Below, one piece after another: positions 1 through 64,000 of a DNA stretch of 64,000 nucleotides. Location of the stretch: the NCBI RefSeq assembly GCF_900156065.1, contig NZ_FTNF01000010.1, forward strand, positions 1 through 64,000. The letters run 5' to 3'. Source of the DNA: Micromonospora avicenniae (GTDB taxonomy: Bacteria; Actinomycetota; Actinomycetes; Mycobacteriales; Micromonosporaceae). Within the stretch, counting starts at the first letter, position 1, and every line of letters starts with the position of its first letter. Position numbers and translations under genes: made by a program. The notes under the pieces were generated by a model. The model made no database searches, was not told the DNA's origin, and worked only from the letters and a program-made list of their open reading frames with translations.

Positions 1-132
1 CGAGCCCAAGGAAAACGCCACAACGCCGCCCTCATCTGCCTCGCCCGACGCCGCTGCGACGTCCTATACGCCATGCTCCGCGACAAGATCCCCTATCAAC
101 CCCGCCCAGCCGCCTCAATCGCCACCGCTTGA
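1..132 (+). CDS. IS110-family transposase, C-terminal end (partial)
   Basis: The window opens inside an open frame in phase with base 1 that ends at TGA 130-132. The 43 visible residues include GKRHNAALICLARRRCDVLY and AMLRDKIPYQ, which resemble the C-terminal end of IS110-family transposases (Transposase_20 region: a GK.. basic stretch, ALI..ARRR, then LYAMLRD). These enzymes are DEDD-type recombinases that move the element with a guide RNA. The N-terminal catalytic part lies outside the window, so whether the element is intact cannot be judged. It lies directly upstream of the cinA-clgR-pspA block, where actinobacteria often carry pgsA. Confidence 0.75.
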   Translation, partial: RAQGKRHNAALICLARRRCDVLYAMLRDKIPYQPRPAASIATA

Positions 133-155
133 CGAAACCCATAGGGACCCCCCCC
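1..155 (+). mobile_element. Right end of an IS110-type insertion sequence
   Basis: The transposase stop is followed by ACGAAACCCATAGGGACC, similar to the short tail that follows the transposase in many IS110 elements. IS110 elements lack terminal inverted repeats, so the exact boundary cannot be fixed from one side. The end near 155 is an estimate. Confidence 0.45.
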
Positions 156-243
156 GATACGCCGTCCCGCTCCGTCCCGACGATCATGAGGTTGGCGGCG
201 GGCCGGTGCGGTTTGCCCCAGGTCGTGGGGGAAGGATGGGGGC

Positions 244-774
244 ATGGAGAGCGACGCGCACGGGGATCGGCCGGTCGGTAGCCCGGCGGCCGGCGTGGTG
301 CACAGTTTGTCCCAGCGGCACGAGACGCTGGCGACCGTCGAGTCGCTGACGGGCGGGCTGCTCTCCGCCGCGGTGGTGGAGATCGCGGGGGTGAGCGGGG
401 TCTACCGTGGCGGCCTCGTCGTCTACGCCACGGAACTGAAGTCGAAGCTGGCCGACGTACCGGCCGATCTGCTCGCCCAGCGCGGCCCGGTCGATCCCGA
501 CGTCGCGGTGGCGCTCGCCGAGGGCGGCCGGCGGCGCTGCGACGCCGACTGGGGTCTGGCCACCACCGGGGTGGCCGGCCCGGAACCCCAGGACGGCAAG
601 CCGGTCGGGCTGGTCTACGTGGCCGTGGCCGGGCCGGGTGGCTCCTCGGTGCGGCAGCTCGACCTGTCCGGTGGCCGGGACCACATCCGCTCCGCCGCGG
701 TGATCGAGGCGCTGCGCCTGCTCGCCGAGCGGATCCACGAGGCGGACGCCGCCGACCTGGCCGACGCCGGGTAG
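244..774 (+). CDS. pncC: CinA C-terminal domain protein (nicotinamide-nucleotide amidase)
   Basis: This 176-residue protein consists only of the CinA C-terminal domain. It carries the family landmarks [10 protein letters not shown], the [15 protein letters not shown] segment and the glycine-rich [16 protein letters not shown]. The family deamidates nicotinamide mononucleotide (NMN) to nicotinate mononucleotide in pyridine-nucleotide salvage. The N-terminal MoCF-like domain of long CinA proteins is absent, which is usual in actinobacteria. The ATG has a purine-rich AAGGA about seven bases upstream. It precedes clgR and pspA on the same strand, a conserved actinobacterial neighbourhood. The family is secure; the enzymatic activity is inferred. 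Confidence 0.88.
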
Positions 775-1004
775 GACCGGCAGAACGCCGGCCCAGCCAG
801 GCCGGCGGCAACGACAGCGGTGCCGAAGCCGGCTCCTTCGACGTCGACGCCGGCCGGCCGCGGCGATCCGACGGGCGGGGCGGGATGTCGCCGGGCCGGG
901 CAACGGGTACCGTTGTGGGAAGACTCCGTCGGTCGGTGCCGGCGCGGTCCACCGCGTTCGACCCGTGTCGCCGGGGAGAATGCGGTCGGAGAGGGGGAGG
1001 TGCG

Positions 1005-1460
1005 ATGGTCCTGCTACGCCGAGTGGTCGGTGACGCATTGCGGGCACGCCGGCAGGGGCAGCACCGCACCCTGCGCGAGGTTTCCTCCGCCGCCAACGTC
1101 AGCCTCGGATACCTCTCCGAGATCGAGCGTGGCCAGAAGGAGCCGTCCAGCGAGCTGCTGGCCGCGATCTGCGACGCGCTGGGCGCGCGTTTGTCCGAGC
1201 TGCTGCGCGAGGTGAGCGACACTGTCGCGCTCGCCGAGCAGATGCCGAACGTGCTGGTGCCCGTGCAGGACGAGCCGGCGGGATCCACCCCGGTGCCGTC
1301 GGCTCCGGCGGCCAAGGCCACTGGTCGAGCCGTTCGCCAGGTCAGCTCCGACGGCACGGTCGCCGTCTCGGTACGCCAGGAGTCGCCGCTCAAGGCCACC
1401 CTGCGCAGCACCCGGGTCCGCGCCACCGAGCGTGAGCGCGACGTGGTCTGCGCCGCCTGA
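1005..1460 (+). CDS. clgR: XRE-family transcriptional regulator ClgR
   Basis: A 151-residue protein with an N-terminal Cro/C1-type helix-turn-helix ([20 protein letters not shown], then [18 protein letters not shown]). This matches ClgR, the actinobacterial activator of Clp protease genes and, in mycobacteria, of the psp operon. The ATG at 1005 is preceded by GAGGGGGAGG (991-1000), which favours it over an upstream GTG at 885. The protein ends in Ala-Ala; ClgR homologues are ClpP substrates whose two C-terminal alanines are needed for degradation, so this ending supports the call. The next genes are pspA and a PspM-like gene, as in the mycobacterial clgR-pspA operon. Confidence 0.88.
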
Positions 1461-1654
1461 GTCTCCTTCGCGGCCGTAGCCGCCCGCGCGCGCTCCGCGT
1501 AGGGTTGATCGCAGACGGTGTCGGTCGCCTGCTCGCCGGTACGGGTGCCGGTCTGGTGCCCGGCTGAGACGATGGGGGAGCTGCCGCGCCGGTGGTCCGT
1601 CGTTCCGTCCGGCTCGTGCAGGCGAAGCGACGCTACTGAGGGGATACCGCGGAG

Positions 1655-2518
1655 ATGGCGAACCCGTTCGTCAAGGGGTGGAAGTACCTGATGGCGCTCT
1701 TCGGCGCCCGGATCGACGAGCACGCCGATCCGAAGGTCCAGATCCAGCAGGCGATCGAGGAGGCGCAGCGCCAGCACCAGGCGCTCGTGCAGCAGGCCGC
1801 CGCGGTGATCGGCAACCAGCGCCAGCTGGAGATGAAGCTCTCCCGGCAGATGTCCGAGGTCGAGCGCCTCCAGGCCAACGCCCGCCAGGCGCTCGTCCTC
1901 TCCGATCAGGCCCGCGCCCGGGGCGACGAGGCCGAGGCGGGGCGGTACGAGCAGTCCGCGCAGACGCTGGCCACCCAGCTCGTCTCCGCGGAGCAGTCCG
2001 CCGAGGATTTGAAGACCCTGCACGACCAGGCGCTCGCCGCCGCAGGGCAGGCGCGCCGTGCGGTGGAGAACAACTCGATGATCCTCCAGCAGCGTCTCGC
2101 CGAGCGCACCCGGCTGCTCAGCCAGCTGGAGCAGGCGAAGATGCAGGAGGGTGTGGCCCGCTCGCTGGAGTCGATGTCGGCGCTCACGGCGCCGGGCACC
2201 ACCCCCTCGCTCGACGAGGTCCGCGACCGGATCGAGCGCCGGTACGCCAACGCGATGGGCCGCGCCGAGCTGGCCGGCAACTCGACCGAGGGCCGGATGC
2301 TGGAGATCCAGAAGGCGACTCTCGACTCGGCCGGCTCGGCCCGGCTGGAGCAGATCCGGTCCAGCATGGCCGGTGAGCAGCTCGGTGTGCAGCAGCGGCA
2401 GGGCGGCGAGCAGCCGACGGCTCCGGCGAGCGACCCGGCAGCCGCCGCCCGCCTCGACGAACTCCGCGCGACCATGGCCCGCGAACGCGGCACCGGGGAC
2501 ACCACCGCCGCCGGCTGA
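1655..2518 (+). CDS. pspA: PspA/IM30 family phage shock protein
   Basis: A 287-residue PspA/Vipp1-type protein. The N-terminus ([20 protein letters not shown]) is the amphipathic helix region, followed by a long predicted coiled coil to about residue 170 rich in Gln, Glu, Ala and Arg. A flexible tail rich in Ala, Pro and Gln adds about 60 residues to the core family. PspA oligomerises on the inner face of the membrane to counter envelope damage. It lies 194 bases after clgR and 23 bases before the PspM-like gene. A GAGGGG lies 13 bases upstream of the ATG. Family assignment is firm. Confidence 0.93.
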
Positions 2519-2541
2519 GCGGCCGGCCAGAGGAGGGCAGG

Positions 2542-3312
2542 GTGGCAGACGAGCGTACGCGCTACTTCCGGCGGCTGGCCCGACTTCGCCGGTCGGCAAG
2601 ACGGTGGAGCGTGCTGGCCGGTGGCCTCGGCGGGGCGGCTGCCGTCCTCACCCCGTACGCCGGGCTCGGGCTGCCGGACGCGGCCTGGGCCGGCGCGGCG
2701 GGCAGCGCGGTGGCCCTCGCCGCGTGGCGCTGGATCGACTTGCGGGCTCTCGCCGCCCAGCCGGCGCCTCCGCCGCTCGACCCGGCCGAGGCGGCCGCCC
2801 GATCCGCGGCCCGGCTGGTCGCCGCCGTCGAACGACTGCCGGCCGGATCCGGTGTGGTCGCCGAGGTACGTCGCGTCCGCGCCCGGGTGGCGTTGCGCGG
2901 CACCAGCGCGGCCGAGCCCTGGAGCCGGCTGGACCGGGCGGCGCTCACCCTCTCCGGTATGCGGCAGCGGTTGACCGGACCAGCCGAGCCGGCCCTGCAG
3001 GAGGCCGGCGCCGCCGACCATTCGCTGCGGGAACTCGCCCACCGGGTGGCGAGCGTGGAGCGGGCGCTCCGGCTCGCTCCGGTCGACGCCCGGGCCTCCC
3101 TGGCCGACACGCACCGCGTCCTCACCGGGCAACTGGAGAGCGGGGTGGCCGCGTACGAGCGGCTCGCGGTCGCCGCGGCCGGTTACGTCGCCGAGGATGC
3201 CCGCCCCGATGCTCCGCACCCGGCCGCGGCACGGCTGACCGAGGCGACCGACCTGCTGCACGGCGTCGCCGGCGCGCTAGCCGAACTACGCACCCCCACC
3301 CCCCACCCCTAA
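2542..3312 (+). CDS. PspM-like envelope-stress membrane protein
   Basis: A 256-residue protein with two hydrophobic segments near the N-terminus (about residues 23-45 and 47-63) followed by an Ala/Arg-rich, mostly helical cytosolic domain. It starts at GTG 2542 with AGGAGGG (2531-2537) six bases upstream, directly after pspA. Position and architecture match PspM (Rv2743c) of the mycobacterial clgR-pspA operon, a membrane partner of PspA. The sequence is poorly conserved in this family, so the call rests mainly on synteny and topology. An AraC-like or purely structural alternative is not supported because no other domain is visible. Confidence 0.65.
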   Translation: MADERTRYFRRLARLRRSARRWSVLAGGLGGAAAVLTPYAGLGLPDAAWAGAAGSAVALAAWRWIDLRALAAQPAPPPLDPAEAAARSAARLVAAVERLPAGSGVVAEVRRVRARVALRGTSAAEPWSRLDRAALTLSGMRQRLTGPAEPALQEAGAADHSLRELAHRVASVERALRLAPVDARASLADTHRVLTGQLESGVAAYERLAVAAAGYVAEDARPDAPHPAAARLTEATDLLHGVAGALAELRTPTPHP

Positions 3313-3342
3313 CCCCCACCCCCCCGGAGCGGCGGGCACTCG

Positions 3343-3392
3343 TTCACGGAAAAAGTGACTGTTCCGCGCGGAATGCCCACTTGTTCCGTGAA
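3343..3392. terminator. Nested palindrome between convergent genes
   Basis: TTCACGGAAAAAGTG (3343-3357) is the reverse complement of 3378-3392 with one mismatch. The 20-base loop itself contains the perfect palindrome TTCCGCGCGGAA (3362-3373). It lies between the stop of the PspM-like gene and the stop of the convergent oxidase-like gene, the expected place for a bidirectional terminator. No clear T tract follows on the plus strand. Confidence 0.55.
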
Positions 3393-3427
3393 AGTGCGGC
3401 CACCGTGGGGTGGCGGGTGGGTGGGGG

Positions 3428-6400
3428 TCAGGGTGGGGTGGTGATCGTTGTCGGGGGAGTGAAGGGGGAGCTGCCGACCACGTTGAAGGCGCGGACCCGG
3501 TAGTGGTAGGTGACGCCGCGGGCCAGTCCCGTGTTGGTGAAGCTTCGTCCGGTGACCGTGAACGTGGCGACCTCGCGGCTGAACTCCCGGTCGAGGGCGC
3601 GCTGGACGCTGAACCCGGCACCCGGTCCGGGCGCGGTCCCCGGTGCCCAGCCCAGGACCACCGTCGCCGTGTCGGGCTCCGGCGCGCTGGCGGTGACGCT
3701 CACCGCGTCGGGCGTCGCGGGCGCCGGCGGGGTGGTCACCGTGCCCACCGTCGACCACGGTGAGGCGGTGCCGAGATAGGTCGTCCGCACCCGGTAGTAG
3801 TACGTGGTGTTCGGCGCGACCGCCGGGTCGAGGTGGTTGTCGCCGACCCCGACGGCGGTGGTGGCCGGACCGCTGGTGAAGGTGGGATTGGTGGCCCGCT
3901 GTACGTCGATGCCGGTGGCGAAGGATCGGTTCGACCAGCGCAGCGCGACCCGCAGCGGGGCGGCCGGCGGGATCGCCGCGGTCAGCCCGGCCGGTGCGGT
4001 GAGCTGCACCGAGGCGGGCACGCTGTTGGACCAGGCCGAGCAGCTGACGGCGTTCTCCGCCCGGATCCGGTAGTGGTACGTGACCCCCGGGGTGACCGTG
4101 GCGTCGGTGTACCGGGTGGCGGTGGCCGCCACGGTGATCGTGGTGACCCCGGTGGTGAAGGTCGCGTCGGTCGCCCGTTGTAGCAGGTGGCTGGTGGCCG
4201 GCGGCCGACCGCCGTTGCCGGTCCAGGCCAGCGCGATGGCGGGCAGCGCGGTGGCCGAGCCCGGTGCCGGGGTTGCGGTCAGCCCGGTGGGCGCCTTGGG
4301 CGACACCCGAAGCACGAGCGGGCGGTTCGCGCCCAGGTCGCGGTGGCCGCCGAGCTGGCTGTGCCAGCGGTACTCCCAGCCGAGGTTCACCAGCTGGTTC
4401 ACGACCAGGGCGGGCCGACCGTCGAACGGACTGACCGGGGTCGAGCCGGTCCGGGTGCCGGCCGGCCGGGTCGGGTCGAGCAGCCGGACGCTGTCACCGA
4501 TCTTGAACGGCAAGGTCGGGGCGACCGGGCGCAACGCGACGACGACGTCCTCTCGCGGGTTGACCCGGATGACCTCCTTCCAGCCCAGTTCACCGGCCGC
4601 CGGTGGGCGGATCGTGCCGTCCCAGCCGACCCTGTTGATCACCTGGAGGTCGCAGCCGTCCAGGCGCAGCGTCTCGGTCTGCCGGCTGTTGCCCACGATC
4701 CGCCAGACCTGTGTGCCGTCGGCGGGGGCACCGATGGGCACCGCCGGGTCGGCCGCGAAGAGGATCTCGGTCGCCGGGTCGTCGGGGCCGAGCGGCAGGG
4801 TGGCGGGGGAGAGCGGCCCGGCGTGCGGGTGGGCGACGCCGAGGCGGACGGCGGCTCGGCCGTGCCCGGGCTCGAAGACCTGCTGCACGGCCTTGACCGT
4901 GACCGGCACCGCGACCGGCACGGCACCGCCGGCCGGGGTGAACGTGACGGTCGCGGCGTGCACCGGGACCAGCGTCTCGCGTGACGTCCGGGTACCGATC
5001 GCCTCGTCGTACGCCGGCTGCGGCACGATCGGCGGGCGCTGGCTGGCCGCGTACGCCCGGGGCAGCCGCTCGCGCAGCCGGGCCAGGTCGTACGGTGCCG
5101 CAGGGGCGCCGCGTACGCGGAACTGCAGCAGGGTACGGGTGTTCGGGCCGTACCCGGGGCGGGTGGGGGGCGAGCCGCCCTCGGCGGTGCGGTCGGGCGC
5201 GCCGGTGTGGTGGTCGTAGCGGGGGTCGTAGCCGGGCAGCGGAGCGGGGCAGTCGTTGTAGAGGATCAGCGTGCCGCCCGGAGGCACGGTGGAGAAGTCC
5301 ACCACCACGTCGGCGCGTTCACCGGGAGCGAGCAGCAGCGCGTGTCCGTCGACGTTGAGCACGGTCGGGTCGCGCCGGTCGTACCGGTAGCCGATCGGAC
5401 GGTTGCGGATCACCACCGGCGCGGGCAGCAGGCCACCGTCGTTGCCGATCTGGATCAGCTCCGGGCCGGCCGCGCGCGGGTCGGGCACCCCGCCGTCGCG
5501 TCCGTCGGCCGGCCAGTCCACCGACCGGCCGGGAGCCCGCGCCGCCGGCACCATCGGCACCTCACCCGCGTCGGCGTCGAGCAGGTTTCCCTCGTCGTCC
5601 CACATCGGAGCGTCCGATCCGGCCCGGTAGAGCTGGAGGTTGAGACCCCGGTCCAGGCAGGCGTTGAGGATCCGGAACCGGTACGCCCGCGGCTCCACCT
5701 CCAGGTAGGGGTAAGCGACGCCGTTGACCAGCGGGGTGTCGCCGAACGCTTCGGGAACGGCGCTCGGGTGCGGCACTCCCGGGGTCAGCGGCGGCTCCTC
5801 GGCCGCGGCGACCGGATCGTGGTGCGGGTTCGGCACCGGGCCCGAGCTGCCGTCGCGGTCGGGGTCGCGGTCCCCGTCGGCGGTACGCGACCAGGGCCCG
5901 TAGTCCCAACGGCCGGTCGGATTGATCCCCTCGCGCTGGTACGGATTCTGCCGGGGCTGGTAGACGTGCGGGAACCACAGGCTGCCCCGCGCTCCCCAGC
6001 GGTCCCGGTCCCAGGTCGGATCCTCCTCGGCGAGTTGGGTGTCGTCCGGTACGAACGTCTTGTCCTGGATCACCAGGGGCAGTTCGTCGCCGGGGAGCAC
6101 CCCGTCGACCACGAGTTGCTCCTCCACCGGGTCGGTGAGCAGGTAGAGCGCGATCTGCCCCGAGTAGACGGTCAGCCGGGACAGGCCGAAAGTGTTGTCG
6201 TGGAACCACATGAGCCGCCCGCTCTGCTCGTTCGGGTAGTAGAGCGTGGTGGCACCGGCTCCGGGCGGCGGCATGTCCGGCACGTGGTGCAGGCCGACTC
6301 CGGTCGGGTACGGGGTGATCTCGCCGGCCGGGGTCACCCACTGCAACGGGTTGCCGGCGCTGATCCAGCCGGTCTGCGCGCCCGCGAGGTGCAGCACCGC

Positions 6401-7069
6401 CCGGTTCTGCGGGTACGGCGCCGGGCCGTCCAGCGGGCCGACGCCGGCTCCCTCGACGGTCTCGTCGACCGGCAGGAAGAGTTCGCCGGACCGGCCGGTG
6501 GGCAGCTGGTTGATGAATTTGATCCGCACCGGCCGGCCGCGCCGGGCGCGGATCAGCGGGCCGAGGTGCCAGGGGCGGCCGGGGGGCGCCATCGTGTTGT
6601 GCCCGGACTCGTCGGTGCCGAGGTTGAGCTGCCGGTAGCCCCGCAGGCGGGTGGCGGGCAGGTCGCGGTGGAGCCGCTGGGCGTACTGCTGGAGGCCGAT
6701 CTCGTAGTAGTCGCAGCCCGGGTAGGTGATGGTGTCCGGCACCGCCACCGGCAGGTACCCGCCCAGTTGGGTGCGGCCGAGCGGACCCGGTCCGGGCAAC
6801 GCGTCGACGAACTTGCGCAGGCCGGTCCCGGGCAGCACCTGACCGTCGGCGCCGCAGGTGGGCAGCGGGCTGCGGGCGAAGTTCGGCACCGGACCGAAGT
6901 AGCGCGGAACGGCGGCGGGATCCAGGCTGGCCGGTGCGGCCACGTCCGTCTCGTCGGCGGCCCGAGCCGCCGGAACGGTCGCCGCCTGCCCGCCGTCGGC
7001 GGTGCGGCCGTCGCCGCCTCGCGTCACGCGGTCCGCCCACGTGGTCCGGAGTCTGCGAAACATCGCCAT
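3428..7069 (-). CDS. Multicopper-oxidase-like protein without copper ligands, with three FN3 domains
   Basis: A 1213-residue protein with three cupredoxin-like regions (about 60-915) and three fibronectin type III repeats (about 920-1213, each ending in a T-Y-Y/H-Y-R-V/I-R pattern). The scaffold follows large multicopper oxidases (DLF-PVD-like loop, NR..LHL, WISAGNP.QW, RLTVYSG, LGWKE.IRVNP), but the ligand motifs are changed. The first HxH is HLA (227-229), HDH is HDN (290-292), the HPxHxH position reads TETLRL, and the terminal HCHxxxHE reads HSQLGGHR (from 903). It is therefore unlikely to be an active oxidase. No signal peptide is visible. The start at 7069 has GGGGAG upstream; an alternative is ATG 7168. 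Confidence 0.72.
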   Translation of the reverse strand: MAMFRRLRTTWADRVTRGGDGRTADGGQAATVPAARAADETDVAAPASLDPAAVPRYFGPVPNFARSPLPTCGADGQVLPGTGLRKFVDALPGPGPLGRTQLGGYLPVAVPDTITYPGCDYYEIGLQQYAQRLHRDLPATRLRGYRQLNLGTDESGHNTMAPPGRPWHLGPLIRARRGRPVRIKFINQLPTGRSGELFLPVDETVEGAGVGPLDGPAPYPQNRAVLHLAGAQTGWISAGNPLQWVTPAGEITPYPTGVGLHHVPDMPPPGAGATTLYYPNEQSGRLMWFHDNTFGLSRLTVYSGQIALYLLTDPVEEQLVVDGVLPGDELPLVIQDKTFVPDDTQLAEEDPTWDRDRWGARGSLWFPHVYQPRQNPYQREGINPTGRWDYGPWSRTADGDRDPDRDGSSGPVPNPHHDPVAAAEEPPLTPGVPHPSAVPEAFGDTPLVNGVAYPYLEVEPRAYRFRILNACLDRGLNLQLYRAGSDAPMWDDEGNLLDADAGEVPMVPAARAPGRSVDWPADGRDGGVPDPRAAGPELIQIGNDGGLLPAPVVIRNRPIGYRYDRRDPTVLNVDGHALLLAPGERADVVVDFSTVPPGGTLILYNDCPAPLPGYDPRYDHHTGAPDRTAEGGSPPTRPGYGPNTRTLLQFRVRGAPAAPYDLARLRERLPRAYAASQRPPIVPQPAYDEAIGTRTSRETLVPVHAATVTFTPAGGAVPVAVPVTVKAVQQVFEPGHGRAAVRLGVAHPHAGPLSPATLPLGPDDPATEILFAADPAVPIGAPADGTQVWRIVGNSRQTETLRLDGCDLQVINRVGWDGTIRPPAAGELGWKEVIRVNPREDVVVALRPVAPTLPFKIGDSVRLLDPTRPAGTRTGSTPVSPFDGRPALVVNQLVNLGWEYRWHSQLGGHRDLGANRPLVLRVSPKAPTGLTATPAPGSATALPAIALAWTGNGGRPPATSHLLQRATDATFTTGVTTITVAATATRYTDATVTPGVTYHYRIRAENAVSCSAWSNSVPASVQLTAPAGLTAAIPPAAPLRVALRWSNRSFATGIDVQRATNPTFTSGPATTAVGVGDNHLDPAVAPNTTYYYRVRTTYLGTASPWSTVGTVTTPPAPATPDAVSVTASAPEPDTATVVLGWAPGTAPGPGAGFSVQRALDREFSREVATFTVTGRSFTNTGLARGVTYHYRVRAFNVVGSSPFTPPTTITTPP

Positions 7070-7189
7070 GGCTCTCCCCGGGCTCGGGGCACGACCGTCG
7101 CCACCCCGGCGTGGCGGATCCGGTCGGGCCGGCTCTGCTGACGTCTGGTGAACGCCCAATCGCAGCATGCGACGTCGGGGTCCGGTTAG

Positions 7190-7218
7190 GAATTACCCAA
7201 TCGTCCCAATCTGGGCAA
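7190..7218 (-). promoter_or_regulatory. Candidate promoter of the oxidase-like gene
   Basis: On the reverse strand TTGCCC (7218-7213) and TAATTC (7195-7190) are separated by 17 bases and read toward the oxidase-like gene. The spacer contains direct repeats of ATTGGG. The motif is a reasonable -35/-10 pair, but it was found by eye only. Confidence 0.4.
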
Positions 7219-7330
7219 CTGGTGGTGCGGCTTCGGCCGGATGTTCCGCTGCCGGCTCTGCCGGGCGGACGGGCAGGTCAGGGACACGTCGGGCGGTCGC
7301 GCCCAGGCCGTCGGCGCTACGGCCGGCCGG

Positions 7331-8209
7331 TCAACGGGCCGGGTCTGGCTGGCAGACCGGGCACCAGTAGGTGACCCGCTCGCCCAACTCCTCCTTGCGA
7401 ATCGCCGTGCCGCACCGGCGGCACGGCTGGGCTCGTCGGCCGTACGCGTAGGTGGTCTGCCCGCGGTGCAGCGAGCCGGTGCTGCTCTGCGTCCAGCGCC
7501 CCCGGTTGGCGGCGAGCAGCCGCTGCGCGAGGGCCACCAGGCCGGGCAGGTCGGGCACCGCGCGTACGGGCGTACGCGGCGAGACACCGCGCAGGAAGAG
7601 CAGCTCGCACTTGTAGAGGTTGCCCACCCCGGCCAGGTTGCGTTGGTCGAGCAGGGCCTCGCCGACGGGGGTGTCCGGGTGGGCGGCCAGCCGTCGTACC
7701 GCCTCGGCCGGATCCCAGTCCGAACCGAGCAGGTCCGGGCCGAGGTGGCCGACCAGGCGCTCCTCCTCTGCGGTGGGCACCAGCGCCAACTCGTGCAGGT
7801 GGTAGCCGACGGCCACGGCGTCCGCGCTGCGCAGCACCACCCGGATCAGGTGGCCCGGGCGCGCGGCCCAGCGTTCTCCCGGCGCGTACGCCCGCCACGC
7901 GCCGTCCATCCGCAGGTGCGAGTGAAGCGTCCAGCGTGTTCCGGGAGCCGCCCCGCCGTCCGTCGGGGTGCCCGGTACGCCGGTTTTCGTGCCGGTGGGC
8001 CGGCCCGCCGGGGTGGCGTCACCGCCCGTCGGCGCGTCGAGGCGGAGCAGTAGGTGCTTGCCGCGGGCGACCGACTCGCGCACGGTCCACCCGGCCAGGT
8101 CGGTTGTGGCGAGCTGCGGCACCCGGAACTCGCTCGCCGTCAGTACCGCGCCGGCCAATGCCCGGTGCAGGACGCGGGCGGTGTTCCAGACGGTGTCGCC
8201 TTCGGGCAT
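7331..8209 (-). CDS. nei2: Fpg/Nei-family DNA glycosylase (endonuclease VIII, Nei2 type)
   Basis: A 292-residue enzyme starting MPEGDTVWNTARVLHRAL. Proline 2 is the Schiff-base nucleophile and Glu3 the conserved catalytic acid of the Fpg/Nei family. Further landmarks are the GKHLLL region, LHSHLRMDG, the helix-two-turn-helix around LLDQRNLAGVGNLYKCELLF, and a C-terminal zinc finger with CRRC and CPVC pairs. PEGDT rather than PELPE points to the Nei branch found in actinobacteria. It removes oxidised bases and cleaves the abasic site. It is transcribed toward the oxidase-like gene with a 261-base gap, so it is probably a separate unit. About 15 residues between the GKHLLLRLD and WTLHSHLRM segments look like a lineage-specific insertion. 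Confidence 0.93.
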   Translation of the reverse strand: MPEGDTVWNTARVLHRALAGAVLTASEFRVPQLATTDLAGWTVRESVARGKHLLLRLDAPTGGDATPAGRPTGTKTGVPGTPTDGGAAPGTRWTLHSHLRMDGAWRAYAPGERWAARPGHLIRVVLRSADAVAVGYHLHELALVPTAEEERLVGHLGPDLLGSDWDPAEAVRRLAAHPDTPVGEALLDQRNLAGVGNLYKCELLFLRGVSPRTPVRAVPDLPGLVALAQRLLAANRGRWTQSSTGSLHRGQTTYAYGRRAQPCRRCGTAIRKEELGERVTYWCPVCQPDPAR

Positions 8210-8319
8210 CCTGCCATTCTCCCTCGGCCGAGCCGGATTCGCATGTATCGCTATTTGTACCGTGCTTACGCTTGATCTCCTGACATGGGCACCATCAGGG
8301 AGTTCTGGGGAGTTTGCCC

Positions 8320-8466
8320 ATGAAACATGCTCATCGTCACCTTCGACCCGTTCTCGTCGCCGGTCCGTTCGGCACCACCAACCGGTGGGACCGCCTCGCC
8401 ACCGGCCAGTACGTCAGCCACGCGTACATCTCCGCCGTCTACGGCGGCACCGTGCCGCGCTGCTGA
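8320..8466 (+). pseudogene. Orphan SH3-domain C-terminal fragment
   Basis: A 48-codon frame contains GTTNRWDRLATGQYVSHAYI and ends in VPRC before the stop. The pattern W-D-x-L-x-x-G-x-Y-V-S-x-A-Y-I, ending close to a terminal cysteine, resembles the last part of bacterial SH3 domains in secreted actinobacterial cell-wall hydrolases. No signal peptide, catalytic domain or upstream SH3 half is present and an in-frame stop lies at 8281, so this looks like the 3' relic of a larger gene. The remaining bases of the 8210-8572 gap show no other coding signal. A functional small ORF cannot be excluded. Confidence 0.42.
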
Positions 8467-8572
8467 CCACTGCTCCGGGCCGGGACCGTGTGCCCCGGCT
8501 CGGCCGGCGCCCTCGACGGTGCCGGCGCGAGCCGTCGCAGGAAGTCCGCGCCGGCCGACGCCGGAGCCGCCG

Positions 8573-9409
8573 TCAACCGCTGATCCGGACGAGGTCACCC
8601 GGGCGTACGCCCAGCCGGTCGACCGCCCGCCCGCCGTTGACCGACACCGCCACCCGGTCGGCCGAGTCGGGATGCACCACCAGTTCACCCGGGCGGGCGT
8701 CGCCGAACGTCCGCCCGCGCACCGCCGTACGCCCCGGCGCGCCGTCCCCGACCGGCTCCGGTGCCGGCAGCGGCGCGTTGGCCGGCGCGGTCACCCGCAC
8801 CATCGCCGGGAGCTGCTCCAGAAGCTCGGCCGTGGCGGCGAGCTGCACGTTGCCGAAGTGATCCACGGTCAACACCTCAGCGGTGAAGCCGGCGGGATCC
8901 GCCGCCACGATCGGCTCGGGCAGCCGGACCAGCTCCGCCGGATCGATCGCGGGCCCGGCCTCAACCAGCGGCGCGCCGAGCGCCAGCCGGGCCGCGACCG
9001 GTGCGAAGACGTCCCGACCGTGGAACGTGCCGGACACCCGTCGAGCCAGCCAGGCCGGGTTGGTCAGCTCGATGGCGCCGGTGACCCCGCCCAGCGCCTC
9101 GGCGGCGTCGGGCAGCAGCCCGTTGTCCGGTCCGACCAGCAGCCCGTCCGGGGTGGCCAGGGCGACGCCTCGACGCGCGGTGCCGACCCCCGGGTCGACC
9201 ACCGCCACGTGCACCCCGACCGGAAGGTACGCAACGGTCTGGGCGAGTACGGCCGCACCGTGGCGTACGTCGGCGGGTGGAACCAGGTGGGTCACGTCGA
9301 TCACCCGGGCGGCCGGGGCGATCCGGGCGATCACCCCGTGGCAGGCGGCCACGAAGCCGTCGGAGAGGCCGTAGTCGGTGGTCAGGGAGATCCAGGGCGT
9401 GGCGGGCAT
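8573..9409 (-). CDS. SAM hydroxide adenosyltransferase (SAM hydrolase, DUF62)
   Basis: A 278-residue member of the SAM-dependent halogenase/hydroxide adenosyltransferase family. It begins with ISLTTDYGLSDGFVAACHGV, and also shows the VVDPGVGT, GPDNGLL and FHGRDVFAPVAA motifs and the C-terminal VDHFGNVQL region. Family members cleave S-adenosylmethionine to adenosine and methionine with water; a few marine actinomycete members use halide. No biosynthetic cluster for a halogenated product is nearby, so hydrolase is the better guess. It lies 10 bases downstream of a GNAT gene on the same strand and is probably co-transcribed with it. Confidence 0.9.
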   Translation of the reverse strand: MPATPWISLTTDYGLSDGFVAACHGVIARIAPAARVIDVTHLVPPADVRHGAAVLAQTVAYLPVGVHVAVVDPGVGTARRGVALATPDGLLVGPDNGLLPDAAEALGGVTGAIELTNPAWLARRVSGTFHGRDVFAPVAARLALGAPLVEAGPAIDPAELVRLPEPIVAADPAGFTAEVLTVDHFGNVQLAATAELLEQLPAMVRVTAPANAPLPAPEPVGDGAPGRTAVRGRTFGDARPGELVVHPDSADRVAVSVNGGRAVDRLGVRPGDLVRISG

Positions 9410-9419
9410 GGCTCGCAGG

Positions 9420-9971
9420 CTAACCGTCGCCCCGGGTCCGCGCCCCGGGTTGTGCCGGACCCCGCCGCTCCGGCCGGCCCCCGGCGGCGGTACGCAGCTC
9501 CAGGGTCAGCTCGTCGTGCAGCGGGATGCCGTCCTCCCCGACGAACGGGATCTCCGGCTTCAGGCGGCGCGCTCGGTCCACCGCCCCCGGGTCGAACCCG
9601 ACCAGGCGCAGGCCGCGCCGCTGGTAGAAACGGAGCGCCCGGAGGTTGTCGTTCGTGGTGATCAGCCAGAGCCGGTGCAGGCCCGCGGCCCGCGCCGTCG
9701 ACGCGGCCGCCTCCAGCAGGGTGGTGCCGGCCCCTCCGCCGGGTACGGCGGCCACCAGGCTCACCACCTCCAGTCCCTCGGCGTCGCAGTTGTAGGCGAG
9801 CGCACCGACCACGGCGGCGGCGCCGTCCACGGCCACCAGCGTCGGCAGGGTACGCAGGTCGTACCGGATGTCGTGGGCGATGACGTACGGGCCTCCCCAC
9901 TCCCGGTCGTGCAGCGCGTCTACTTCCGCCCGGTCGCCCGGCTTCGCCGCCCGTACCATGATCCCGCCCAT
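9420..9971 (-). CDS. GNAT-family N-acetyltransferase
   Basis: A 183-residue acetyltransferase. It has an N-terminal VRAAKPGDRAEVDALHDREW segment, the core strand LEVVSLVAAVPGGGAGTTLL with the acetyl-CoA pyrophosphate-binding G-G-G-A-G-T loop, and the C-terminal NDNLRALRFYQRRGLRLVGF typical of GNAT proteins. The substrate cannot be read from the sequence. ATG 9971 is chosen because GAGGAGGGG lies just upstream on the coding strand; an in-frame ATG at 9959 is the alternative. It is the first gene of a two-gene unit with the SAM hydrolase. Confidence 0.85.
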   Translation of the reverse strand: MGGIMVRAAKPGDRAEVDALHDREWGGPYVIAHDIRYDLRTLPTLVAVDGAAAVVGALAYNCDAEGLEVVSLVAAVPGGGAGTTLLEAAASTARAAGLHRLWLITTNDNLRALRFYQRRGLRLVGFDPGAVDRARRLKPEIPFVGEDGIPLHDELTLELRTAAGGRPERRGPAQPGARTRGDG

Positions 9972-9999
9972 GCCGCCCCTCCTCGTCGGCCCGCTGCCC

Positions 10000-10053
10000 G
10001 CGTCGGCCCGTCGGCCCGCGTTGGTCCGTCGGCACGCGTTGGTCCGTCGGCCC
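10000..10053. repeat. 18-bp imperfect tandem repeat, three copies
   Basis: Three consecutive 18-base units (10000-10017, 10018-10035, 10036-10053) follow the pattern GCGTYGGYCCGTCGGCMC, followed by two truncated 10-base copies. They lie upstream of the GNAT gene, in the spacer between it and the divergent lipoprotein gene. They may be simple replication slippage or protein-binding sites. Confidence 0.7.
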
Positions 10054-10238
10054 GCGCCGGCCCGCGTCGGCTCGCGTCGGTCGGCGAGGGTAGCCGGGCG
10101 GCGCGGAGACGGCGCGCGAGTTTCGCGGTCGCGAGCCGCCGCGGCGGCGCACTGAGCGGTGCCTCTGCCGGATATGGGACAGGGCCTCTGGCCGACCGGC
10201 CACTGCCGTCGCCCGACCCGGTTCGGGAGACTGCCCTG

Positions 10239-10832
10239 GTGACACATCGGAGCCTGCCCGCGGTCGCGGTGCTCGTCGTGGCTGTCGCACTCACCGCCGG
10301 ATGCGGCGACGGGAACCGGCCGACGAACGCTGCCGTAGCGTCCAGCACCCCGACCACCAGCCCGTCCCCGGTGGTCCCGCCGCCCGTCGCCGGTGCGCCC
10401 GTCGCCGGGCCCAGCTCCGGTCCGGCGGCTCCGGTGGTTCCACCGGCCGGCGACGCCCCGGCCGTGCAGGAACCCACCGAGCGCCGCCCGGCCAGCCCAC
10501 CACCGGTGGTGCTGCCGCGCCGCCCGGCGGGTGCTCCCGGCGCGAAGCAGGTGGTCGACGCGTTCCGGGCCGCCGGTCTGAAGGTGCCCAACCCCCGTGA
10601 CCTCTCGGTCGACTGTGGACCTGACGGACTCGGGCTGGGCTGCTCGGAGATCATCGCCACGGATGCCGTGACCGTGTACGTCTTCCCGGACGAGACCAGC
10701 GCGAGCGACATCGCCGAGATCTGGAGCGGACAGTCGTACCGCCGGGGCGCAGTGGTGCTCAACTACCTGGCGGCACGTACTCCGGCCGCCGACCGGCTCC
10801 GCTACGAGAAGGTGCTCGCCGGCCTGGGCTGA
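10239..10832 (+). CDS. Putative secreted lipoprotein
   Basis: A 197-residue protein with a short N-terminus, a hydrophobic stretch (AVAVLVVAVAL) and a lipobox LTAGC, with the modified cysteine at residue 22. A Pro/Ser/Thr/Val-rich linker of about 80 residues leads to a compact C-terminal domain (about 105-197) containing two cysteines (VDCGPDGLGLGC) and an alpha/beta pattern. GTG 10239 has GGGAGA upstream. The linker and lipid anchor suggest an extracytoplasmic domain held off the membrane. The C-terminal domain was not recognised; function unknown. Confidence 0.78.
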   Translation: MTHRSLPAVAVLVVAVALTAGCGDGNRPTNAAVASSTPTTSPSPVVPPPVAGAPVAGPSSGPAAPVVPPAGDAPAVQEPTERRPASPPPVVLPRRPAGAPGAKQVVDAFRAAGLKVPNPRDLSVDCGPDGLGLGCSEIIATDAVTVYVFPDETSASDIAEIWSGQSYRRGAVVLNYLAARTPAADRLRYEKVLAGLG

Positions 10833-10911
10833 GCGGCCTCGCCGTGCGCCGGCGCACGTCCGCGCGGCAGGTCCCCCGCCATCGGCCGACGTCGACGACC
10901 GCGCCCCGCGC

Positions 10912-15612
<4,701 letters not shown>

Positions 15613-15745
15613 GCCGCCCGCCTCGGGGTCGGCTGCCACATCCGCCACCCATCCATACTGCCGCGCGCCTGTGACAACCGGCGCCGACGGCCGGGAGGTA
15701 TGTCCGTCTACAATACCTTCAACCGTGGATATGACACTTGACGCA

Positions 15746-15760
15746 TTAAGTCTCACTTAA
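15746..15760. promoter_or_regulatory. Palindromic operator candidate
   Basis: TTAAGT-CTC-ACTTAA is a perfect 6-base inverted repeat with a three-base spacer in an AT-rich island between the divergent lhr and 15828 genes. The base composition contrasts sharply with the surrounding very GC-rich sequence. This is the place expected for promoter and operator elements; the regulator is unknown. Confidence 0.4.
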
Positions 15761-15827
15761 CTGCTTGCTTGCGCAGCACAACATAAAGTAACTTCACTCG
15801 CGACGCGGTAAGGGTGGAGGGGATCGG

Positions 15828-16235
15828 ATGGCCGTCGAGCAGCGGAACGTCGAGCCCGGCAGCGACGTGCTCATCCGCAAGGTCGACAGTCATCTCGCCG
15901 CGGTCCGTGCTGGACTGCGCGGCCCCGAGCTGGAACTCGCCGAGCGGCTGGGTCGCTGCCTGCGGGAGCTGGTCGTCTCCACCGCGCACGCCAGCGCAGC
16001 CGACCGGGGGCAGGTCCGCGCCGCCGTGCACTACTTCGTGCTCCGCCGCGAGAGCCGAGGCCGCCTGCTGTCGGTGCGCTCGCTGGCCGCCGCCGAGCGG
16101 GTGGTGCAGCGGGTCGCCCGGCAACTCGGGCGCGCCGACCTGCTGGCCGAGCCGGCGATCGAGGACCGTACCGGCCCGGATCCCCGCGCCGCCGGGCCGG
16201 TACGGGCCGCTGAGCAGGGCGCCGCCGCCCGCTGA
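15828..16235 (+). CDS. Conserved-looking hypothetical protein
   Basis: A 135-residue, highly charged, predicted helical protein without cysteine, signal peptide or membrane segment. The central part (residues 15-110) is rich in Arg, Leu, Ala and Glu; the tail is Ala/Arg-rich. ATG 15828 follows GGAGGGG at good spacing, and third codon positions are G/C-rich, supporting a real gene. It is divergent from lhr across an AT-rich control region, and a 343-base gap separates it from the Mrp operon. No family was recognised. Confidence 0.65.
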   Translation: MAVEQRNVEPGSDVLIRKVDSHLAAVRAGLRGPELELAERLGRCLRELVVSTAHASAADRGQVRAAVHYFVLRRESRGRLLSVRSLAAAERVVQRVARQLGRADLLAEPAIEDRTGPDPRAAGPVRAAEQGAAAR

Positions 16236-16578
16236 CCTCGCGGCTGTGCCCGTTGGTCCGTGATGGGGCCGATTTGTTCCGTGCCGGCGCTCGTTGCGGC
16301 TCAAGGTCAACTCGGCTTCCTTGATGTTGGGGCATCCAGACGTCAGGGACACCCCGACATGCCGAGTCGATCATCGCGAGGGACTGGACCGAGCCGGACC
16401 GGGCCGGACCAGGAGCCGGACCGGGAGTGGGTTCGGGCAGGGGTGCAGGGCGTAAGCCCGGGACACGGACAATGCGGGAGAGTTTGCGTAAATGCCCCCG
16501 GAGAGCGCAGAACTGGCGTCTGATCACAGCTAGGCGCCGAACCGCCGGAGGCGTCCGCCGCTGCCACCTCGACCGGGA
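16236..16578. other. Untranslated region before the Mrp operon
   Basis: No convincing gene lies in these 343 bases. They hold the palindromic repeat at 16310-16367, an imperfect repeat of GGACCGGGCC-like words near 16385-16430, and a structured-looking stretch from about 16450 to 16555 with several possible stems. It may act as the leader of mrpA, but no known riboswitch could be fitted. Confidence 0.5.
16310..16367. repeat. Intergenic palindromic repeat, copy 1
   Basis: ACTCGGC (16310-16316) pairs with GCCGAGT (16361-16367), and ATGTTGGGG (16324-16332) pairs with CCCCGACAT (16352-16360) apart from one wobble, leaving a seven-base bulge on the left. The left arm CAACTCGGCTTCC resembles the left arm of the palindrome at 34661, suggesting the same repeat family. 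Confidence 0.55.
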
Positions 16579-19419
16579 GTGCGGGTGCTCGTACTGCTGA
16601 TCCTCCACCTCGTGGCGGCACTCCTCGCGCCGCTGCTCGTCCGGTGGTGGGGGCCACGCGCCTGCTACCCGCTGGCTCTCGCGCCGGCCGCCGCGTTCGG
16701 CTGGGCGCTCGCGCAGACCCCGACGGTCCGCGACGGCCGGGCAGTGGTCGAGACGTACCCGTGGATCGGACAGCTCGGGCTCGACCTCGCCTTCCGGCTC
16801 GGCACGCTCAACTGGTTGATGACCCTGCTGGTCGGCGCGGTCGGCACCCTCGTACTGGTCTACTGCGCCCGGTACTTCAGCCCCGGCTCACTCGGCCTCG
16901 CCCAGTTCACCGCAGTGCTTGTCGCGTTCGCCGGGGCGATGCTCTGCGTCGTCCTCGCCGACGACCTGCTGCTGCTCTACGTCGGCTGGGAACTGACCAC
17001 GATCTTCTCCTACCTGCTGATCGGGCACAGCACCGAACGTCGGTCGAGCCGGTGGGCCGCGGCCCAGGCGCTGATGGTCACCACCCTGGGCGGGCTGGCC
17101 ATGCTGGTCGGCTTCATCCTGCTCGGCGAGCACGCCGGCACCTACCGGTGGTCGGAGATCGCCGCCGGGTCGCTGCCCGGCGGTGGCTACCTGGTCACCG
17201 CCGTACTGCTGATCCTCGCGGGCGCGCTGTCGAAGTCGGCCGTGCTGCCGTTCAGCTCCTGGCTGCCCGTGGCGATGGCGGCGCCCACGCCGGTGAGCGC
17301 CTACCTGCACGCGGCGGCCATGGTCAAGGCCGGCATCTACCTCATCGGGCTGATCGCGCCGGTGCTCGCCACCGTCGGGCCATGGCGTCCGGTGGTGCTC
17401 GCCACGGGTCTGGCCACCATGATCGTCGGTGGCTGGGCGGCGCTGCGGCAGACCGACCTGAAGCTGCTGCTGGCGTACGGCACGGTCAGCCAGCTCGGCC
17501 TGCTGGTGGTGCTGACCGGGGCGGGCACTCCGGACGCCGCACTGGCGGGGATCGCCATGCTGCTCGCGCACGCCCTGTTCAAGGCGGCGCTCTTCCTGGT
17601 CGTCGGGGTGATCGACCACGGTGCCGGCACCCGGGACCTGCGCGAGCTCTCCGGGCTGCGGCACGGCAGCACCCCGTTACTCGTCGTGGCGCTGCTCGCC
17701 GCGGCGTCCATGGCCGGGATTCCCCCGCTGATCGGGTTCGTGGCCAAGGAGGCGGCCTTCGCCGCGTTCACCGACCGGCCGGTGATCCTCGCCGGACTGG
17801 TGGCCGGCATCGTCCTCACGGTCGCCTACAGCGCGCGATTCCTGTGGGGCGCCTTCGCCGACCGACCCGGGGTGGCGCCCGCCCGGCTCGACCGGATCGC
17901 CGCGCCGCTGCTGGTACCCCCCGCCCTGCTCGCCGTCGCCGGACTGGTCGCCGGTCCCCTCGCCGGTGGCCTGGACGTGGTGTTCCGCCCGTACGCCGAG
18001 TCGTTCGGCGCGGCCCACACGCACCTGGCGCTCTGGCCCGGCCTGACCCCGGCACTCGGCCTGTCGGCGCTGGTGCTGGTCGCCGGCGGCGCGCTCTTCG
18101 CGTTGCGGGGTCCGCTGGCCCCGCTGCTGGCCCGGCTGCGCGCACCCGTCGGCGGCAACCCCGGGTACGAATGGGTGATCGGCCGCTTCGACCGGTTCGC
18201 CGTCGAGGTCACCGGGGCCACCCAGCGCGGCTCCCTCCCGCAGTACCTCGGCACCATCCTGGTCGTCCTCGTCGTGCTGCCCGGCGGCGCGATGTTCGCG
18301 GCCCGGCCTTGGGGCGAACGGATCGCCCTCTGGGCCAACCCGCTGCAACTGGTCGTCGCCGTGGTGCTCGGGGTCGCGGCCGTGCTCGCGGTGGGCGCCC
18401 GCAGCCGGTTGACCGCGATGCTGCTGGTCGGGGTCACCGGCTACGGCACCGCAATGCTCTTCGTCCTCTACGGCGCACCCGATCTGGCGCTGACCCAGTT
18501 CCTGGTGGAGACCGCGACCATCGCGATCTTCGTCCTGGTGCTGCGCCGGCTGCCGGCCCGCTTCTCGGCCCGGCCGCTGCGGCGCAGCCGGTGGCTGCGC
18601 CGGGCCGTCGGCGCCGCGGCCGGGCTGGTGACCGCCGGCCTCGCGCTGGTCGCGGCGAGCGCCCGGGGGGCGCCCACCATCTCGGCGGCCTTCCCGGACC
18701 TGGCGGTCGCCGAGGGGCACGGCCGCAACGTGGTCAACGTGACCCTGGTCGACATCCGGGCCTGGGACACGATGGGCGAGCTGGCGGTGCTCGTGGTGGC
18801 CGCGACCGGGGTGGCCAGCCTGGCCTTCGAGCGCTCCCGTACCGGGCCCCGGCCCCGTCGGCAGCAGCGGGACGCCCGGGCGCAGCGTCCCGGCCGCCCG
18901 GTCTGGCTGCGCGGCGGCGCCCGCCTGGCGGAACGGCAGCGCTCGATCGTGCTGGAGGTGGTGACACGCCTGATCTTCCACACCGTGGTGCTGTTCTCGC
19001 TGTTCCTGCTCTTCTCCGGTCACAACGCGCCGGGCGGCGGCTTCTCCGGGGGCCTGGTCGCGAGTCTCGCCCTGGTCGTCCGCTACCTGGCCGGCGGCCG
19101 GTACGAGCTGGCCGAGGCCGCGCCCATCGGGGCCGGCACCGTGCTCGGCGCGGGGCTTGCCGTCTCGGTCGGCACCGGCGTGATCTCGCTGCTCGCCGGC
19201 GGTTCGGTCCTGCAGAGCGCGCGCGTCGACCTCTACCTGCCTGGCATCGGCGACTTCTACTTGATCACCTCGCTCTTCTTCGACATCGGCGTCTACCTCG
19301 TGGTGGTCGGGCTGATGCTGGACATCCTGCGCAGCCTGGGCGCCGAGGTGGACCGGCACATCGAGGCGGCCGGCGGCGGCGCGCGGGGGCTGGCCGTCGA
19401 GCGGGGGGAGGAAGCGTGA
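16579..19419 (+). CDS. mrpA: Mrp Na+/H+ antiporter subunit A with fused MnhB domain
   Basis: A 946-residue polytopic membrane protein. Residues 1 to about 500 resemble the NuoL/ND5 proton-channel family (LYVGWELTTIFSYLLIG, and the AAAMVKAGIYL and LKLLLAYGTVSQLG segments with the conserved lysines). The middle (about 560-660) matches the MrpA-specific DUF4040 region (YGAPDLALTQFLVET). The C-terminal 150 residues contain FSGHNAPGGGFSGGLVASLA, the hallmark of MnhB. A and B are thus one polypeptide, which explains the absence of a separate mrpB. The complex exports Na+ in exchange for H+ at the cell membrane. GTG 16579 is the first start in the frame; no strong ribosome site is seen. Confidence 0.95.
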   Translation: MRVLVLLILHLVAALLAPLLVRWWGPRACYPLALAPAAAFGWALAQTPTVRDGRAVVETYPWIGQLGLDLAFRLGTLNWLMTLLVGAVGTLVLVYCARYFSPGSLGLAQFTAVLVAFAGAMLCVVLADDLLLLYVGWELTTIFSYLLIGHSTERRSSRWAAAQALMVTTLGGLAMLVGFILLGEHAGTYRWSEIAAGSLPGGGYLVTAVLLILAGALSKSAVLPFSSWLPVAMAAPTPVSAYLHAAAMVKAGIYLIGLIAPVLATVGPWRPVVLATGLATMIVGGWAALRQTDLKLLLAYGTVSQLGLLVVLTGAGTPDAALAGIAMLLAHALFKAALFLVVGVIDHGAGTRDLRELSGLRHGSTPLLVVALLAAASMAGIPPLIGFVAKEAAFAAFTDRPVILAGLVAGIVLTVAYSARFLWGAFADRPGVAPARLDRIAAPLLVPPALLAVAGLVAGPLAGGLDVVFRPYAESFGAAHTHLALWPGLTPALGLSALVLVAGGALFALRGPLAPLLARLRAPVGGNPGYEWVIGRFDRFAVEVTGATQRGSLPQYLGTILVVLVVLPGGAMFAARPWGERIALWANPLQLVVAVVLGVAAVLAVGARSRLTAMLLVGVTGYGTAMLFVLYGAPDLALTQFLVETATIAIFVLVLRRLPARFSARPLRRSRWLRRAVGAAAGLVTAGLALVAASARGAPTISAAFPDLAVAEGHGRNVVNVTLVDIRAWDTMGELAVLVVAATGVASLAFERSRTGPRPRRQQRDARAQRPGRPVWLRGGARLAERQRSIVLEVVTRLIFHTVVLFSLFLLFSGHNAPGGGFSGGLVASLALVVRYLAGGRYELAEAAPIGAGTVLGAGLAVSVGTGVISLLAGGSVLQSARVDLYLPGIGDFYLITSLFFDIGVYLVVVGLMLDILRSLGAEVDRHIEAAGGGARGLAVERGEEA

Positions 19420-19898
19420 CCGGCGGCGGGGCGGGCCCCACGCTGGTGCTGGTGATCATCGTCGGCGTGCTCGTCGGTTGCGGCGTGAATCTGCTGCTGG
19501 AGCGGAGCCTGACCCGCATCCTGCTCGGCATCATCCTGCTCGGTAACGGGGTCAACCTGCTGATCATGCTGGGCGGCCGGCCCGGCGTGGCCCCGGTGGT
19601 CGGCACCGGCCCGGTCGATCAGATGAGCGACGCGCTGCCACAGGCCATGGTGCTCACCTCGATCGTGATCACCTTCGGGCTGACCGCGTTCCTGCTCGCG
19701 ATCGGTTACCGCAGCTGGTACCTGACCGGTGACGACGAGGTGCCGGACGACATCGAGGACCGGCAGATCGTCCGCCGGGCCGAACGCGACGAGGCGGCCA
19801 CCGCGGACCTCGGCGGCGAGGGGGCGGACGCCGATCCGGAGCAGGTCGACCCGGAGCCGGCGCGCCGACGGCTGCGGCGCGGGGACGGTGTCGAATGA
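19416..19898 (+). CDS. mrpC: Mrp Na+/H+ antiporter subunit C
   Basis: A 160-residue NuoK-like subunit with three membrane segments within the first 110 residues and the family signature GIILLGNGVNLLIML. The start GTG overlaps the mrpA stop by four bases (GTGA), with GGGGGAGGAAG just upstream. A highly charged tail of about 45 residues (rich in Asp, Glu, Arg) makes it longer than the usual 110-115 residues; this tail should be cytoplasmic. It is essential for Mrp assembly in characterised systems. Confidence 0.93.
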   Translation: MTGGGAGPTLVLVIIVGVLVGCGVNLLLERSLTRILLGIILLGNGVNLLIMLGGRPGVAPVVGTGPVDQMSDALPQAMVLTSIVITFGLTAFLLAIGYRSWYLTGDDEVPDDIEDRQIVRRAERDEAATADLGGEGADADPEQVDPEPARRRLRRGDGVE

Positions 19899-19926
19899 AC
19901 TGGCACCCGCACCGGGGGGTGGTCCG

Positions 19927-21432
19927 GTGAACCGGCTGCTGCCGCTGCCGGTGGTGGTGCCGCTGCTCGGCGCGGCGCTGACGCTGGTGCTGGGCAGGTG
20001 GCCGCGGCTGCAACGGGGCATCAGCGTCGCCGGTCTGACCACCACCCTGGCGGTCGCCGTGGTGCTGCTGGTCGAGGCGTACCGGCACGGGCCGGTGGTG
20101 CTCGCCGTCGGGGCGTGGCCGCCACCGGTCGGGATCGTGCTGGTCGCCGACCAGTTGGCCGCGCTGATGCTGGTGGTCTCCTCGGCGGTCACCCTCTGCG
20201 TGCTGCTCTACTCGATCGGGCAGGGGCAGGGGGACGTCGGCGAGAGCGCCCCGGTCACCATCTACCACCCCACCTACCTGGTGCTGACCGCGGGCGTGAC
20301 CAACGCGTTCCTCGCCGGGGACCTGTTCAACCTCTTCGTCGGCTTCGAGATCCTGCTCGCCGCGAGCTTCGTGCTGATCACCCTGGGCGGCACCGAGGTC
20401 CGGATCCGGACCGGCTCGACGTACGTGGTGGTCAGCATCGTCTCGTCGATGCTCTTCCTGGCCGCCGTGGGGCTGGTGTACGCCGCCACCGGCACGCTCA
20501 ACCTGGCCCAGCTCGCCACGCGCCTGGACGCGCTGCCAGACGACGTACGGCTGGCGTTGCAGCTCATGCTCCTGCTCGCGTTCGGCGTCAAGGCCGCGAT
20601 CTTTCCGCTGTCGGCCTGGCTGCCGGACAGCTACCCGACCGCGCCGGCTCCCGTCACCGCCGTGTTCGCCGGCCTGCTCACGAAGGTCGGCGTGTACGCC
20701 GTCATCCGGACCGAGACGCTGCTCTTCCCGGACCGCCAGGTCGCACCGCTGCTGATGGTGGTGGCCGGACTGACCATGCTCATCGGCATCCTGGGCGCGG
20801 TGGCCCAGTCGGACATGAAGCGGCTCTTCTCGTTCACGCTGGTCAGCCACATCGGCTACATGATCTTCGGAGTGGCGCTGAGCAGCGTGGCCGGGCTCTC
20901 CGGCGCCATCTTCTACGTGGTGCACCACATCACCATCCAGACCACCCTGTTCCTGGTCGCCGGTCTGGTCGAGGTGCGTGCCGGCAGCACCGACCTGCGG
21001 CTGCTCGGTGGGCTGGCGCGGCTGGCGCCGCTGCTGGGCGTGCTCTTCTTCGTACCGGCGATGAACCTCGCGGGCGTTCCGCCGTTCTCCGGTTTCCTCG
21101 GCAAGCTCGGCCTGCTCCAGGCCGGGGTCGCGGCCGGCGGCGCGCTGCCCATCGCACTGGTCGCGGCCGGGGCGGCCACCAGCCTGCTCACCCTCTACGT
21201 GGCCTCCCGGGTGTGGAACATCGCCTTCTGGCGATCGCCCCGGCTGGCCACCGACGAACCGGCCGTGCGGCTTCCCGCGCTGATGGTGGGGGCCACCGCC
21301 GCCCTCGTCGCGCTCGGGCTGGTGCTGACCGTGGCCGGCGGGCCGCTCTTCGACGTGACCGCCGACGCGGCCGAGGACCTGCGTGCCCGCACCCCGTACA
21401 TCCGGGCCGTGTTCCCGGGTGGTACGCCGTGA
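19927..21432 (+). CDS. mrpD: Mrp Na+/H+ antiporter subunit D
   Basis: A 501-residue NuoN/NuoM-like channel subunit. It contains the family regions FNLFVGFEILLAASFVLI (with the conserved glutamate), LLAFGVKAAIFPLSAWLPDSY, FAGLLTKVGVYAVIRT and AQSDMKRLFSFTLVSHIGYM, carrying the proton-path lysines. It starts at GTG 19927 after a 28-base gap; an ATG overlapping the mrpC stop is out of frame and encodes only a few codons. Third subunit in the operon order A-C-D-E-F-G. Confidence 0.95.
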   Translation: MNRLLPLPVVVPLLGAALTLVLGRWPRLQRGISVAGLTTTLAVAVVLLVEAYRHGPVVLAVGAWPPPVGIVLVADQLAALMLVVSSAVTLCVLLYSIGQGQGDVGESAPVTIYHPTYLVLTAGVTNAFLAGDLFNLFVGFEILLAASFVLITLGGTEVRIRTGSTYVVVSIVSSMLFLAAVGLVYAATGTLNLAQLATRLDALPDDVRLALQLMLLLAFGVKAAIFPLSAWLPDSYPTAPAPVTAVFAGLLTKVGVYAVIRTETLLFPDRQVAPLLMVVAGLTMLIGILGAVAQSDMKRLFSFTLVSHIGYMIFGVALSSVAGLSGAIFYVVHHITIQTTLFLVAGLVEVRAGSTDLRLLGGLARLAPLLGVLFFVPAMNLAGVPPFSGFLGKLGLLQAGVAAGGALPIALVAAGAATSLLTLYVASRVWNIAFWRSPRLATDEPAVRLPALMVGATAALVALGLVLTVAGGPLFDVTADAAEDLRARTPYIRAVFPGGTP

Positions 21433-22025
21433 CCGGCGGAACCGGCGCGCAGCCACCCGGCCGGCTGCGCGGTCGGGTGGCGACCTGGCGCGACCAGGCC
21501 GTCGCATTCGGCTGGCTGGTGCTGATCTGGAATCTCCTCTGGGGTGAGTTCACCTGGGGCAACCTCGTCGCCGGGCTGCTGGTGGCGGCCGCGGTACTGC
21601 TCTTCTACCCGCTGCCGCCGGTCACCTTCGGCGGTCGGCTGCGCCCACCGGCGCTGCTGGTGCTCGCCGGCCGGTTCGTCGCCGAACTGGTCGTCGCGAG
21701 CGTGCGCGTGGCCCGGATCGCCGTGCAGCCCGGCTTCCGGCCGCGCAGCGCGATCATCGCCGTACCGCTGCGGGTGCGCACCGACCTCAACCTGGCGCTC
21801 ACCGCCGAGCTGGTCTCGCTCGTCCCGGGCACGCTCATCCTCGAGGTGGACCGGGAATCGGGCGTCCTCTACCTGCACGTGCTCGACGTACGCCGGCCGC
21901 AGGACCTGGCCGACAACCGGGCGCGCGTCCGTGAGATCGAGCGGCGCATCGTCCGAGCCATCGGCTCGGCCGCCGAAGTGCGCCAGGTGCACACCGATCA
22001 CGTCGAGAAGGAGAACAACTCGTGA
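21429..22025 (+). CDS. mrpE: Mrp Na+/H+ antiporter subunit E
   Basis: A 198-residue MnhE-family protein. Two to three membrane spans near the N-terminus (FGWLVLIWNLLWGEFTWGNL, then VAGLLVAAAVLLFYPL) precede a cytosolic alpha/beta domain with the conserved LTAELVSLVPGTLILEVD motif. GTG 21429 overlaps the mrpD stop by four bases. It is an accessory subunit needed for full complex assembly. Confidence 0.93.
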   Translation: MTGGTGAQPPGRLRGRVATWRDQAVAFGWLVLIWNLLWGEFTWGNLVAGLLVAAAVLLFYPLPPVTFGGRLRPPALLVLAGRFVAELVVASVRVARIAVQPGFRPRSAIIAVPLRVRTDLNLALTAELVSLVPGTLILEVDRESGVLYLHVLDVRRPQDLADNRARVREIERRIVRAIGSAAEVRQVHTDHVEKENNS

Positions 22026-22285
22026 CCACGTTCCTCGCCGTCGTCCTCACCGGACTGTTCTCGGCGGCCGCGCTGCTCGTCCTGGTCCGGCTCTACCGCG
22101 GTCCGTCGCTGCTCGACCGGGTGGTCGCCGCCGACATGCTGCTCGCCACGATGGTCGGCGCGGTCGCCGCCGAGGCGGCGGTGAACCGGCACTCCGGCAC
22201 GCTGCCGGTGCTGGTGGTGCTCTCGCTGCTCGGCTTCGTCGGCTCGGTATCGCTGGCCCGGTTCGCGGTACGGGAGGGCGCCTGA
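22022..22285 (+). CDS. mrpF: Mrp Na+/H+ antiporter subunit F
   Basis: An 87-residue protein with three membrane segments and the MnhF signature RLYRGPSLLDRVVAADML. GTG 22022 overlaps the mrpE stop by four bases, and GAGAAGGAGAA precedes it. Length and position are typical for the family. Confidence 0.94.
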   Translation: MTTFLAVVLTGLFSAAALLVLVRLYRGPSLLDRVVAADMLLATMVGAVAAEAAVNRHSGTLPVLVVLSLLGFVGSVSLARFAVREGA

Positions 22286-22617
22286 TGCCGGGCATCGTGG
22301 CCGACTGGCTCGGCGCCGTCTGCCTGGTGGCCGGTGCGCTGCTCGCCCTGGTCGCCGCGATCGGTGTGCTGCGCTTCCCGGACGTGCTGGACCGGATGCA
22401 CGCCGCCACCAAGCCGCAGACGCTCGGCGTGCTGCTCCTGCTGGCCGGAGTCGCCCTGCGGCTGCGTACGCCGGGTGACCTCGGGATGGTGGTGCTGGTC
22501 GGGGTCTTCCAGTTGGCCACGGCTCCGGTGGCCGCCCAGATGATCGGGCGGGCCGCGTACCGCGCCGGTCGGGTGGATCCCACCCTCCTCGACGTCGACG
22601 AACTGGCCAACCGCTGA
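22285..22617 (+). CDS. mrpG: Mrp Na+/H+ antiporter subunit G
   Basis: A 110-residue MnhG-family protein with three membrane segments and the signature VLRFPDVLDRMHAATKPQTL. ATG 22285 shares one base with the mrpF stop. It completes the Mrp operon; 201 bases separate it from the CorC-like gene on the same strand. Confidence 0.94.
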   Translation: MPGIVADWLGAVCLVAGALLALVAAIGVLRFPDVLDRMHAATKPQTLGVLLLLAGVALRLRTPGDLGMVVLVGVFQLATAPVAAQMIGRAAYRAGRVDPTLLDVDELANR

Positions 22618-22707
22618 CAGCGCACCGAAGTGCCGACCCGGTCGGTCGACGAACCGGACAACCGGGAGGCTTCGCCCCACCTTCAGCGGGCGTACAGCCA
22701 TCGCCGA

Positions 22708-22713
22708 TAAAAT
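22708..22713 (+). promoter_or_regulatory. -10 element upstream of the CorC-like genes
   Basis: TAAAAT stands in an otherwise GC-rich spacer, with a transcription start expected near 22720, at or next to ATG 22721. A convincing -35 is not visible; TTCAGC at 22682 is spaced too far away. Confidence 0.4.
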
Positions 22714-22720
22714 GACCCGC

Positions 22721-22825
22721 ATGATCGACTCTTCTGCCCAGGAGGGCAGCAGTAGCCAGCCGGGTCGTGCCCGGCATCCGAAGGCCCCGACGCGGTCGCG
22801 AGGAGCCCTGAGCCTCCCGTGCTGA
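22721..22825 (+). CDS. Possible leaderless upstream ORF (34 residues)
   Basis: A short frame starts at ATG 22721, about seven bases after the TAAAAT -10 element, so its mRNA would be leaderless. It ends at TGA 22823-22825, overlapping the GTG start of the CorC-like gene by seven bases. The peptide is Ser-, Arg- and Pro-rich with four prolines and no membrane segment. Such an arrangement could couple translation of the downstream gene to the leader, as proline-containing leaders do in some magnesium-transport genes. It may equally be chance; an ATG at 22712 is in the same frame. Confidence 0.35.
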   Translation: MIDSSAQEGSSSQPGRARHPKAPTRSRGALSLPC

Positions 22826-24177
22826 TCGTCCTGGGCCTGGTCCTGATCATCGTTCTCACCGCACTCACCGGCTACTTCGTGGCCCAGGAGTTCGGCTTCG
22901 TCGCCGTGGACCGGGGCAAGCTGCGCCAGCTTGCGGAGGAGGGCGACCAGCCCGCCGCCCGGGCACTCGAGGTGACCAGCCGGCTCTCCTTCATGCTCTC
23001 GGGAGCACAACTCGGCATCACCGTCACCGCTCTGCTGGTCGGTTACGCGGCCGAGCCGTACCTCGGTGCCGGCTTGGCCGATCTGCTCGGTCTCGCCGGG
23101 GTCGCCGAGTCGCTCAGTCTGCCCCTGTCCGTCGCGCTCGCCCTGATCATCGCCACCGTGGTGCAGATGGTTCTGGGCGAGCTGGCCCCGAAGAACCTCG
23201 CCATCGCCCGCGCCGAACCGGTGACCCGGGCGCTCGCACGGTCGACCCTCATGTACCTGAAGGTGGCCGGCCCGGTGGTCCGGCTCTTCGACAAGTCCGC
23301 GGTGCGGCTGCTGCGTCGCGTCGGCATCGAGCCGATCGAGGAGTTGCCCAGCGGCGCCACCCCGGAGGACCTGGAACAGATCATCGCCGAGTCCCGCAAC
23401 GAGGGGCATCTGGACGTGGAGATGTCCACCCTGCTCGACCGGGGGTTGGACTTCCGCGAGCTCAGCGCCGGCGAGGCCATGGTGCCGCGGGTGGACGTGC
23501 ACACCGTACGCGCCGACCAGCCGGTCAGCCGGGTGGTCGAGCTGCTGGACACCGGCCACTCCCGCTTCCCCGTCCAGGGCGCGGAAGGGGTGGACGACCT
23601 GGTCGGGGTGGTCGGCATCTCCGACGTGCTCGGCGTACCCCAGCACGAGCGGGCCACCACCCCGGTGAGCGCGGTGGCCGTACCGCCGCTGCTGGTGCCC
23701 GAGACGCTGCCGCTGCCGACGGTGCTGGACCGGCTGCGGTCCGGCCATCGGCAGCTGGCCTGCGTGGTCGACGAGTACGGCGGCTTCGCCGGGGTGATCA
23801 CCCTGGAGGACATCGCCGAGGAACTGGTCGGCCCGATCCGTGACGAGGACGACCCGCCGGAACGGGCTCCGGCCCAGCAGGCCGACGGCTCCTGGGTCGT
23901 GCCGGCCCGCTGGCGGATCGACGAGGTGGCGGACAGCACCGGCATCGCACTGCCCGAAGCGCCCGAGTACGACACGCTCTCCGGCCTGGTCATGCGCGAG
24001 CTCGGGCGGGTGCCCGAGGTCGGTGACCGGCTCGAGATCAGCCTGGCGCCCGACGCCGAGGACGGTGAGGCGGAGCCGCGCGCCCTGGTGGAGGTGCTCG
24101 CCGTCGACCGGCACGTGGCCGACTCGGTGCGCCTGCGGCTCACCGAGACCGGCAACCGCCCGGAGGTGTCGGCATGA
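22819..24177 (+). CDS. Hemolysin/CNNM family protein (DUF21-CBS-CorC)
   Basis: A 452-residue membrane protein. The N-terminal DUF21 domain (about 1-190) has four hydrophobic segments and the conserved FVAQEFGFVAVDRGKL and VLGELAPKN motifs. It is followed by a CBS pair (about 200-335, including AMVPRVDV and VVDEYGGFAGVITLEDI) and a C-terminal CorC_HlyC domain. The family is linked to Mg2+/Co2+ export or homeostasis. GTG 22819 has no clear ribosome site of its own, and an upstream reading frame overlaps it. The next gene is a paralogue overlapping by four bases. Confidence 0.92.
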   Translation: MLIVLGLVLIIVLTALTGYFVAQEFGFVAVDRGKLRQLAEEGDQPAARALEVTSRLSFMLSGAQLGITVTALLVGYAAEPYLGAGLADLLGLAGVAESLSLPLSVALALIIATVVQMVLGELAPKNLAIARAEPVTRALARSTLMYLKVAGPVVRLFDKSAVRLLRRVGIEPIEELPSGATPEDLEQIIAESRNEGHLDVEMSTLLDRGLDFRELSAGEAMVPRVDVHTVRADQPVSRVVELLDTGHSRFPVQGAEGVDDLVGVVGISDVLGVPQHERATTPVSAVAVPPLLVPETLPLPTVLDRLRSGHRQLACVVDEYGGFAGVITLEDIAEELVGPIRDEDDPPERAPAQQADGSWVVPARWRIDEVADSTGIALPEAPEYDTLSGLVMRELGRVPEVGDRLEISLAPDAEDGEAEPRALVEVLAVDRHVADSVRLRLTETGNRPEVSA

Positions 24178-25238
24178 GCCCCGGGGTCGCGCTGTTCACC
24201 TCGGCGGTGCTGCTGGCGCTCAACGGGTTCTTCGTGGCCGCCGAGTTCGCCCTGGTCGCGAGCAAGCGGTACCGCCTGGAGCAGGCCGCGGCCGGCGGCG
24301 GGCGGGCCGCCCGGGCCGCGCTGGACGGCGTACGCGAGCTGTCGCTGATGCTCGCCGGCGCGCAGCTGGGGATCACGCTGTGCACGCTGGGCCTCGGTGC
24401 GCTCGCCGAGCCCGCGATCGAGCACCTGGCCAGTCCCGTGCTGCACGCGGTGGGGTTGCCGGATGCGCCCAGCCACATCGTGGCGCTGGTGTTCGCGCTG
24501 GCGCTGGTCACCTTCCTGCACCTGATCGTCGGTGAGATGGCGCCGAAGTCCTGGGCGATCACCGACGCGGAACGCTCGGCCATGCTGCTGGCGCTGCCGT
24601 TCCGGGCGTTCGCCCGGGTCTCCCGGCCGGTGCTCAGCGCGCTCAACGCGCTGGCCAACTCGATCCTGCGGCTGGTCCGGGTCAACCCGCAGGACCAGCT
24701 GGCGCAGGTGCACGGCCCGGACGAGCTGCGGATGCTGCTGGAGCAGTCCCGGGAGCACGGGCTGCTCGGCGCCGAGCAGCACCAGTTGCTGACCAGCATG
24801 CTGGAGTTGCAGGGCACCACGGTGGCCCAGGTGATGGAGCCGTTCTCGACCATGGTGACGGTCTACCGGGGCGACTCCGCCGAGCGGATCGAGCAGGTCA
24901 GCCGGGAGAGCGGCCGGTCCCGTCTGGCGGTGCTGGACGCGGCGGGTGACGTCTGCGGTCTGGTGCACGTACGGGAGGCGGTGCGCGCCGTCACCACGGG
25001 CCAGCGGGCCGTGGCCGGTGACCTCATGAGCACCGCCTTCATCCTGCCGGCGGAGGCGTCGGTGACCGAGGCGGTCGCCGCCATGCGTGCCCGCCAGTCC
25101 CAGCTCGCCCTGGTGCGCAACGGCGGCGGCCCGACCCGGCCGGTCGGTTTCGTGGCGCTGGAGGACCTGTTGGAAGAGGTCATCGGTGAGTTCGACGACG
25201 AGACCGACCCGGTGCCGCGCGGTCGCCGGTTGAGGTGA
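24174..25238 (+). CDS. Second hemolysin/CNNM family protein (DUF21-CBS)
   Basis: A 354-residue paralogue of the preceding protein, with DUF21 (FVAAEFALVASKRYRLEQ, GEMAPKSWAIT) and a CBS pair (VMEPFSTMVTVYRG; VGFVALEDLLEEVIGEFDDE). It lacks the C-terminal CorC_HlyC domain present in its neighbour. ATG 24174 overlaps the upstream stop (ATGA). Pairs of one long and one short CNNM protein are common in actinobacteria and suggest a heteromeric transporter. The operon ends at the strong hairpin just downstream. Confidence 0.92.
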   Translation: MSPGVALFTSAVLLALNGFFVAAEFALVASKRYRLEQAAAGGGRAARAALDGVRELSLMLAGAQLGITLCTLGLGALAEPAIEHLASPVLHAVGLPDAPSHIVALVFALALVTFLHLIVGEMAPKSWAITDAERSAMLLALPFRAFARVSRPVLSALNALANSILRLVRVNPQDQLAQVHGPDELRMLLEQSREHGLLGAEQHQLLTSMLELQGTTVAQVMEPFSTMVTVYRGDSAERIEQVSRESGRSRLAVLDAAGDVCGLVHVREAVRAVTTGQRAVAGDLMSTAFILPAEASVTEAVAAMRARQSQLALVRNGGGPTRPVGFVALEDLLEEVIGEFDDETDPVPRGRRLR

Positions 25239-25244
25239 CCCCCG

Positions 25245-25315
25245 GTCCCCGACCGGGGACGGACGGCTCGTACGAGTACCCAGCGGACCCCGACCACCGG
25301 TCGGGGTCCGCTGGG
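25245..25315 (+). terminator. Strong double hairpin terminator
   Basis: The main stem is a perfect 17-base inverted repeat (25279-25295 with 25299-25315) closed by a three-base loop ACC. A smaller hairpin GTCCCC-GACC-GGGGAC occupies 25245-25260, directly after the stop of the second CNNM gene. No T run follows, as is usual in actinobacteria. Confidence 0.8.
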
Positions 25316-25464
25316 ATTCGGCCGGCCGAACGGCGACAGCAGAGGCGCTCCGGGTCGTGTGCGCGCCGTCGCAGCGGGAAGGAACCAGGTATCCGGGGCG
25401 GCGGGGCGACTCTGGCGGGCGTCACTGGACCTGCTCGGCGAGGCGTGGCCCTGGTGCCGGTGGG

Positions 25465-26424
25465 GTGGACGTGGGTGCGACGGTAGGGGGTCCGGTGCGG
25501 TTCACGGGGGTGTCGCCCGAGTCCAGCTGGACCGGCCTGACCGTGCACACGGCGCTCACCAATCCGAGCACCCGGCCGGGGTTGCGGCTGCCCGGCCGGG
25601 TGACGGTGACCGCCGGCTCGACGGATGTGCCGGTGCGGCACGTCCGGCTCGGCCTGGTGGCCACGGCCGAGCCGGACGACCCGTCGGCGCCGCGCCGACT
25701 GGTGCAGTTCCACGGCGCGGCGCTGTCCGGCGCGTTCGTGCTCCGGGCGCGGCGGGGACGTACCATCCCGTTCCAGTTCCCGGTGCCCTGGGAGACCCCG
25801 GTGACCATCTTCGGCGGCGTGCCGCTGCTCAGCCTCCGGATGGGCCTGCGCACGGAGGTCGCGATCGATCCGGCGCTCGACCAGGGTGCGATGGTGCCGG
25901 TCTTCGTGCACCCGCTGCCCACGCAGGGACACGTGCTCGCCGCGTTGGACACCCTCGGGTTCACCCTGCGGCAGGCCGGGATGGTGGACGCGCGGCTGCC
26001 CGGCGTGGAGCAGACGCTGCCGCTGCACCAGCGCATCGGCTTCTGGGCGGCCCCGCTCTACGCCGGGCCGATCACGGAACTCGAGCTGATCTTCATGACC
26101 AACTCGGCCGGCCTGGAGGTGATCTTCTGGATGGACCGCCGGCTCGCCCTGGCCGGGCTGACCCACCAGAGCATCAGCCGCTTCCGGGCCTGGCACGCCG
26201 GCGCCGAGCAGCGGGACTGGGTGGGCATCGTGGACGGCTGGCTGCGGGAGGCGATCAACCGGCACGCGGCGGCTGCCGCCCATGCCGACTGGTCCGCCCA
26301 GCTCACCGAGTCCGCGCACGTCAGCCGCCCGCCCGACGAGCCGCTCCAGCCGGGGACCGGGCTCGGCGGCACCGCGGGCGGCCCGGGGGTCGGCGGCGGT
26401 GGCGGAGGCGGCGACGGCACCTGA
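25465..26424 (+). CDS. Spo0M/SpoOM family protein
   Basis: About 319 residues with an arrestin-like beta-sandwich pattern. It contains VHTALTNPSTRPGLRLPGRV, VTAGSTDVPVRHVRLGLVAT, the RGRTIPFQFPVPWETPVT segment, and a GIVDGWLREA region near the end. This matches Spo0M (sporulation-control protein) family members, which are cytosolic, of unclear mechanism, and widespread in non-sporulating actinobacteria too. The C-terminus ends in a Gly-rich tail. The start is uncertain: GTG 25465, GTG 25471 and GTG 25495 (with AGGGGG four bases upstream) are all possible. It converges with the LysE gene. Confidence 0.8.
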   Translation: MDVGATVGGPVRFTGVSPESSWTGLTVHTALTNPSTRPGLRLPGRVTVTAGSTDVPVRHVRLGLVATAEPDDPSAPRRLVQFHGAALSGAFVLRARRGRTIPFQFPVPWETPVTIFGGVPLLSLRMGLRTEVAIDPALDQGAMVPVFVHPLPTQGHVLAALDTLGFTLRQAGMVDARLPGVEQTLPLHQRIGFWAAPLYAGPITELELIFMTNSAGLEVIFWMDRRLALAGLTHQSISRFRAWHAGAEQRDWVGIVDGWLREAINRHAAAAAHADWSAQLTESAHVSRPPDEPLQPGTGLGGTAGGPGVGGGGGGGDGT

Positions 26425-26484
26425 GCCGATCGTGCACCGCCCGGCTTCCCGCTCTCAGCAGGGCGCCCGACGCGCACCCGCCGG

Positions 26485-27153
26485 CTACATGCTCGCGGTC
26501 GCCAGCTTGGCGCTGAAGCCCAGGAACAGGGCGGCGATGCCGGTGGTGGCGCCGGCCGCGAGCCGGCGGCGGCGACGGAACTGCGTGGCCAGGAAGGTGC
26601 CCGTGAAGATCAGCGTGGTCAGGTACAGCGCGCTGGCCAGCTGCGCGATCAATCCGAGCAGCACGAACGAGAGCGCCGGCCAGTGGTACGCCGGGTCGAC
26701 GAACTGGATGAAGAACGAGACGAAGAAGAGGATCGCCTTGGGGTTGAGCAGGCTGATCACCAGCGCCTTGCGGAACGGGCCGCGCATCTCCGCCGGCTCC
26801 GACGCGTCGATCAGCCGCGGCGTGGTCGGGTCGTCGCGGTCGCGCCAGCGCCGCCACGCGCCGCGCAGCATGGTCAGACCCATGTAGCCCAGGTACGCGG
26901 CGCCCGCGTACTTGATCACGAGGAAGAGCGGGGGGTAAGCCTTGAGCAGGGACGCCACCCCGGCGGCGGAGAGGAACATCAGCACCCCGTCGCCGAGGAA
27001 GACCCCGCCGGCGGCCCGGTAGCCCGCCGCCACGCCGCGCTTGGCGGCGGTGGAGAGCACGAACAGTGAGTTGGGACCGGGCAGCAGGATGATGGCCACG
27101 GTGCCCAGCACGTACGTCTCGATGTCGGTGATCCCCAGCACGCCGGCCATCAT
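26485..27153 (-). CDS. LysE/RhtB family amino acid exporter
   Basis: A 222-residue membrane protein with about six hydrophobic segments. It shows the family signature LLPGPNSLFVLSTAAKRGVA after the first segment, AAYLGYMGLTMLRGAW in the middle, and KALVISLLNPKAILFFVSFF. These proteins export amino acids or related metabolites by proton exchange; the substrate is not readable. Its ATG shares one base with the stop of the upstream PNPOx/GNAT gene (TGATG), so the two are translationally coupled and probably functionally linked. Confidence 0.92.
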   Translation of the reverse strand: MMAGVLGITDIETYVLGTVAIILLPGPNSLFVLSTAAKRGVAAGYRAAGGVFLGDGVLMFLSAAGVASLLKAYPPLFLVIKYAGAAYLGYMGLTMLRGAWRRWRDRDDPTTPRLIDASEPAEMRGPFRKALVISLLNPKAILFFVSFFIQFVDPAYHWPALSFVLLGLIAQLASALYLTTLIFTGTFLATQFRRRRRLAAGATTGIAALFLGFSAKLATASM

Positions 27154-28421
27154 CACGCCGCCGGCACCGCCCGGCGAAGCCTTTCCCGCAGCGTCCGCTG
27201 TGCGTTCGGCCACGCCTCGACGGTCAGGGCGTACTGCACGGTGTCCCGCCAGGAGCCGTCCGGGCGCTGCCGGTGCATCCGCAGGACCCCCTCGCGGGTC
27301 GCGCCGAGCCGTTCGATGGCCCGCTGGGAGCGTTCGTTGCGGATGTCGGTGTGCCAGACCACCCGGACCGCGCCCAGGTCCTCGAAGGCGCGGGTGAGCA
27401 GCAGCAACTTCGCCTCGGTGTTGATCCCCGTACGCCACCACGGCCGGCCGAGCCAGGTGTAGCCGATCGCCACCGACCGGCGCTGCGGGCCCAATTCGTA
27501 GTAGGAGGTGCTGCCGACCACCGCGCCGGTGACCGCGCAGCGCTGCACCCAGGGCACCCGCTCGCCGCGGTCGTGGGCGGCCAGCGCTTCGGTGATCACC
27601 GCGGCCGTGGCCGGGGCGTCGACCGGCAGCGGACGCCACAGGTGCCGCCAGACCTCCGGGTCGGCGGTGGCGGCGTGCAGCTCGTCGGTGTGCGCGAGGT
27701 CGAGCGGTTCGAGCACCACGTGCTCGCCGCTCAGGACCGCCGGGTCGAGCCAGGGCGAGCGCCCCGGGCGCAGGTATGCCGGGACCGGGGCGGTGACGCC
27801 GGCGTCCGTCTCGGGTCGGCCCCGGGTGAGCCGCAGCGGCACCACCCCGGCCCAGTGCGGCAGGCCGAGGTCGGCTTCCTCGTCGCCTACGCCACCACCG
27901 CGGGTGCGCAGCGAGACCTCGTGCAGCGGCAGCGCCAGCACCGCGGTCTCGGCCAGCTCCTTGCGGCTCGGCGGGCGGCTGTCCGCGCTGCGTCCGGCGG
28001 CGACCTTCTCCACCAGGGCCGTCATCACGTCGGCCTTCTCCCGTTCGTCGGTCACCAGTCGGGCGGTGCCGTGCGCGACCACCGAGCGGTAGTTGGCGCT
28101 GTGGTGGAACTGGGCCCGGGCGTAGATCAGCGCGTCGAGCAGGGTGACCGCCACGGCGACCGGCAAACCGTCTCCCCGGGCGGCGAGCAGCGGCCGGCTG
28201 CCGGTGGAGCCGTGCAGGTAGAGCGTGTCGCCGACGCGCACGTGCATGGTCGGCAGGACCCGCGGCTCGCCGTCCACCGTGAACCCGAGCACGCAGTGGT
28301 ACGCCTCGTCCAGCACCGCGTGCACGGCCGACCGGTCGTAGCTCATCCGGTCGCGGGGGCGCTTCGCGGTCGTCCGCTCGGTCCGGGGATAGGTGGTCGG
28401 GTCGACTCCGGGGGTGGCCAT
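27153..28421 (-). CDS. Fused PNPOx-like flavin-binding protein and GNAT acetyltransferase
   Basis: A 422-residue two-domain protein. Residues about 25-210 form a pyridoxamine 5'-phosphate oxidase-like split barrel (AYHCVLGFTVDGEPRVLPTM, LYLHGSTGSRPLLAA, RSVVAHGTARLVTD). Residues about 235-420 form a GNAT domain (VLEPLDLAHTDELHAATADP, GYTWLGRPWWRTGINTEAKL, NERSQRAIERLGATREGVLR). The fusion is common in actinobacteria next to MocR regulators. ATG 28421 is preceded by AAAGGCGG. It is divergent from the MocR gene and coupled to the LysE exporter, suggesting a detoxification or export unit under MocR control. Confidence 0.88.
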   Translation of the reverse strand: MATPGVDPTTYPRTERTTAKRPRDRMSYDRSAVHAVLDEAYHCVLGFTVDGEPRVLPTMHVRVGDTLYLHGSTGSRPLLAARGDGLPVAVAVTLLDALIYARAQFHHSANYRSVVAHGTARLVTDEREKADVMTALVEKVAAGRSADSRPPSRKELAETAVLALPLHEVSLRTRGGGVGDEEADLGLPHWAGVVPLRLTRGRPETDAGVTAPVPAYLRPGRSPWLDPAVLSGEHVVLEPLDLAHTDELHAATADPEVWRHLWRPLPVDAPATAAVITEALAAHDRGERVPWVQRCAVTGAVVGSTSYYELGPQRRSVAIGYTWLGRPWWRTGINTEAKLLLLTRAFEDLGAVRVVWHTDIRNERSQRAIERLGATREGVLRMHRQRPDGSWRDTVQYALTVEAWPNAQRTLRERLRRAVPAA

Positions 28422-28441
28422 CGCATCCGCCTTTGTTCTAG

Positions 28442-28447
28442 TACAAT
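28442..28447 (+). promoter_or_regulatory. -10 element of the leaderless mocR promoter, with operator candidate
   Basis: TACAAT lies ten bases before GTG 28457, so transcription probably begins at or near the start codon. The AT-rich stretch 28433-28460 also contains ACAATCTTTGATTTGT, an imperfect inverted repeat that could be the MocR operator shared with the divergent PNPOx/GNAT gene. Confidence 0.5.
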
Positions 28448-28456
28448 CTTTGATTT

Positions 28457-29797
28457 GTGTCAGCACGCTATCAGGTCACCGGGGCGACGGCCGTCGAGAT
28501 CTCGGCCAGCATCGAGTCCGGCATCCGCACCGCCGCCCTGCCGCCCGGCGCCGCGCTACCGCCGGTCCGCGCCCTCGCCGCCGAGCTGGCCGTCAGCCCG
28601 GCCACCGTCGCCCGCGCCTACCAGGAGCTCCGCCAGCGTGGGCTGGTCGCCACCGCCGGCCGGCACGGCACCCGGGTCCGGCCGCGCCCGCCGGTGGCGG
28701 CCCGCCGTTCGGCGCTGCGCCCGCCGCCCGCACCCGGTCTACGCGACCTCTCCGCCGGCGAGCCCGACCCGTCCCTGCTGCCGTCGCTCGGCCCCCACCT
28801 GGCCGCCCTCGCCGTCGACGCGGGACCTCCGATCGGCTACTCGGGCGGCGGGGTGCTCCCCGAGCTGGCCGAGGCGGCCCGCGCCCGGCTCGCCGGCGAC
28901 GGCGTACCGGCCGGGGAACTGACCCTCACCGGCGGCGCGCTCGACGGCATCGAACGGCTGCTCGGCGCTCACCTGCGCCCCGGCGACGCGGTCGCGGTGG
29001 AGGACCCGGGTTGGGCCAACCTGCTCGACCTGATCGCCGCGCTGGGGCTACGCCCGGTCGGCGTACCGGTGGACGACGAGGGGCCGATGGTGGCCGGGGT
29101 GTCGGCCGCGCTCGCCGCCGGAGCCCGCGCACTGGTCGTGACCAGCCGCGCCCAGAACCCGACCGGCGCCGCGGTCTCCGCCGCCCGCGCGGCGGCGCTG
29201 CGTGAGCTCCTCGCCGGCTGGCCGGACCTGCTGCTGATCGAGGACGACCACGCCGCCGAACTCGCCCGCGTACCGCTGCACCCGCTGGCCGGGGCGACCG
29301 GAAGCTGGGCGTTCCTCCGCTCGGCCAGCAAGCCCTTCGGCCCGGACCTGCGGATCGCGGTGCTGGTGGGCGACGAGACCACCGTGGCCCGGGTGGCCGG
29401 TCGGGCCCGGGTCGGCGCCGGCTGGGTCTCCACCGTGCTGCAACGGCTGCTGCTCGCGCTCTGGCGCGACCCGGCCGTCGCCGAAATGGTCGACCGCGCG
29501 GCGGAGAGCTACGAGCGGCGGCGGTCCGCACTGCGCGCCGCGCTCGCCGAGCGGGGGCTGGACGCCTGCGGCCGCAGCGGTATCAACGTCTGGCTGCCCG
29601 TTCCGGACGAGACGAGCGCGGTGACCGCGCTGCGTGACGCTGGTTGGTCGGTCGCTCCCGGCGCGCTGTACCGGATCGCCGCCGAACCGGGCCTGCGGAT
29701 CACGGTCAGCTCGCTCGCCGACGCCGACATCGGCCCGCTCGCCGAGACGCTGGCCCGCGCCGTCCGACTGCCGTACCCGGGAGGCTTCGCCGCCTGA
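28457..29797 (+). CDS. MocR-type regulator (GntR HTH fused to aminotransferase domain)
   Basis: A 446-residue protein. The N-terminal winged helix (about 1-75; PPVRALAAELAVSPATVARA) is GntR-like, and the rest is a fold-type I aminotransferase domain. PLP-binding positions are visible: SRAQNPTG, the aspartate in LLIEDDHAAELA, and Lys292 in SASKPFGPDLR. MocR proteins sense PLP or an amino acid adduct and usually control a divergent neighbour, here the PNPOx/GNAT-LysE pair. No pdxST genes are nearby, so it need not be PdxR. The start GTG fits a leaderless mRNA. Confidence 0.92.
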   Translation: MSARYQVTGATAVEISASIESGIRTAALPPGAALPPVRALAAELAVSPATVARAYQELRQRGLVATAGRHGTRVRPRPPVAARRSALRPPPAPGLRDLSAGEPDPSLLPSLGPHLAALAVDAGPPIGYSGGGVLPELAEAARARLAGDGVPAGELTLTGGALDGIERLLGAHLRPGDAVAVEDPGWANLLDLIAALGLRPVGVPVDDEGPMVAGVSAALAAGARALVVTSRAQNPTGAAVSAARAAALRELLAGWPDLLLIEDDHAAELARVPLHPLAGATGSWAFLRSASKPFGPDLRIAVLVGDETTVARVAGRARVGAGWVSTVLQRLLLALWRDPAVAEMVDRAAESYERRRSALRAALAERGLDACGRSGINVWLPVPDETSAVTALRDAGWSVAPGALYRIAAEPGLRITVSSLADADIGPLAETLARAVRLPYPGGFAA

Positions 29798-29842
29798 GGC
29801 GTGCCGTGCCCGGCCGATCCGGGCTGGCCGCCCGGCCGTCGT

Positions 29843-29880
29843 CCCTGCCGCACCCGGCTCGGGCGTCCGGTGCGGCAGGG
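29843..29880 (+). terminator. Hairpin terminator after mocR
   Basis: A perfect 12-base stem CCCTGCCGCACC (29843-29854) with GGTGCGGCAGGG (29869-29880) and a 14-base loop, 46 bases after the mocR stop. A good intrinsic terminator candidate without a T tract. Confidence 0.65.
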
Positions 29881-29963
29881 GCGTCCGCGCGTGGGCGTCC
29901 GGCGCCGGGAGCGGGCGTCAGGCGCGGACGGGCGGGTAACCGCGGTGCGGGAGGAGGGCATCC

Positions 29964-30077
29964 ATGGCGTCGTCGGGGGCTAGGAAGGTCATCTGGATCG
30001 CGATCGCCGTCGCGGTGGTCGTGCTCGTCATCGTGATCATCGCGATGATGTCCGACGACGCCGGTGGCAGTTACTGA
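29964..30077 (+). CDS. Small single-pass membrane protein (37 residues)
   Basis: A 37-residue frame starting at ATG 29964 with GAGGAGGG (29951-29958) at ideal spacing. Its pattern is a short N-terminus with Arg-Lys, an uninterrupted hydrophobic stretch of about 20 residues (VIWIAIAVAVVVLVIVIIAM), and a short acidic tail (SDDAGGSY). That is the typical layout of a one-pass membrane microprotein with the tail outside. It lies between the mocR terminator and the udgX promoter, so it is probably its own transcript. No family recognised; the strong ribosome site and the composition are the evidence. Confidence 0.6.
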   Translation: MASSGARKVIWIAIAVAVVVLVIVIIAMMSDDAGGSY

Positions 30078-30157
30078 CCGCAGCGGTCACGCCGCGACCG
30101 CTGCGCACGACCGGGCACCCGCCGGGCCGGCGTACCCGGCACCGATCCCCGAACGGG

Positions 30158-30163
30158 TATAAA
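30158..30163 (+). promoter_or_regulatory. -10 element of leaderless udgX promoter
   Basis: TATAAA lies seven bases before ATG 30171 in GC-rich surroundings, so the predicted transcription start coincides with the start codon. No ribosome site is present upstream, consistent with a leaderless mRNA. Confidence 0.55.
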
Positions 30164-30170
30164 AGTCGGC

Positions 30171-30872
30171 ATGGCCGAGCAGACCGCGAACGCTCCCGGC
30201 GCCCAACGGTTCATCCCGCCGGAGGCGGACACCATCGACGAACTGCGCGCGGCGGCTGCCGGCTGCCGCGGCTGCGAGCTGTACCGCGACGCGTCGCAGA
30301 CCGTCTTCGGGCGGGGCGACGAGAGCGCCCGGGTGGTGTTCGTGGGTGAGCAGCCCGGCGACATGGAGGACCAGAAGGGTCTGCCTTTCGTCGGTCCGGC
30401 CGGTCGGCTGCTACGCCGGGCGGTCGACGACGCCGGCCTCGATCCCGGCTCGATCTACCTCACGAACACCGTCAAGCACTTCCGCTTCTCGCTGCGCGGG
30501 AAACGGCGCATCCACCAGACGCCGGACCAGGTGCACATCACCGCCTGCCGGCCCTGGCTGGTCGCGGAGTTCGCCCGTCTGCGTCCGGAGGTCGTCGTGG
30601 TGCTCGGCGCCACCGCGGCCAAGGCGCTGCTCGGTCCGGCGTTCCGGGTCACCCGGCAGCGCGGCGAGCTGCTGCCCTGGCCGGCCTCCGCCCAGCATCC
30701 GGAGGACTTCCAGCGCGTGCCGGTGGACAGGTCCGGGAAGCTGGCCGACAGCCCGCCGGTCCAGCTGCTCGCCACCATCCACCCGTCGGCGGTGCTGCGT
30801 GCCGACGACCAGGACAAGGCGTACGAGGGGCTGGTCGCCGACCTCACCGTCGCCGCCCGCGCCCTCGGCTGA
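30171..30872 (+). CDS. udgX: Uracil-DNA-binding protein UdgX
   Basis: A 233-residue member of the iron-sulfur uracil-DNA glycosylase superfamily. It has GEQPGD (59-64), the HPS motif in TIHPSAVLR, and cysteines at 32 and 35 plus later ones for a 4Fe-4S cluster. The loop KRRIHQ (111-116) is the diagnostic insertion of UdgX; in the mycobacterial enzyme its histidine (here His115) forms a covalent bond with the deoxyribose after uracil excision. It therefore tightly captures uracil-containing DNA rather than simply repairing it. UdgX often occurs near DNA-repair genes, and recA is 2 kb downstream. Confidence 0.93.
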   Translation: MAEQTANAPGAQRFIPPEADTIDELRAAAAGCRGCELYRDASQTVFGRGDESARVVFVGEQPGDMEDQKGLPFVGPAGRLLRRAVDDAGLDPGSIYLTNTVKHFRFSLRGKRRIHQTPDQVHITACRPWLVAEFARLRPEVVVVLGATAAKALLGPAFRVTRQRGELLPWPASAQHPEDFQRVPVDRSGKLADSPPVQLLATIHPSAVLRADDQDKAYEGLVADLTVAARALG

Positions 30873-30926
30873 CCCGGCACCCGCCCGACGCCCTCCTGTC
30901 GCGCCGGCCGGCCCTGGCCAACGCGC

Positions 30927-30984
30927 TGATCATGGAAGTTATCGTCCCGACACGCTGGGTTGACGTGCAACAACTTCATGATCA
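30927..30984. repeat. Intergenic palindromic repeat, copy 2
   Basis: TGATCATGGAAGTT (30927-30940) pairs with AACTTCATGATCA (30972-30984) with a single-base bulge, around a 31-base loop. The core ATCATG-AAGTT is also seen, degenerate, at 34827-34844 and resembles the TTCCATGAAGT core at 34661. It sits between udgX and the MFS gene and may also act as a terminator. Confidence 0.6.
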
Positions 30985-31054
30985 ACAGGGCTGGGTGGCG
31001 GACGGGTGCGCGATTATGTAGGCCCCTCGGCACCCCTTATCGCGAGGAGCCCAC

Positions 31055-32401
31055 ATGGCCACCGAACTGACCGCGCCGACACCGGTCCGCCCGGACGTCG
31101 CGCCGATCCAGCGGCGTACCCTGCGCCTGCTCTTCGGCACCCAGATCGTCGGCGGGATCGGTGTCACCATCGGCATCTCGGTCGGGGCACTGCTCGCCGC
31201 GCGGGTCGCCGGCACCGCGCTGGCCGGTCTGGCGCAGAGCGCCTCCGTGGTGGGTGGGGCGCTGCTCGCGGTTCCGGTCACCCGGATCATGAACGGGCAC
31301 GGCCGCCGGCCCGGTCTCGCGGTCGCGTACCTGGCCGGTGCCCTCGGGGCGGTGCTGGTCGTGCTCGCCACGGTCACCGACTTCGTGCCGCTGCTGTTCC
31401 TCGGAATGCTCTTCTTCGGTGGCGGCACCGCCGCCAACCTCCAGGCCCGCTACACGGCCGTGGATCTCGCCGAGCCGGCTCGGCGGGGCCGTCAGCTCTC
31501 GCTGATCGTCTGGGCCACCACGATCGGCGCGGTGGCCGCTCCGAACTTCGCCGACCTGGCCGACCACGCCACCACCGGCTGGGGCCTGCCGCCGCTGGCC
31601 GGGCCGTTCGCGTTCAGCGCTGCCGCGTTCGTGCTCGCCGCCGGCGTACTGCTGGCGCTGCTGCGGCCCGACCCGCTGCTGACCGCGCGCCGGCTGGCGG
31701 CGCCCGCCGCGCTGGTGGCGGCCGGCGCCGCGCCCGAGGTCACCCCACCGGCCGGGGCCGTCACCCCTCCGGCCGTGACCGCCAGGCGCGGAGCCGGGAT
31801 GCGCGCGGCCTGGCAGGTGGTACGCGGCCTGCCCGCCGCCCGGCTCGGCATCGCCGCGGTGGCGGTGGGCCACGTGGTGATGGTGGCGGTCATGTCGATG
31901 ACCCCGGTGCGGCTCGGTGAGTCGCACAGCGACGCGGACGTGCTACGGGTGGTCGGCATCGTGCTGAGCCTGCACATCGCGGGCATGTACGCGCTCTCCC
32001 CGCTGGTGGGTTGGCTCACCGACCGGCTCGGCCGGCGGGCGGTGATCCTCCTCGGCGTCGTGCTGCTGCTCGCCGCGTGCGCGGTCGCCGGGACGGCCGG
32101 GCACCACACGCCCCGGCTCTCGATCGGTCTGGTCCTGCTCGGTCTGGGGTGGTCCGGCACCATGGTCGCGGGCTCCACGCTGCTCTCCGAGTCGGTGCCG
32201 ACGGCCGTCCGTCCGAGCGTGCAGGGCTTCTCCGACCTGACGATGGGACTGGCCGGCGCGGTGGCCGCGGCGGTCAGCGGGTTTGTCATGCGGGGCCCCG
32301 GTTATCCGGTCCTCACCCTGCTCGCCGCGGTCGCCACCGTGCCCCTGGTGGCGCTAGCGTTGCGGCCGGTGCCGGCGGGGGCACCGGACGAGGAGGACTG
32401 A
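31055..32401 (+). CDS. MFS transporter
   Basis: A 448-residue protein with about twelve hydrophobic segments and a cytosolic loop in the middle (about 218-255, rich in Ala, Pro and Thr). The MFS signature after the second segment is relaxed (RIMNGHGRRPG), and the equivalent in the second half reads GWLTDRLGRRAVI. Drug or metabolite export is likely; the substrate is unknown. ATG 31055 has CGAGGAGC at proper distance. The DUF3046 gene follows four bases after its stop, but that gene is usually linked with recA, so shared transcription may be incidental. Confidence 0.9.
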   Translation: MATELTAPTPVRPDVAPIQRRTLRLLFGTQIVGGIGVTIGISVGALLAARVAGTALAGLAQSASVVGGALLAVPVTRIMNGHGRRPGLAVAYLAGALGAVLVVLATVTDFVPLLFLGMLFFGGGTAANLQARYTAVDLAEPARRGRQLSLIVWATTIGAVAAPNFADLADHATTGWGLPPLAGPFAFSAAAFVLAAGVLLALLRPDPLLTARRLAAPAALVAAGAAPEVTPPAGAVTPPAVTARRGAGMRAAWQVVRGLPAARLGIAAVAVGHVVMVAVMSMTPVRLGESHSDADVLRVVGIVLSLHIAGMYALSPLVGWLTDRLGRRAVILLGVVLLLAACAVAGTAGHHTPRLSIGLVLLGLGWSGTMVAGSTLLSESVPTAVRPSVQGFSDLTMGLAGAVAAAVSGFVMRGPGYPVLTLLAAVATVPLVALALRPVPAGAPDEED

Positions 32402-32405
32402 TCAC

Positions 32406-32606
32406 GTGCGGCTGACCGACTTCTGGGCGCGGCTGGAGGAGGCATTCGGCCCCGGCTACGCGGCCAGCATCGCCCACGACCAGGTGCTTGCCCAACTCGG
32501 TGGACGGACCATCGAGCAGGCCCTCGCCGAGGGTGAGGAGACGCATGTGGTGTGGCGGGCGGTCTGCGCGGCCTATCCCGACCGGGTGCCGGCGCGACTA
32601 CGCTGA
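32406..32606 (+). CDS. DUF3046 family protein
   Basis: A 66-residue protein matching DUF3046: MRLTDFWARLEEAFGPGYAA, DQVLAQLGGRTIEQALAEGE, and VWRAVCAAYPDRVPARLR with a C-terminal aromatic/basic end. The function of the family is unknown; in many actinobacteria it stands immediately upstream of recA, as here (136-185 bases). GTG 32406 is the first start after the MFS stop. Confidence 0.88.
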   Translation: MRLTDFWARLEEAFGPGYAASIAHDQVLAQLGGRTIEQALAEGEETHVVWRAVCAAYPDRVPARLR

Positions 32607-32643
32607 GCAGCGGTTTCCGCCGATCCGCGTGTCGCTTGCGTAG

Positions 32644-32666
32644 TCGTACACCTGTTCGGCTATTGT
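32644..32666 (+). promoter_or_regulatory. LexA (SOS) box and -10 element of recA
   Basis: TCGTACACCTGTTCGG (32644-32659) matches the actinobacterial SOS box TCGAAC-N4-GTTCGA with two mismatches, and is followed immediately by TATTGT (32661-32666), a plausible -10. LexA bound here would block the recA promoter until DNA damage. The coordinate range covers both elements. Confidence 0.75.
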
Positions 32667-32790
32667 CCACAGCGGGGTGCTCGTCCACAGCTCGCGGCCC
32701 GTCGGCTGGTTTTCTGTCGGACCCAGCGCCTAGCGTGTCCGCGTGACGCGAAGCTCAGCAAAGACGCCGGCGAAGGCAGGGGTGGCAACG

Positions 32791-33837
<1,047 letters not shown>

Positions 33838-33845
33838 TCTGACCT

Positions 33846-34547
33846 GTGGCAGGACGACGAGCCCGCGCGGGGCGAGGCTGGGATGCCAGCCCACCCCGCT
33901 CGGGCGATGCCACCACGCCTCGCCCTCGCCGTGGGCGCCGGGGGAGGGCAGAGGAACCTGACCCGACGGAAGCCGCCGCCCCCGTCCCGCCCCGGGACGA
34001 GGCCGAGGTGGCCAGGGAGATCTGCCTGCGGCAGCTCGCCGTGCGGCCACGTACTCGCGCCGAGCTGGCCGGGGCCCTGGCGAAACGGGGCATCTCCGAA
34101 GAGGTGGCCGCTCAGGTCCTCGACCGCTACGACGAGGTCGGCATCATCGATGACGCCGCGTTCGCCCGGGCCTGGGTGAGCAGCCGGCACACCGGGCGGG
34201 GCCTGGCCCGCCGGGCGCTGGCCAACGAGTTGCGGCAGCGCGGCGTCGACGGCGACGTCGCGAGCGAGGCGCTCGGTGAGCTCAGTGAGGAGACCGAGGC
34301 GGAGACCGCACGGGCGCTGGTCGAGCGGAAGCTGCGTACCGCCCGGGGCGAGCCGGACGCGGTCTTCCGCCGGCTGGTCGGGATGCTGGCCCGCAAGGGC
34401 TATCCGCCCGGGGTGGCGATCCGGGCGGTGAAGGACGCACTGGCCGCCCAGAGCGCCGAGGCCGCCGAGTTCGCCGAGCAGATCGACGCGGACGCTCTGG
34501 CCGAGGCGGAGAGCGAGATCGAGCGCGACGGCCGGTCGGCCGACTGA
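33846..34547 (+). CDS. recX: RecA regulator RecX
   Basis: A 233-residue protein whose residues about 55-220 form the RecX three-helix repeats (AREICLRQLAVRPRTRAELA; ISEEVAAQVLDRYDEVGIID; FARAWVSSR; GLARRALANELRQRGV). RecX binds within the RecA filament groove and inhibits it. The N-terminal 50 residues are Arg/Pro-rich and not part of the family; the true start may lie further in, but no better ribosome site is visible, and the start at GTG 33846 would be coupled to the recA stop. Confidence 0.93.
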   Translation: MAGRRARAGRGWDASPPRSGDATTPRPRRGRRGRAEEPDPTEAAAPVPPRDEAEVAREICLRQLAVRPRTRAELAGALAKRGISEEVAAQVLDRYDEVGIIDDAAFARAWVSSRHTGRGLARRALANELRQRGVDGDVASEALGELSEETEAETARALVERKLRTARGEPDAVFRRLVGMLARKGYPPGVAIRAVKDALAAQSAEAAEFAEQIDADALAEAESEIERDGRSAD

Positions 34548-34660
34548 CGGGCCGGCCTGGCCGTCTCCGGTTCCGCGGGGTGGTCGGTCTCCGGTTCCCA
34601 GGCCTGGCCGGTCTCCGGTCCTCGGTGGGCCGGTCCTCGGTTTTCGGCCTGCCAGGAGCA

Positions 34661-34725
34661 ACTCGACTTCCATGAAGTCGGGGTATCAGCCGAGCCGGAA
34701 TGCCCTGACTTCATGGAAGTCGAGT
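34661..34725. repeat. Intergenic palindromic repeat, copy 3 (19-bp perfect arms)
   Basis: Positions 34661-34679 are exactly reverse complementary to 34707-34725, with a further GGG/CCC pair inside. Each arm itself contains GACTTC-CAT-GAAGTC, a small palindrome. The left arm resembles the repeat at 16310. The location 114 bases after recX would also suit a terminator. Confidence 0.75.
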
Positions 34726-34841
34726 GGATCAAGGAGCGCCGGCCCCGGTCGTCGTGGCGTTTGTCCCCCCGTGTCCGCACGTTCATCAGCACTGGGTGAC
34801 GATGCAACTTCTCTCCGTTCGGGGGGTTTGATCATGAGTTC

Positions 34842-34871
34842 TTGACCAGAGCACCCCTGGCGACCTAGCCT
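34842..34871 (+). promoter_or_regulatory. Candidate rny promoter
   Basis: TTGACC (34842-34847) and TAGCCT (34866-34871) are separated by 18 bases and read toward rny, whose start is 330 bases further on. The gap 34548-35201 between recX and rny otherwise holds the palindromic repeat and a degenerate repeat copy at 34827-34844; no gene is convincing there. Confidence 0.4.
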
Positions 34872-35201
34872 CGCCATACAGGCTCACATTGCCCGACCAG
34901 CGCAGGCTAAGCGCACAACATAGATCGCGTAACAGAACAGCAACGCTTTGGTCGGCTCGCCCGGCCTGATACGCCAGCTCCGGACAGGCCGGTCCGGGGC
35001 TGACGCGACAACTGCACTCGGCCACCGACGATGCCCGCGGGCACCGCCGGTGGAGCAACCTACCCACGGCCAGTCGCTCCGGTCGGGCGTCCAGAGCCGC
35101 AGGAGCGTGCCTCCGGCACGGTTGCTGCGGCGCCGACGTTCAGGGGAGGCGGCCATGGCGGGACGGCACAGGTTGACCGGTGGTCCGCGCGGAGTCCCCG
35201 C

Positions 35202-36965
35202 ATGAGCGTCTTCGACACGGTGCTCCTCGTCCTGGTCCTGATCCTGATCCTCGTGGTCATCGGCGCGCTGGCGATCGGTCTGCGGACACTGCGCGGGATG
35301 CGCGGCACCCCCACGGCGGACCCGGCCTTCATCGCCGAGAAGGATCGGCAGGAGCAGTCCCTCGCCGCGTTACGCAGCGCGGCCGACGAGGCGAACAGCA
35401 CCATCGACGTGGCGAAGTCCGCGGCCGCGGCGGCGCGGGCCGAGGCCGCCGCGGCGAAGGCGGAGGCGAAGGCGGCCCGGGCGGAGGCCCGCCGGGTGCT
35501 CGACGATGCCCGCGCCGAGGCCGACACGGTCCTGGAGCGTGCGCACAAGCAGGCCGAAGCCGACGCGGAGCAGTTGCGTACGGCCGCGCGGCGCGGCGGT
35601 GAGCGCGAGGTGGCGGTACTCGCCGCGACCACCCGCGAGCAGGCCGCCGAGGTGGACCGCCGGGCGGCCCGGATGGACGAGCGGGAGCGCCTGCACACCG
35701 AGGAGGTCGAGCGGCTCGCCGAGCGCGAACGGCAATTGAGCGCGGCGAGCGCCGCGCTGGCCGCTCGGTCTGCCGCGCTCGACCAGCGGGAGGCCGAGCT
35801 GGCCGAGGCGGAGACCCGGCGCCGGTGCGAACTGGAGCGGGTCGCCGGACTCACCGCCGAGGCTGCCCGGGCGGAGCTGATCGAGGCGATCGAGGGGCAG
35901 GCCAAGCGGGAGGCGGCGCTGCTGGTCCGCGACATCGAGGCCGAGGCACGCGGTACCGCCGAGCAGCGGGCCCGCCACATCGTGGTGGACGCGATCCAGC
36001 GGGTGGCCAGCGAGCAGACCGCGGAGAGCGTGGTCAGCGTGCTGCACCTGCCCGGAGACGAGATGAAGGGCCGGATCATCGGCCGGGAGGGCCGCAACAT
36101 CCGAGCCTTCGAGTCGGTGACCGGGGTCAACCTGATCATCGACGACACCCCCGAGGCGGTGCTGCTCTCCTGCTTCGACCCGGTCCGCCGCGAGGTCGGG
36201 CGGCTAACCCTCGAGAAGCTGGTGCTGGACGGGCGGATCCACCCGCACCGGATCGAGGAGGTCTACGACCTGGCCCGGCAGGAGGTCGAGCAGCTCTGCC
36301 GGCGGGCCGCCGAGGACGCGCTCGTCGAGGTCGGCATCACCGAGATCCACCCCGAGCTGATCACCCTGCTGGGCCGGTTGCGTTACCGGACCTCGTACGG
36401 GCAGAACGTGCTCAAGCACCTCGTCGAGACCGCCCACATCGCCGGCGTCATGGCCGCCGAGCTGCGCCTGGACGTACCGCTGATCAAGCGGTCCGCGTTC
36501 CTGCACGACATCGGCAAGGCGCTCACCCACGAGGTGGAAGGCAGCCACGCCATCATCGGCGCCGATCTGGCCCGCAAGTACGGCGAGAGCGAAGAGGTGG
36601 TGCACGCGATCGAGGCGCACCACAACGAGGTGCAGCCGCAGACCGTGGAGGCCGTCCTCACCCAGGCCTCCGACGCCTGTTCCGGCGGTCGGCCGGGCGC
36701 CCGGCGGGAGAGCCTGGAGGCGTACGTCAAGCGCCTGGAGCGGATCGAGGAGATCGCCGGTGGCAAGGGCGGCGTGGAGAAGGTCTTCGCCATGCAGGCC
36801 GGCCGGGAGATCCGGGTGATGGTCAAGCCGGAGCACGTGGACGACATCGGCGCCGCCGTACTGGCCCGGGACGTGGCCAAGCAGATCGAGGAGGAGCTGA
36901 CGTACCCCGGTCAGATCCGGGTGACGGTGGTCCGCGAGTCCCGGGTCACCGAGATCGCCCGCTGA
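35202..36965 (+). CDS. rny: Ribonuclease Y
   Basis: A 587-residue protein. An N-terminal transmembrane helix (about 5-30) is followed by a long Ala/Glu/Arg-rich coiled coil (about 45-260), a KH domain with GRIIGREGRNIRAFE (from about 290), and an HD domain with the metal-binding His435-Asp436 in FLHDIGKALTHEVEGSHA. RNase Y initiates mRNA decay at the membrane. ATG 35202 (MSVFDTVLLV) has GGAG seven bases upstream and gives the expected topology; the frame is open further upstream but without family-like sequence. The position after recA-recX is conserved in actinobacteria. Confidence 0.95.
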   Translation: MSVFDTVLLVLVLILILVVIGALAIGLRTLRGMRGTPTADPAFIAEKDRQEQSLAALRSAADEANSTIDVAKSAAAAARAEAAAAKAEAKAARAEARRVLDDARAEADTVLERAHKQAEADAEQLRTAARRGGEREVAVLAATTREQAAEVDRRAARMDERERLHTEEVERLAERERQLSAASAALAARSAALDQREAELAEAETRRRCELERVAGLTAEAARAELIEAIEGQAKREAALLVRDIEAEARGTAEQRARHIVVDAIQRVASEQTAESVVSVLHLPGDEMKGRIIGREGRNIRAFESVTGVNLIIDDTPEAVLLSCFDPVRREVGRLTLEKLVLDGRIHPHRIEEVYDLARQEVEQLCRRAAEDALVEVGITEIHPELITLLGRLRYRTSYGQNVLKHLVETAHIAGVMAAELRLDVPLIKRSAFLHDIGKALTHEVEGSHAIIGADLARKYGESEEVVHAIEAHHNEVQPQTVEAVLTQASDACSGGRPGARRESLEAYVKRLERIEEIAGGKGGVEKVFAMQAGREIRVMVKPEHVDDIGAAVLARDVAKQIEEELTYPGQIRVTVVRESRVTEIAR

Positions 36966-36982
36966 CCGGTCTCGCGCCGGAG

Positions 36983-37105
36983 CGCCCGCCGCGTAGGCGG
37001 CGGGCGGACCGCAGGGCGAAGCAATACCGTGCCGCGAAGCGAGGCGGTTGCCGGGCCGGGAGCAGACAGCCGAAGGGCCGCCCCGAATCGTCGGGGCGGC
37101 CCTTC
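36983..37105. terminator. Two hairpins between convergent rny and gluD
   Basis: The first hairpin, CGCCCGCCGC-GTAG-GCGGCGGGCG (36983-37006), comes 17 bases after the rny stop. The second, at 37072-37105, has a perfect 15-base stem with loop ATCG and starts with GAAGGG and ends with CCCTTC. Together they form a bidirectional terminator. Confidence 0.8.
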
Positions 37106-37124
37106 GTGGTCGTTGCGGCAGGGC

Positions 37125-38099
37125 TCAGACGCCGCCGCCCATGCCGCCACCCTCGGCCTGCGACATGAGCGCCGCCGGGGGCGGGTTCTGGGCCGGGGTG
37201 CCCGCCGTCTTCCGGCCCCGCGAGAGCCGGCGCTGGACGTACTGGGCCAGCTTCGACAGCGCGTAGTTGACGACGATGAACAGCACCGCGATCACCACGT
37301 ACACCTGGATGGGATTGTCCAACGCGCCGATGATCTGCTTGCCGATGTTGAGGGTCTCCTCGTAGCTGATGATGAAGCCGAGCGAGGTGTCCTTGAGCAC
37401 CACGACCAGCTGGCTGATCAGCGCGGGAAGCATGATCCGGAACGCCTGCGGCAGCAGGATCATCCGGGTCGTCTGCAGTGGTGAGAGCCCGATCGCGGCT
37501 GCGGCCTCGGCCTGCCCGCCGGGCAGACCCTCCATGCCGGAGCGGAGGATCTCGGCGATGACCACCGAGTTGTAGATGGTCAGACCGATGACCAGATACC
37601 AGAGGTTGTCCAGGTAGAGGCCGAACTCGGGGAACCCGCGGGCCACGAAGAAGATGGTGATCACGACGGGCAGGCCGCGGAACACCTCGACGCAGACCCG
37701 GGTGACCGCCGACAGCACGGCGCTCAACCCGCGCAGCAGGTACGACACGGGTGTGGCGAGCCCGGTGAACCGACGCCGGGTGAGGCTCTTGAGCTGGATC
37801 CGCAGCACCGCCAGGAGCGTGCCCACCACCAGCGAGGAGACGATCGCCAGGATCGCCGCGGTCAGGGTGTTCTTCAGGCCGACCCCGAGGCGGTCCCACA
37901 CCTGAGGGAAGTACTCGTTGTCGGGGTCGAGCAGCGGCCCCCACAACTCCATCGAGAACTGGCCCTTGTCGTCGAGCGGCCGGTAGACGAGGTAGTACAG
38001 GCCGACCAGCACCAGCACGGTGGCGACGAGGCTGCTGAGCAGGGTGACCCGGCGCTGCCGGGGCCCGGGGACGTCGTAGAGGACGGTCTGCTGGCTCAT
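37125..38099 (-). CDS. gluD: Glutamate-type ABC transporter permease GluD
   Basis: A 324-residue His/Glu/Gln/Arg/opine-family permease. Several membrane segments surround the EAA-loop region (GGQAEAAAAIGLSPLQTTRM, then ILLPQAFRIMLPAL). The C-terminal tail is Gly/Met-rich. The start overlaps the gluC stop by four bases. The tandem of GluC and GluD forms the membrane channel of a polar amino acid importer; the gene order A-B-C-D matches the gluABCD systems of corynebacteria and streptomycetes. The substrate, glutamate, is inferred from this order. Confidence 0.92.
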   Translation of the reverse strand: MSQQTVLYDVPGPRQRRVTLLSSLVATVLVLVGLYYLVYRPLDDKGQFSMELWGPLLDPDNEYFPQVWDRLGVGLKNTLTAAILAIVSSLVVGTLLAVLRIQLKSLTRRRFTGLATPVSYLLRGLSAVLSAVTRVCVEVFRGLPVVITIFFVARGFPEFGLYLDNLWYLVIGLTIYNSVVIAEILRSGMEGLPGGQAEAAAAIGLSPLQTTRMILLPQAFRIMLPALISQLVVVLKDTSLGFIISYEETLNIGKQIIGALDNPIQVYVVIAVLFIVVNYALSKLAQYVQRRLSRGRKTAGTPAQNPPPAALMSQAEGGGMGGGV

Positions 38100-38803
38100 C
38101 GGGCCACCGCCTGCCGCTTCTCGATCCGGTCGAGCAACGCGCCGAGGGGGACGGTCATGATCAGGTATCCGATCGAGATGCCGATGGCGACGGGGATGAA
38201 GGCGTAGCCCTCGGCCGAGGTGAGCTGGTCGGCGGTCTGGGAGAGATCGCCGACCACGCCGAAGAAGCCGACCAGAGCCGAGTTCTTGATCATGGCGATG
38301 ATCACCGAGCCGAGCGGCACGATCGAGGCCTTCCAGGACTGCGGCAGCACCACGTACCGCAGGTTCTGACCGAAGGTGAGCCCCAGCGACCGGGCGGCCT
38401 CGGCCTGGCCGGCCGGTACGGCGTTGACGCCCGAGCGCAGCGCCTCGCAGACGAACGCCGCGGTGTAGAGCACCAGGGCGATCAAGGCGAAGCGGAAGTA
38501 GGGCAGGTCGGTGCCGAGTCGGGTGAAGACCGCGTCCATCCCGGGGATCCGCAGGAAGTCCGCATTGGAGCCCAGCGCCGGCAGGCCGAACGCCGCGAAG
38601 AACATGACCACGGTGAGCGGCATGTTCCGGAAGATGTTCACGTACGCGGTGCCGACGGCCCGCAACGGCGGTACGGGTGAGATGCGCAGCACCGCCACGA
38701 TGGCGCCCAGGATCAGGGCGCCGATCGCGGCGAGTACGCAGATCTGGAGGGTGAGCCAGAAGCCCCCCGCGAAGACGTCGAACTTGTCGATGAGCACACT
38801 CAC
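38096..38803 (-). CDS. gluC: Glutamate-type ABC transporter permease GluC
   Basis: A 235-residue permease with about five membrane spans and the EAA motif PAGQAEAARSLGLTFGQNLR followed by YVVLPQSWKASIVPLGSV. The N-terminus MSVLIDKFDVFAGGFWLTLQ is typical of the subfamily. It lies 42 bases downstream of gluB in the transcription direction and overlaps gluD. Confidence 0.93.
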   Translation of the reverse strand: MSVLIDKFDVFAGGFWLTLQICVLAAIGALILGAIVAVLRISPVPPLRAVGTAYVNIFRNMPLTVVMFFAAFGLPALGSNADFLRIPGMDAVFTRLGTDLPYFRFALIALVLYTAAFVCEALRSGVNAVPAGQAEAARSLGLTFGQNLRYVVLPQSWKASIVPLGSVIIAMIKNSALVGFFGVVGDLSQTADQLTSAEGYAFIPVAIGISIGYLIMTVPLGALLDRIEKRQAVAR

Positions 38804-38845
38804 GGGTCGGACTTCCTCCCCACCCTCCGGATCGTACGGGTCAGA

Positions 38846-39730
38846 TCAGTAGCGGTTGACGGCCGGCGGATTGCCCAGCTCGGCGCCGAACTTGCCGGCG
38901 GTGTCGTCCCAGGCCTTCTTCCAGCTGCCGTCGCTGTACGCCTTCTCCAGCGTGTCGTTGACGAAGTTGCGGAAGTCGGTGTCTTCCTTCTTCACGCCGA
39001 TGCCGTACGGCTCCTTGGTGAAGTTCTCGCCGGCCAGCTTGAACGAGGCCTCGTCCTTGGCGATGTAGCCGAGCAGGATCACGTTGTCGGTGGTCACCGC
39101 GTCGACCTGGCCGCCCTTGAGGGCGTCACGGCACTTGTCGTAGGTGTCGAAGAGCACCAGCTGGGTCGCGACGTCCTTGACGTGCTTCTTGATCTCCTCG
39201 GCCGGGGTGGAGCCGGTGACCGAGCAGACCTTCTTCGTGCCGTCCTTGAAGGAGTCCGGGCCGGTGATCGTGGTGTCGTCCTTCTTCACCAGGATGTTCT
39301 GGCCGGCCTCGTAGTACGGCCCCGCGAACGCGATGCGCTCCTTGCGGGTGTCGTTGATCGTGTAGGTGGCGGCGACCAGGTCCACGGTGCCGTTGACGAT
39401 CACGTCCTCGCGGACCTTCGAGGGAGTCTCCACCCACTCGATCTTGTCCTCGGGGATGCCGAGCTCCTTGACGATGATCTTCGCGACCTCGACGTCGAAG
39501 CCCTCGGGCTTACCCGACAGGCCCTTCAGGCCGAAGCCGGGCTGGTCGAACTTGGTGCCGATCTTGATGGCCTGGGCCTTGTTGAGCCGCTCCATCGTGC
39601 TGCCGGCCGCGAACGACTTGCTCTCGCCGCCGCTGCCGGTGCCCTCGTCGGACCCGTTGTCGCCACAGGCAGCCAGCCCGAGGGCGAGGGTCGCGGCCGC
39701 CGCGAGCGCCGCCACGCGCTTCATACGCAT
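38846..39730 (-). CDS. gluB: Glutamate-binding lipoprotein GluB
   Basis: A 294-residue periplasmic-type solute-binding protein anchored by lipid. Signal sequence with lipobox LAAC (Cys22), a Gly/Ser-rich linker, then the SBP_bac_3 fold (KIGTKFDQPGFGLKGLSGKP, GFDVEVAKIIVKELG, DLVAATYTINDTRKERIAFA, GPYYEAGQNILVKKDD). It captures the amino acid and delivers it to GluC/GluD. AAGGAG precedes the ATG by six bases. It lies 57 bases downstream of gluA. Confidence 0.95.
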   Translation of the reverse strand: MRMKRVAALAAAATLALGLAACGDNGSDEGTGSGGESKSFAAGSTMERLNKAQAIKIGTKFDQPGFGLKGLSGKPEGFDVEVAKIIVKELGIPEDKIEWVETPSKVREDVIVNGTVDLVAATYTINDTRKERIAFAGPYYEAGQNILVKKDDTTITGPDSFKDGTKKVCSVTGSTPAEEIKKHVKDVATQLVLFDTYDKCRDALKGGQVDAVTTDNVILLGYIAKDEASFKLAGENFTKEPYGIGVKKEDTDFRNFVNDTLEKAYSDGSWKKAWDDTAGKFGAELGNPPAVNRY

Positions 39731-39787
39731 ACTTTTCTCCTTCTTCGACGAAGCCCGCCGGGGGATGGCGCGCTCGTGGGTGGACGC

Positions 39788-40534
39788 CTAGTGCGTGAGG
39801 ATCTTGGAGAGGAAGTCCTTGGCCCGCTCGCTGCGCGGGTTGGCGAAGAACTCGGCCGGCGGAGCATCCTCCACCAGTTGGCCGTCGGCCATGAAGATGA
39901 CCCGGTTCGCCGCGTGCCGCGCGAAGCCCATCTCGTGGGTGACCACGACCATCGTCATGCCGTCACTCGCCAGCGACGTCATCACGTCCAGCACCTCGCC
40001 GACCATCTCCGGGTCGAGCGCGCTGGTGGGCTCGTCGAAGAGCATCGCCTTGGGCTGCATGGCCAGAGCGCGGGCGATCGCGGCCCGCTGCTGCTGGCCG
40101 CCGGAGAGCTGGGCCGGGAACTTGTCGGCCTGGTTGGCGATGCCGACCCGGTCGAGCAGCGTCATGGCGCGTTCCCGTGCCGCGGCCGGCTTCTCCTTGC
40201 GGACCTTGACCGGGCCGAGGGTCACGTTCTCGAGGATGGTCTTGTGCGCGAAGAGGTTGAACGACTGGAAGACCATGCCGACCTCGCTGCGCAGCTTCGC
40301 GAGCGCCTTGCCCTCGGCCGGCAGCGCCTGCCCGTCGAAGGTGATGGTGCCGGAGTTGATCGGCTCCAGCCGGTTGATGGTCCGGCAGAGCGTCGACTTG
40401 CCGGAGCCGGACGGGCCGATCACGACGACCACTTCGCCGCGGCCGACCGAGAGCGAGACGTCGTCCAGCACGTGCAGCGGCCCGAACCACTTGTTGACCG
40501 AGTCCAGCACGATGAGCGGTTCGCCCGTCGTCAC
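39788..40534 (-). CDS. gluA: Glutamate-type ABC transporter ATPase GluA
   Basis: A 248-residue ATP-binding subunit with Walker [10 protein letters not shown], signature LSGGQQQR, Walker [13 protein letters not shown] and the H-loop histidine in [11 protein letters not shown], all standard for polar amino acid importers. GTG 40534 has GAGGGGG upstream. First gene of the gluABCD unit, divergent from selD across 206 bases. Confidence 0.96.
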
Positions 40535-40740
40535 GTCGCCCCCTCGTCCCTGTCGTCTCTCGATCGGGGCCGGTTGACCCCTGGTTGGGCAACTCTAGGC
40601 GGCGAGTTGTGGCAGGACGAAACCCAGTTGGTCACGGAGCGGTAACACCCAACGGGGCGGGTGTCGAGTGTCCGGTTTCGACCGGGCGACTTGTCCGCTG
40701 TCGGTAGCGGGTGACCTTTCCGTGCGACGAACATGTGGGT

Positions 40741-41730
40741 ATGACAGAACGGGTACGGCTGACCCGGTACGCCCGGGGCGGCGGCTGCGCATGCAAGATC
40801 CCACCTGGTGAGCTCGAGCTGATGGTGGCGGGCCTCGGCACAGCGACCGGGACCACCGATCTGCTGGTCGGGCTGGACCACGGCGACGACGCAGCGGTGG
40901 TCCGCCTCGACGAGCGGACGGGCCTGGTCGCCACCGCCGACTTCTTCACCCCGGTCGTCGACGACGCCTACGACTGGGGGCGCATCGCGGCGGCGAACGC
41001 GCTATCCGATGTGTACGCGATGGGGGGCACCCCGCTGGTCGCGTTGAACCTGCTCTGCTGGCCCCGGGACGTACTGCCGATGGAGCTGGCCCGCGAGGTG
41101 CTGCGCGGCGGACAGGACGTGGCCCGCGAGGCCGGTTGTCATCTCGCCGGCGGGCACAGCGTCGACGACGACGGCCCGAAGTACGGGCTGGCGGTCACCG
41201 GGGTGGTCCGGCCGGAAGAGCTGATCACGCTGGAGGCGGGCCGGCCGGGGCAACCGCTGTCGCTGACCAAGCCGCTCGGCGTCGGAGTGCTGAACACCCG
41301 GCACAAGGCCACGGGCGAGGTGTTCGCCGAGGCGGTGGCCTCGATGAGCACGCTGAACCGGGACGCGGCCCGGGCCGCGGTCGCCGCTGGGATCCGCTGC
41401 GGTACCGACGTGACCGGCTTCGGTCTGCTCGGGCACGCCTCGAAACTGGCTCGCGCCAGCGGTCTCACGGTGGCGATCGACGCCGCTCGGGTGCCGTACC
41501 TGGCGGGTGCCCGTGAGGCGGTACGGGACGGATACGTCAGCGGCGGGAGCCGTCGCAACCTGGACTGGGTGACCCCGTGGACGGACTTCGGCGCGGCGGG
41601 GGAGCAGGAGAGGCTGCTGCTGGCCGACGCGCAGACCTCGGGCGGCCTGTTGGTGGCGGGAGAGCTGCCCGGCGCCCCGGTGGTCGGTGAGCTCCTGCCT
41701 CGGGGCGAGCACATGGTCGTCGTCCGTTGA
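40741..41730 (+). CDS. selD: Selenide, water dikinase
   Basis: A 329-residue SelD. The active-site segment GGGCACKI (13-20) places Cys16, Cys18 and Lys19 at the positions of the Escherichia coli catalytic Cys17, Cys19 and Lys20, so this is a cysteine and not a selenocysteine form. Further landmarks are GDDAAVV, TADFFTPVVDD, NALSDVYAMGG and CGTDVTGFGLLGHA. It makes selenophosphate from selenide and ATP. No selA, selB, ybbB or tRNA-Sec is recognisable in the window. ATG 40741 is chosen from homologue length; GTG 40711 would add ten residues. The ribosome site is poor for both. Confidence 0.93.
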   Translation: MTERVRLTRYARGGGCACKIPPGELELMVAGLGTATGTTDLLVGLDHGDDAAVVRLDERTGLVATADFFTPVVDDAYDWGRIAAANALSDVYAMGGTPLVALNLLCWPRDVLPMELAREVLRGGQDVAREAGCHLAGGHSVDDDGPKYGLAVTGVVRPEELITLEAGRPGQPLSLTKPLGVGVLNTRHKATGEVFAEAVASMSTLNRDAARAAVAAGIRCGTDVTGFGLLGHASKLARASGLTVAIDAARVPYLAGAREAVRDGYVSGGSRRNLDWVTPWTDFGAAGEQERLLLADAQTSGGLLVAGELPGAPVVGELLPRGEHMVVVR

Positions 41731-41886
41731 GTCCAGTCGCGGGTTCGGACGGCGTCGCTCCGGTGCCGTCCGGCCCGGTGCGGCGGAGCGGGATGCGGCA
41801 CGGTACCCGATAAACTGTCATCTTCCCGCCACCTTGAGCTATGGGCCGGGAGGATTTTTTGCCCGGTTTGGTCACAGACCGGTAAC

Positions 41887-41906
41887 TTGCCCCCGGCTGG
41901 GGGCAA
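41887..41906. terminator. Short perfect hairpin after selD
   Basis: TTGCCCCC-GGCT-GGGGGCAA forms a perfect eight-base stem with a tetraloop. It lies 156 bases after the selD stop and 68 bases before the next gene, so it could also be part of the leader of that gene. Confidence 0.45.
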
Positions 41907-41974
41907 ATGCACCGCACCATCGTCAGTAAGGCCCGATCCGGAGGCCGGTGGGACGAACGCAGCGAGGAGGCGGC

Positions 41975-42454
41975 ATGACCGAGCTGTGGAACTGGAGAAT
42001 CGACCAGGTACGACCCGTGGAGGTCTACCCGGCGCTGGCGGAGGCGCTCGGTCGGGTGGTGATGCCCATGGCGATCGCCGACCCGGCCCGACTGCCGACG
42101 TACGCGGTGATCTGCGACGTCTGGCAGGCGCCGGGCGAGTTCGCCACGATCGTGGACTGCTACGGAGTGCCCGAGCGGCTCTCCGAGCACGCGAGCATCG
42201 CCGCGCTGGCCCGGCTGCTGGATCGCAACTGCGTGCTGCGTGACGACACCCTCGACGCCGGTCGGCACCTGCTCGTCGCGCCCGACGGCACGATCCGTCC
42301 GGTGCACTTCGACGTCCGGGAGACCGATGACGGCGAGGTGCTCGGCAATCAGCGCCTCTGCACCGACGCCGACCCCGCCTGCCGTGGCTGGTCGCAGTGT
42401 CACCGTTCACGGTGGGCCCCCGACACGGTCGCCCCGGCGCTCGCCGCGGCCTGA
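41975..42454 (+). CDS. Hypothetical protein (159 residues)
   Basis: A soluble alpha/beta-looking protein with no signal peptide or membrane span. It has several tryptophans near the N-terminus (MTELWNWRIDQVRPVEVYPA), a central cysteine-containing strand (YAVICDVWQAPGEFATIVDC), and a Cys-containing C-terminal stretch (RLCTDADPACRGWSQCHRSR). The five cysteines in the C-terminal two thirds might bind metal. ATG 41975 has GAGGAGGCGGC upstream, good for a start. No family recognised. Not obviously linked to selD. Confidence 0.7.
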   Translation: MTELWNWRIDQVRPVEVYPALAEALGRVVMPMAIADPARLPTYAVICDVWQAPGEFATIVDCYGVPERLSEHASIAALARLLDRNCVLRDDTLDAGRHLLVAPDGTIRPVHFDVRETDDGEVLGNQRLCTDADPACRGWSQCHRSRWAPDTVAPALAAA

Positions 42455-42520
42455 CGGCCGGACGGGCTCGGCGGTTCCTGGCCGCGGCGGGCCGGCGGCC
42501 CACACGGCGCCGGCCCGCCC

Positions 42521-42610
42521 GGACCGGCTCAGCTCAGGCCGGGACCGGCTCAGGCCGGGACCGGCTCAGGCCCGGACCGGCTCAGCTCAGGCCCGGACCG
42601 GCTCAGGCCC
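42521..42610. repeat. Tandem repeat, five units of 16 or 21 bp
   Basis: Units begin at 42521, 42542, 42558, 42574 and 42595. The 16-base form is GGACCGGCTCAGGCCS; two units carry an extra CTCAG. The array fills the gap between two convergent genes and its last bases overlap the stop of the DUF2277 gene. Unit-length variation suggests slippage. Confidence 0.8.
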
Positions 42611-42845
42611 GGGCGGCGGGGGCGGCCCCGCCCGCTCGTCCGCCGCGCACCACGAGCTGGTCGAGCAGGGTGGCGGTGGCGGCGGCGACGGCCGCGACCG
42701 CGGCGTGGAAGGCCTCCGCGTTGTGCGGAGCCGGCGTCCGGAAGCCCGAGATCTTCCGGACGTACTGCAACGCGGCGGCGTCGATGTCCGCGGGCGTCAC
42801 CTCAGGGACGTACGGCTCCCGCAGGGTCTTGATGCTCCGGCACAT
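42603..42845 (-). CDS. DUF2277 family protein
   Basis: An 80-residue protein starting MCRSIKTLREPYVPEVTPAD, followed by AALQYVRKISGFRTPAPHNA and a helical part. This pattern (MCRxI, AALQYVRK-SG) is diagnostic of DUF2277, whose function is unknown. ATG 42845 has AGGAGG upstream on the coding strand, which excludes the upstream extension of the frame. The C-terminal tail is Ala/Gly-rich and runs into the tandem repeat. Confidence 0.88.
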   Translation of the reverse strand: MCRSIKTLREPYVPEVTPADIDAAALQYVRKISGFRTPAPHNAEAFHAAVAAVAAATATLLDQLVVRGGRAGGAAPAARA

Positions 42846-42904
42846 GCTCTGCTCCTCCTGTCCGACCGGGGTCACCACATGTGGTGCCCGGTGTGGCACC
42901 GACG

Positions 42905-42933
42905 GTGACAAGCGGTCGAGACTTGTCTATTCT
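42905..42933 (+). promoter_or_regulatory. Promoter of the fxs operon
   Basis: GTGACA (42905-42910) and TATTCT (42928-42933) are separated by 17 bases and read toward fxsA, predicting a transcript start near 42940 and a leader of about 65 bases. It shares the intergenic space with the divergent DUF2277 gene. Confidence 0.6.
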
Positions 42934-43005
42934 GGTCACGGATCAGAGCCCTTCGAGCCATGCTGCCGCTCGCGCTGTCGCGCCCCGGGCCCCCGGAGAC
43001 TCATT

Positions 43006-43194
43006 GTGGACCAGACAGCCCCTCGTCACAGCCCACCGTCCATCGACGTCCTGACGCGTAGCCTGCGGACACCGCTCGGTCGGGTGGCCACCGAGCACCC
43101 CGAGGTGCTCGCGCTCGTCCGGCGGCGCGTCCTGCCGGGCGAAGGCACCCCGCCGGGCACCGTGCCAGTCGCCGCGTTCAACTCGTCCATCTGA
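43006..43194 (+). CDS. fxsA: FxSxx-COOH peptide precursor FxsA
   Basis: A 62-residue precursor: a mostly helical leader (SIDVLTRSLRTPLGRVATEH, PEVLALVRRRVLPG), a Gly/Pro/Thr linker and the C-terminus VPVAAFNSSI. The ending F-N-S-S-I fits the FxSxx-COOH motif by which this peptide family is defined. The neighbouring radical SAM enzyme is expected to modify the Phe-x-Ser region; related enzymes form a cyclophane between an aromatic ring and the residue two positions on. GTG 43006 has CGGAG at good distance. Three bases separate it from fxsB. Confidence 0.9.
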   Translation: MDQTAPRHSPPSIDVLTRSLRTPLGRVATEHPEVLALVRRRVLPGEGTPPGTVPVAAFNSSI

Positions 43195-43197
43195 GGT

Positions 43198-45624
43198 ATG
43201 GCGTGTCGGTGCGGCGCCGCCGGTCCGGCCGCGCCCTGCCGGCCGATCAGCCAGTACGTCCTCAAGGTGCACAGCCGGTGTGACCTCAGCTGCGACCACT
43301 GCTACGTCTACCAGGAGGCGGACCAGACCTGGCGGGACAAGCCGGTGCGGATGGCGGCATCGACCGTCCGGGCCGCCGCCGCCCGGATCGCCGAGCATGC
43401 CCGGGCACATGATCTCCCCGCCGTGCACGTGGTGCTGCACGGGGGCGAGCCGCTGCTGCTCGGTCCGGCGGGGCTGCGCGAGGTGCTCGCCGAGCTGCGC
43501 GCCGCACTGACCCCTGGCGTCGTGCTCGACCTGCGGATGCAGACCAACGGTGTGCTGCTCGACGAGGAACTGTGCCGCCTGCTGGTGGCGTACGAAGTGA
43601 AAATCGGAGTGTCGCTCGACGGTGACCGTGCGGCCAACGACCGGCACCGGATCTTCGCGCACGGCGGCAGCAGCCACGCGCACGCCCGGCGAGCGCTGGC
43701 GCTGCTGCGCCGCCCGGAGTTCCGCGGCAGCTACGCGGGCATCCTGTGCACCATCGACCTGCGCAACGACCCGGACCAGGTCTACTCGGCCCTGCTGGCC
43801 GAGGCGCCGCCCCGGATCGACCTGCTGCTGCCCCACGCCACCTGGGACCGGCCGCCTCGGCGCCCGCCAGGCGTCGCCACCCCGTACGCGGACTGGCTGG
43901 GTCGGATCCACCGGCGCTGGGTGGACGACGGGCGGCCCGTGCCGATCCGGCTCTTCGAGGCCCTGACCTCCGGGGCCGGCGGCGGCACCGAGGCCGTCGG
44001 GCTCGCCCCGGCCGACCTGCTCGTCGTCGAGACCGACGGCAGTTGGGAGCAGGTCGACTCGTTGAAGGTCGCGTTCCACGGCGCGGCCGGCACCGACCTG
44101 GACGTCTTCGCTCATCCGGTCGACGAGGCCGCCCGCCATCCCGGTGTGGCGATCCGTCAGGAAGGGCTGGCCGGGCTCTGCGCCACCTGCCGTGCCTGCC
44201 CGGTGGTGAGTCGCTGTGGCGGCGGGTTGTACCCGCACCGCTGGCGAACCGGCACCGGCTTCGACAACCCCTCGGTCTACTGCGCGGACCTCCAGGCGCT
44301 CATCGCCATCGTGGACAGCGCACCGGCGTCCGACCGGGCCGGCGCCCGGCGCCCGGGTGACGCTCCGGCTCCCGCTGGCGCCGGCGGCCGGGGGCCGCGT
44401 TCTCCGGGCATCCCCGTGCCGCGGTCCGCTGAGAGCGTCGGGGACCGGGCCGTGGACCCCGCTGCCGACCGGTTGCTGGCCGAGATCGCCGGGGGTCACG
44501 GCGGCCCGTGGGCGCTGGACGTGCTCGCGCAGACCCAGCTCTCCATCACCCGGGTGCTGCTGGAGACCTGGCGGGACATCACCGGCGGCAGCGCTGCCTG
44601 GGAATTGCTCGCCGAGCTCGACGCCACCGCAGGCGACGCGGTCGGCGCCGTGCTGGCGCACCCGTTCGTCCGCCCCTGGCTGGTTCGCCAGCTGGCTCGG
44701 CGCGGCACCCCCGACGTCGACCTCGTGCCCGCGCTCGCCGTCGTGGCCGCCGTGCGGGCCGGCGTCGAGGCGGTGGTGGAGGTGCCGGTGCGAGGTGGGG
44801 CGCTGGTGCTGCCCGCGCTGGGCCGGTTGACGGTCGGCGATGAGCGGGCCGGTGAGGTGCGCACCGCCCCGGGCGGGCTGCACATCCGCGTCGGGTCGGT
44901 GTCCCGGACGGTCCCGCTGGACGGTGCCGGCCCGACGCCGACCGGCTGGCAGCCGGTCCGTCGCCCGCCCATCGCCGACGCGATGATCACCATCGAGGAC
45001 GTCGACCCGGAACGGAACTGTTACGGCCAGCCGGTGGCGCCGACGCTGGACGACGACGCGGCGGACGCACTGGGGGCCACGCTCGCCCTGGCCCGGCTGG
45101 CCGTCCACCGTGACGTGCCGGCGCACGGAGTCGCACTCGACGCCGGACTGCGGGCCGTGGTGCCGTTGGCGCCGGACCGGCTGGCCCCGTGGCGCAGCGC
45201 CACCGCCCGGCAAGCCTTCGGCGCCATCGCCGTGGCCGAGATGTCCGATGCGGACGCGATGGCCGTGCTCCTGGTCCACGAGTGGCAGCACGGCAAACTC
45301 GGCGCGCTGATGGATCTCTACGACCTGGTCGACCCGGGATCGTCGGTGCGGATCCCGGTGGCCTGGCGGCCCGATCCGCGACCCGTCGAGGGGGCGCTCC
45401 AGGGTGCGTACGCGCACCTGGCGGTGACCGAGGTCTGGCATGCCCGCGCCACGGCCGACCGGCCGGACGCGCAGGTCGCCCGCGGACACCTGGTGCGCTA
45501 CCGGGACTGGACCCGGGAGGCGGTCGAGGCCCTGCTCGGGGCCGGGGCGCTCACCGATCTGGGTGAGCGGTTCGTCGGACGGATGGGGCACGTTCTGGAG
45601 GAGCTCCGTGCCGACCAGGGCTGA
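43198..45624 (+). CDS. fxsB: FxsB: radical SAM/SPASM enzyme fused to an HExxH domain
   Basis: An 808-residue peptide-modifying enzyme. The radical SAM core begins with Cys28-x3-Cys32-x2-Cys35 (CDLSCDHCYVY) binding the SAM-coordinating 4Fe-4S cluster, then the GGEPLLL and VSLDG motifs. A SPASM-like cysteine cluster (CATCRACPVVSRCGGGLYPH) ends this part near residue 350. After a Pro/Gly linker (about 375-420) follows a second domain with HEWQH (694-698), the HExxH motif of the family named for putative peptide modification. Both parts act on FxsA, by inference. The ATG lies three bases after the fxsA stop. Confidence 0.93.
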   Translation: MACRCGAAGPAAPCRPISQYVLKVHSRCDLSCDHCYVYQEADQTWRDKPVRMAASTVRAAAARIAEHARAHDLPAVHVVLHGGEPLLLGPAGLREVLAELRAALTPGVVLDLRMQTNGVLLDEELCRLLVAYEVKIGVSLDGDRAANDRHRIFAHGGSSHAHARRALALLRRPEFRGSYAGILCTIDLRNDPDQVYSALLAEAPPRIDLLLPHATWDRPPRRPPGVATPYADWLGRIHRRWVDDGRPVPIRLFEALTSGAGGGTEAVGLAPADLLVVETDGSWEQVDSLKVAFHGAAGTDLDVFAHPVDEAARHPGVAIRQEGLAGLCATCRACPVVSRCGGGLYPHRWRTGTGFDNPSVYCADLQALIAIVDSAPASDRAGARRPGDAPAPAGAGGRGPRSPGIPVPRSAESVGDRAVDPAADRLLAEIAGGHGGPWALDVLAQTQLSITRVLLETWRDITGGSAAWELLAELDATAGDAVGAVLAHPFVRPWLVRQLARRGTPDVDLVPALAVVAAVRAGVEAVVEVPVRGGALVLPALGRLTVGDERAGEVRTAPGGLHIRVGSVSRTVPLDGAGPTPTGWQPVRRPPIADAMITIEDVDPERNCYGQPVAPTLDDDAADALGATLALARLAVHRDVPAHGVALDAGLRAVVPLAPDRLAPWRSATARQAFGAIAVAEMSDADAMAVLLVHEWQHGKLGALMDLYDLVDPGSSVRIPVAWRPDPRPVEGALQGAYAHLAVTEVWHARATADRPDAQVARGHLVRYRDWTREAVEALLGAGALTDLGERFVGRMGHVLEELRADQG

Positions 45625-46444
45625 CGGAAGGGCCGATGCGCTGCACGGGCACATCGACGCGGCGCGCCTCGTCGCCGACCTGCGGGCGCTCGGCCTGGCC
45701 GCGGGTCGGGACGTCCTGGTGCACTGCTCGCTGCGGCGGCTCGGTCGGCCGGAAGGCGGCCCGGCGGCGCTGGCGTCGGCGTTGCGGGAGGTCCTCGGCC
45801 CGACCGGCACGCTGCTCGTACCGAGCGAGAACGCCGGCAACTCGACGAGCTCGCGGGCCTACCGGGCCGCGACCCGGGGGATGGACGCGAGGCAGCTCGC
45901 CGACTACCACGCGGCGATGCCCGGCTGGGATCGGGCCGGTACGCCATCGGAGGGCACCGGTGCGTTCGCCGAACACGTCCGGTCGACTCCCGGCGCGCTC
46001 CGCAGTGACCACCCGCAGACCTCCTTCGCCGCGCTCGGCCCCCGGGCCTGGGAGCTGACCGAAGGTCACGACCTCGACTGCCACCTGGGCGAGCGGTCGC
46101 CGTTGGGCCGGCTGTACGCGGCCGCCGGCTGGATCCTGCTGCTCGGTGTGGGTTACCAGGCTTGTACGGCGTTGCACCTGGCGGAGTACTGGTTGCCGGT
46201 ACCGCCGCCCCGCCGGCCCTACACCTGCTACCGCCTGATCGCCGGCCGGCGGGTACGCCTGGACTTCGACGCGCTCGACCTGGACGACAGCGACTTCACC
46301 GCGGCCGGGCAGGCGCTCGACGAGGCACCCTTCGTCCGTCGCGGTCAGGTCGGCGCAGCCGACGCCCGATTGATGCCGGTGCGTGACACAGTGGGCTTCG
46401 CCGTCGACTGGTTCAGCGCCCATCGACCGGATCCGGGGCGTTGA
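45608..46444 (+). CDS. AAC(3)-family N-acetyltransferase of the fxs operon
   Basis: A 278-residue member of the aminoglycoside 3-N-acetyltransferase family. It carries VLVHCSLRRLG, GTLLVPSENAGN, RSDHPQTSFAALGPRAWELT with the catalytic-region histidine, SPLGRLYAAAGWILLLGVGY and ACTALHLAEY. The GTG start overlaps fxsB by 17 bases and is preceded by GGAGGAG. Such a gene embedded in an Fxs operon is unlikely to be a resistance gene only; it may acetylate the modified peptide or an amine made from it. No sign of recent transfer. Confidence 0.88.
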   Translation: MPTRADGRADALHGHIDAARLVADLRALGLAAGRDVLVHCSLRRLGRPEGGPAALASALREVLGPTGTLLVPSENAGNSTSSRAYRAATRGMDARQLADYHAAMPGWDRAGTPSEGTGAFAEHVRSTPGALRSDHPQTSFAALGPRAWELTEGHDLDCHLGERSPLGRLYAAAGWILLLGVGYQACTALHLAEYWLPVPPPRRPYTCYRLIAGRRVRLDFDALDLDDSDFTAAGQALDEAPFVRRGQVGAADARLMPVRDTVGFAVDWFSAHRPDPGR

Positions 46445-46497
46445 CGTGGGGACTAGGCTGATGGTTCGGCCGCGCGGGGAGGGGCGGAGGCACACGG

Positions 46498-47154
46498 GTG
46501 AGCACAGTGGACATACCCGCCGGCATGCGGGCCCCGCTGTTCTTCCTGAGCCACTCCCGCTCGCCGGCCCGCCGGGCCGCCGTAGGCCCCTCGGAATACC
46601 TGCTCCGCTTCTACGAGGACCTCTCGGGGCACGTCAGCGAGCTCGTCGGTCCGGAGACCGGGGTCGACCCGGGCTTCATGGACACCGCGATGACCGGTGG
46701 GGAGCGATGGACACCGGAGTTGCTGCGCGCCGCCGGGACCTGCCAGGTCTTCGTACCCCTGCTGTCCAGCGCGCTGCTCCGCAGCGACTGGTGCGGGATG
46801 GAGTGGCACGCCTTCTCACGCCGGCGTATCGAGCGGCGACGCGACGACGTCTCGGCGCACGAGACGGCGATCATCCCCGTCTCCTGGTCGCCGACGGAGG
46901 GTGCCCGCCTGCCCAAGGTCGTGGGCGAGATCCAGCGGTTCTCACCTACCCCGATGCCGGCGGAGATCGTGGCCCAGTACCAGCGGGAGGGGGTCTACGG
47001 ATTGCTGACCTTGCAGATGGAGAACGCGTACCGGGCGGTGGTGTGGCGGCTCGCCCAGCGCATCGTCGCGATCCATCGGGCGTACCTGGTCGAGCCGCAG
47101 GTGCCGGCGGGCGTGAGCGAACTGCGCAACCTGTTCGCCGAGGAGTCGGGGTGA
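46498..47154 (+). CDS. TIR-like protein of the fxs operon (short FxsC)
   Basis: A 218-residue TIR-like protein. Box 1 is LFFLSHSRSP; the middle has CQVFVPLLSSALLRSDWC, continuing GMEWHAF, which gives the W-C-x-x-E motif where TIR NADases carry the catalytic glutamate. GTG 46498 has GGAGG at good spacing. It overlaps the next TIR-like gene by four bases. The FxsC domain is defined only for these operons; NAD hydrolysis is inferred from the retained W-x3-E. Confidence 0.82.
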   Translation: MSTVDIPAGMRAPLFFLSHSRSPARRAAVGPSEYLLRFYEDLSGHVSELVGPETGVDPGFMDTAMTGGERWTPELLRAAGTCQVFVPLLSSALLRSDWCGMEWHAFSRRRIERRRDDVSAHETAIIPVSWSPTEGARLPKVVGEIQRFSPTPMPAEIVAQYQREGVYGLLTLQMENAYRAVVWRLAQRIVAIHRAYLVEPQVPAGVSELRNLFAEESG

Positions 47155-48428
47155 GCCGGCCCGGCGCGGTGCCGCGGACGGCGAGGCCGGGGGCCCGCCG
47201 GACCTACTTCTTCCTCAGCTACGCCCACTCGGCCCCGCAACAGGGCGCGCGGGCCGACGCCGACGTCTGGGTGGGGCAGTTCTTCGCCGACCTGTCGGCG
47301 GAGGTGGCTCGCCGGGCCGAGCTGGTGCCCGGAATGCGGATCGGCTTCTTCGACCAGCAGATCCCGCCCGACGCCGACTGGAAGGCCGCACTGGCCGAGG
47401 CGTTGAGCGGAGTCGAGGTCTTCGTGCCGCTCTACTCGCCGGGTTACTTCCGGCGCCCCTGGGCGCTCGGTGAGCAGGAGTCCTTCCGCGGCCGGCTGGC
47501 CGCCGCCAACAAGCCGGACACCGCCGGGCACGTCCTGCCGGTGCTCTGGATCCCGTTCCCGACCTGGGAGAGCCGTTCCGAGCTGGACGAGGCGTTGGAC
47601 CTGGGCCGGGACGTCCCCGAGTACGCCGAGAACGGGTTGCGTGCGCTGTGCATGCTCGCCGCCTACCGGGAGCAGTACGACGACCTGCTCGGGCGGCTGG
47701 CCCACCGGATCGTGGAGGCCGCGGAACGGCACCCGCTCGGCCCGTCCCGGGCGCCCAGCCTGGACGAGGTGACCCGGCCGGCGCCGGCCGACCCGGACCT
47801 CGTGGTGGCGGTACTGGCGCCCACCCGGGGCCGGTTGCCGGCCGCCCGGGCGAGGAGCGGGTACGCGAGCAGTGCCCGCCAGTGGCGGCCCTTCGGCGGC
47901 CGGCAGAAGCTGCCGGCGGCCGAGTACGTCGCCAGCACCGCCGAGCGGCTGGGGCTGTCCGCCCGTACCGCGGACTTCGCTGCCGGGGCCGACCTGCTGG
48001 AACGCCGGCCCACCGTACTGCTGATCGATCCGTGGGTGGCGGCGGACCCCGACGCGACGGAAACCTTCGCCGCGGCGATGCGCGACCTGCGCCCCTGGGT
48101 GGTGCCGATCGTCGTCACCGACGGCGACGACCCGCAGGACGCCGCGCGGCACGCCGAGACCGTCGCCGACATGCTGCAGAACGCGGGCGTACCGCAGGTC
48201 AAGCGGGCCAGGAACGTCCAGGAGTTCGTGGATCTCATGCCGGCCCTGGTGACCGAGGCCCGCCGCCAGTACCTGAAACACGGCCCGGTGACGGAGTTCC
48301 CCGAGGCCGAACCGCCACCCAGCCTGCGGCACGGGCCGGAGCATCGCCCGCGCCCCGGCGCGTCGTTCGACCCGCCGCCCGCCCACGACGATCCGGCGTC
48401 GCCGCGTCCCCACGGAGAGAACCGATGA
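47151..48428 (+). CDS. fxsC: TIR-like protein FxsC (long)
   Basis: A 425-residue protein. Residues about 15-195 form a TIR-like domain (TYFFLSYAHSAP at the start; VFVPLYSPGYFRRPWALGEQ with W-A-L-G-E, again keeping the glutamate four residues after Trp). Residues about 210-380 form a second alpha/beta domain (VVAVLAPTRGR; TVLLIDPWVAAD; VVPIVVTDGDDP) typical of the FxsC family, and the C-terminus is Pro-rich. The GTG overlaps the upstream stop (GTGA), and the gene's own stop overlaps the start of fxsT (ATGA). Confidence 0.85.
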   Translation: MSRPGAVPRTARPGARRTYFFLSYAHSAPQQGARADADVWVGQFFADLSAEVARRAELVPGMRIGFFDQQIPPDADWKAALAEALSGVEVFVPLYSPGYFRRPWALGEQESFRGRLAAANKPDTAGHVLPVLWIPFPTWESRSELDEALDLGRDVPEYAENGLRALCMLAAYREQYDDLLGRLAHRIVEAAERHPLGPSRAPSLDEVTRPAPADPDLVVAVLAPTRGRLPAARARSGYASSARQWRPFGGRQKLPAAEYVASTAERLGLSARTADFAAGADLLERRPTVLLIDPWVAADPDATETFAAAMRDLRPWVVPIVVTDGDDPQDAARHAETVADMLQNAGVPQVKRARNVQEFVDLMPALVTEARRQYLKHGPVTEFPEAEPPPSLRHGPEHRPRPGASFDPPPAHDDPASPRPHGENR

Positions 48429-51400
48429 GCAACGATCGTGAAGGTCAGGTCGTCACGTTCTACTCGTTCAAGGGTGGTACGGGCCGGACGATGGCGCTGG
48501 CGAACGTCGCCTGGATCCTGGCCGCCAACGGACGGCGGGTGCTGGTCGCCGACTGGGACCTGGAATCCCCCGGCCTGCACCGCTTCTTCCATCCGTTCCT
48601 GGACGCCGAGGCGATCCAGAGCACCAGCGGGGTCATCGACATGATCCGCGACTACGAGTGGGAGACCACCCGCACCGTGGACCGGCCGGACCGCTGGGTC
48701 GAGCAGTTCGCCCGGGTCCGGCGGCACGCCTTCTCGCTGCGCTGGAACTTCCCCGACGGCGGCAGCCTGGACTTCCTCTCCGCAGGCCGGCAGAACAGCG
48801 ACTACGCGGTGTCGGTGAGCGGCCTGGACTGGGACAACTTCTACAACCGGCTGGGCGGTGCGCAGTTCTTCGAGGCGCTGCGCGCCGACATGAAGCGCGA
48901 GTACGACTACACGCTCATCGACAGCCGGACGGGCCTCAGCGACGTCGCCGACATCTGCACCCTGCACCTGCCGGACACCCTGGTCGACTGCTTCACCCTC
49001 AGCGACCAGGGCATCGAGGGTGCGGCCCGGGTGGCCCACTCGGTGCGGGACCGGTTCCGCCGCCGGGACATCCGCATCCTGCCGGTGCCGATGCGGGTCG
49101 ACCAGGCGGAGAAGGAGAAGGCGGAGGCCGGTCGCTCGCTGGCGATGCGCCGCTTCGCCGGCCTGCCCACCGGTATGACCGAGGCGGAGCGCCGGCGCTA
49201 CTGGGCCGCGGTGGAGGTGCCGTACCGGCCGTTCTACGCGTACGAGGAGACATTGGCCACGTTCGGCGATCCGCCCGGCTCGCCGACCTCGCTGCTGTCC
49301 GCGTTCGAGACGCTGACCGGGATCCTCACCGACAGCGAGGTGAGCGCCCTGCCGGTGATGGACGAGTCGGTCCGTGAGCGGGGCAAGGCCCGGTTCCGCC
49401 GGCGAGCCGAGGCGGTCGACGACCAGATCGTGCTCCGGCACGCCCCCGAGGACGCGGTCTGGGCGGAGTGGCTGGAACGGGTGCTCAGCGCGGCCGGGAT
49501 GCAGGTCGTCTCACCCGCCGCGGCGGTCGGTTCGGCGGCCACCCCGGCCCCGCGGACGCTGACCGTGATCTCGCCGGCCTACCTGGCGACACCGACCGGC
49601 GGCCTGCCACCGCGGGAGTCGAGTACCGGTTCGACAGCGCTCGCGGTCTACGTGGCGGACCTGCGCCCGTTGGCGGAGTTCCCCGCGCAGGTCTCCGCCC
49701 ACCTGGTCAACGTGACCGCGGAGACGGCGGTCGAGCGGGTGCTACGACTGGTGGGCCGGCCGGTGCCGCCGGCCGCGCAGGGGGCCCCGGCCGGTGCCAC
49801 GCGCTTCCCCGGCACCGAGCCGCTGATCTTCAACGCACCGAACCGCAACGCCCGGTTCACCGGCCGCGAGGACGACCTCGCCGAGTTGCGCCGGCAACTG
49901 CAGAGCGGGGGCAGCGCGGTGGTGCTCCCCGTCGCCCTGCAGGGCATGGGTGGTGTCGGTAAGACCCAGGTCGCGCTGGAGTACGTGCACCGGTTCCGGT
50001 CGGCGTACGACGTGGTCTGGTGGGTCGTGGCGGACCCGCCGCAGTTCGTCGACACGGCACTGTCCGATCTGGGCGCCCGACTCGGCCTGCCAGCCGGTCC
50101 GGCCCTGCCCGAGACGGTGCAGACGGTGCTGCAGGCCCTTGGCCGCGGCGAGCCGTACGAGCGGTGGCTGGTCGTCTTCGACAACGCCGAGGAACTCGAG
50201 CACGTCGAGCAGTTCCTCCCGCAGGGCCCCGGGCATGTGCTGTTGACCTCACGCAACCGGGCGTGGGGGGAGCGGGCGAACCCGATCCAGGTGGACGTCT
50301 TCGACCGGGCCGAGAGCGTCGCGCACCTCGCCCAGCGGGTGCCGGCGATCAGCCGCGAGGAGGCCGACCGGGTCGCCGAGGCGTTGGGCGACCTGCCGAT
50401 CGCCGTCGCCGCGGCCGGTGCCTGGCTGGCCGACACCGGCACGCCGATCCCGGACTACCTGCGCCTGATCGAGCGGCACGGGCCCAGCGCCCTGTCGGTC
50501 GAGGCCACCTGGGACCTGTCCCTCAACCGGCTGCGGGCGCAGGCCCCTGCCGCGTACCGGCTCCTGCAGCTCTGCTCGGTGCTGGCACCGGAGATCGCGC
50601 TGGACCTCATCTACAGCGACGAGATGGCGGCGGCGCTCGTGCCGTACGACCCGTCGGTGTCGGAGCGGCTGGTGCGTGGCGCCCTGGTCCAGCAGATCAA
50701 CCGGCTGGCGCTGCTGAAGCTGGACGTTCAGGGCGGTCGGATCCAGGTGCACCGGCTGTTGCAGGCCGTGGTCCGGGACCGGATGGACGCCGAGGAGATC
50801 GCCGAGGCACGCCACCAGGTCCACCTGGTGCTGGCCGCGTCCCGGCCCCGCGAGAACGTCGACGATCCCGCGACGTGGCCGCGCCTGCGCATACTCTGGC
50901 CGCACCTGGAGGTGTCCGACGCGTTGACCTGCCGGGAGGAGTCGGTGCGCCAGTTGCTCATCGACCGGGCCCGGTATCTGTGGCAGCGCGGTGGTCTGGC
51001 GCAGGCCGAGGAGTTCAGCCGGCACGTCGACGAGATCTGGTCGGCGCAGCTCACCGGGGCGGCGGGCGGGTTCGAGCCGGACCAGCACCTGCTGCATCTG
51101 CGGTTCAACCGGGCGAACATCCTGCGCACCATGGGCCGGTTCGCCGAGGCCTGGGAACTCGACAAGCAGGTCCTCGAGGACCAGCAGCGTCGCCTCGGAC
51201 CGAGCCACCCGCACGCCTTGATGACAGCCGGCAGCCTCGGCGCCGACCTGCGGGCCCTCGGGCGGTACGCCGAGGCGCTGGAGCGGGACCGCGCCACCTA
51301 CGCCTCCTGGGTCGACCTGCTCGGCGAGGAGCACCCGCGCACGTTGAGCGCGGCCAACAACCTCGCCGTGTCGTTCCGGTTGGTCGGCGACTACCGCTCG

Positions 51401-52285
51401 GCCCGCAGCTGGGACGAGGACGTGCACCAGAAGCGGCGAGCCGTCCTCGGGCCCACCGACCCGTACACGCTGCAGTCCGCCGTGCGGCTCGGCAGCGACC
51501 TGCGGGAGGCCGGCGAGTACGAGAAGGCGGTGTCGCTGCTGCGCGGGGTGTACGACAGCTTCGTCGAGGTGCTGGGCGTCGACGACCTGTTGACCCTCAC
51601 CGCCCAGGTCAATGTGGCGGTGTCGCTGCGCAGCGTCGGCCGGCCCGCCGACGCCATGCCGCTCTTCGAGGAGGCCTACCGGCGGCTGGAGGAGCGGTTC
51701 GGCCCGAACAACCCGGACACGGTGGCCTGCCGGTCGAGCCGGGCCGCGAACCTGCTCGCGATCGGCGACGCGAACCGGGCGCTCAGCGAGATGGTCGCGG
51801 TCGGCCGGACGTACGACGAGGTGCTGCGTCTCGGTCCGGCGCACCCGCACACGCTCGCCACGCTGAGCAACCGGTCGGCGGCCGAGCGGTCCCTCGGTCA
51901 GCTGCCCGCCGCCCGGGCCACCGCCGCCCACGCCGCCGACGAGTTGCGCAAGGTCCTCGGCCCGGAACATCCGCACACCCTGGCGGCCGAGGTCAACCAC
52001 GCGGTCTGCCTCGCCGAGGACGGGGAGTGGGAGTCGGCGCGGCAGCGGCTGCGGGACACCGCCGAGCGGTTGGCGGTGACCGTCGGCGCTGATCACCCCG
52101 ACACGCTGCGCTGCCTCGGCGACGTGGCCGTGGTGACCCGCCGGACCGGCGGTACCGGGCCGGAGGCCGACGCCGGCGCCGCGGCGGATCGGCTGGCCGA
52201 CCTGATCGGCCACGAGCATCCGAGCGTTCAGACGCTCCGGGGTGGTCGGCTGGTGGCCCGGGTCATCGACCCGAACCCGTTCTGA
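48425..52285 (+). CDS. fxsT: FxsT: P-loop/TIR/NB-ARC/TPR signalling protein
   Basis: A 1286-residue multidomain protein. Residues 1 to about 325 form a ParA/MinD-like P-loop domain with FKGGTGRTMALANVAW (Lys16 kept, Arg21 in the usual second Lys position). About 330-450 is a degenerate TIR-like domain (DQIVLRHAPEDAVWAEWLER, LTVISPAYLATP) without W-x3-E. About 480-830 is an NB-ARC ATPase with Walker A GMGGVGKTQVALEYVHRF near 506, Walker B WLVVFDNAE and the TSRNRAW sensor. About 880-1240 is a TPR array. It is a STAND-type sensor; the fxs peptide or its processing may be the signal. Confidence 0.9.
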   Translation: MSNDREGQVVTFYSFKGGTGRTMALANVAWILAANGRRVLVADWDLESPGLHRFFHPFLDAEAIQSTSGVIDMIRDYEWETTRTVDRPDRWVEQFARVRRHAFSLRWNFPDGGSLDFLSAGRQNSDYAVSVSGLDWDNFYNRLGGAQFFEALRADMKREYDYTLIDSRTGLSDVADICTLHLPDTLVDCFTLSDQGIEGAARVAHSVRDRFRRRDIRILPVPMRVDQAEKEKAEAGRSLAMRRFAGLPTGMTEAERRRYWAAVEVPYRPFYAYEETLATFGDPPGSPTSLLSAFETLTGILTDSEVSALPVMDESVRERGKARFRRRAEAVDDQIVLRHAPEDAVWAEWLERVLSAAGMQVVSPAAAVGSAATPAPRTLTVISPAYLATPTGGLPPRESSTGSTALAVYVADLRPLAEFPAQVSAHLVNVTAETAVERVLRLVGRPVPPAAQGAPAGATRFPGTEPLIFNAPNRNARFTGREDDLAELRRQLQSGGSAVVLPVALQGMGGVGKTQVALEYVHRFRSAYDVVWWVVADPPQFVDTALSDLGARLGLPAGPALPETVQTVLQALGRGEPYERWLVVFDNAEELEHVEQFLPQGPGHVLLTSRNRAWGERANPIQVDVFDRAESVAHLAQRVPAISREEADRVAEALGDLPIAVAAAGAWLADTGTPIPDYLRLIERHGPSALSVEATWDLSLNRLRAQAPAAYRLLQLCSVLAPEIALDLIYSDEMAAALVPYDPSVSERLVRGALVQQINRLALLKLDVQGGRIQVHRLLQAVVRDRMDAEEIAEARHQVHLVLAASRPRENVDDPATWPRLRILWPHLEVSDALTCREESVRQLLIDRARYLWQRGGLAQAEEFSRHVDEIWSAQLTGAAGGFEPDQHLLHLRFNRANILRTMGRFAEAWELDKQVLEDQQRRLGPSHPHALMTAGSLGADLRALGRYAEALERDRATYASWVDLLGEEHPRTLSAANNLAVSFRLVGDYRSARSWDEDVHQKRRAVLGPTDPYTLQSAVRLGSDLREAGEYEKAVSLLRGVYDSFVEVLGVDDLLTLTAQVNVAVSLRSVGRPADAMPLFEEAYRRLEERFGPNNPDTVACRSSRAANLLAIGDANRALSEMVAVGRTYDEVLRLGPAHPHTLATLSNRSAAERSLGQLPAARATAAHAADELRKVLGPEHPHTLAAEVNHAVCLAEDGEWESARQRLRDTAERLAVTVGADHPDTLRCLGDVAVVTRRTGGTGPEADAGAAADRLADLIGHEHPSVQTLRGGRLVARVIDPNPF

Positions 52286-52306
52286 CGGTCGGCGCTGCTC
52301 GTCGTC

Positions 52307-52340
52307 CCGGTCGGTCGTGGCGGGTGCCGCGGCCGACCGG
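52307..52340. terminator. Hairpin between convergent fxsT and hydrolase genes
   Basis: CCGGTCGG (52307-52314) and CCGACCGG (52333-52340) form a perfect eight-base stem around an 18-base GC-rich loop. It lies 22 bases after the fxsT stop and ends just before the stop of the convergent gene. Confidence 0.45.
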
Positions 52341-52342
52341 AG

Positions 52343-53275
52343 TCAGAGCCGCGGGGCCGCCGCCAGTGCCGGGGTGGTCAGCCAGGCGAGGGTCTGCGGC
52401 AGGATCTCCACCGCACCGAAGTGCGCGGCACCGGGCTGCACCTGGACCTCGGCGGTGGGGATCCGGGCGGCCAGCCATCGGGAGTGCGAAACCGGAGAGA
52501 ACTGGTCCTGCTCGCCGTGCCACAGGCGGACGGGTAGCCGGATCGAGCCGAGGTCGAAGCCCCATGACCGGTGGACGGCGAGCACGTCGTCGATCCAGCC
52601 CTCGGGGCCGTGCCGCAGCGCCTCGGCGTACATGTCGGTGAGCAGGCGGCGGATGGCCACGTCGTCGACCACCCGGATGTCCGGCTCGGTGAGCTGCGGG
52701 CGGAGGAACTCCAGCAGGGTCATCGGGTCCCGCTGGACGTCCTTGGCCCGCACGGTGAGCAGGTCGCGCAGCTCGGCGGTGTCCGCGTCGCCGAGGGCGT
52801 GCTCGTCGACGTTCTCGTCGGTCATGCCGGCGTACCAGTCGAGGTCGGGGGCGTCGGCCGGGGCGAGCCCGACCAGCACCGCCGCCCGGGTCACCCGGTC
52901 GGGCAGCAGCGCGGCGCAGGCCAGCGCGTGCGGACCGCCGCCGGAGCGGCCCACCAGGGCGAACCGGTCGATGCCGAAGGCGTCGGCGATCGCCGCCACG
53001 TCGGCCGCGGTGTCGGCCACCCGACGGCCCTCGTGCCGATCCGAGTCGCCGTACCCGGGCCGGTCGTAGCAGATCAGGTGCACGCCCAGGCGGTAGAGGA
53101 CGACCGGGCGGGGCCGGGGGCCGCTGCGGCTGCCGGGAGTGCCGTGCAGAAGGAAGACCGCGAGGCCGTCCGGCGCGCCGGAGGTCTCCACTGCGAGGCG
53201 TCGCCCATCGCGGGTGACAACGGTGTGCTGTGCCGCGTTCTCTAGCGTCACGGTGGCCTCCCGCGGCTTTTTCAT
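52343..53275 (-). CDS. Alpha/beta hydrolase
   Basis: A 310-residue alpha/beta hydrolase with oxyanion-hole region LLHGTPGSR, nucleophile elbow GRSGGG (serine of GxSxG), acid LWHGEQDQF and histidine PGAAHFG, in the right order. A long cap region (about 150-245) lies between the nucleophile and the acid. The substrate cannot be told. ATG 53275 is chosen because GAGGAAGC lies just upstream on the coding strand; the frame stays open further upstream. It converges with fxsT and is divergent from miaB. Confidence 0.9.
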   Translation of the reverse strand: MKKPREATVTLENAAQHTVVTRDGRRLAVETSGAPDGLAVFLLHGTPGSRSGPRPRPVVLYRLGVHLICYDRPGYGDSDRHEGRRVADTAADVAAIADAFGIDRFALVGRSGGGPHALACAALLPDRVTRAAVLVGLAPADAPDLDWYAGMTDENVDEHALGDADTAELRDLLTVRAKDVQRDPMTLLEFLRPQLTEPDIRVVDDVAIRRLLTDMYAEALRHGPEGWIDDVLAVHRSWGFDLGSIRLPVRLWHGEQDQFSPVSHSRWLAARIPTAEVQVQPGAAHFGAVEILPQTLAWLTTPALAAAPRL

Positions 53276-53463
53276 GTGCTTCCTCGAACGCACACCTGTC
53301 GGTCTTGAGTGCAAAGCCCCCGAAACCACCCAGAACATCGTCCTGCTGTGCAGCGTACTGCCCGCTGGGTGACCCCGCCATTGGCCGCCGGGTCAATGCC
53401 GGGCGATCGGGTCGGCCGAGCGGGCCGCTACCCTGGTAGCCCGAGGAAAGGGGCGCCGAGCAG

Positions 53464-54942
53464 GTGGCTAGGACCTACAACGTCGTGACGTACGGCTGCC
53501 AGATGAACGTGCACGACTCGGAACGCATCTCCGGCCTGTTGGAGCAGGCGGGTTACGTGCGCGCCGCCGGGGGCGACGAGACCCCCGACATCGTCGTCTT
53601 CAACACCTGTGCGGTCCGGGAGAACGCCGACAACCGGCTCTACGGCAACCTCGGCCGGCTCCGCCCGGTCAAGGACAAGCACCCGGAGATGCAGATCGCC
53701 GTCGGCGGCTGCCTGGCCCAGAAGGATCGCGGCGACATCGTCCGCAAAGCCCCCTGGGTGGACGTGGTCTTCGGCACGCACAACATCGGCTCCCTCCCGG
53801 TGCTGCTCGAGCGGGCCCGGCACAACGCCGCCGCCGAGGTGGAGATCCTGGAGTCCCTCGACGTCTTCCCGTCGACGCTGCCCACCCGCCGTGAGTCGAC
53901 GTACGCCGGCTGGGTGTCGATCTCGGTGGGCTGCAACAACACCTGCACCTTCTGTATCGTGCCGTCGCTGCGCGGCAAGGAGAAGGATCGTCGCCCCGGC
54001 GACATCCTGTCCGAGGTCCGCGCGCTGGTCGACGAGGGCGTGCTGGAGGTGACCCTGCTCGGGCAGAACGTCAACTCCTACGGGGTGGAGTTCGGTGACC
54101 GGCTCGCCTTCGGCAAGCTGCTGCGCGCCTGCGGCGAGATCGACGGCCTGGAGCGGGTACGTTTCACCAGCCCGCACCCGAAGGACTTCACCGACGACGT
54201 GATCGCCGCCATGGCCGAGACGCCTAACGTGTGCCACTCGCTGCACATGCCGTTGCAGTCGGGCTCCGATGCGGTGCTGCGCGCCATGCGCCGGTCGTAC
54301 CGGGCGGAGCGCTACCTCGGCATCATCGAGAAGGTCCGCGCGGCGATGCCGGACGCGGCGATCACCACCGACATCATCGTCGGCTTCCCCGGCGAGACCG
54401 ACGCCGACTTCGAGCGCACCCTCGACGTGGTGCGCGAGTCCCGGTTCTCCTCCGCCTTCACCTTCCAGTACTCCAAGCGCCCCGGCACCCCCGCCGCCAC
54501 CATGGAGGGCCAGCTGCCCAAGCAGGTGGTGCAGGAGCGCTACGACCGCCTGATCGCCTGCGTCGAGGAGATCACCTGGGCGGAGAACAAGAAGCTGGTC
54601 GGCCAGGACGTCGAGGTGCTGGTCGCCGTCGGCGAGGGACGCAAGGACGAACGGACCGGGCGCATGTCCGGCCGCGCCCGCGACGGCCGCCTCGTGCACT
54701 TCGACGCGGGATCCCTCGCCGGGCAGATCCGCCCGGGTGACATCGTGCACACCTCCGTCACGTACGCCGCCCCGCACCACCTGAACGCCGACGGCGAGCC
54801 GCTGGCTCACCGGCGTACCCGGGCCGGGGACGCCTTCGAGGCCGGACGCTCCCCACGTACGCCGGGCGTGCTGCTCGGGCTGCCCACGGTCGGCGCGCCG
54901 GCGGCGGTGCCCGCCGCCACCTCGGGCTGCGCCGCGCACTGA
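53464..54942 (+). CDS. miaB: tRNA-2-methylthio-N6-dimethylallyladenosine synthase MiaB
   Basis: A 492-residue methylthiotransferase. The N-terminal domain has the three auxiliary-cluster cysteines ([25 protein letters not shown]). The radical SAM core has CNNTCTFC (x3, x2 spacing), and a TRAM domain lies near residues 375-440. It adds a methylthio group to i6A37 of tRNAs. A tail of about 60 residues follows TRAM and is Ala/Gly-rich, longer than in most relatives. GTG 53464 has AGGAAAGGGG upstream. miaA is 3 kb downstream. Confidence 0.97.
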
Positions 54943-54969
54943 CCACACCGGCGTCGCGGTCCACGCAAG

Positions 54970-55036
54970 TCGCGCTACGACCGGGATGTAGTGGCCTCAC
55001 TTTGCGAGTGAGGCCACTATCCGTGTTGTAGCGCGA
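54970..55036. terminator. Large compound hairpin after miaB
   Basis: The inner stem TAGTGGCCTCACT (54989-55001) with AGTGAGGCCACTA (55007-55019) is a perfect 13-base repeat around TTGCG; a GGAT/ATCC pairing and an outer stem TCGCGCTAC (54970-54978) with GTAGCGCGA (55028-55036) extend it. It lies 27 bases after the miaB stop and is the strongest predicted hairpin of the window. Confidence 0.75.
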
Positions 55037-55655
<619 letters not shown>

Positions 55656-56864
55656 TCAGCTGGACTGCTCGGCGAGCTGGAGGAACTGTCGCTTGGACGC
55701 CAGCGCCTGCTCGGCCTCACGGACCCGACGGGCGTCGCCGGCGGCCTGGGCCCGGGACAGCCGCTCCTCCGCCTCGGCGACCTGCGCGCGCATCTGGGCG
55801 AGCAGCGGGCTGTCCTCCTTGGAGGTCCGCCGCCACGCCGAGTCCATCACCTCGCGGACCTTCTCGTCGACGGCCCGCAGCCGGCGCTCCAGCCCGGCGG
55901 CCGCCTCGCGGGGCACCCGGCCGGCCTCGTGCCACTGTGCCTGGATGTCCCGCAGCTTCGCCTGTGCGCCCTTCGGGTCAGCGTCGACGTCCAGCGCCTC
56001 CGCCTCGGCGAGCAGCGCCTGCTTGCGCTCCAGGTTGCCCCGCATCTCGTTGTCCCGAGCGGAGAAGACCTCGCTGCGCCGGGTGAAGAAGTCGTCCTGC
56101 GCCGCGCGGAACCGTTCCCACAGCCGCTGCTCGGCCTCCTTGGACGCGCGCGGCGCCGCCTTCCATTGCGTCATCAGGTCCTTGAGCTGGTTGGCGGTGG
56201 CCGCCCAGTCGCTGGAGTCCTTGAGCTTCTCAGCCTCGGCGACCAGCTCCTCCTTGACCGTCTGCGCCTGCTTGCGCTGCGCGTCGAGGGACGCGAAGTG
56301 GGCGCCCCGGCGGCGGGTGAAGCCGTCCCGGGCCGCCGCGAACCGCTTCCACAGCTCCCCGTCGGTCTTCTTGTCGACGCCACGGATGGTCTTCCACTCG
56401 TCGAGGATCTCCTTGAGTCGGTCCCCGGCGGTCTTCCATCCGGTCGACTCGGCGGCGAGCTTCTCCGCCTCCTCGACCAGCGCGGTCTTGCGGGCCAGCG
56501 CCTCGCTACGGGCCGCGTCCCGCGCCGCGCGGGCCTCACCAGCCTTCTCCTCGGCCACGCCGGCGAGCCGGTCCAGCCGCGTGGCCAGCGCGTCGATGTC
56601 GCCGACCACGTGTGCCTCGGCGAGCGAGGCCCGGATCCGGCGGATCGTGCTCAGTGAGTGGCCGGCGTCCGCCGCACCCGAGTTGAGCCGGGCCTCAGTC
56701 AGGTCCACCTCGGTCACCAGGTCGGCGAAGCGGCGGGCGAAGTGCGCCAGCCCCTCCTCCGGTGCTCCTGCCTGCCAGGATCCGACCACCCGCTCGCCTT
56801 CGGCGGTCTTGACGTACACGGTGCCGTCCGCGTCCACCCGTCCGAAGGCAGTCCAGTCGCTCAT
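55656..56864 (-). CDS. DUF349 family protein
   Basis: A 402-residue, almost entirely helical, highly charged protein. Residues about 130-365 contain three DUF349 modules with the pattern LW.RF..A.D.F..R (LWKRFAAARDGFTRRR; LWERFRAAQDDFFTRR; a third less regular). The N-terminal 110 residues carry VDADGTVYVKTAEGERVVGS, typical of the actinobacterial form. The function is unknown; links to DNA repair and RNA turnover have been proposed for family members. ATG 56864 begins the family-like start MSDWTAFGRVDADG. It is convergent with the miaB region. Confidence 0.92.
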   Translation of the reverse strand: MSDWTAFGRVDADGTVYVKTAEGERVVGSWQAGAPEEGLAHFARRFADLVTEVDLTEARLNSGAADAGHSLSTIRRIRASLAEAHVVGDIDALATRLDRLAGVAEEKAGEARAARDAARSEALARKTALVEEAEKLAAESTGWKTAGDRLKEILDEWKTIRGVDKKTDGELWKRFAAARDGFTRRRGAHFASLDAQRKQAQTVKEELVAEAEKLKDSSDWAATANQLKDLMTQWKAAPRASKEAEQRLWERFRAAQDDFFTRRSEVFSARDNEMRGNLERKQALLAEAEALDVDADPKGAQAKLRDIQAQWHEAGRVPREAAAGLERRLRAVDEKVREVMDSAWRRTSKEDSPLLAQMRAQVAEAEERLSRAQAAGDARRVREAEQALASKRQFLQLAEQSS

Positions 56865-57066
56865 GTGCCCATCCTCGTTCTCCCGGCGTCGGGAGAGCAG
56901 TTCCCGATCGCCGCCACAGCGCAGCCAAGTTTCTCCCCGGCATTGTCACAGGTACGACCCCGTCCCCGTCGAGCGCCTATCGCCGACCGTGACCATACGG
57001 TGTCCTAGCGCCCAGATGACCGGATCGGCGCACAGACTCACCGGCGCGTCCCGCTACCGTGAACGG

Positions 57067-57786
57067 GTGCCACTGGTCGCCGCCGCCGTCTGCCCCCATC
57101 CGCCCCTGCTCGTGCCCGAGGTGGCCGGTGCCGCCGCCGCTGAGCTCGACCCCCTCCGCGCCGCCTGCGAAGCCGCGCTGACCCGGCTGCTCGCCGCCGG
57201 GCCGGAGGCGATCCTGCTGGTCGGCAGCGGACCTGAGACTCGCAGCTTTGGTAGCGCCGACTACGGCTCCCTGCGTGGGTACGGGCTCGACCGGACGGTG
57301 CCGCTGTGGAAGACGGGCCGCGCGGGGGCGGACGTGCTGCCGCTCAGCCTGACCGTCGGCGCGTGGCTGGTCGGCCGGACCGGTACACCGCTGCCCCGGT
57401 TCGCGGCGGCGATCGCGGACCAGGCCGCCCCTGCCGACTGCGAGGACATGGGTGTGCAACTGGTCGAGCGCGCCGAGGCGCGGATGGCGCTGCTCGTGCT
57501 GGGGGACGGGTCGGCCTGCCGGGGGCAGCAGGCGCCCGGCTACGACGACCCGCGCGCCGGGGCGTACGACGAATCCGTCGCTGCCGCCCTGGCCACCGCG
57601 GACGCCGGGGCCCTGCTCGGCCTGGACCCGGTGCTGTCGGCGGAGCTGAAGGTCGCCGGCCGGGCACCGTGGCAGGTGCTCGCCGGCGCGGTCCGTGCGG
57701 CCGGCGGCGACTGGCGGGGCGAACTGCACTACGCCGAGGCCCCCTACGGCGTGGCCTACTTCGTGGCCGGCTGGGAGACGGCGTGA
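57067..57786 (+). CDS. LigB-like (class III extradiol dioxygenase B fold) protein
   Basis: A 239-residue protein starting VPLVAAAVCPHPPLLVPEVA, with ILLVGSGPETRSF, the middle ALLVLGDGSACRG and the AYDESVAAALATADAGALLG region. This matches the actinobacterial family with a LigB/extradiol dioxygenase subunit B fold that stands immediately before miaA. Whether it has catalytic activity is unknown; the histidine in CPHPP could be a metal ligand. TACCGT just upstream of GTG 57067 would fit a leaderless transcript. Its stop overlaps the miaA start. Confidence 0.85.
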   Translation: MPLVAAAVCPHPPLLVPEVAGAAAAELDPLRAACEAALTRLLAAGPEAILLVGSGPETRSFGSADYGSLRGYGLDRTVPLWKTGRAGADVLPLSLTVGAWLVGRTGTPLPRFAAAIADQAAPADCEDMGVQLVERAEARMALLVLGDGSACRGQQAPGYDDPRAGAYDESVAAALATADAGALLGLDPVLSAELKVAGRAPWQVLAGAVRAAGGDWRGELHYAEAPYGVAYFVAGWETA

Positions 57787-58730
57787 GCGGCCCGGTCGAG
57801 GCCGGTGGCAGCCGCCACCCGGTCGGGATGGTCGTGGCCGTGGTCGGGCCGACGGCGGCCGGCAAGTCGGCGCTGAGCATCGCGCTGGCACACGCGCTCG
57901 ACGGCGAGGTGGTCAACGCCGACTCGATGCAGCTCTACCGGGGCATGGACATCGGCACGGCGAAGCTCACCCCGGCCGAGCGGGACGGTGTGCCACATCA
58001 CCTGCTGGACATCTGGGACGTCACCGAGCCGGCCAGCGTCGCCGAGTACCAGCGGCTGGCCCGTGCGGCGGTCGACGACATCCTGGCCCGGGGACGGGTG
58101 CCGCTGCTGGTCGGTGGATCCGGCCTCTACGTGCGCGCGGTGCTGGAGCAGTTCGAGTTCCCCGGCACCGACCCGGCGATCCGGGAGCGGCTGGAGCGGG
58201 AACTGGCCGAGTTCGGCCCGGCGCCCCTGTACGCGCGCCTGCGCGCCGCCGACCCGGCCGCGGCCCAGGGGATCCTCCCCGGCAACGGGCGCCGGATCGT
58301 CCGTGCCCTGGAAGTGATCGAGCTGACGGGGGCGCCGTTCACGGCGTCGCTGCCCGAACCGACCCCGTACTACCCGTCCGTGCAGGTCGGCGTCGATCTG
58401 GACACCGTGCTGCTCGACGAGCGGATCGCCCTCCGGGTGGACCGGATGTGGGCCGACGGGCTGGTCGCCGAGACCCGCGAACTGGTCGGACGTGGCCTGC
58501 CGGACGGCCGTACCGCCGGCCGCGCACTCGGCTACCAGCAGGTGCTGCGCTTCCTCGACGGCGAGTTGACCGAGACGGAGGCGTACGAGGAGACGATCCG
58601 GGCGACCCGCCGGTTCGTACGCCGGCAGCGCTCCTGGTTCCGCCGCGACCCGCGGATCCACTGGCTGGACTCCGCCGAGCCGGGCCTGGTCGCCGAGGCC
58701 CTGCGGTCGGTCGCCGCCGCTGCGGGATGA
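57783..58730 (+). CDS. miaA: tRNA dimethylallyltransferase MiaA
   Basis: A 315-residue enzyme with the P-loop VVGPTAAGKSALSIALAHAL, the substrate motif NADSMQLYRGMDIGTAKLTP, HHLLDIWD and GGSGLYVRAVLEQFEFPGTD, ending in the usual RQRSWFRRDPRIHWLD. It transfers dimethylallyl to A37 of tRNA, the substrate of MiaB. GTG 57783 overlaps the upstream stop (GTGA); ATG 57828 is an alternative that would remove 15 non-conserved residues. dapF follows after seven bases. Confidence 0.97.
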   Translation: MSGPVEAGGSRHPVGMVVAVVGPTAAGKSALSIALAHALDGEVVNADSMQLYRGMDIGTAKLTPAERDGVPHHLLDIWDVTEPASVAEYQRLARAAVDDILARGRVPLLVGGSGLYVRAVLEQFEFPGTDPAIRERLERELAEFGPAPLYARLRAADPAAAQGILPGNGRRIVRALEVIELTGAPFTASLPEPTPYYPSVQVGVDLDTVLLDERIALRVDRMWADGLVAETRELVGRGLPDGRTAGRALGYQQVLRFLDGELTETEAYEETIRATRRFVRRQRSWFRRDPRIHWLDSAEPGLVAEALRSVAAAAG

Positions 58731-58737
58731 TGGAGTC

Positions 58738-59583
58738 GTGGAGTTCACCAAGGGACATGGCACCGGCAACGACTTCGTGATCCTGCCCGACCCGGACGGG
58801 ACGCTCGACCTCACACCCGGCCTGGTCGCCGCCATCTGCGACCGCCGGCGAGGGCTCGGCGCCGACGGGGTGCTGCGGGTCGTACGGGCCGCCAAGCACC
58901 CGGAGGGCGTGGCGCTGGCCGGCGAGGCCGAGTGGTTCATGGACTACTGGAACTCCGACGGTTCCATCGCCGAGATGTGCGGCAACGGGGCACGCGTGTT
59001 CGTCCGCTACCTGGTCGACACCGGGCTGGCCGCCCCCGCCGACGCGGCGCTGCCGGTGGCGACCCGGGCCGGGATCGTCCGCGCGCGGGTCGACGGCGAC
59101 ACCATCGCGGTGGAGATGCGTCGCCCCCGGCTGTACGACGCGTCCACGGCGACCCTGGGCGGCCTCACCCTGGCCGGCACCGCGGTGGACGTGGGTAACC
59201 CGCACCTGGTATGCGCGCTGCCGGCCGGGCTGGACCTGCCCACGCTGGACCTGACCAGGGCGCCCGAATTCGACCCGGCGGTCTTCCCGGCCGGAGTGAA
59301 CGTCGAGTTCACCGCACCGGGTGGACCGGTCGACGGGGTCGACGGGCACGTGCTCATGCGCGTCTACGAGCGCGGCTCGGCGGAGACCCTGTCCTGCGGC
59401 ACGGGTGCCTGTGCGGTGGCCGCGGTGGCGCTGCGTGACCTCGCGCGGGAGACCGGCGTGGTCGCGGTCGACGTTCCCGGTGGACGCCTCACCGTCACGG
59501 TCACCGCCGACACCTGCTGGCTCGCCGGCCCCGCGCTGCTCGTGGCCACCGGCAGGTTGGCCTCGTCCAACCTGCCGGACTGA
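58738..59583 (+). CDS. dapF: Diaminopimelate epimerase
   Basis: A 281-residue DapF with both catalytic cysteines: Cys81 in MCGNGARVFVRY and Cys220 in LSCGTGACAVAAVA. The N-terminus FTKGHGTGNDFV is typical. It converts LL- to meso-diaminopimelate for lysine and peptidoglycan synthesis. Seven bases after miaA; it converges with the malic enzyme gene with only six bases between the stops. Confidence 0.97.
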   Translation: MEFTKGHGTGNDFVILPDPDGTLDLTPGLVAAICDRRRGLGADGVLRVVRAAKHPEGVALAGEAEWFMDYWNSDGSIAEMCGNGARVFVRYLVDTGLAAPADAALPVATRAGIVRARVDGDTIAVEMRRPRLYDASTATLGGLTLAGTAVDVGNPHLVCALPAGLDLPTLDLTRAPEFDPAVFPAGVNVEFTAPGGPVDGVDGHVLMRVYERGSAETLSCGTGACAVAAVALRDLARETGVVAVDVPGGRLTVTVTADTCWLAGPALLVATGRLASSNLPD

Positions 59584-59589
59584 CCACCG

Positions 59590-61056
59590 TCACGGGTTGG
59601 CGGAGGCCTCGGCGGCGATCTCCGGAAGGTCGGCCGGACCGGGGTCGGCGGCCGGCGCGGGGGCCGGGCTGTGCGCGGCGGCGCGCACGGCGGCGGCCAC
59701 GGCCGGGGCGACCCGGGAGTCGAAGACGCTCGGCACGATCACCGTCGGGTTGATCTTGTCTTCGCCGACGACGTCCGCGATGGCGTGCGCGGCCGCGATC
59801 GCCATCTCCTCGGTGAACTCCTCGGCGTGCGCGTCGAGCATGCCGCGGAAGACGCCGGGGAAGGCCAGCACGTTGTTGATCTGGTTGGGCTGGTCCGACC
59901 GGCCGGTGGCGACGATCGCGGCGTGCTTGCGCGCCTCCCGCGGGTCCACCTCCGGGTCGGGGTTGGCCAGCGCGAACACGATCGAGTCCTTCGCCATGGT
60001 GGCGATGTCCTCGCCGGTGAGCAGGTTCGGCGCGCTGACCCCGATGAAGACGTCGGCGTCACGGATCGCCCCGCGCAGGTCGCCTGAGTAGTTGTCCTTG
60101 TTGGTGTTCTCGGCCAGCCACTGCCAGGCCGAGTTCAGGTCGGTCTGGCCGCGGTGCAGGGCGCCCTGCCGGTCGTACGCGATGATGTCGCCCACGCCCT
60201 GGCGCAGCAGCAGCTTCATGATCGCGGTGCCGGCGGCACCGGCTCCGGAGACGACCACCCGGACGTCCTCGAGCTGCTTGCCGACGACGCGCAGCGCGTT
60301 GGTGAGTGCGGCCAGCACGCAGATGGCGGTGCCGTGCTGGTCGTCGTGGAAGACCGGGATGTCCAGCGCGTCACGCAGCCGGGCCTCGATCTCGAAGCAG
60401 CGCGGCGCCGCGATGTCCTCCAGGTTGATGCCGCCGTACGCGGGCGCGATCGCCTTCACGATGGCGACGATCTCGTCCGTGTCCTGGGTGTCGAGCACCA
60501 CCGGCCAGGCGTCCACGCCGCCGAACCGCTTGAACAGCGCCGCCTTGCCCTCCATCACCGGGAGCGCGGCGGCGGGTCCGAGGTTGCCCAGGCCGAGGAC
60601 GGCCGAGCCGTCGCTGACCACGGCGACGGTGTTGCGCTTGATGGTCAACCGCCGGGCGTCCGCCGGGTTCTCCGCGATGGCCATGCAGACCCGGGCCACG
60701 CCCGGGGTGTACGCGCGGGACAGCTCGTCACGGGTCCGCAGGGCGACCTTCGAGCTGACCTCGATCTTGCCACCCAGGTGCAGCAGGAACGTCCGGTCGG
60801 ACACCTTCCGGACGTCGACCCCGTCGAGCGCGGAGATCGCCTGGACGACCTGGTCGGCGTGGCTGGCGTCGGCGGTGTCGCAGGTGAGGTCGACGAGCAC
60901 GTGGGTGGGGTCGGAGTCGACCACGTCCAGCGCGGTGACGATCGCCCCGGCCTCTCCGACGGAGGTGGTCAGCCGCCCGATCGACGAGGCGTCCGCCGGT
61001 ACGGCGATCCGGATCGTGATGGAGAATCCGGCACTCGGGAGTCGGGTGATGGCCAC
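59590..61056 (-). CDS. NAD-dependent malic enzyme with N-terminal ACT domain
   Basis: A 488-residue enzyme. Residues about 12-90 form an ACT domain (ITIRIAVPADASSIGRLTTS), a common regulatory extension in actinobacteria. The catalytic part has YTPGVARVC, GDLGNLGPAA-like LGLGNLGPAAALPVMEGKA, EDIAAPRCFEIE, FHDDQHGTA and the nucleotide fold VVVSGAGAAGTAIMKL. It decarboxylates malate to pyruvate. GTG 61056 is chosen because GGAGG lies eight bases upstream; the frame extends six codons to a TTG without support. An Ala/Pro-rich tail follows the catalytic domain. Confidence 0.94.
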   Translation of the reverse strand: MAITRLPSAGFSITIRIAVPADASSIGRLTTSVGEAGAIVTALDVVDSDPTHVLVDLTCDTADASHADQVVQAISALDGVDVRKVSDRTFLLHLGGKIEVSSKVALRTRDELSRAYTPGVARVCMAIAENPADARRLTIKRNTVAVVSDGSAVLGLGNLGPAAALPVMEGKAALFKRFGGVDAWPVVLDTQDTDEIVAIVKAIAPAYGGINLEDIAAPRCFEIEARLRDALDIPVFHDDQHGTAICVLAALTNALRVVGKQLEDVRVVVSGAGAAGTAIMKLLLRQGVGDIIAYDRQGALHRGQTDLNSAWQWLAENTNKDNYSGDLRGAIRDADVFIGVSAPNLLTGEDIATMAKDSIVFALANPDPEVDPREARKHAAIVATGRSDQPNQINNVLAFPGVFRGMLDAHAEEFTEEMAIAAAHAIADVVGEDKINPTVIVPSVFDSRVAPAVAAAVRAAAHSPAPAPAADPGPADLPEIAAEASANP

Positions 61057-61247
61057 AGGTGTTTCCTCCGTCAACGCTGAGCGGCTCGACTCGCATTTCT
61101 ACCCGCCCACCGAGGTCGCTCGGCATCCGGCCCCACTACCGGTGGGTACGGCCACCGTCCGCGTTCCACGTACGGCCGGGTGCGGGGTCGCGGTCGCGTG
61201 ACGCGGCCACGGGACTTCGGCGACTTCCGCGCGCCTAGGAACCGACC

Positions 61248-62774
61248 ATGCGGGCATATAGCAGGTGCATGCGGCGTTGCCACATGTCAGGATTGCTTTC
61301 CACCCGGCAGAACGGACAGGAGATCGGTTTGCGCGACCAGGACACCGTCGTCGTCCCATTCGAGGACGAGGAGCTCGACGCCACCACCGGCGAGCTCGAG
61401 CTGTCAGAGCGGCAGGCGCTGCGGCGGGTCCCCGGCCTCTCCACCGAGCTCACCGACATCACCGAGGTCGAGTACCGGCAGCTCCGCCTGGAACGGGTGG
61501 TGCTGGTCGGGGTCTGGACCGAAGGCACGCAGAGCGACGCCGAGAACTCCCTCACCGAGCTGGCCGCGCTGGCCGAGACCGCCGGCTCGCAGGTGCTCGA
61601 GGGGCTGATCCAGCGCCGCAACCGGCCCGACCCGGCGACGTACATCGGCCGCGGCAAGGTCGACGACCTGGGTTCCGTGGTGCTCGCCTCCGGCGCGGAC
61701 ACCGTCATCTGCGACGGCGAGCTCTCCCCGTCCCAGCTGCGTAATCTCGAGCAGCGCACCAAGGTCAAGGTGGTCGACCGGACCGCTCTCATCCTCGACA
61801 TCTTCGCCCAGCACGCGAAGAGCAAGGAGGGTAAGGCGCAGGTCGAGCTGGCCCAGCTGGAATACCTGCTGCCCCGCCTGCGCGGTTGGGGTGAGACGCT
61901 CTCCCGGCAGACGGGTGGTAGCGCCCGCGGCGGTGGCGCCGGTGGTGGCGTGGGTCTGCGCGGTCCCGGTGAGACGAAGCTGGAGACCGACCGGCGCCGC
62001 ATCCGCACTCGGATCGCTCGGCTGCGCCGCGAGATCAAGAGCATGCGGACGGTACGCCAGACCAAGCGCGCCCGCCGCACTCGGAACGCCGTGCCCGCCG
62101 TGGCGATCGCCGGCTACACGAACGCCGGCAAGTCGAGCCTGCTCAACCGCCTGACCGGGGCGGGCGTGCTGGTGGAGAACGCCCTCTTCGCCACCCTGGA
62201 CCCGACCATCCGCAAGGCCACCACCTCCGACGGGCGGGTCTACACCCTCTCCGACACGGTGGGCTTCGTCCGGCACCTGCCGCACCAGATCGTCGAGGCG
62301 TTCCGCTCGACGCTGGAGGAGGTCGCCGACGCCGACCTGGTGGTGCACGTCGTCGACGGCGCCCATCCGGATCCGGAGGAGCAGGTCCGGGCGGTGCGCG
62401 AGGTGCTCGCCGAGGTGGGTGCCGACCGGCTGCCCGAGCTGCTGGTGGTCAACAAGACCGACGCCGCGGACGAGGAGACCCTGCTGCGGCTCAAGCGTCT
62501 CTGGCCGGAGGCGATCTTCGTGTCCGCGCATTCGGGGCGCGGCGTCGACGATCTGCGCGGCGCCATCGAGGGCCGGCTGCCGCGGCCGGCGGTGGAGGTC
62601 TGCGCGGTCCTGCCGTACGACCGGGGCGACCTGGTCGCCCGGGTGCACCGCACGGGCGAGGTGCTCAGCACGGCGCACCTGCCGGAAGGCACCCGCGTGC
62701 ATGTCCGGGTCAATCAGGCGCTCGCCGCGGAGCTTGCTCCGTACGAGGAGCGGACGGCCGCGGCGCGCCGCTAG
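61248..62774 (+). CDS. hflX: GTPase HflX
   Basis: A protein of up to 508 residues with the HflX N-terminal domain (ERVVLVGVWTEGTQSDAENS; RRNRPDPATYIGRGKVDDL), a glycine-rich linker GGSARGGGAGGGVGLRGPGE, and the G domain with GYTNAGKSSLLNRL, DTVGFVRHLP and NKTD. HflX binds ribosomes and helps recover stalled or stress-inactivated ones. The first 27 residues are not conserved: ATG 61248 (with AGGA upstream), ATG 61284 and TTG 61329 (with AGGAGA) are all possible starts. Order dapF-hflX with malic enzyme between. Confidence 0.95.
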   Translation: MRAYSRCMRRCHMSGLLSTRQNGQEIGLRDQDTVVVPFEDEELDATTGELELSERQALRRVPGLSTELTDITEVEYRQLRLERVVLVGVWTEGTQSDAENSLTELAALAETAGSQVLEGLIQRRNRPDPATYIGRGKVDDLGSVVLASGADTVICDGELSPSQLRNLEQRTKVKVVDRTALILDIFAQHAKSKEGKAQVELAQLEYLLPRLRGWGETLSRQTGGSARGGGAGGGVGLRGPGETKLETDRRRIRTRIARLRREIKSMRTVRQTKRARRTRNAVPAVAIAGYTNAGKSSLLNRLTGAGVLVENALFATLDPTIRKATTSDGRVYTLSDTVGFVRHLPHQIVEAFRSTLEEVADADLVVHVVDGAHPDPEEQVRAVREVLAEVGADRLPELLVVNKTDAADEETLLRLKRLWPEAIFVSAHSGRGVDDLRGAIEGRLPRPAVEVCAVLPYDRGDLVARVHRTGEVLSTAHLPEGTRVHVRVNQALAAELAPYEERTAAARR

Positions 62775-62825
62775 ACGCCTCGCCGGCGTCACCCGACCGA
62801 AACCGGGGCATGCGACACTTGCGCA

Positions 62826-64000
62826 ATGCGCCGCGCTGTTTCCTCGGTCACGGTCGCCCTCGGACTCATCGGGGCGACCGTGGCGTTCACCGGAGTCGCG
62901 CTGGCGGCTCCCGCCGCCTCGTCTGCCACCGCGCCCGTTCCGGGCAAGAAGCGGTGCACGATCACCGACGAGCGGCCGCGTCAGCTCTCCGGTCTGGCCG
63001 CGGCGAGCACTGGCTTCGTCGTCATCAACGACGACTCCGATATCGAGTCGCGTAGGCGCGTCTACCTCCTGGACAGCAAGTGCAAGATCTCCAAGGAGGT
63101 TTCGTACCCGGGCGACGGCCCGGTCGACACGGAGGACGTGGCGCTCTCCCCGGACAAGAAGACGGTCTGGATCGCCGACACCGGCGACGAACCCATCGGG
63201 GAGCGACGCAAGCACGTGGCGGTCTGGACGATGCCGGTCAGCGGCTCCAAGAAGCCGACCCTGCATCGCCTCTCCTACCCGGAGGGGAAGCCGCACGACG
63301 CGGAGGCGCTCCTGGTCGGCGACGACAAGCTGCCGTTGATCATCACGAAGGTCACGTCGGGCGCGGCCGATATCTACCGACCGGCGGCGGCGCTCACCAG
63401 CGGAGACGACGAGCCGGTCGCCATGGAGAAGGTCGGCTCGCTCAAGCTGCCGATGACGCAGACGGAGAATCCGCTCGCGGTCATGGGCCGCGTCGCGATC
63501 ACCGGTGCGGCCCGTTCGCCGGACGGCGGCAAGGTGGTGCTGCGGACGTACGCCGATGCCTTCGAGTACGACGTCACGGACGGCGACATCGTCAAGGCGC
63601 TCACGGGCGGCAAGCCCCGGGTGACGCCGTTGACCGATCCGTTCGGTGAGGCGATCACCTACTCGCCGGACGGGAAGAGCTTCCTCACGGTCTCGGACGT
63701 CGGGAAGCTCGGCGACGACGAGGCCAAGGTCGAGATCCTGAGCTACACCCCCTCCACCAAGGGGGCCGACCCGGTCGCCGCGGGCGTCGACGCCAACCCG
63801 GCCGCGAACCGCTCATGGTTCGACGGTCTGAGCATTCAGGACATCACCTACCTGGTCGCTGCGGTAGGCGTGGTGGGCGTGCTGCTGGTCGGTGTCGGAA
63901 TCTTCGGCATTCTCCAGTCACGAAAGCGCAAGGCGAGCGGCGGGGACCGCTCTCCCGGTGGCCGCGGCGACGACTCGCCCGGCGGCCGTACGGATGAGGG
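62826..64000 (+). CDS. Secreted beta-propeller-like membrane-anchored protein (runs off the window)
   Basis: The frame is open from ATG 62826 to the window end (391 codons visible). A signal peptide (MRRAVSSVTVALGLIGATVA then an AxA site near residue 30) precedes a beta-rich domain with repeated D-G-G-K/S-P-D-K-K elements (VALSPDKKTVWIADTGDEP; ARSPDGGKVVLRTYADAF; ITYSPDGKSFLTVSDV), as in WD40/TolB-like propellers. A membrane segment (about 335-355; ITYLVAAVGVVGVLLVGVGI) and a basic, Gly/Arg-rich cytosolic tail follow. It would be an extracytoplasmic sensor or binding domain anchored at its C-terminus. It follows hflX after 51 bases. Function unknown. Confidence 0.8.
   Translation, partial: MRRAVSSVTVALGLIGATVAFTGVALAAPAASSATAPVPGKKRCTITDERPRQLSGLAAASTGFVVINDDSDIESRRRVYLLDSKCKISKEVSYPGDGPVDTEDVALSPDKKTVWIADTGDEPIGERRKHVAVWTMPVSGSKKPTLHRLSYPEGKPHDAEALLVGDDKLPLIITKVTSGAADIYRPAAALTSGDDEPVAMEKVGSLKLPMTQTENPLAVMGRVAITGAARSPDGGKVVLRTYADAFEYDVTDGDIVKALTGGKPRVTPLTDPFGEAITYSPDGKSFLTVSDVGKLGDDEAKVEILSYTPSTKGADPVAAGVDANPAANRSWFDGLSIQDITYLVAAVGVVGVLLVGVGIFGILQSRKRKASGGDRSPGGRGDDSPGGRTDE

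Follow-up and report, generated by a model that had tools for sequence, protein, structure and literature searches.

Catalytic multicopper oxidases (MCOs) hold their coppers with ten histidines and one cysteine in four motifs, and they carry acidic residues for oxygen reduction. In CotA laccase, the replacement of Glu498 by threonine or leucine causes severe impairment, and both D116 and E498 bear on oxygen reduction (PMC2944330). Homologues without copper ligands are already known, from a few scattered cases. SufI (FtsP) of E. coli keeps two of twelve ligands, its crystal contains no metal and a role as a scaffold of the septal ring has been proposed (PMC2661564). The insect protein MCORP is MCO-like and oxidase-dead, yet essential, and was found to be membrane-bound (PMC4203857), and the plant protein SKU5 lacks the ligands of types 1 and 3 (PMC10315306). 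Large MCOs with FN3 modules have been described as the OmpB type (Geobacter, and MofA of Leptothrix; PMC5566968).

Here we analyse an MCO homologue in a window of 64,000 nucleotides from Micromonospora avicenniae. A search of open-access papers on copper-less MCOs of Micromonospora yielded nothing relevant. We find that the protein has the fold of CotA without most of its copper ligands, that it belongs to a single clade of such proteins, and that it is almost certainly a selected pseudoenzyme and not an oxidase.

Results

Gene and protein layout

The copper-less homologue is encoded on the minus strand (3431..7069, stop codon at 3428-3430) and comprises 1213 residues. Its frame is open from 7168 to 3428 and a further ATG is present upstream at 7168. 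Judging from the sequence, the ATG at 7069 is most likely the start of the gene; GGGGAG sits just 5' of it, and the MxxFRRLR start lines up in 49 of 51 orthologues. Residues 1-47 (6929..7069, minus strand) consist of an N-terminal box, MxxFRRLRxxW/F, followed by a fast-evolving Pro/Ala linker. Residues 48-925 (4295..6928, minus strand) form a CotA-like core of three cupredoxin domains, and residues 926-1213 (3431..4294, minus strand) form a tail with FN3 modules, where Pfam recognizes two stretches and there is space for three. Pfam detects only these C-terminal modules and no MCO domain above its cut-off, which is expected because the diagnostic ligands are missing. Neither a signal peptide nor any hydrophobic stretch was found in the window protein, in line with what the first-pass annotation had claimed of the signal peptide. 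The N-terminal box is kept in nearly all orthologues and resembles a short targeting or docking motif. We considered an amphipathic membrane-anchor helix at the N-terminus and rejected it, as the hydrophobic moment is not above that of shuffled sequences (p 0.3-0.9). The EXXE motif, which binds iron in OmpB, occurs once in the window protein and once or twice in its relatives, a count that tells nothing about function.

The best solved relatives by sequence are CotA laccases (E ~1e-35). The predicted core (residues 48-940) reaches a pTM of 0.82 and matches CotA-type laccases with Z 25-27.6 over ~470 residues and SufI with Z 24.9 over 411 residues. The protein is thus predicted to have cupredoxin domains homologous to those of laccases; the structure prediction gave the CotA fold and the alignment to CotA is collinear, so that the MCO scaffold is kept from end to end, as had been proposed. 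At the four former copper sites, model confidence is low for the window protein and likewise for a canonical control. We do not take this as evidence of disorder because the control, which had a similar alignment, is poor there as well.

Loss of the copper ligands

The four motifs were read by alignment to CotA and 11 canonical relatives, and each of them is affected (all coordinates on the minus strand). Former site 1 reads HLA (residues 227-229, 6383..6391) where canonical proteins have HLH, and former site 2 reads HDN (residues 290-292, 6194..6202) in place of HDH, with asparagine in 50 of the 51 proteins of the copper-less clade described below. Former site 3, canonically HxxHxH, is ETLRLD (residues 799-804, 4658..4675); the first-pass annotation had described all four alterations, and only its reading of this site, TETLRL, is shifted by one residue. 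Former site 4 is HSQLGGHR (residues 903-910, 4340..4363) instead of HCHxxxHE, with cysteine replaced by serine in 49/51 and glutamate by arginine in 51/51. The claim that the copper ligands are lost holds for seven of the 11; it is too strong for all of them, since H227, H290, H903 and H909 stay. The type-1 cysteine is gone in all 51 proteins and is serine in the window protein, where the axial methionine has become Ala914.

Both catalytic acids of CotA are replaced in the window protein and throughout the clade. The equivalent of D116 is A238 (6356..6358), a position with aspartate in 11/11 canonical proteins and alanine in 51/51, and the equivalent of E498 is R910, glutamate in 11/11 canonical proteins. 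One could suppose that the protein still works as a copper oxidase and that its intact motifs lie at other places, and four ligands do remain; however, the alignment with CotA and the 11 fully liganded relatives is collinear from end to end, there is no HCH motif, and the type-1 cysteine and both acids are gone, which makes this reading hardly credible. Since ligands and second-shell acids are missing, the window protein very probably binds no copper and has no oxidase activity left. As four histidines persist, two of which (H227 and H290) hardly vary in the clade, some binding of metal would be possible.

Of the 208 core columns that are invariant in canonical proteins, 147 are kept in at least 90% of the copper-less clade, whereas among the 11 ligand columns no more than 2 are (Fisher p = 3e-4). 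Ligand loss against a kept core is thus not due to chance.

Relatives and order of loss

We scanned 84,980 species genomes, and the best 80 of 103 hits gave at least 73 loci, so that the counts are lower bounds. Orthologues were sampled by peptide patterns from the window protein, and other genera of the Micromonosporaceae may hold further copper-less or canonical relatives. Among these best 80 hits, Micromonospora, Salinispora and Verrucosispora contribute 51 aligned proteins including that of the window, each with 2-6 of 11 ligands; copper-less members thus exist beyond the window, as the first-pass annotation had suggested looking for. The type-1 cysteine separates these 51, all of which lack it, from the other aligned proteins, all of which have it.

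All 11 ligands are found in each of the 11 distant relatives listed, which come from Coriobacteriia and other actinobacteria, Armatimonadetes, a deltaproteobacterium, Geobacteraceae, Clostridium and methanogenic archaea. The large MCOs of methanogens, Clostridium and Geobacteraceae (L067, L068, L070, L072, L073 and L074) are fully liganded and mostly signal-bearing, and two of them, L070 and L074, have a confirmed FN3 tail; by sequence they are oxidase-type enzymes, yet they occur in anaerobes. One Armatimonadetes contig (L071) carries two large-MCO relatives in tandem (5001-8789 and 9392-13696).

Trees were built with the ligand columns removed. The 51 copper-less proteins form one clade, of single origin, that is sister to the Plantactinospora group (SH-aLRT 100); a smaller, more careful tree recovers the same clade and sister position (bootstrap/SH-aLRT 100/100). 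The Plantactinospora group (L043, L044, L045 and L047) represents the same syntenic gene, with 62-63% core identity and likewise without a signal peptide. Unlike the window protein, its members retain 8-10 of 11 ligands, including the type-1 cysteine. They have lost T3 ligands and kept the type-1 cysteine, the second histidine and the methionine, while the first type-1 histidine is found only in L045 and L047. From these sequences, it is possible that they are single-copper electron-transfer proteins.

Both forms occur in Micromonospora sp. NBS 11-29, which encodes a copper-less orthologue at 77% identity (L077) and, separately, a fully liganded copy (L060, also L078-L079). This copy has all four canonical motifs and no signal peptide, and it is the first branch within the Micromonosporaceae (group 100/100; its own place 94/96). 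Its frame is broken once, at about 7085, between the second and third domains, which may be an assembly fault. A signal-like hydrophobic stretch is present in 8 of the 10 distant relatives checked and in none of the Micromonosporaceae members checked. Because L060 and the Plantactinospora proteins are already signal-less, the signal was lost before the ligands on the tree. Among the ligands, the T3 ligand of HCH went first (HCQ in Plantactinospora) and the type-1 cysteine later. Read from the aligned motifs, ligand loss within the Micromonosporaceae is stepwise.

Conservation and selection

Micromonospora and its relatives preserve the copper-less protein in over 50 species. Searching with a 101-residue query over 20 relatives, we found the gene in 13/13 genomes sampled from the same genus, one of the matches (G006) being a contig-end fragment, and a single weak match in eight other families of the order. 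By the Nei-Gojobori method, which is rough on GC-rich DNA, the median dN/dS over 687 close pairs amounts to 0.30 (core), 0.25 (FN3 tail) and 0.75 (N-terminal linker). The values for the core are mostly 0.17-0.35 and those for neighbouring genes 0.18-0.27, with the third domain (0.34) somewhat less constrained than the neighbours. Core and FN3 tail are thus well below one and within or slightly above the range of neighbouring genes.

The lost ligand columns themselves are variable: entropy is 1.3-1.8 bits in 7 of the 11 ligand columns, several times the core median of 0.28. Their flanks, in turn, are conserved above the core mean, and near the dead sites the clade carries new residues that are fixed or nearly so (N292, S904, R910 and A238). 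With ligand columns excluded, 10 of 20 newly fixed residues lie within 12 residues of a dead ligand, compared to 27 among the 206 remaining conserved columns (p = 2e-4). Freed ligands within a rebuilt and conserved surround would be the expected look of a repurposed site.

The variable ligand columns, together with frameshifts in L042 and L063 (both on draft contigs), could be read as a decaying pseudogene whose copper sites eroded once the gene no longer mattered. We consider this very improbable, as frames of ~1200 codons are intact in nearly all species, the core is under purifying selection, every genome sampled in the genus has the gene and replacements have been fixed next to the dead sites. 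The first-pass annotation had likewise argued for a selected pseudoenzyme over decay, and intact frames, purifying selection and clade-wide conservation bear it out.

Gene neighbourhood

Convergent to the MCO homologue lies the Psp envelope-stress operon (885..3312, plus strand) with clgR (885-1460), pspA (1655-2518) and pspM (2542-3312), and upstream on the same strand lies nei2 of the endonuclease VIII family (7331..8209, minus strand). The order cinA-clgR-pspA-pspM, the convergent MCO homologue and nei2 is conserved from Micromonospora to Plantactinospora. In Salinispora (L032, L037 and L049), unlike Micromonospora, ~2 kb separate nei2 and the MCO gene. The synteny may be plain conservation of gene order among near relatives, and in a large survey of Psp partners copper proteins go unmentioned (PMC11237479). 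A functional link to the ClgR-PspA-PspM system is a lead of low probability.

Discussion

The window protein descends from a secreted, fully liganded large MCO that lost its signal and then its ligands, and we propose that the fold was kept for a second function; we give this reading as a whole a probability of roughly 0.6. The signal peptide was lost in the ancestor of the Micromonosporaceae members, and the protein would therefore have stayed in the cytosol. A trinuclear (T3) ligand was then lost at the Plantactinospora stage, followed by the type-1 cysteine and both acids that serve oxygen reduction. What preserved the fold would be a second function, either already present or acquired later, which is now probably a non-enzymatic job inside the cell.

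What this job is can be narrowed only tentatively. A role in binding and not in catalysis, as a cytoplasmic scaffold that uses the surface of its cupredoxin domains together with the rebuilt active site and the FN3 tail, is somewhat short of an even bet, and we favour it because SufI/FtsP, as proposed at the septal ring, offers an analogy.

FN3 modules are usually extracellular, which fits a cytosolic location badly, and non-classical export of the protein is possible. The protein might, without being a catalyst, bind a ligand or mediate adhesion at the cell surface, having left the cell by an unconventional route and with the FN3 tail as adhesion module. The tail is under purifying selection, the conserved box before the fast linker could be a targeting signal, and the FN3 part of OmpB is thought to mediate attachment to Fe(III) oxides (PMC5566968); however, there is no signal peptide and the box has no significant amphipathicity, so that we regard this reading as unlikely.

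Alternatively, the remodelled site could bind another metal or cofactor and catalyse new chemistry, its partial ligands being H227, H290 and N292 among others. Such a catalyst could draw on the constancy of H227 (51/51), H290 (50/51) and N292, on the fixed replacements near the site and on the precedent of LPR1, cited as an MCO without type 1 that is still a ferroxidase (PMC10315306). Yet positions 802, 804, 903 and 905 vary in the clade and the constant set comprises only H227, H290 and N292, which leaves a different catalyst quite unlikely.

Returning to descent with a second function, a more far-reaching version would be a genus-wide, cytoplasmic, FN3-bearing and copper-free MCO whose former active site has been rebuilt as a conserved binding or catalytic site (H227, H290, N292, S904 and R910), with the intermediates and the fully liganded paralogue recording the steps, and which possibly serves the ClgR-PspA-PspM response. 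We consider this version doubtful.

One lineage displays the path from a secreted 11-ligand protein over a signal-less 11-ligand paralogue and intermediates with 8-10 ligands to a fixed pseudoenzyme with 2-6 ligands, which selection keeps in all members sampled from a genus that produces antibiotics. This makes it a tractable system for how an enzyme becomes a non-enzyme. It also means that annotating the proteins of the copper-less clade as multicopper oxidases would mislead.

Comparison with known systems

The closest solved structures are the CotA laccase and CotA-type bilirubin oxidases of Bacillus (PDB 1gsk, 7z5p and 9bd5), which share the three-cupredoxin fold. CotA likewise lacks a signal peptide. 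It binds four coppers, whereas in the window protein 7 of the 11 ligands are gone, as are both second-shell acids, and large insertions and the FN3 tail come on top of the CotA layout. SufI/FtsP (PDB 2uxt and 2uxv) resembles the window protein in having an MCO fold without copper ligands. However, it is a Tat-exported, periplasmic division protein of ~450 residues, without FN3 modules and from another MCO branch; the window protein has no Tat signal peptide and scores 45 bits against the FtsP equivalog NF008135 (cut-off 581).

The layout of the OmpB/MofA type was compared through L074 of Geobacteraceae, a full-length relative with that layout and 37-43% identity. Members of the OmpB type are secreted, to the outer surface, and have been described as multicopper proteins, whereas the window protein has neither a signal peptide nor a hydrophobic stretch. 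MCORP and SKU5/SKS also lack copper ligands, but these are proteins of eukaryotes with a different origin, and the cell wall is where SKU5 acts. Compared to these known copper-less MCOs, what appears new here is a predicted cytoplasmic location, the presence of FN3 modules, the layout of a large FN3-tailed MCO and the existence of living intermediates.
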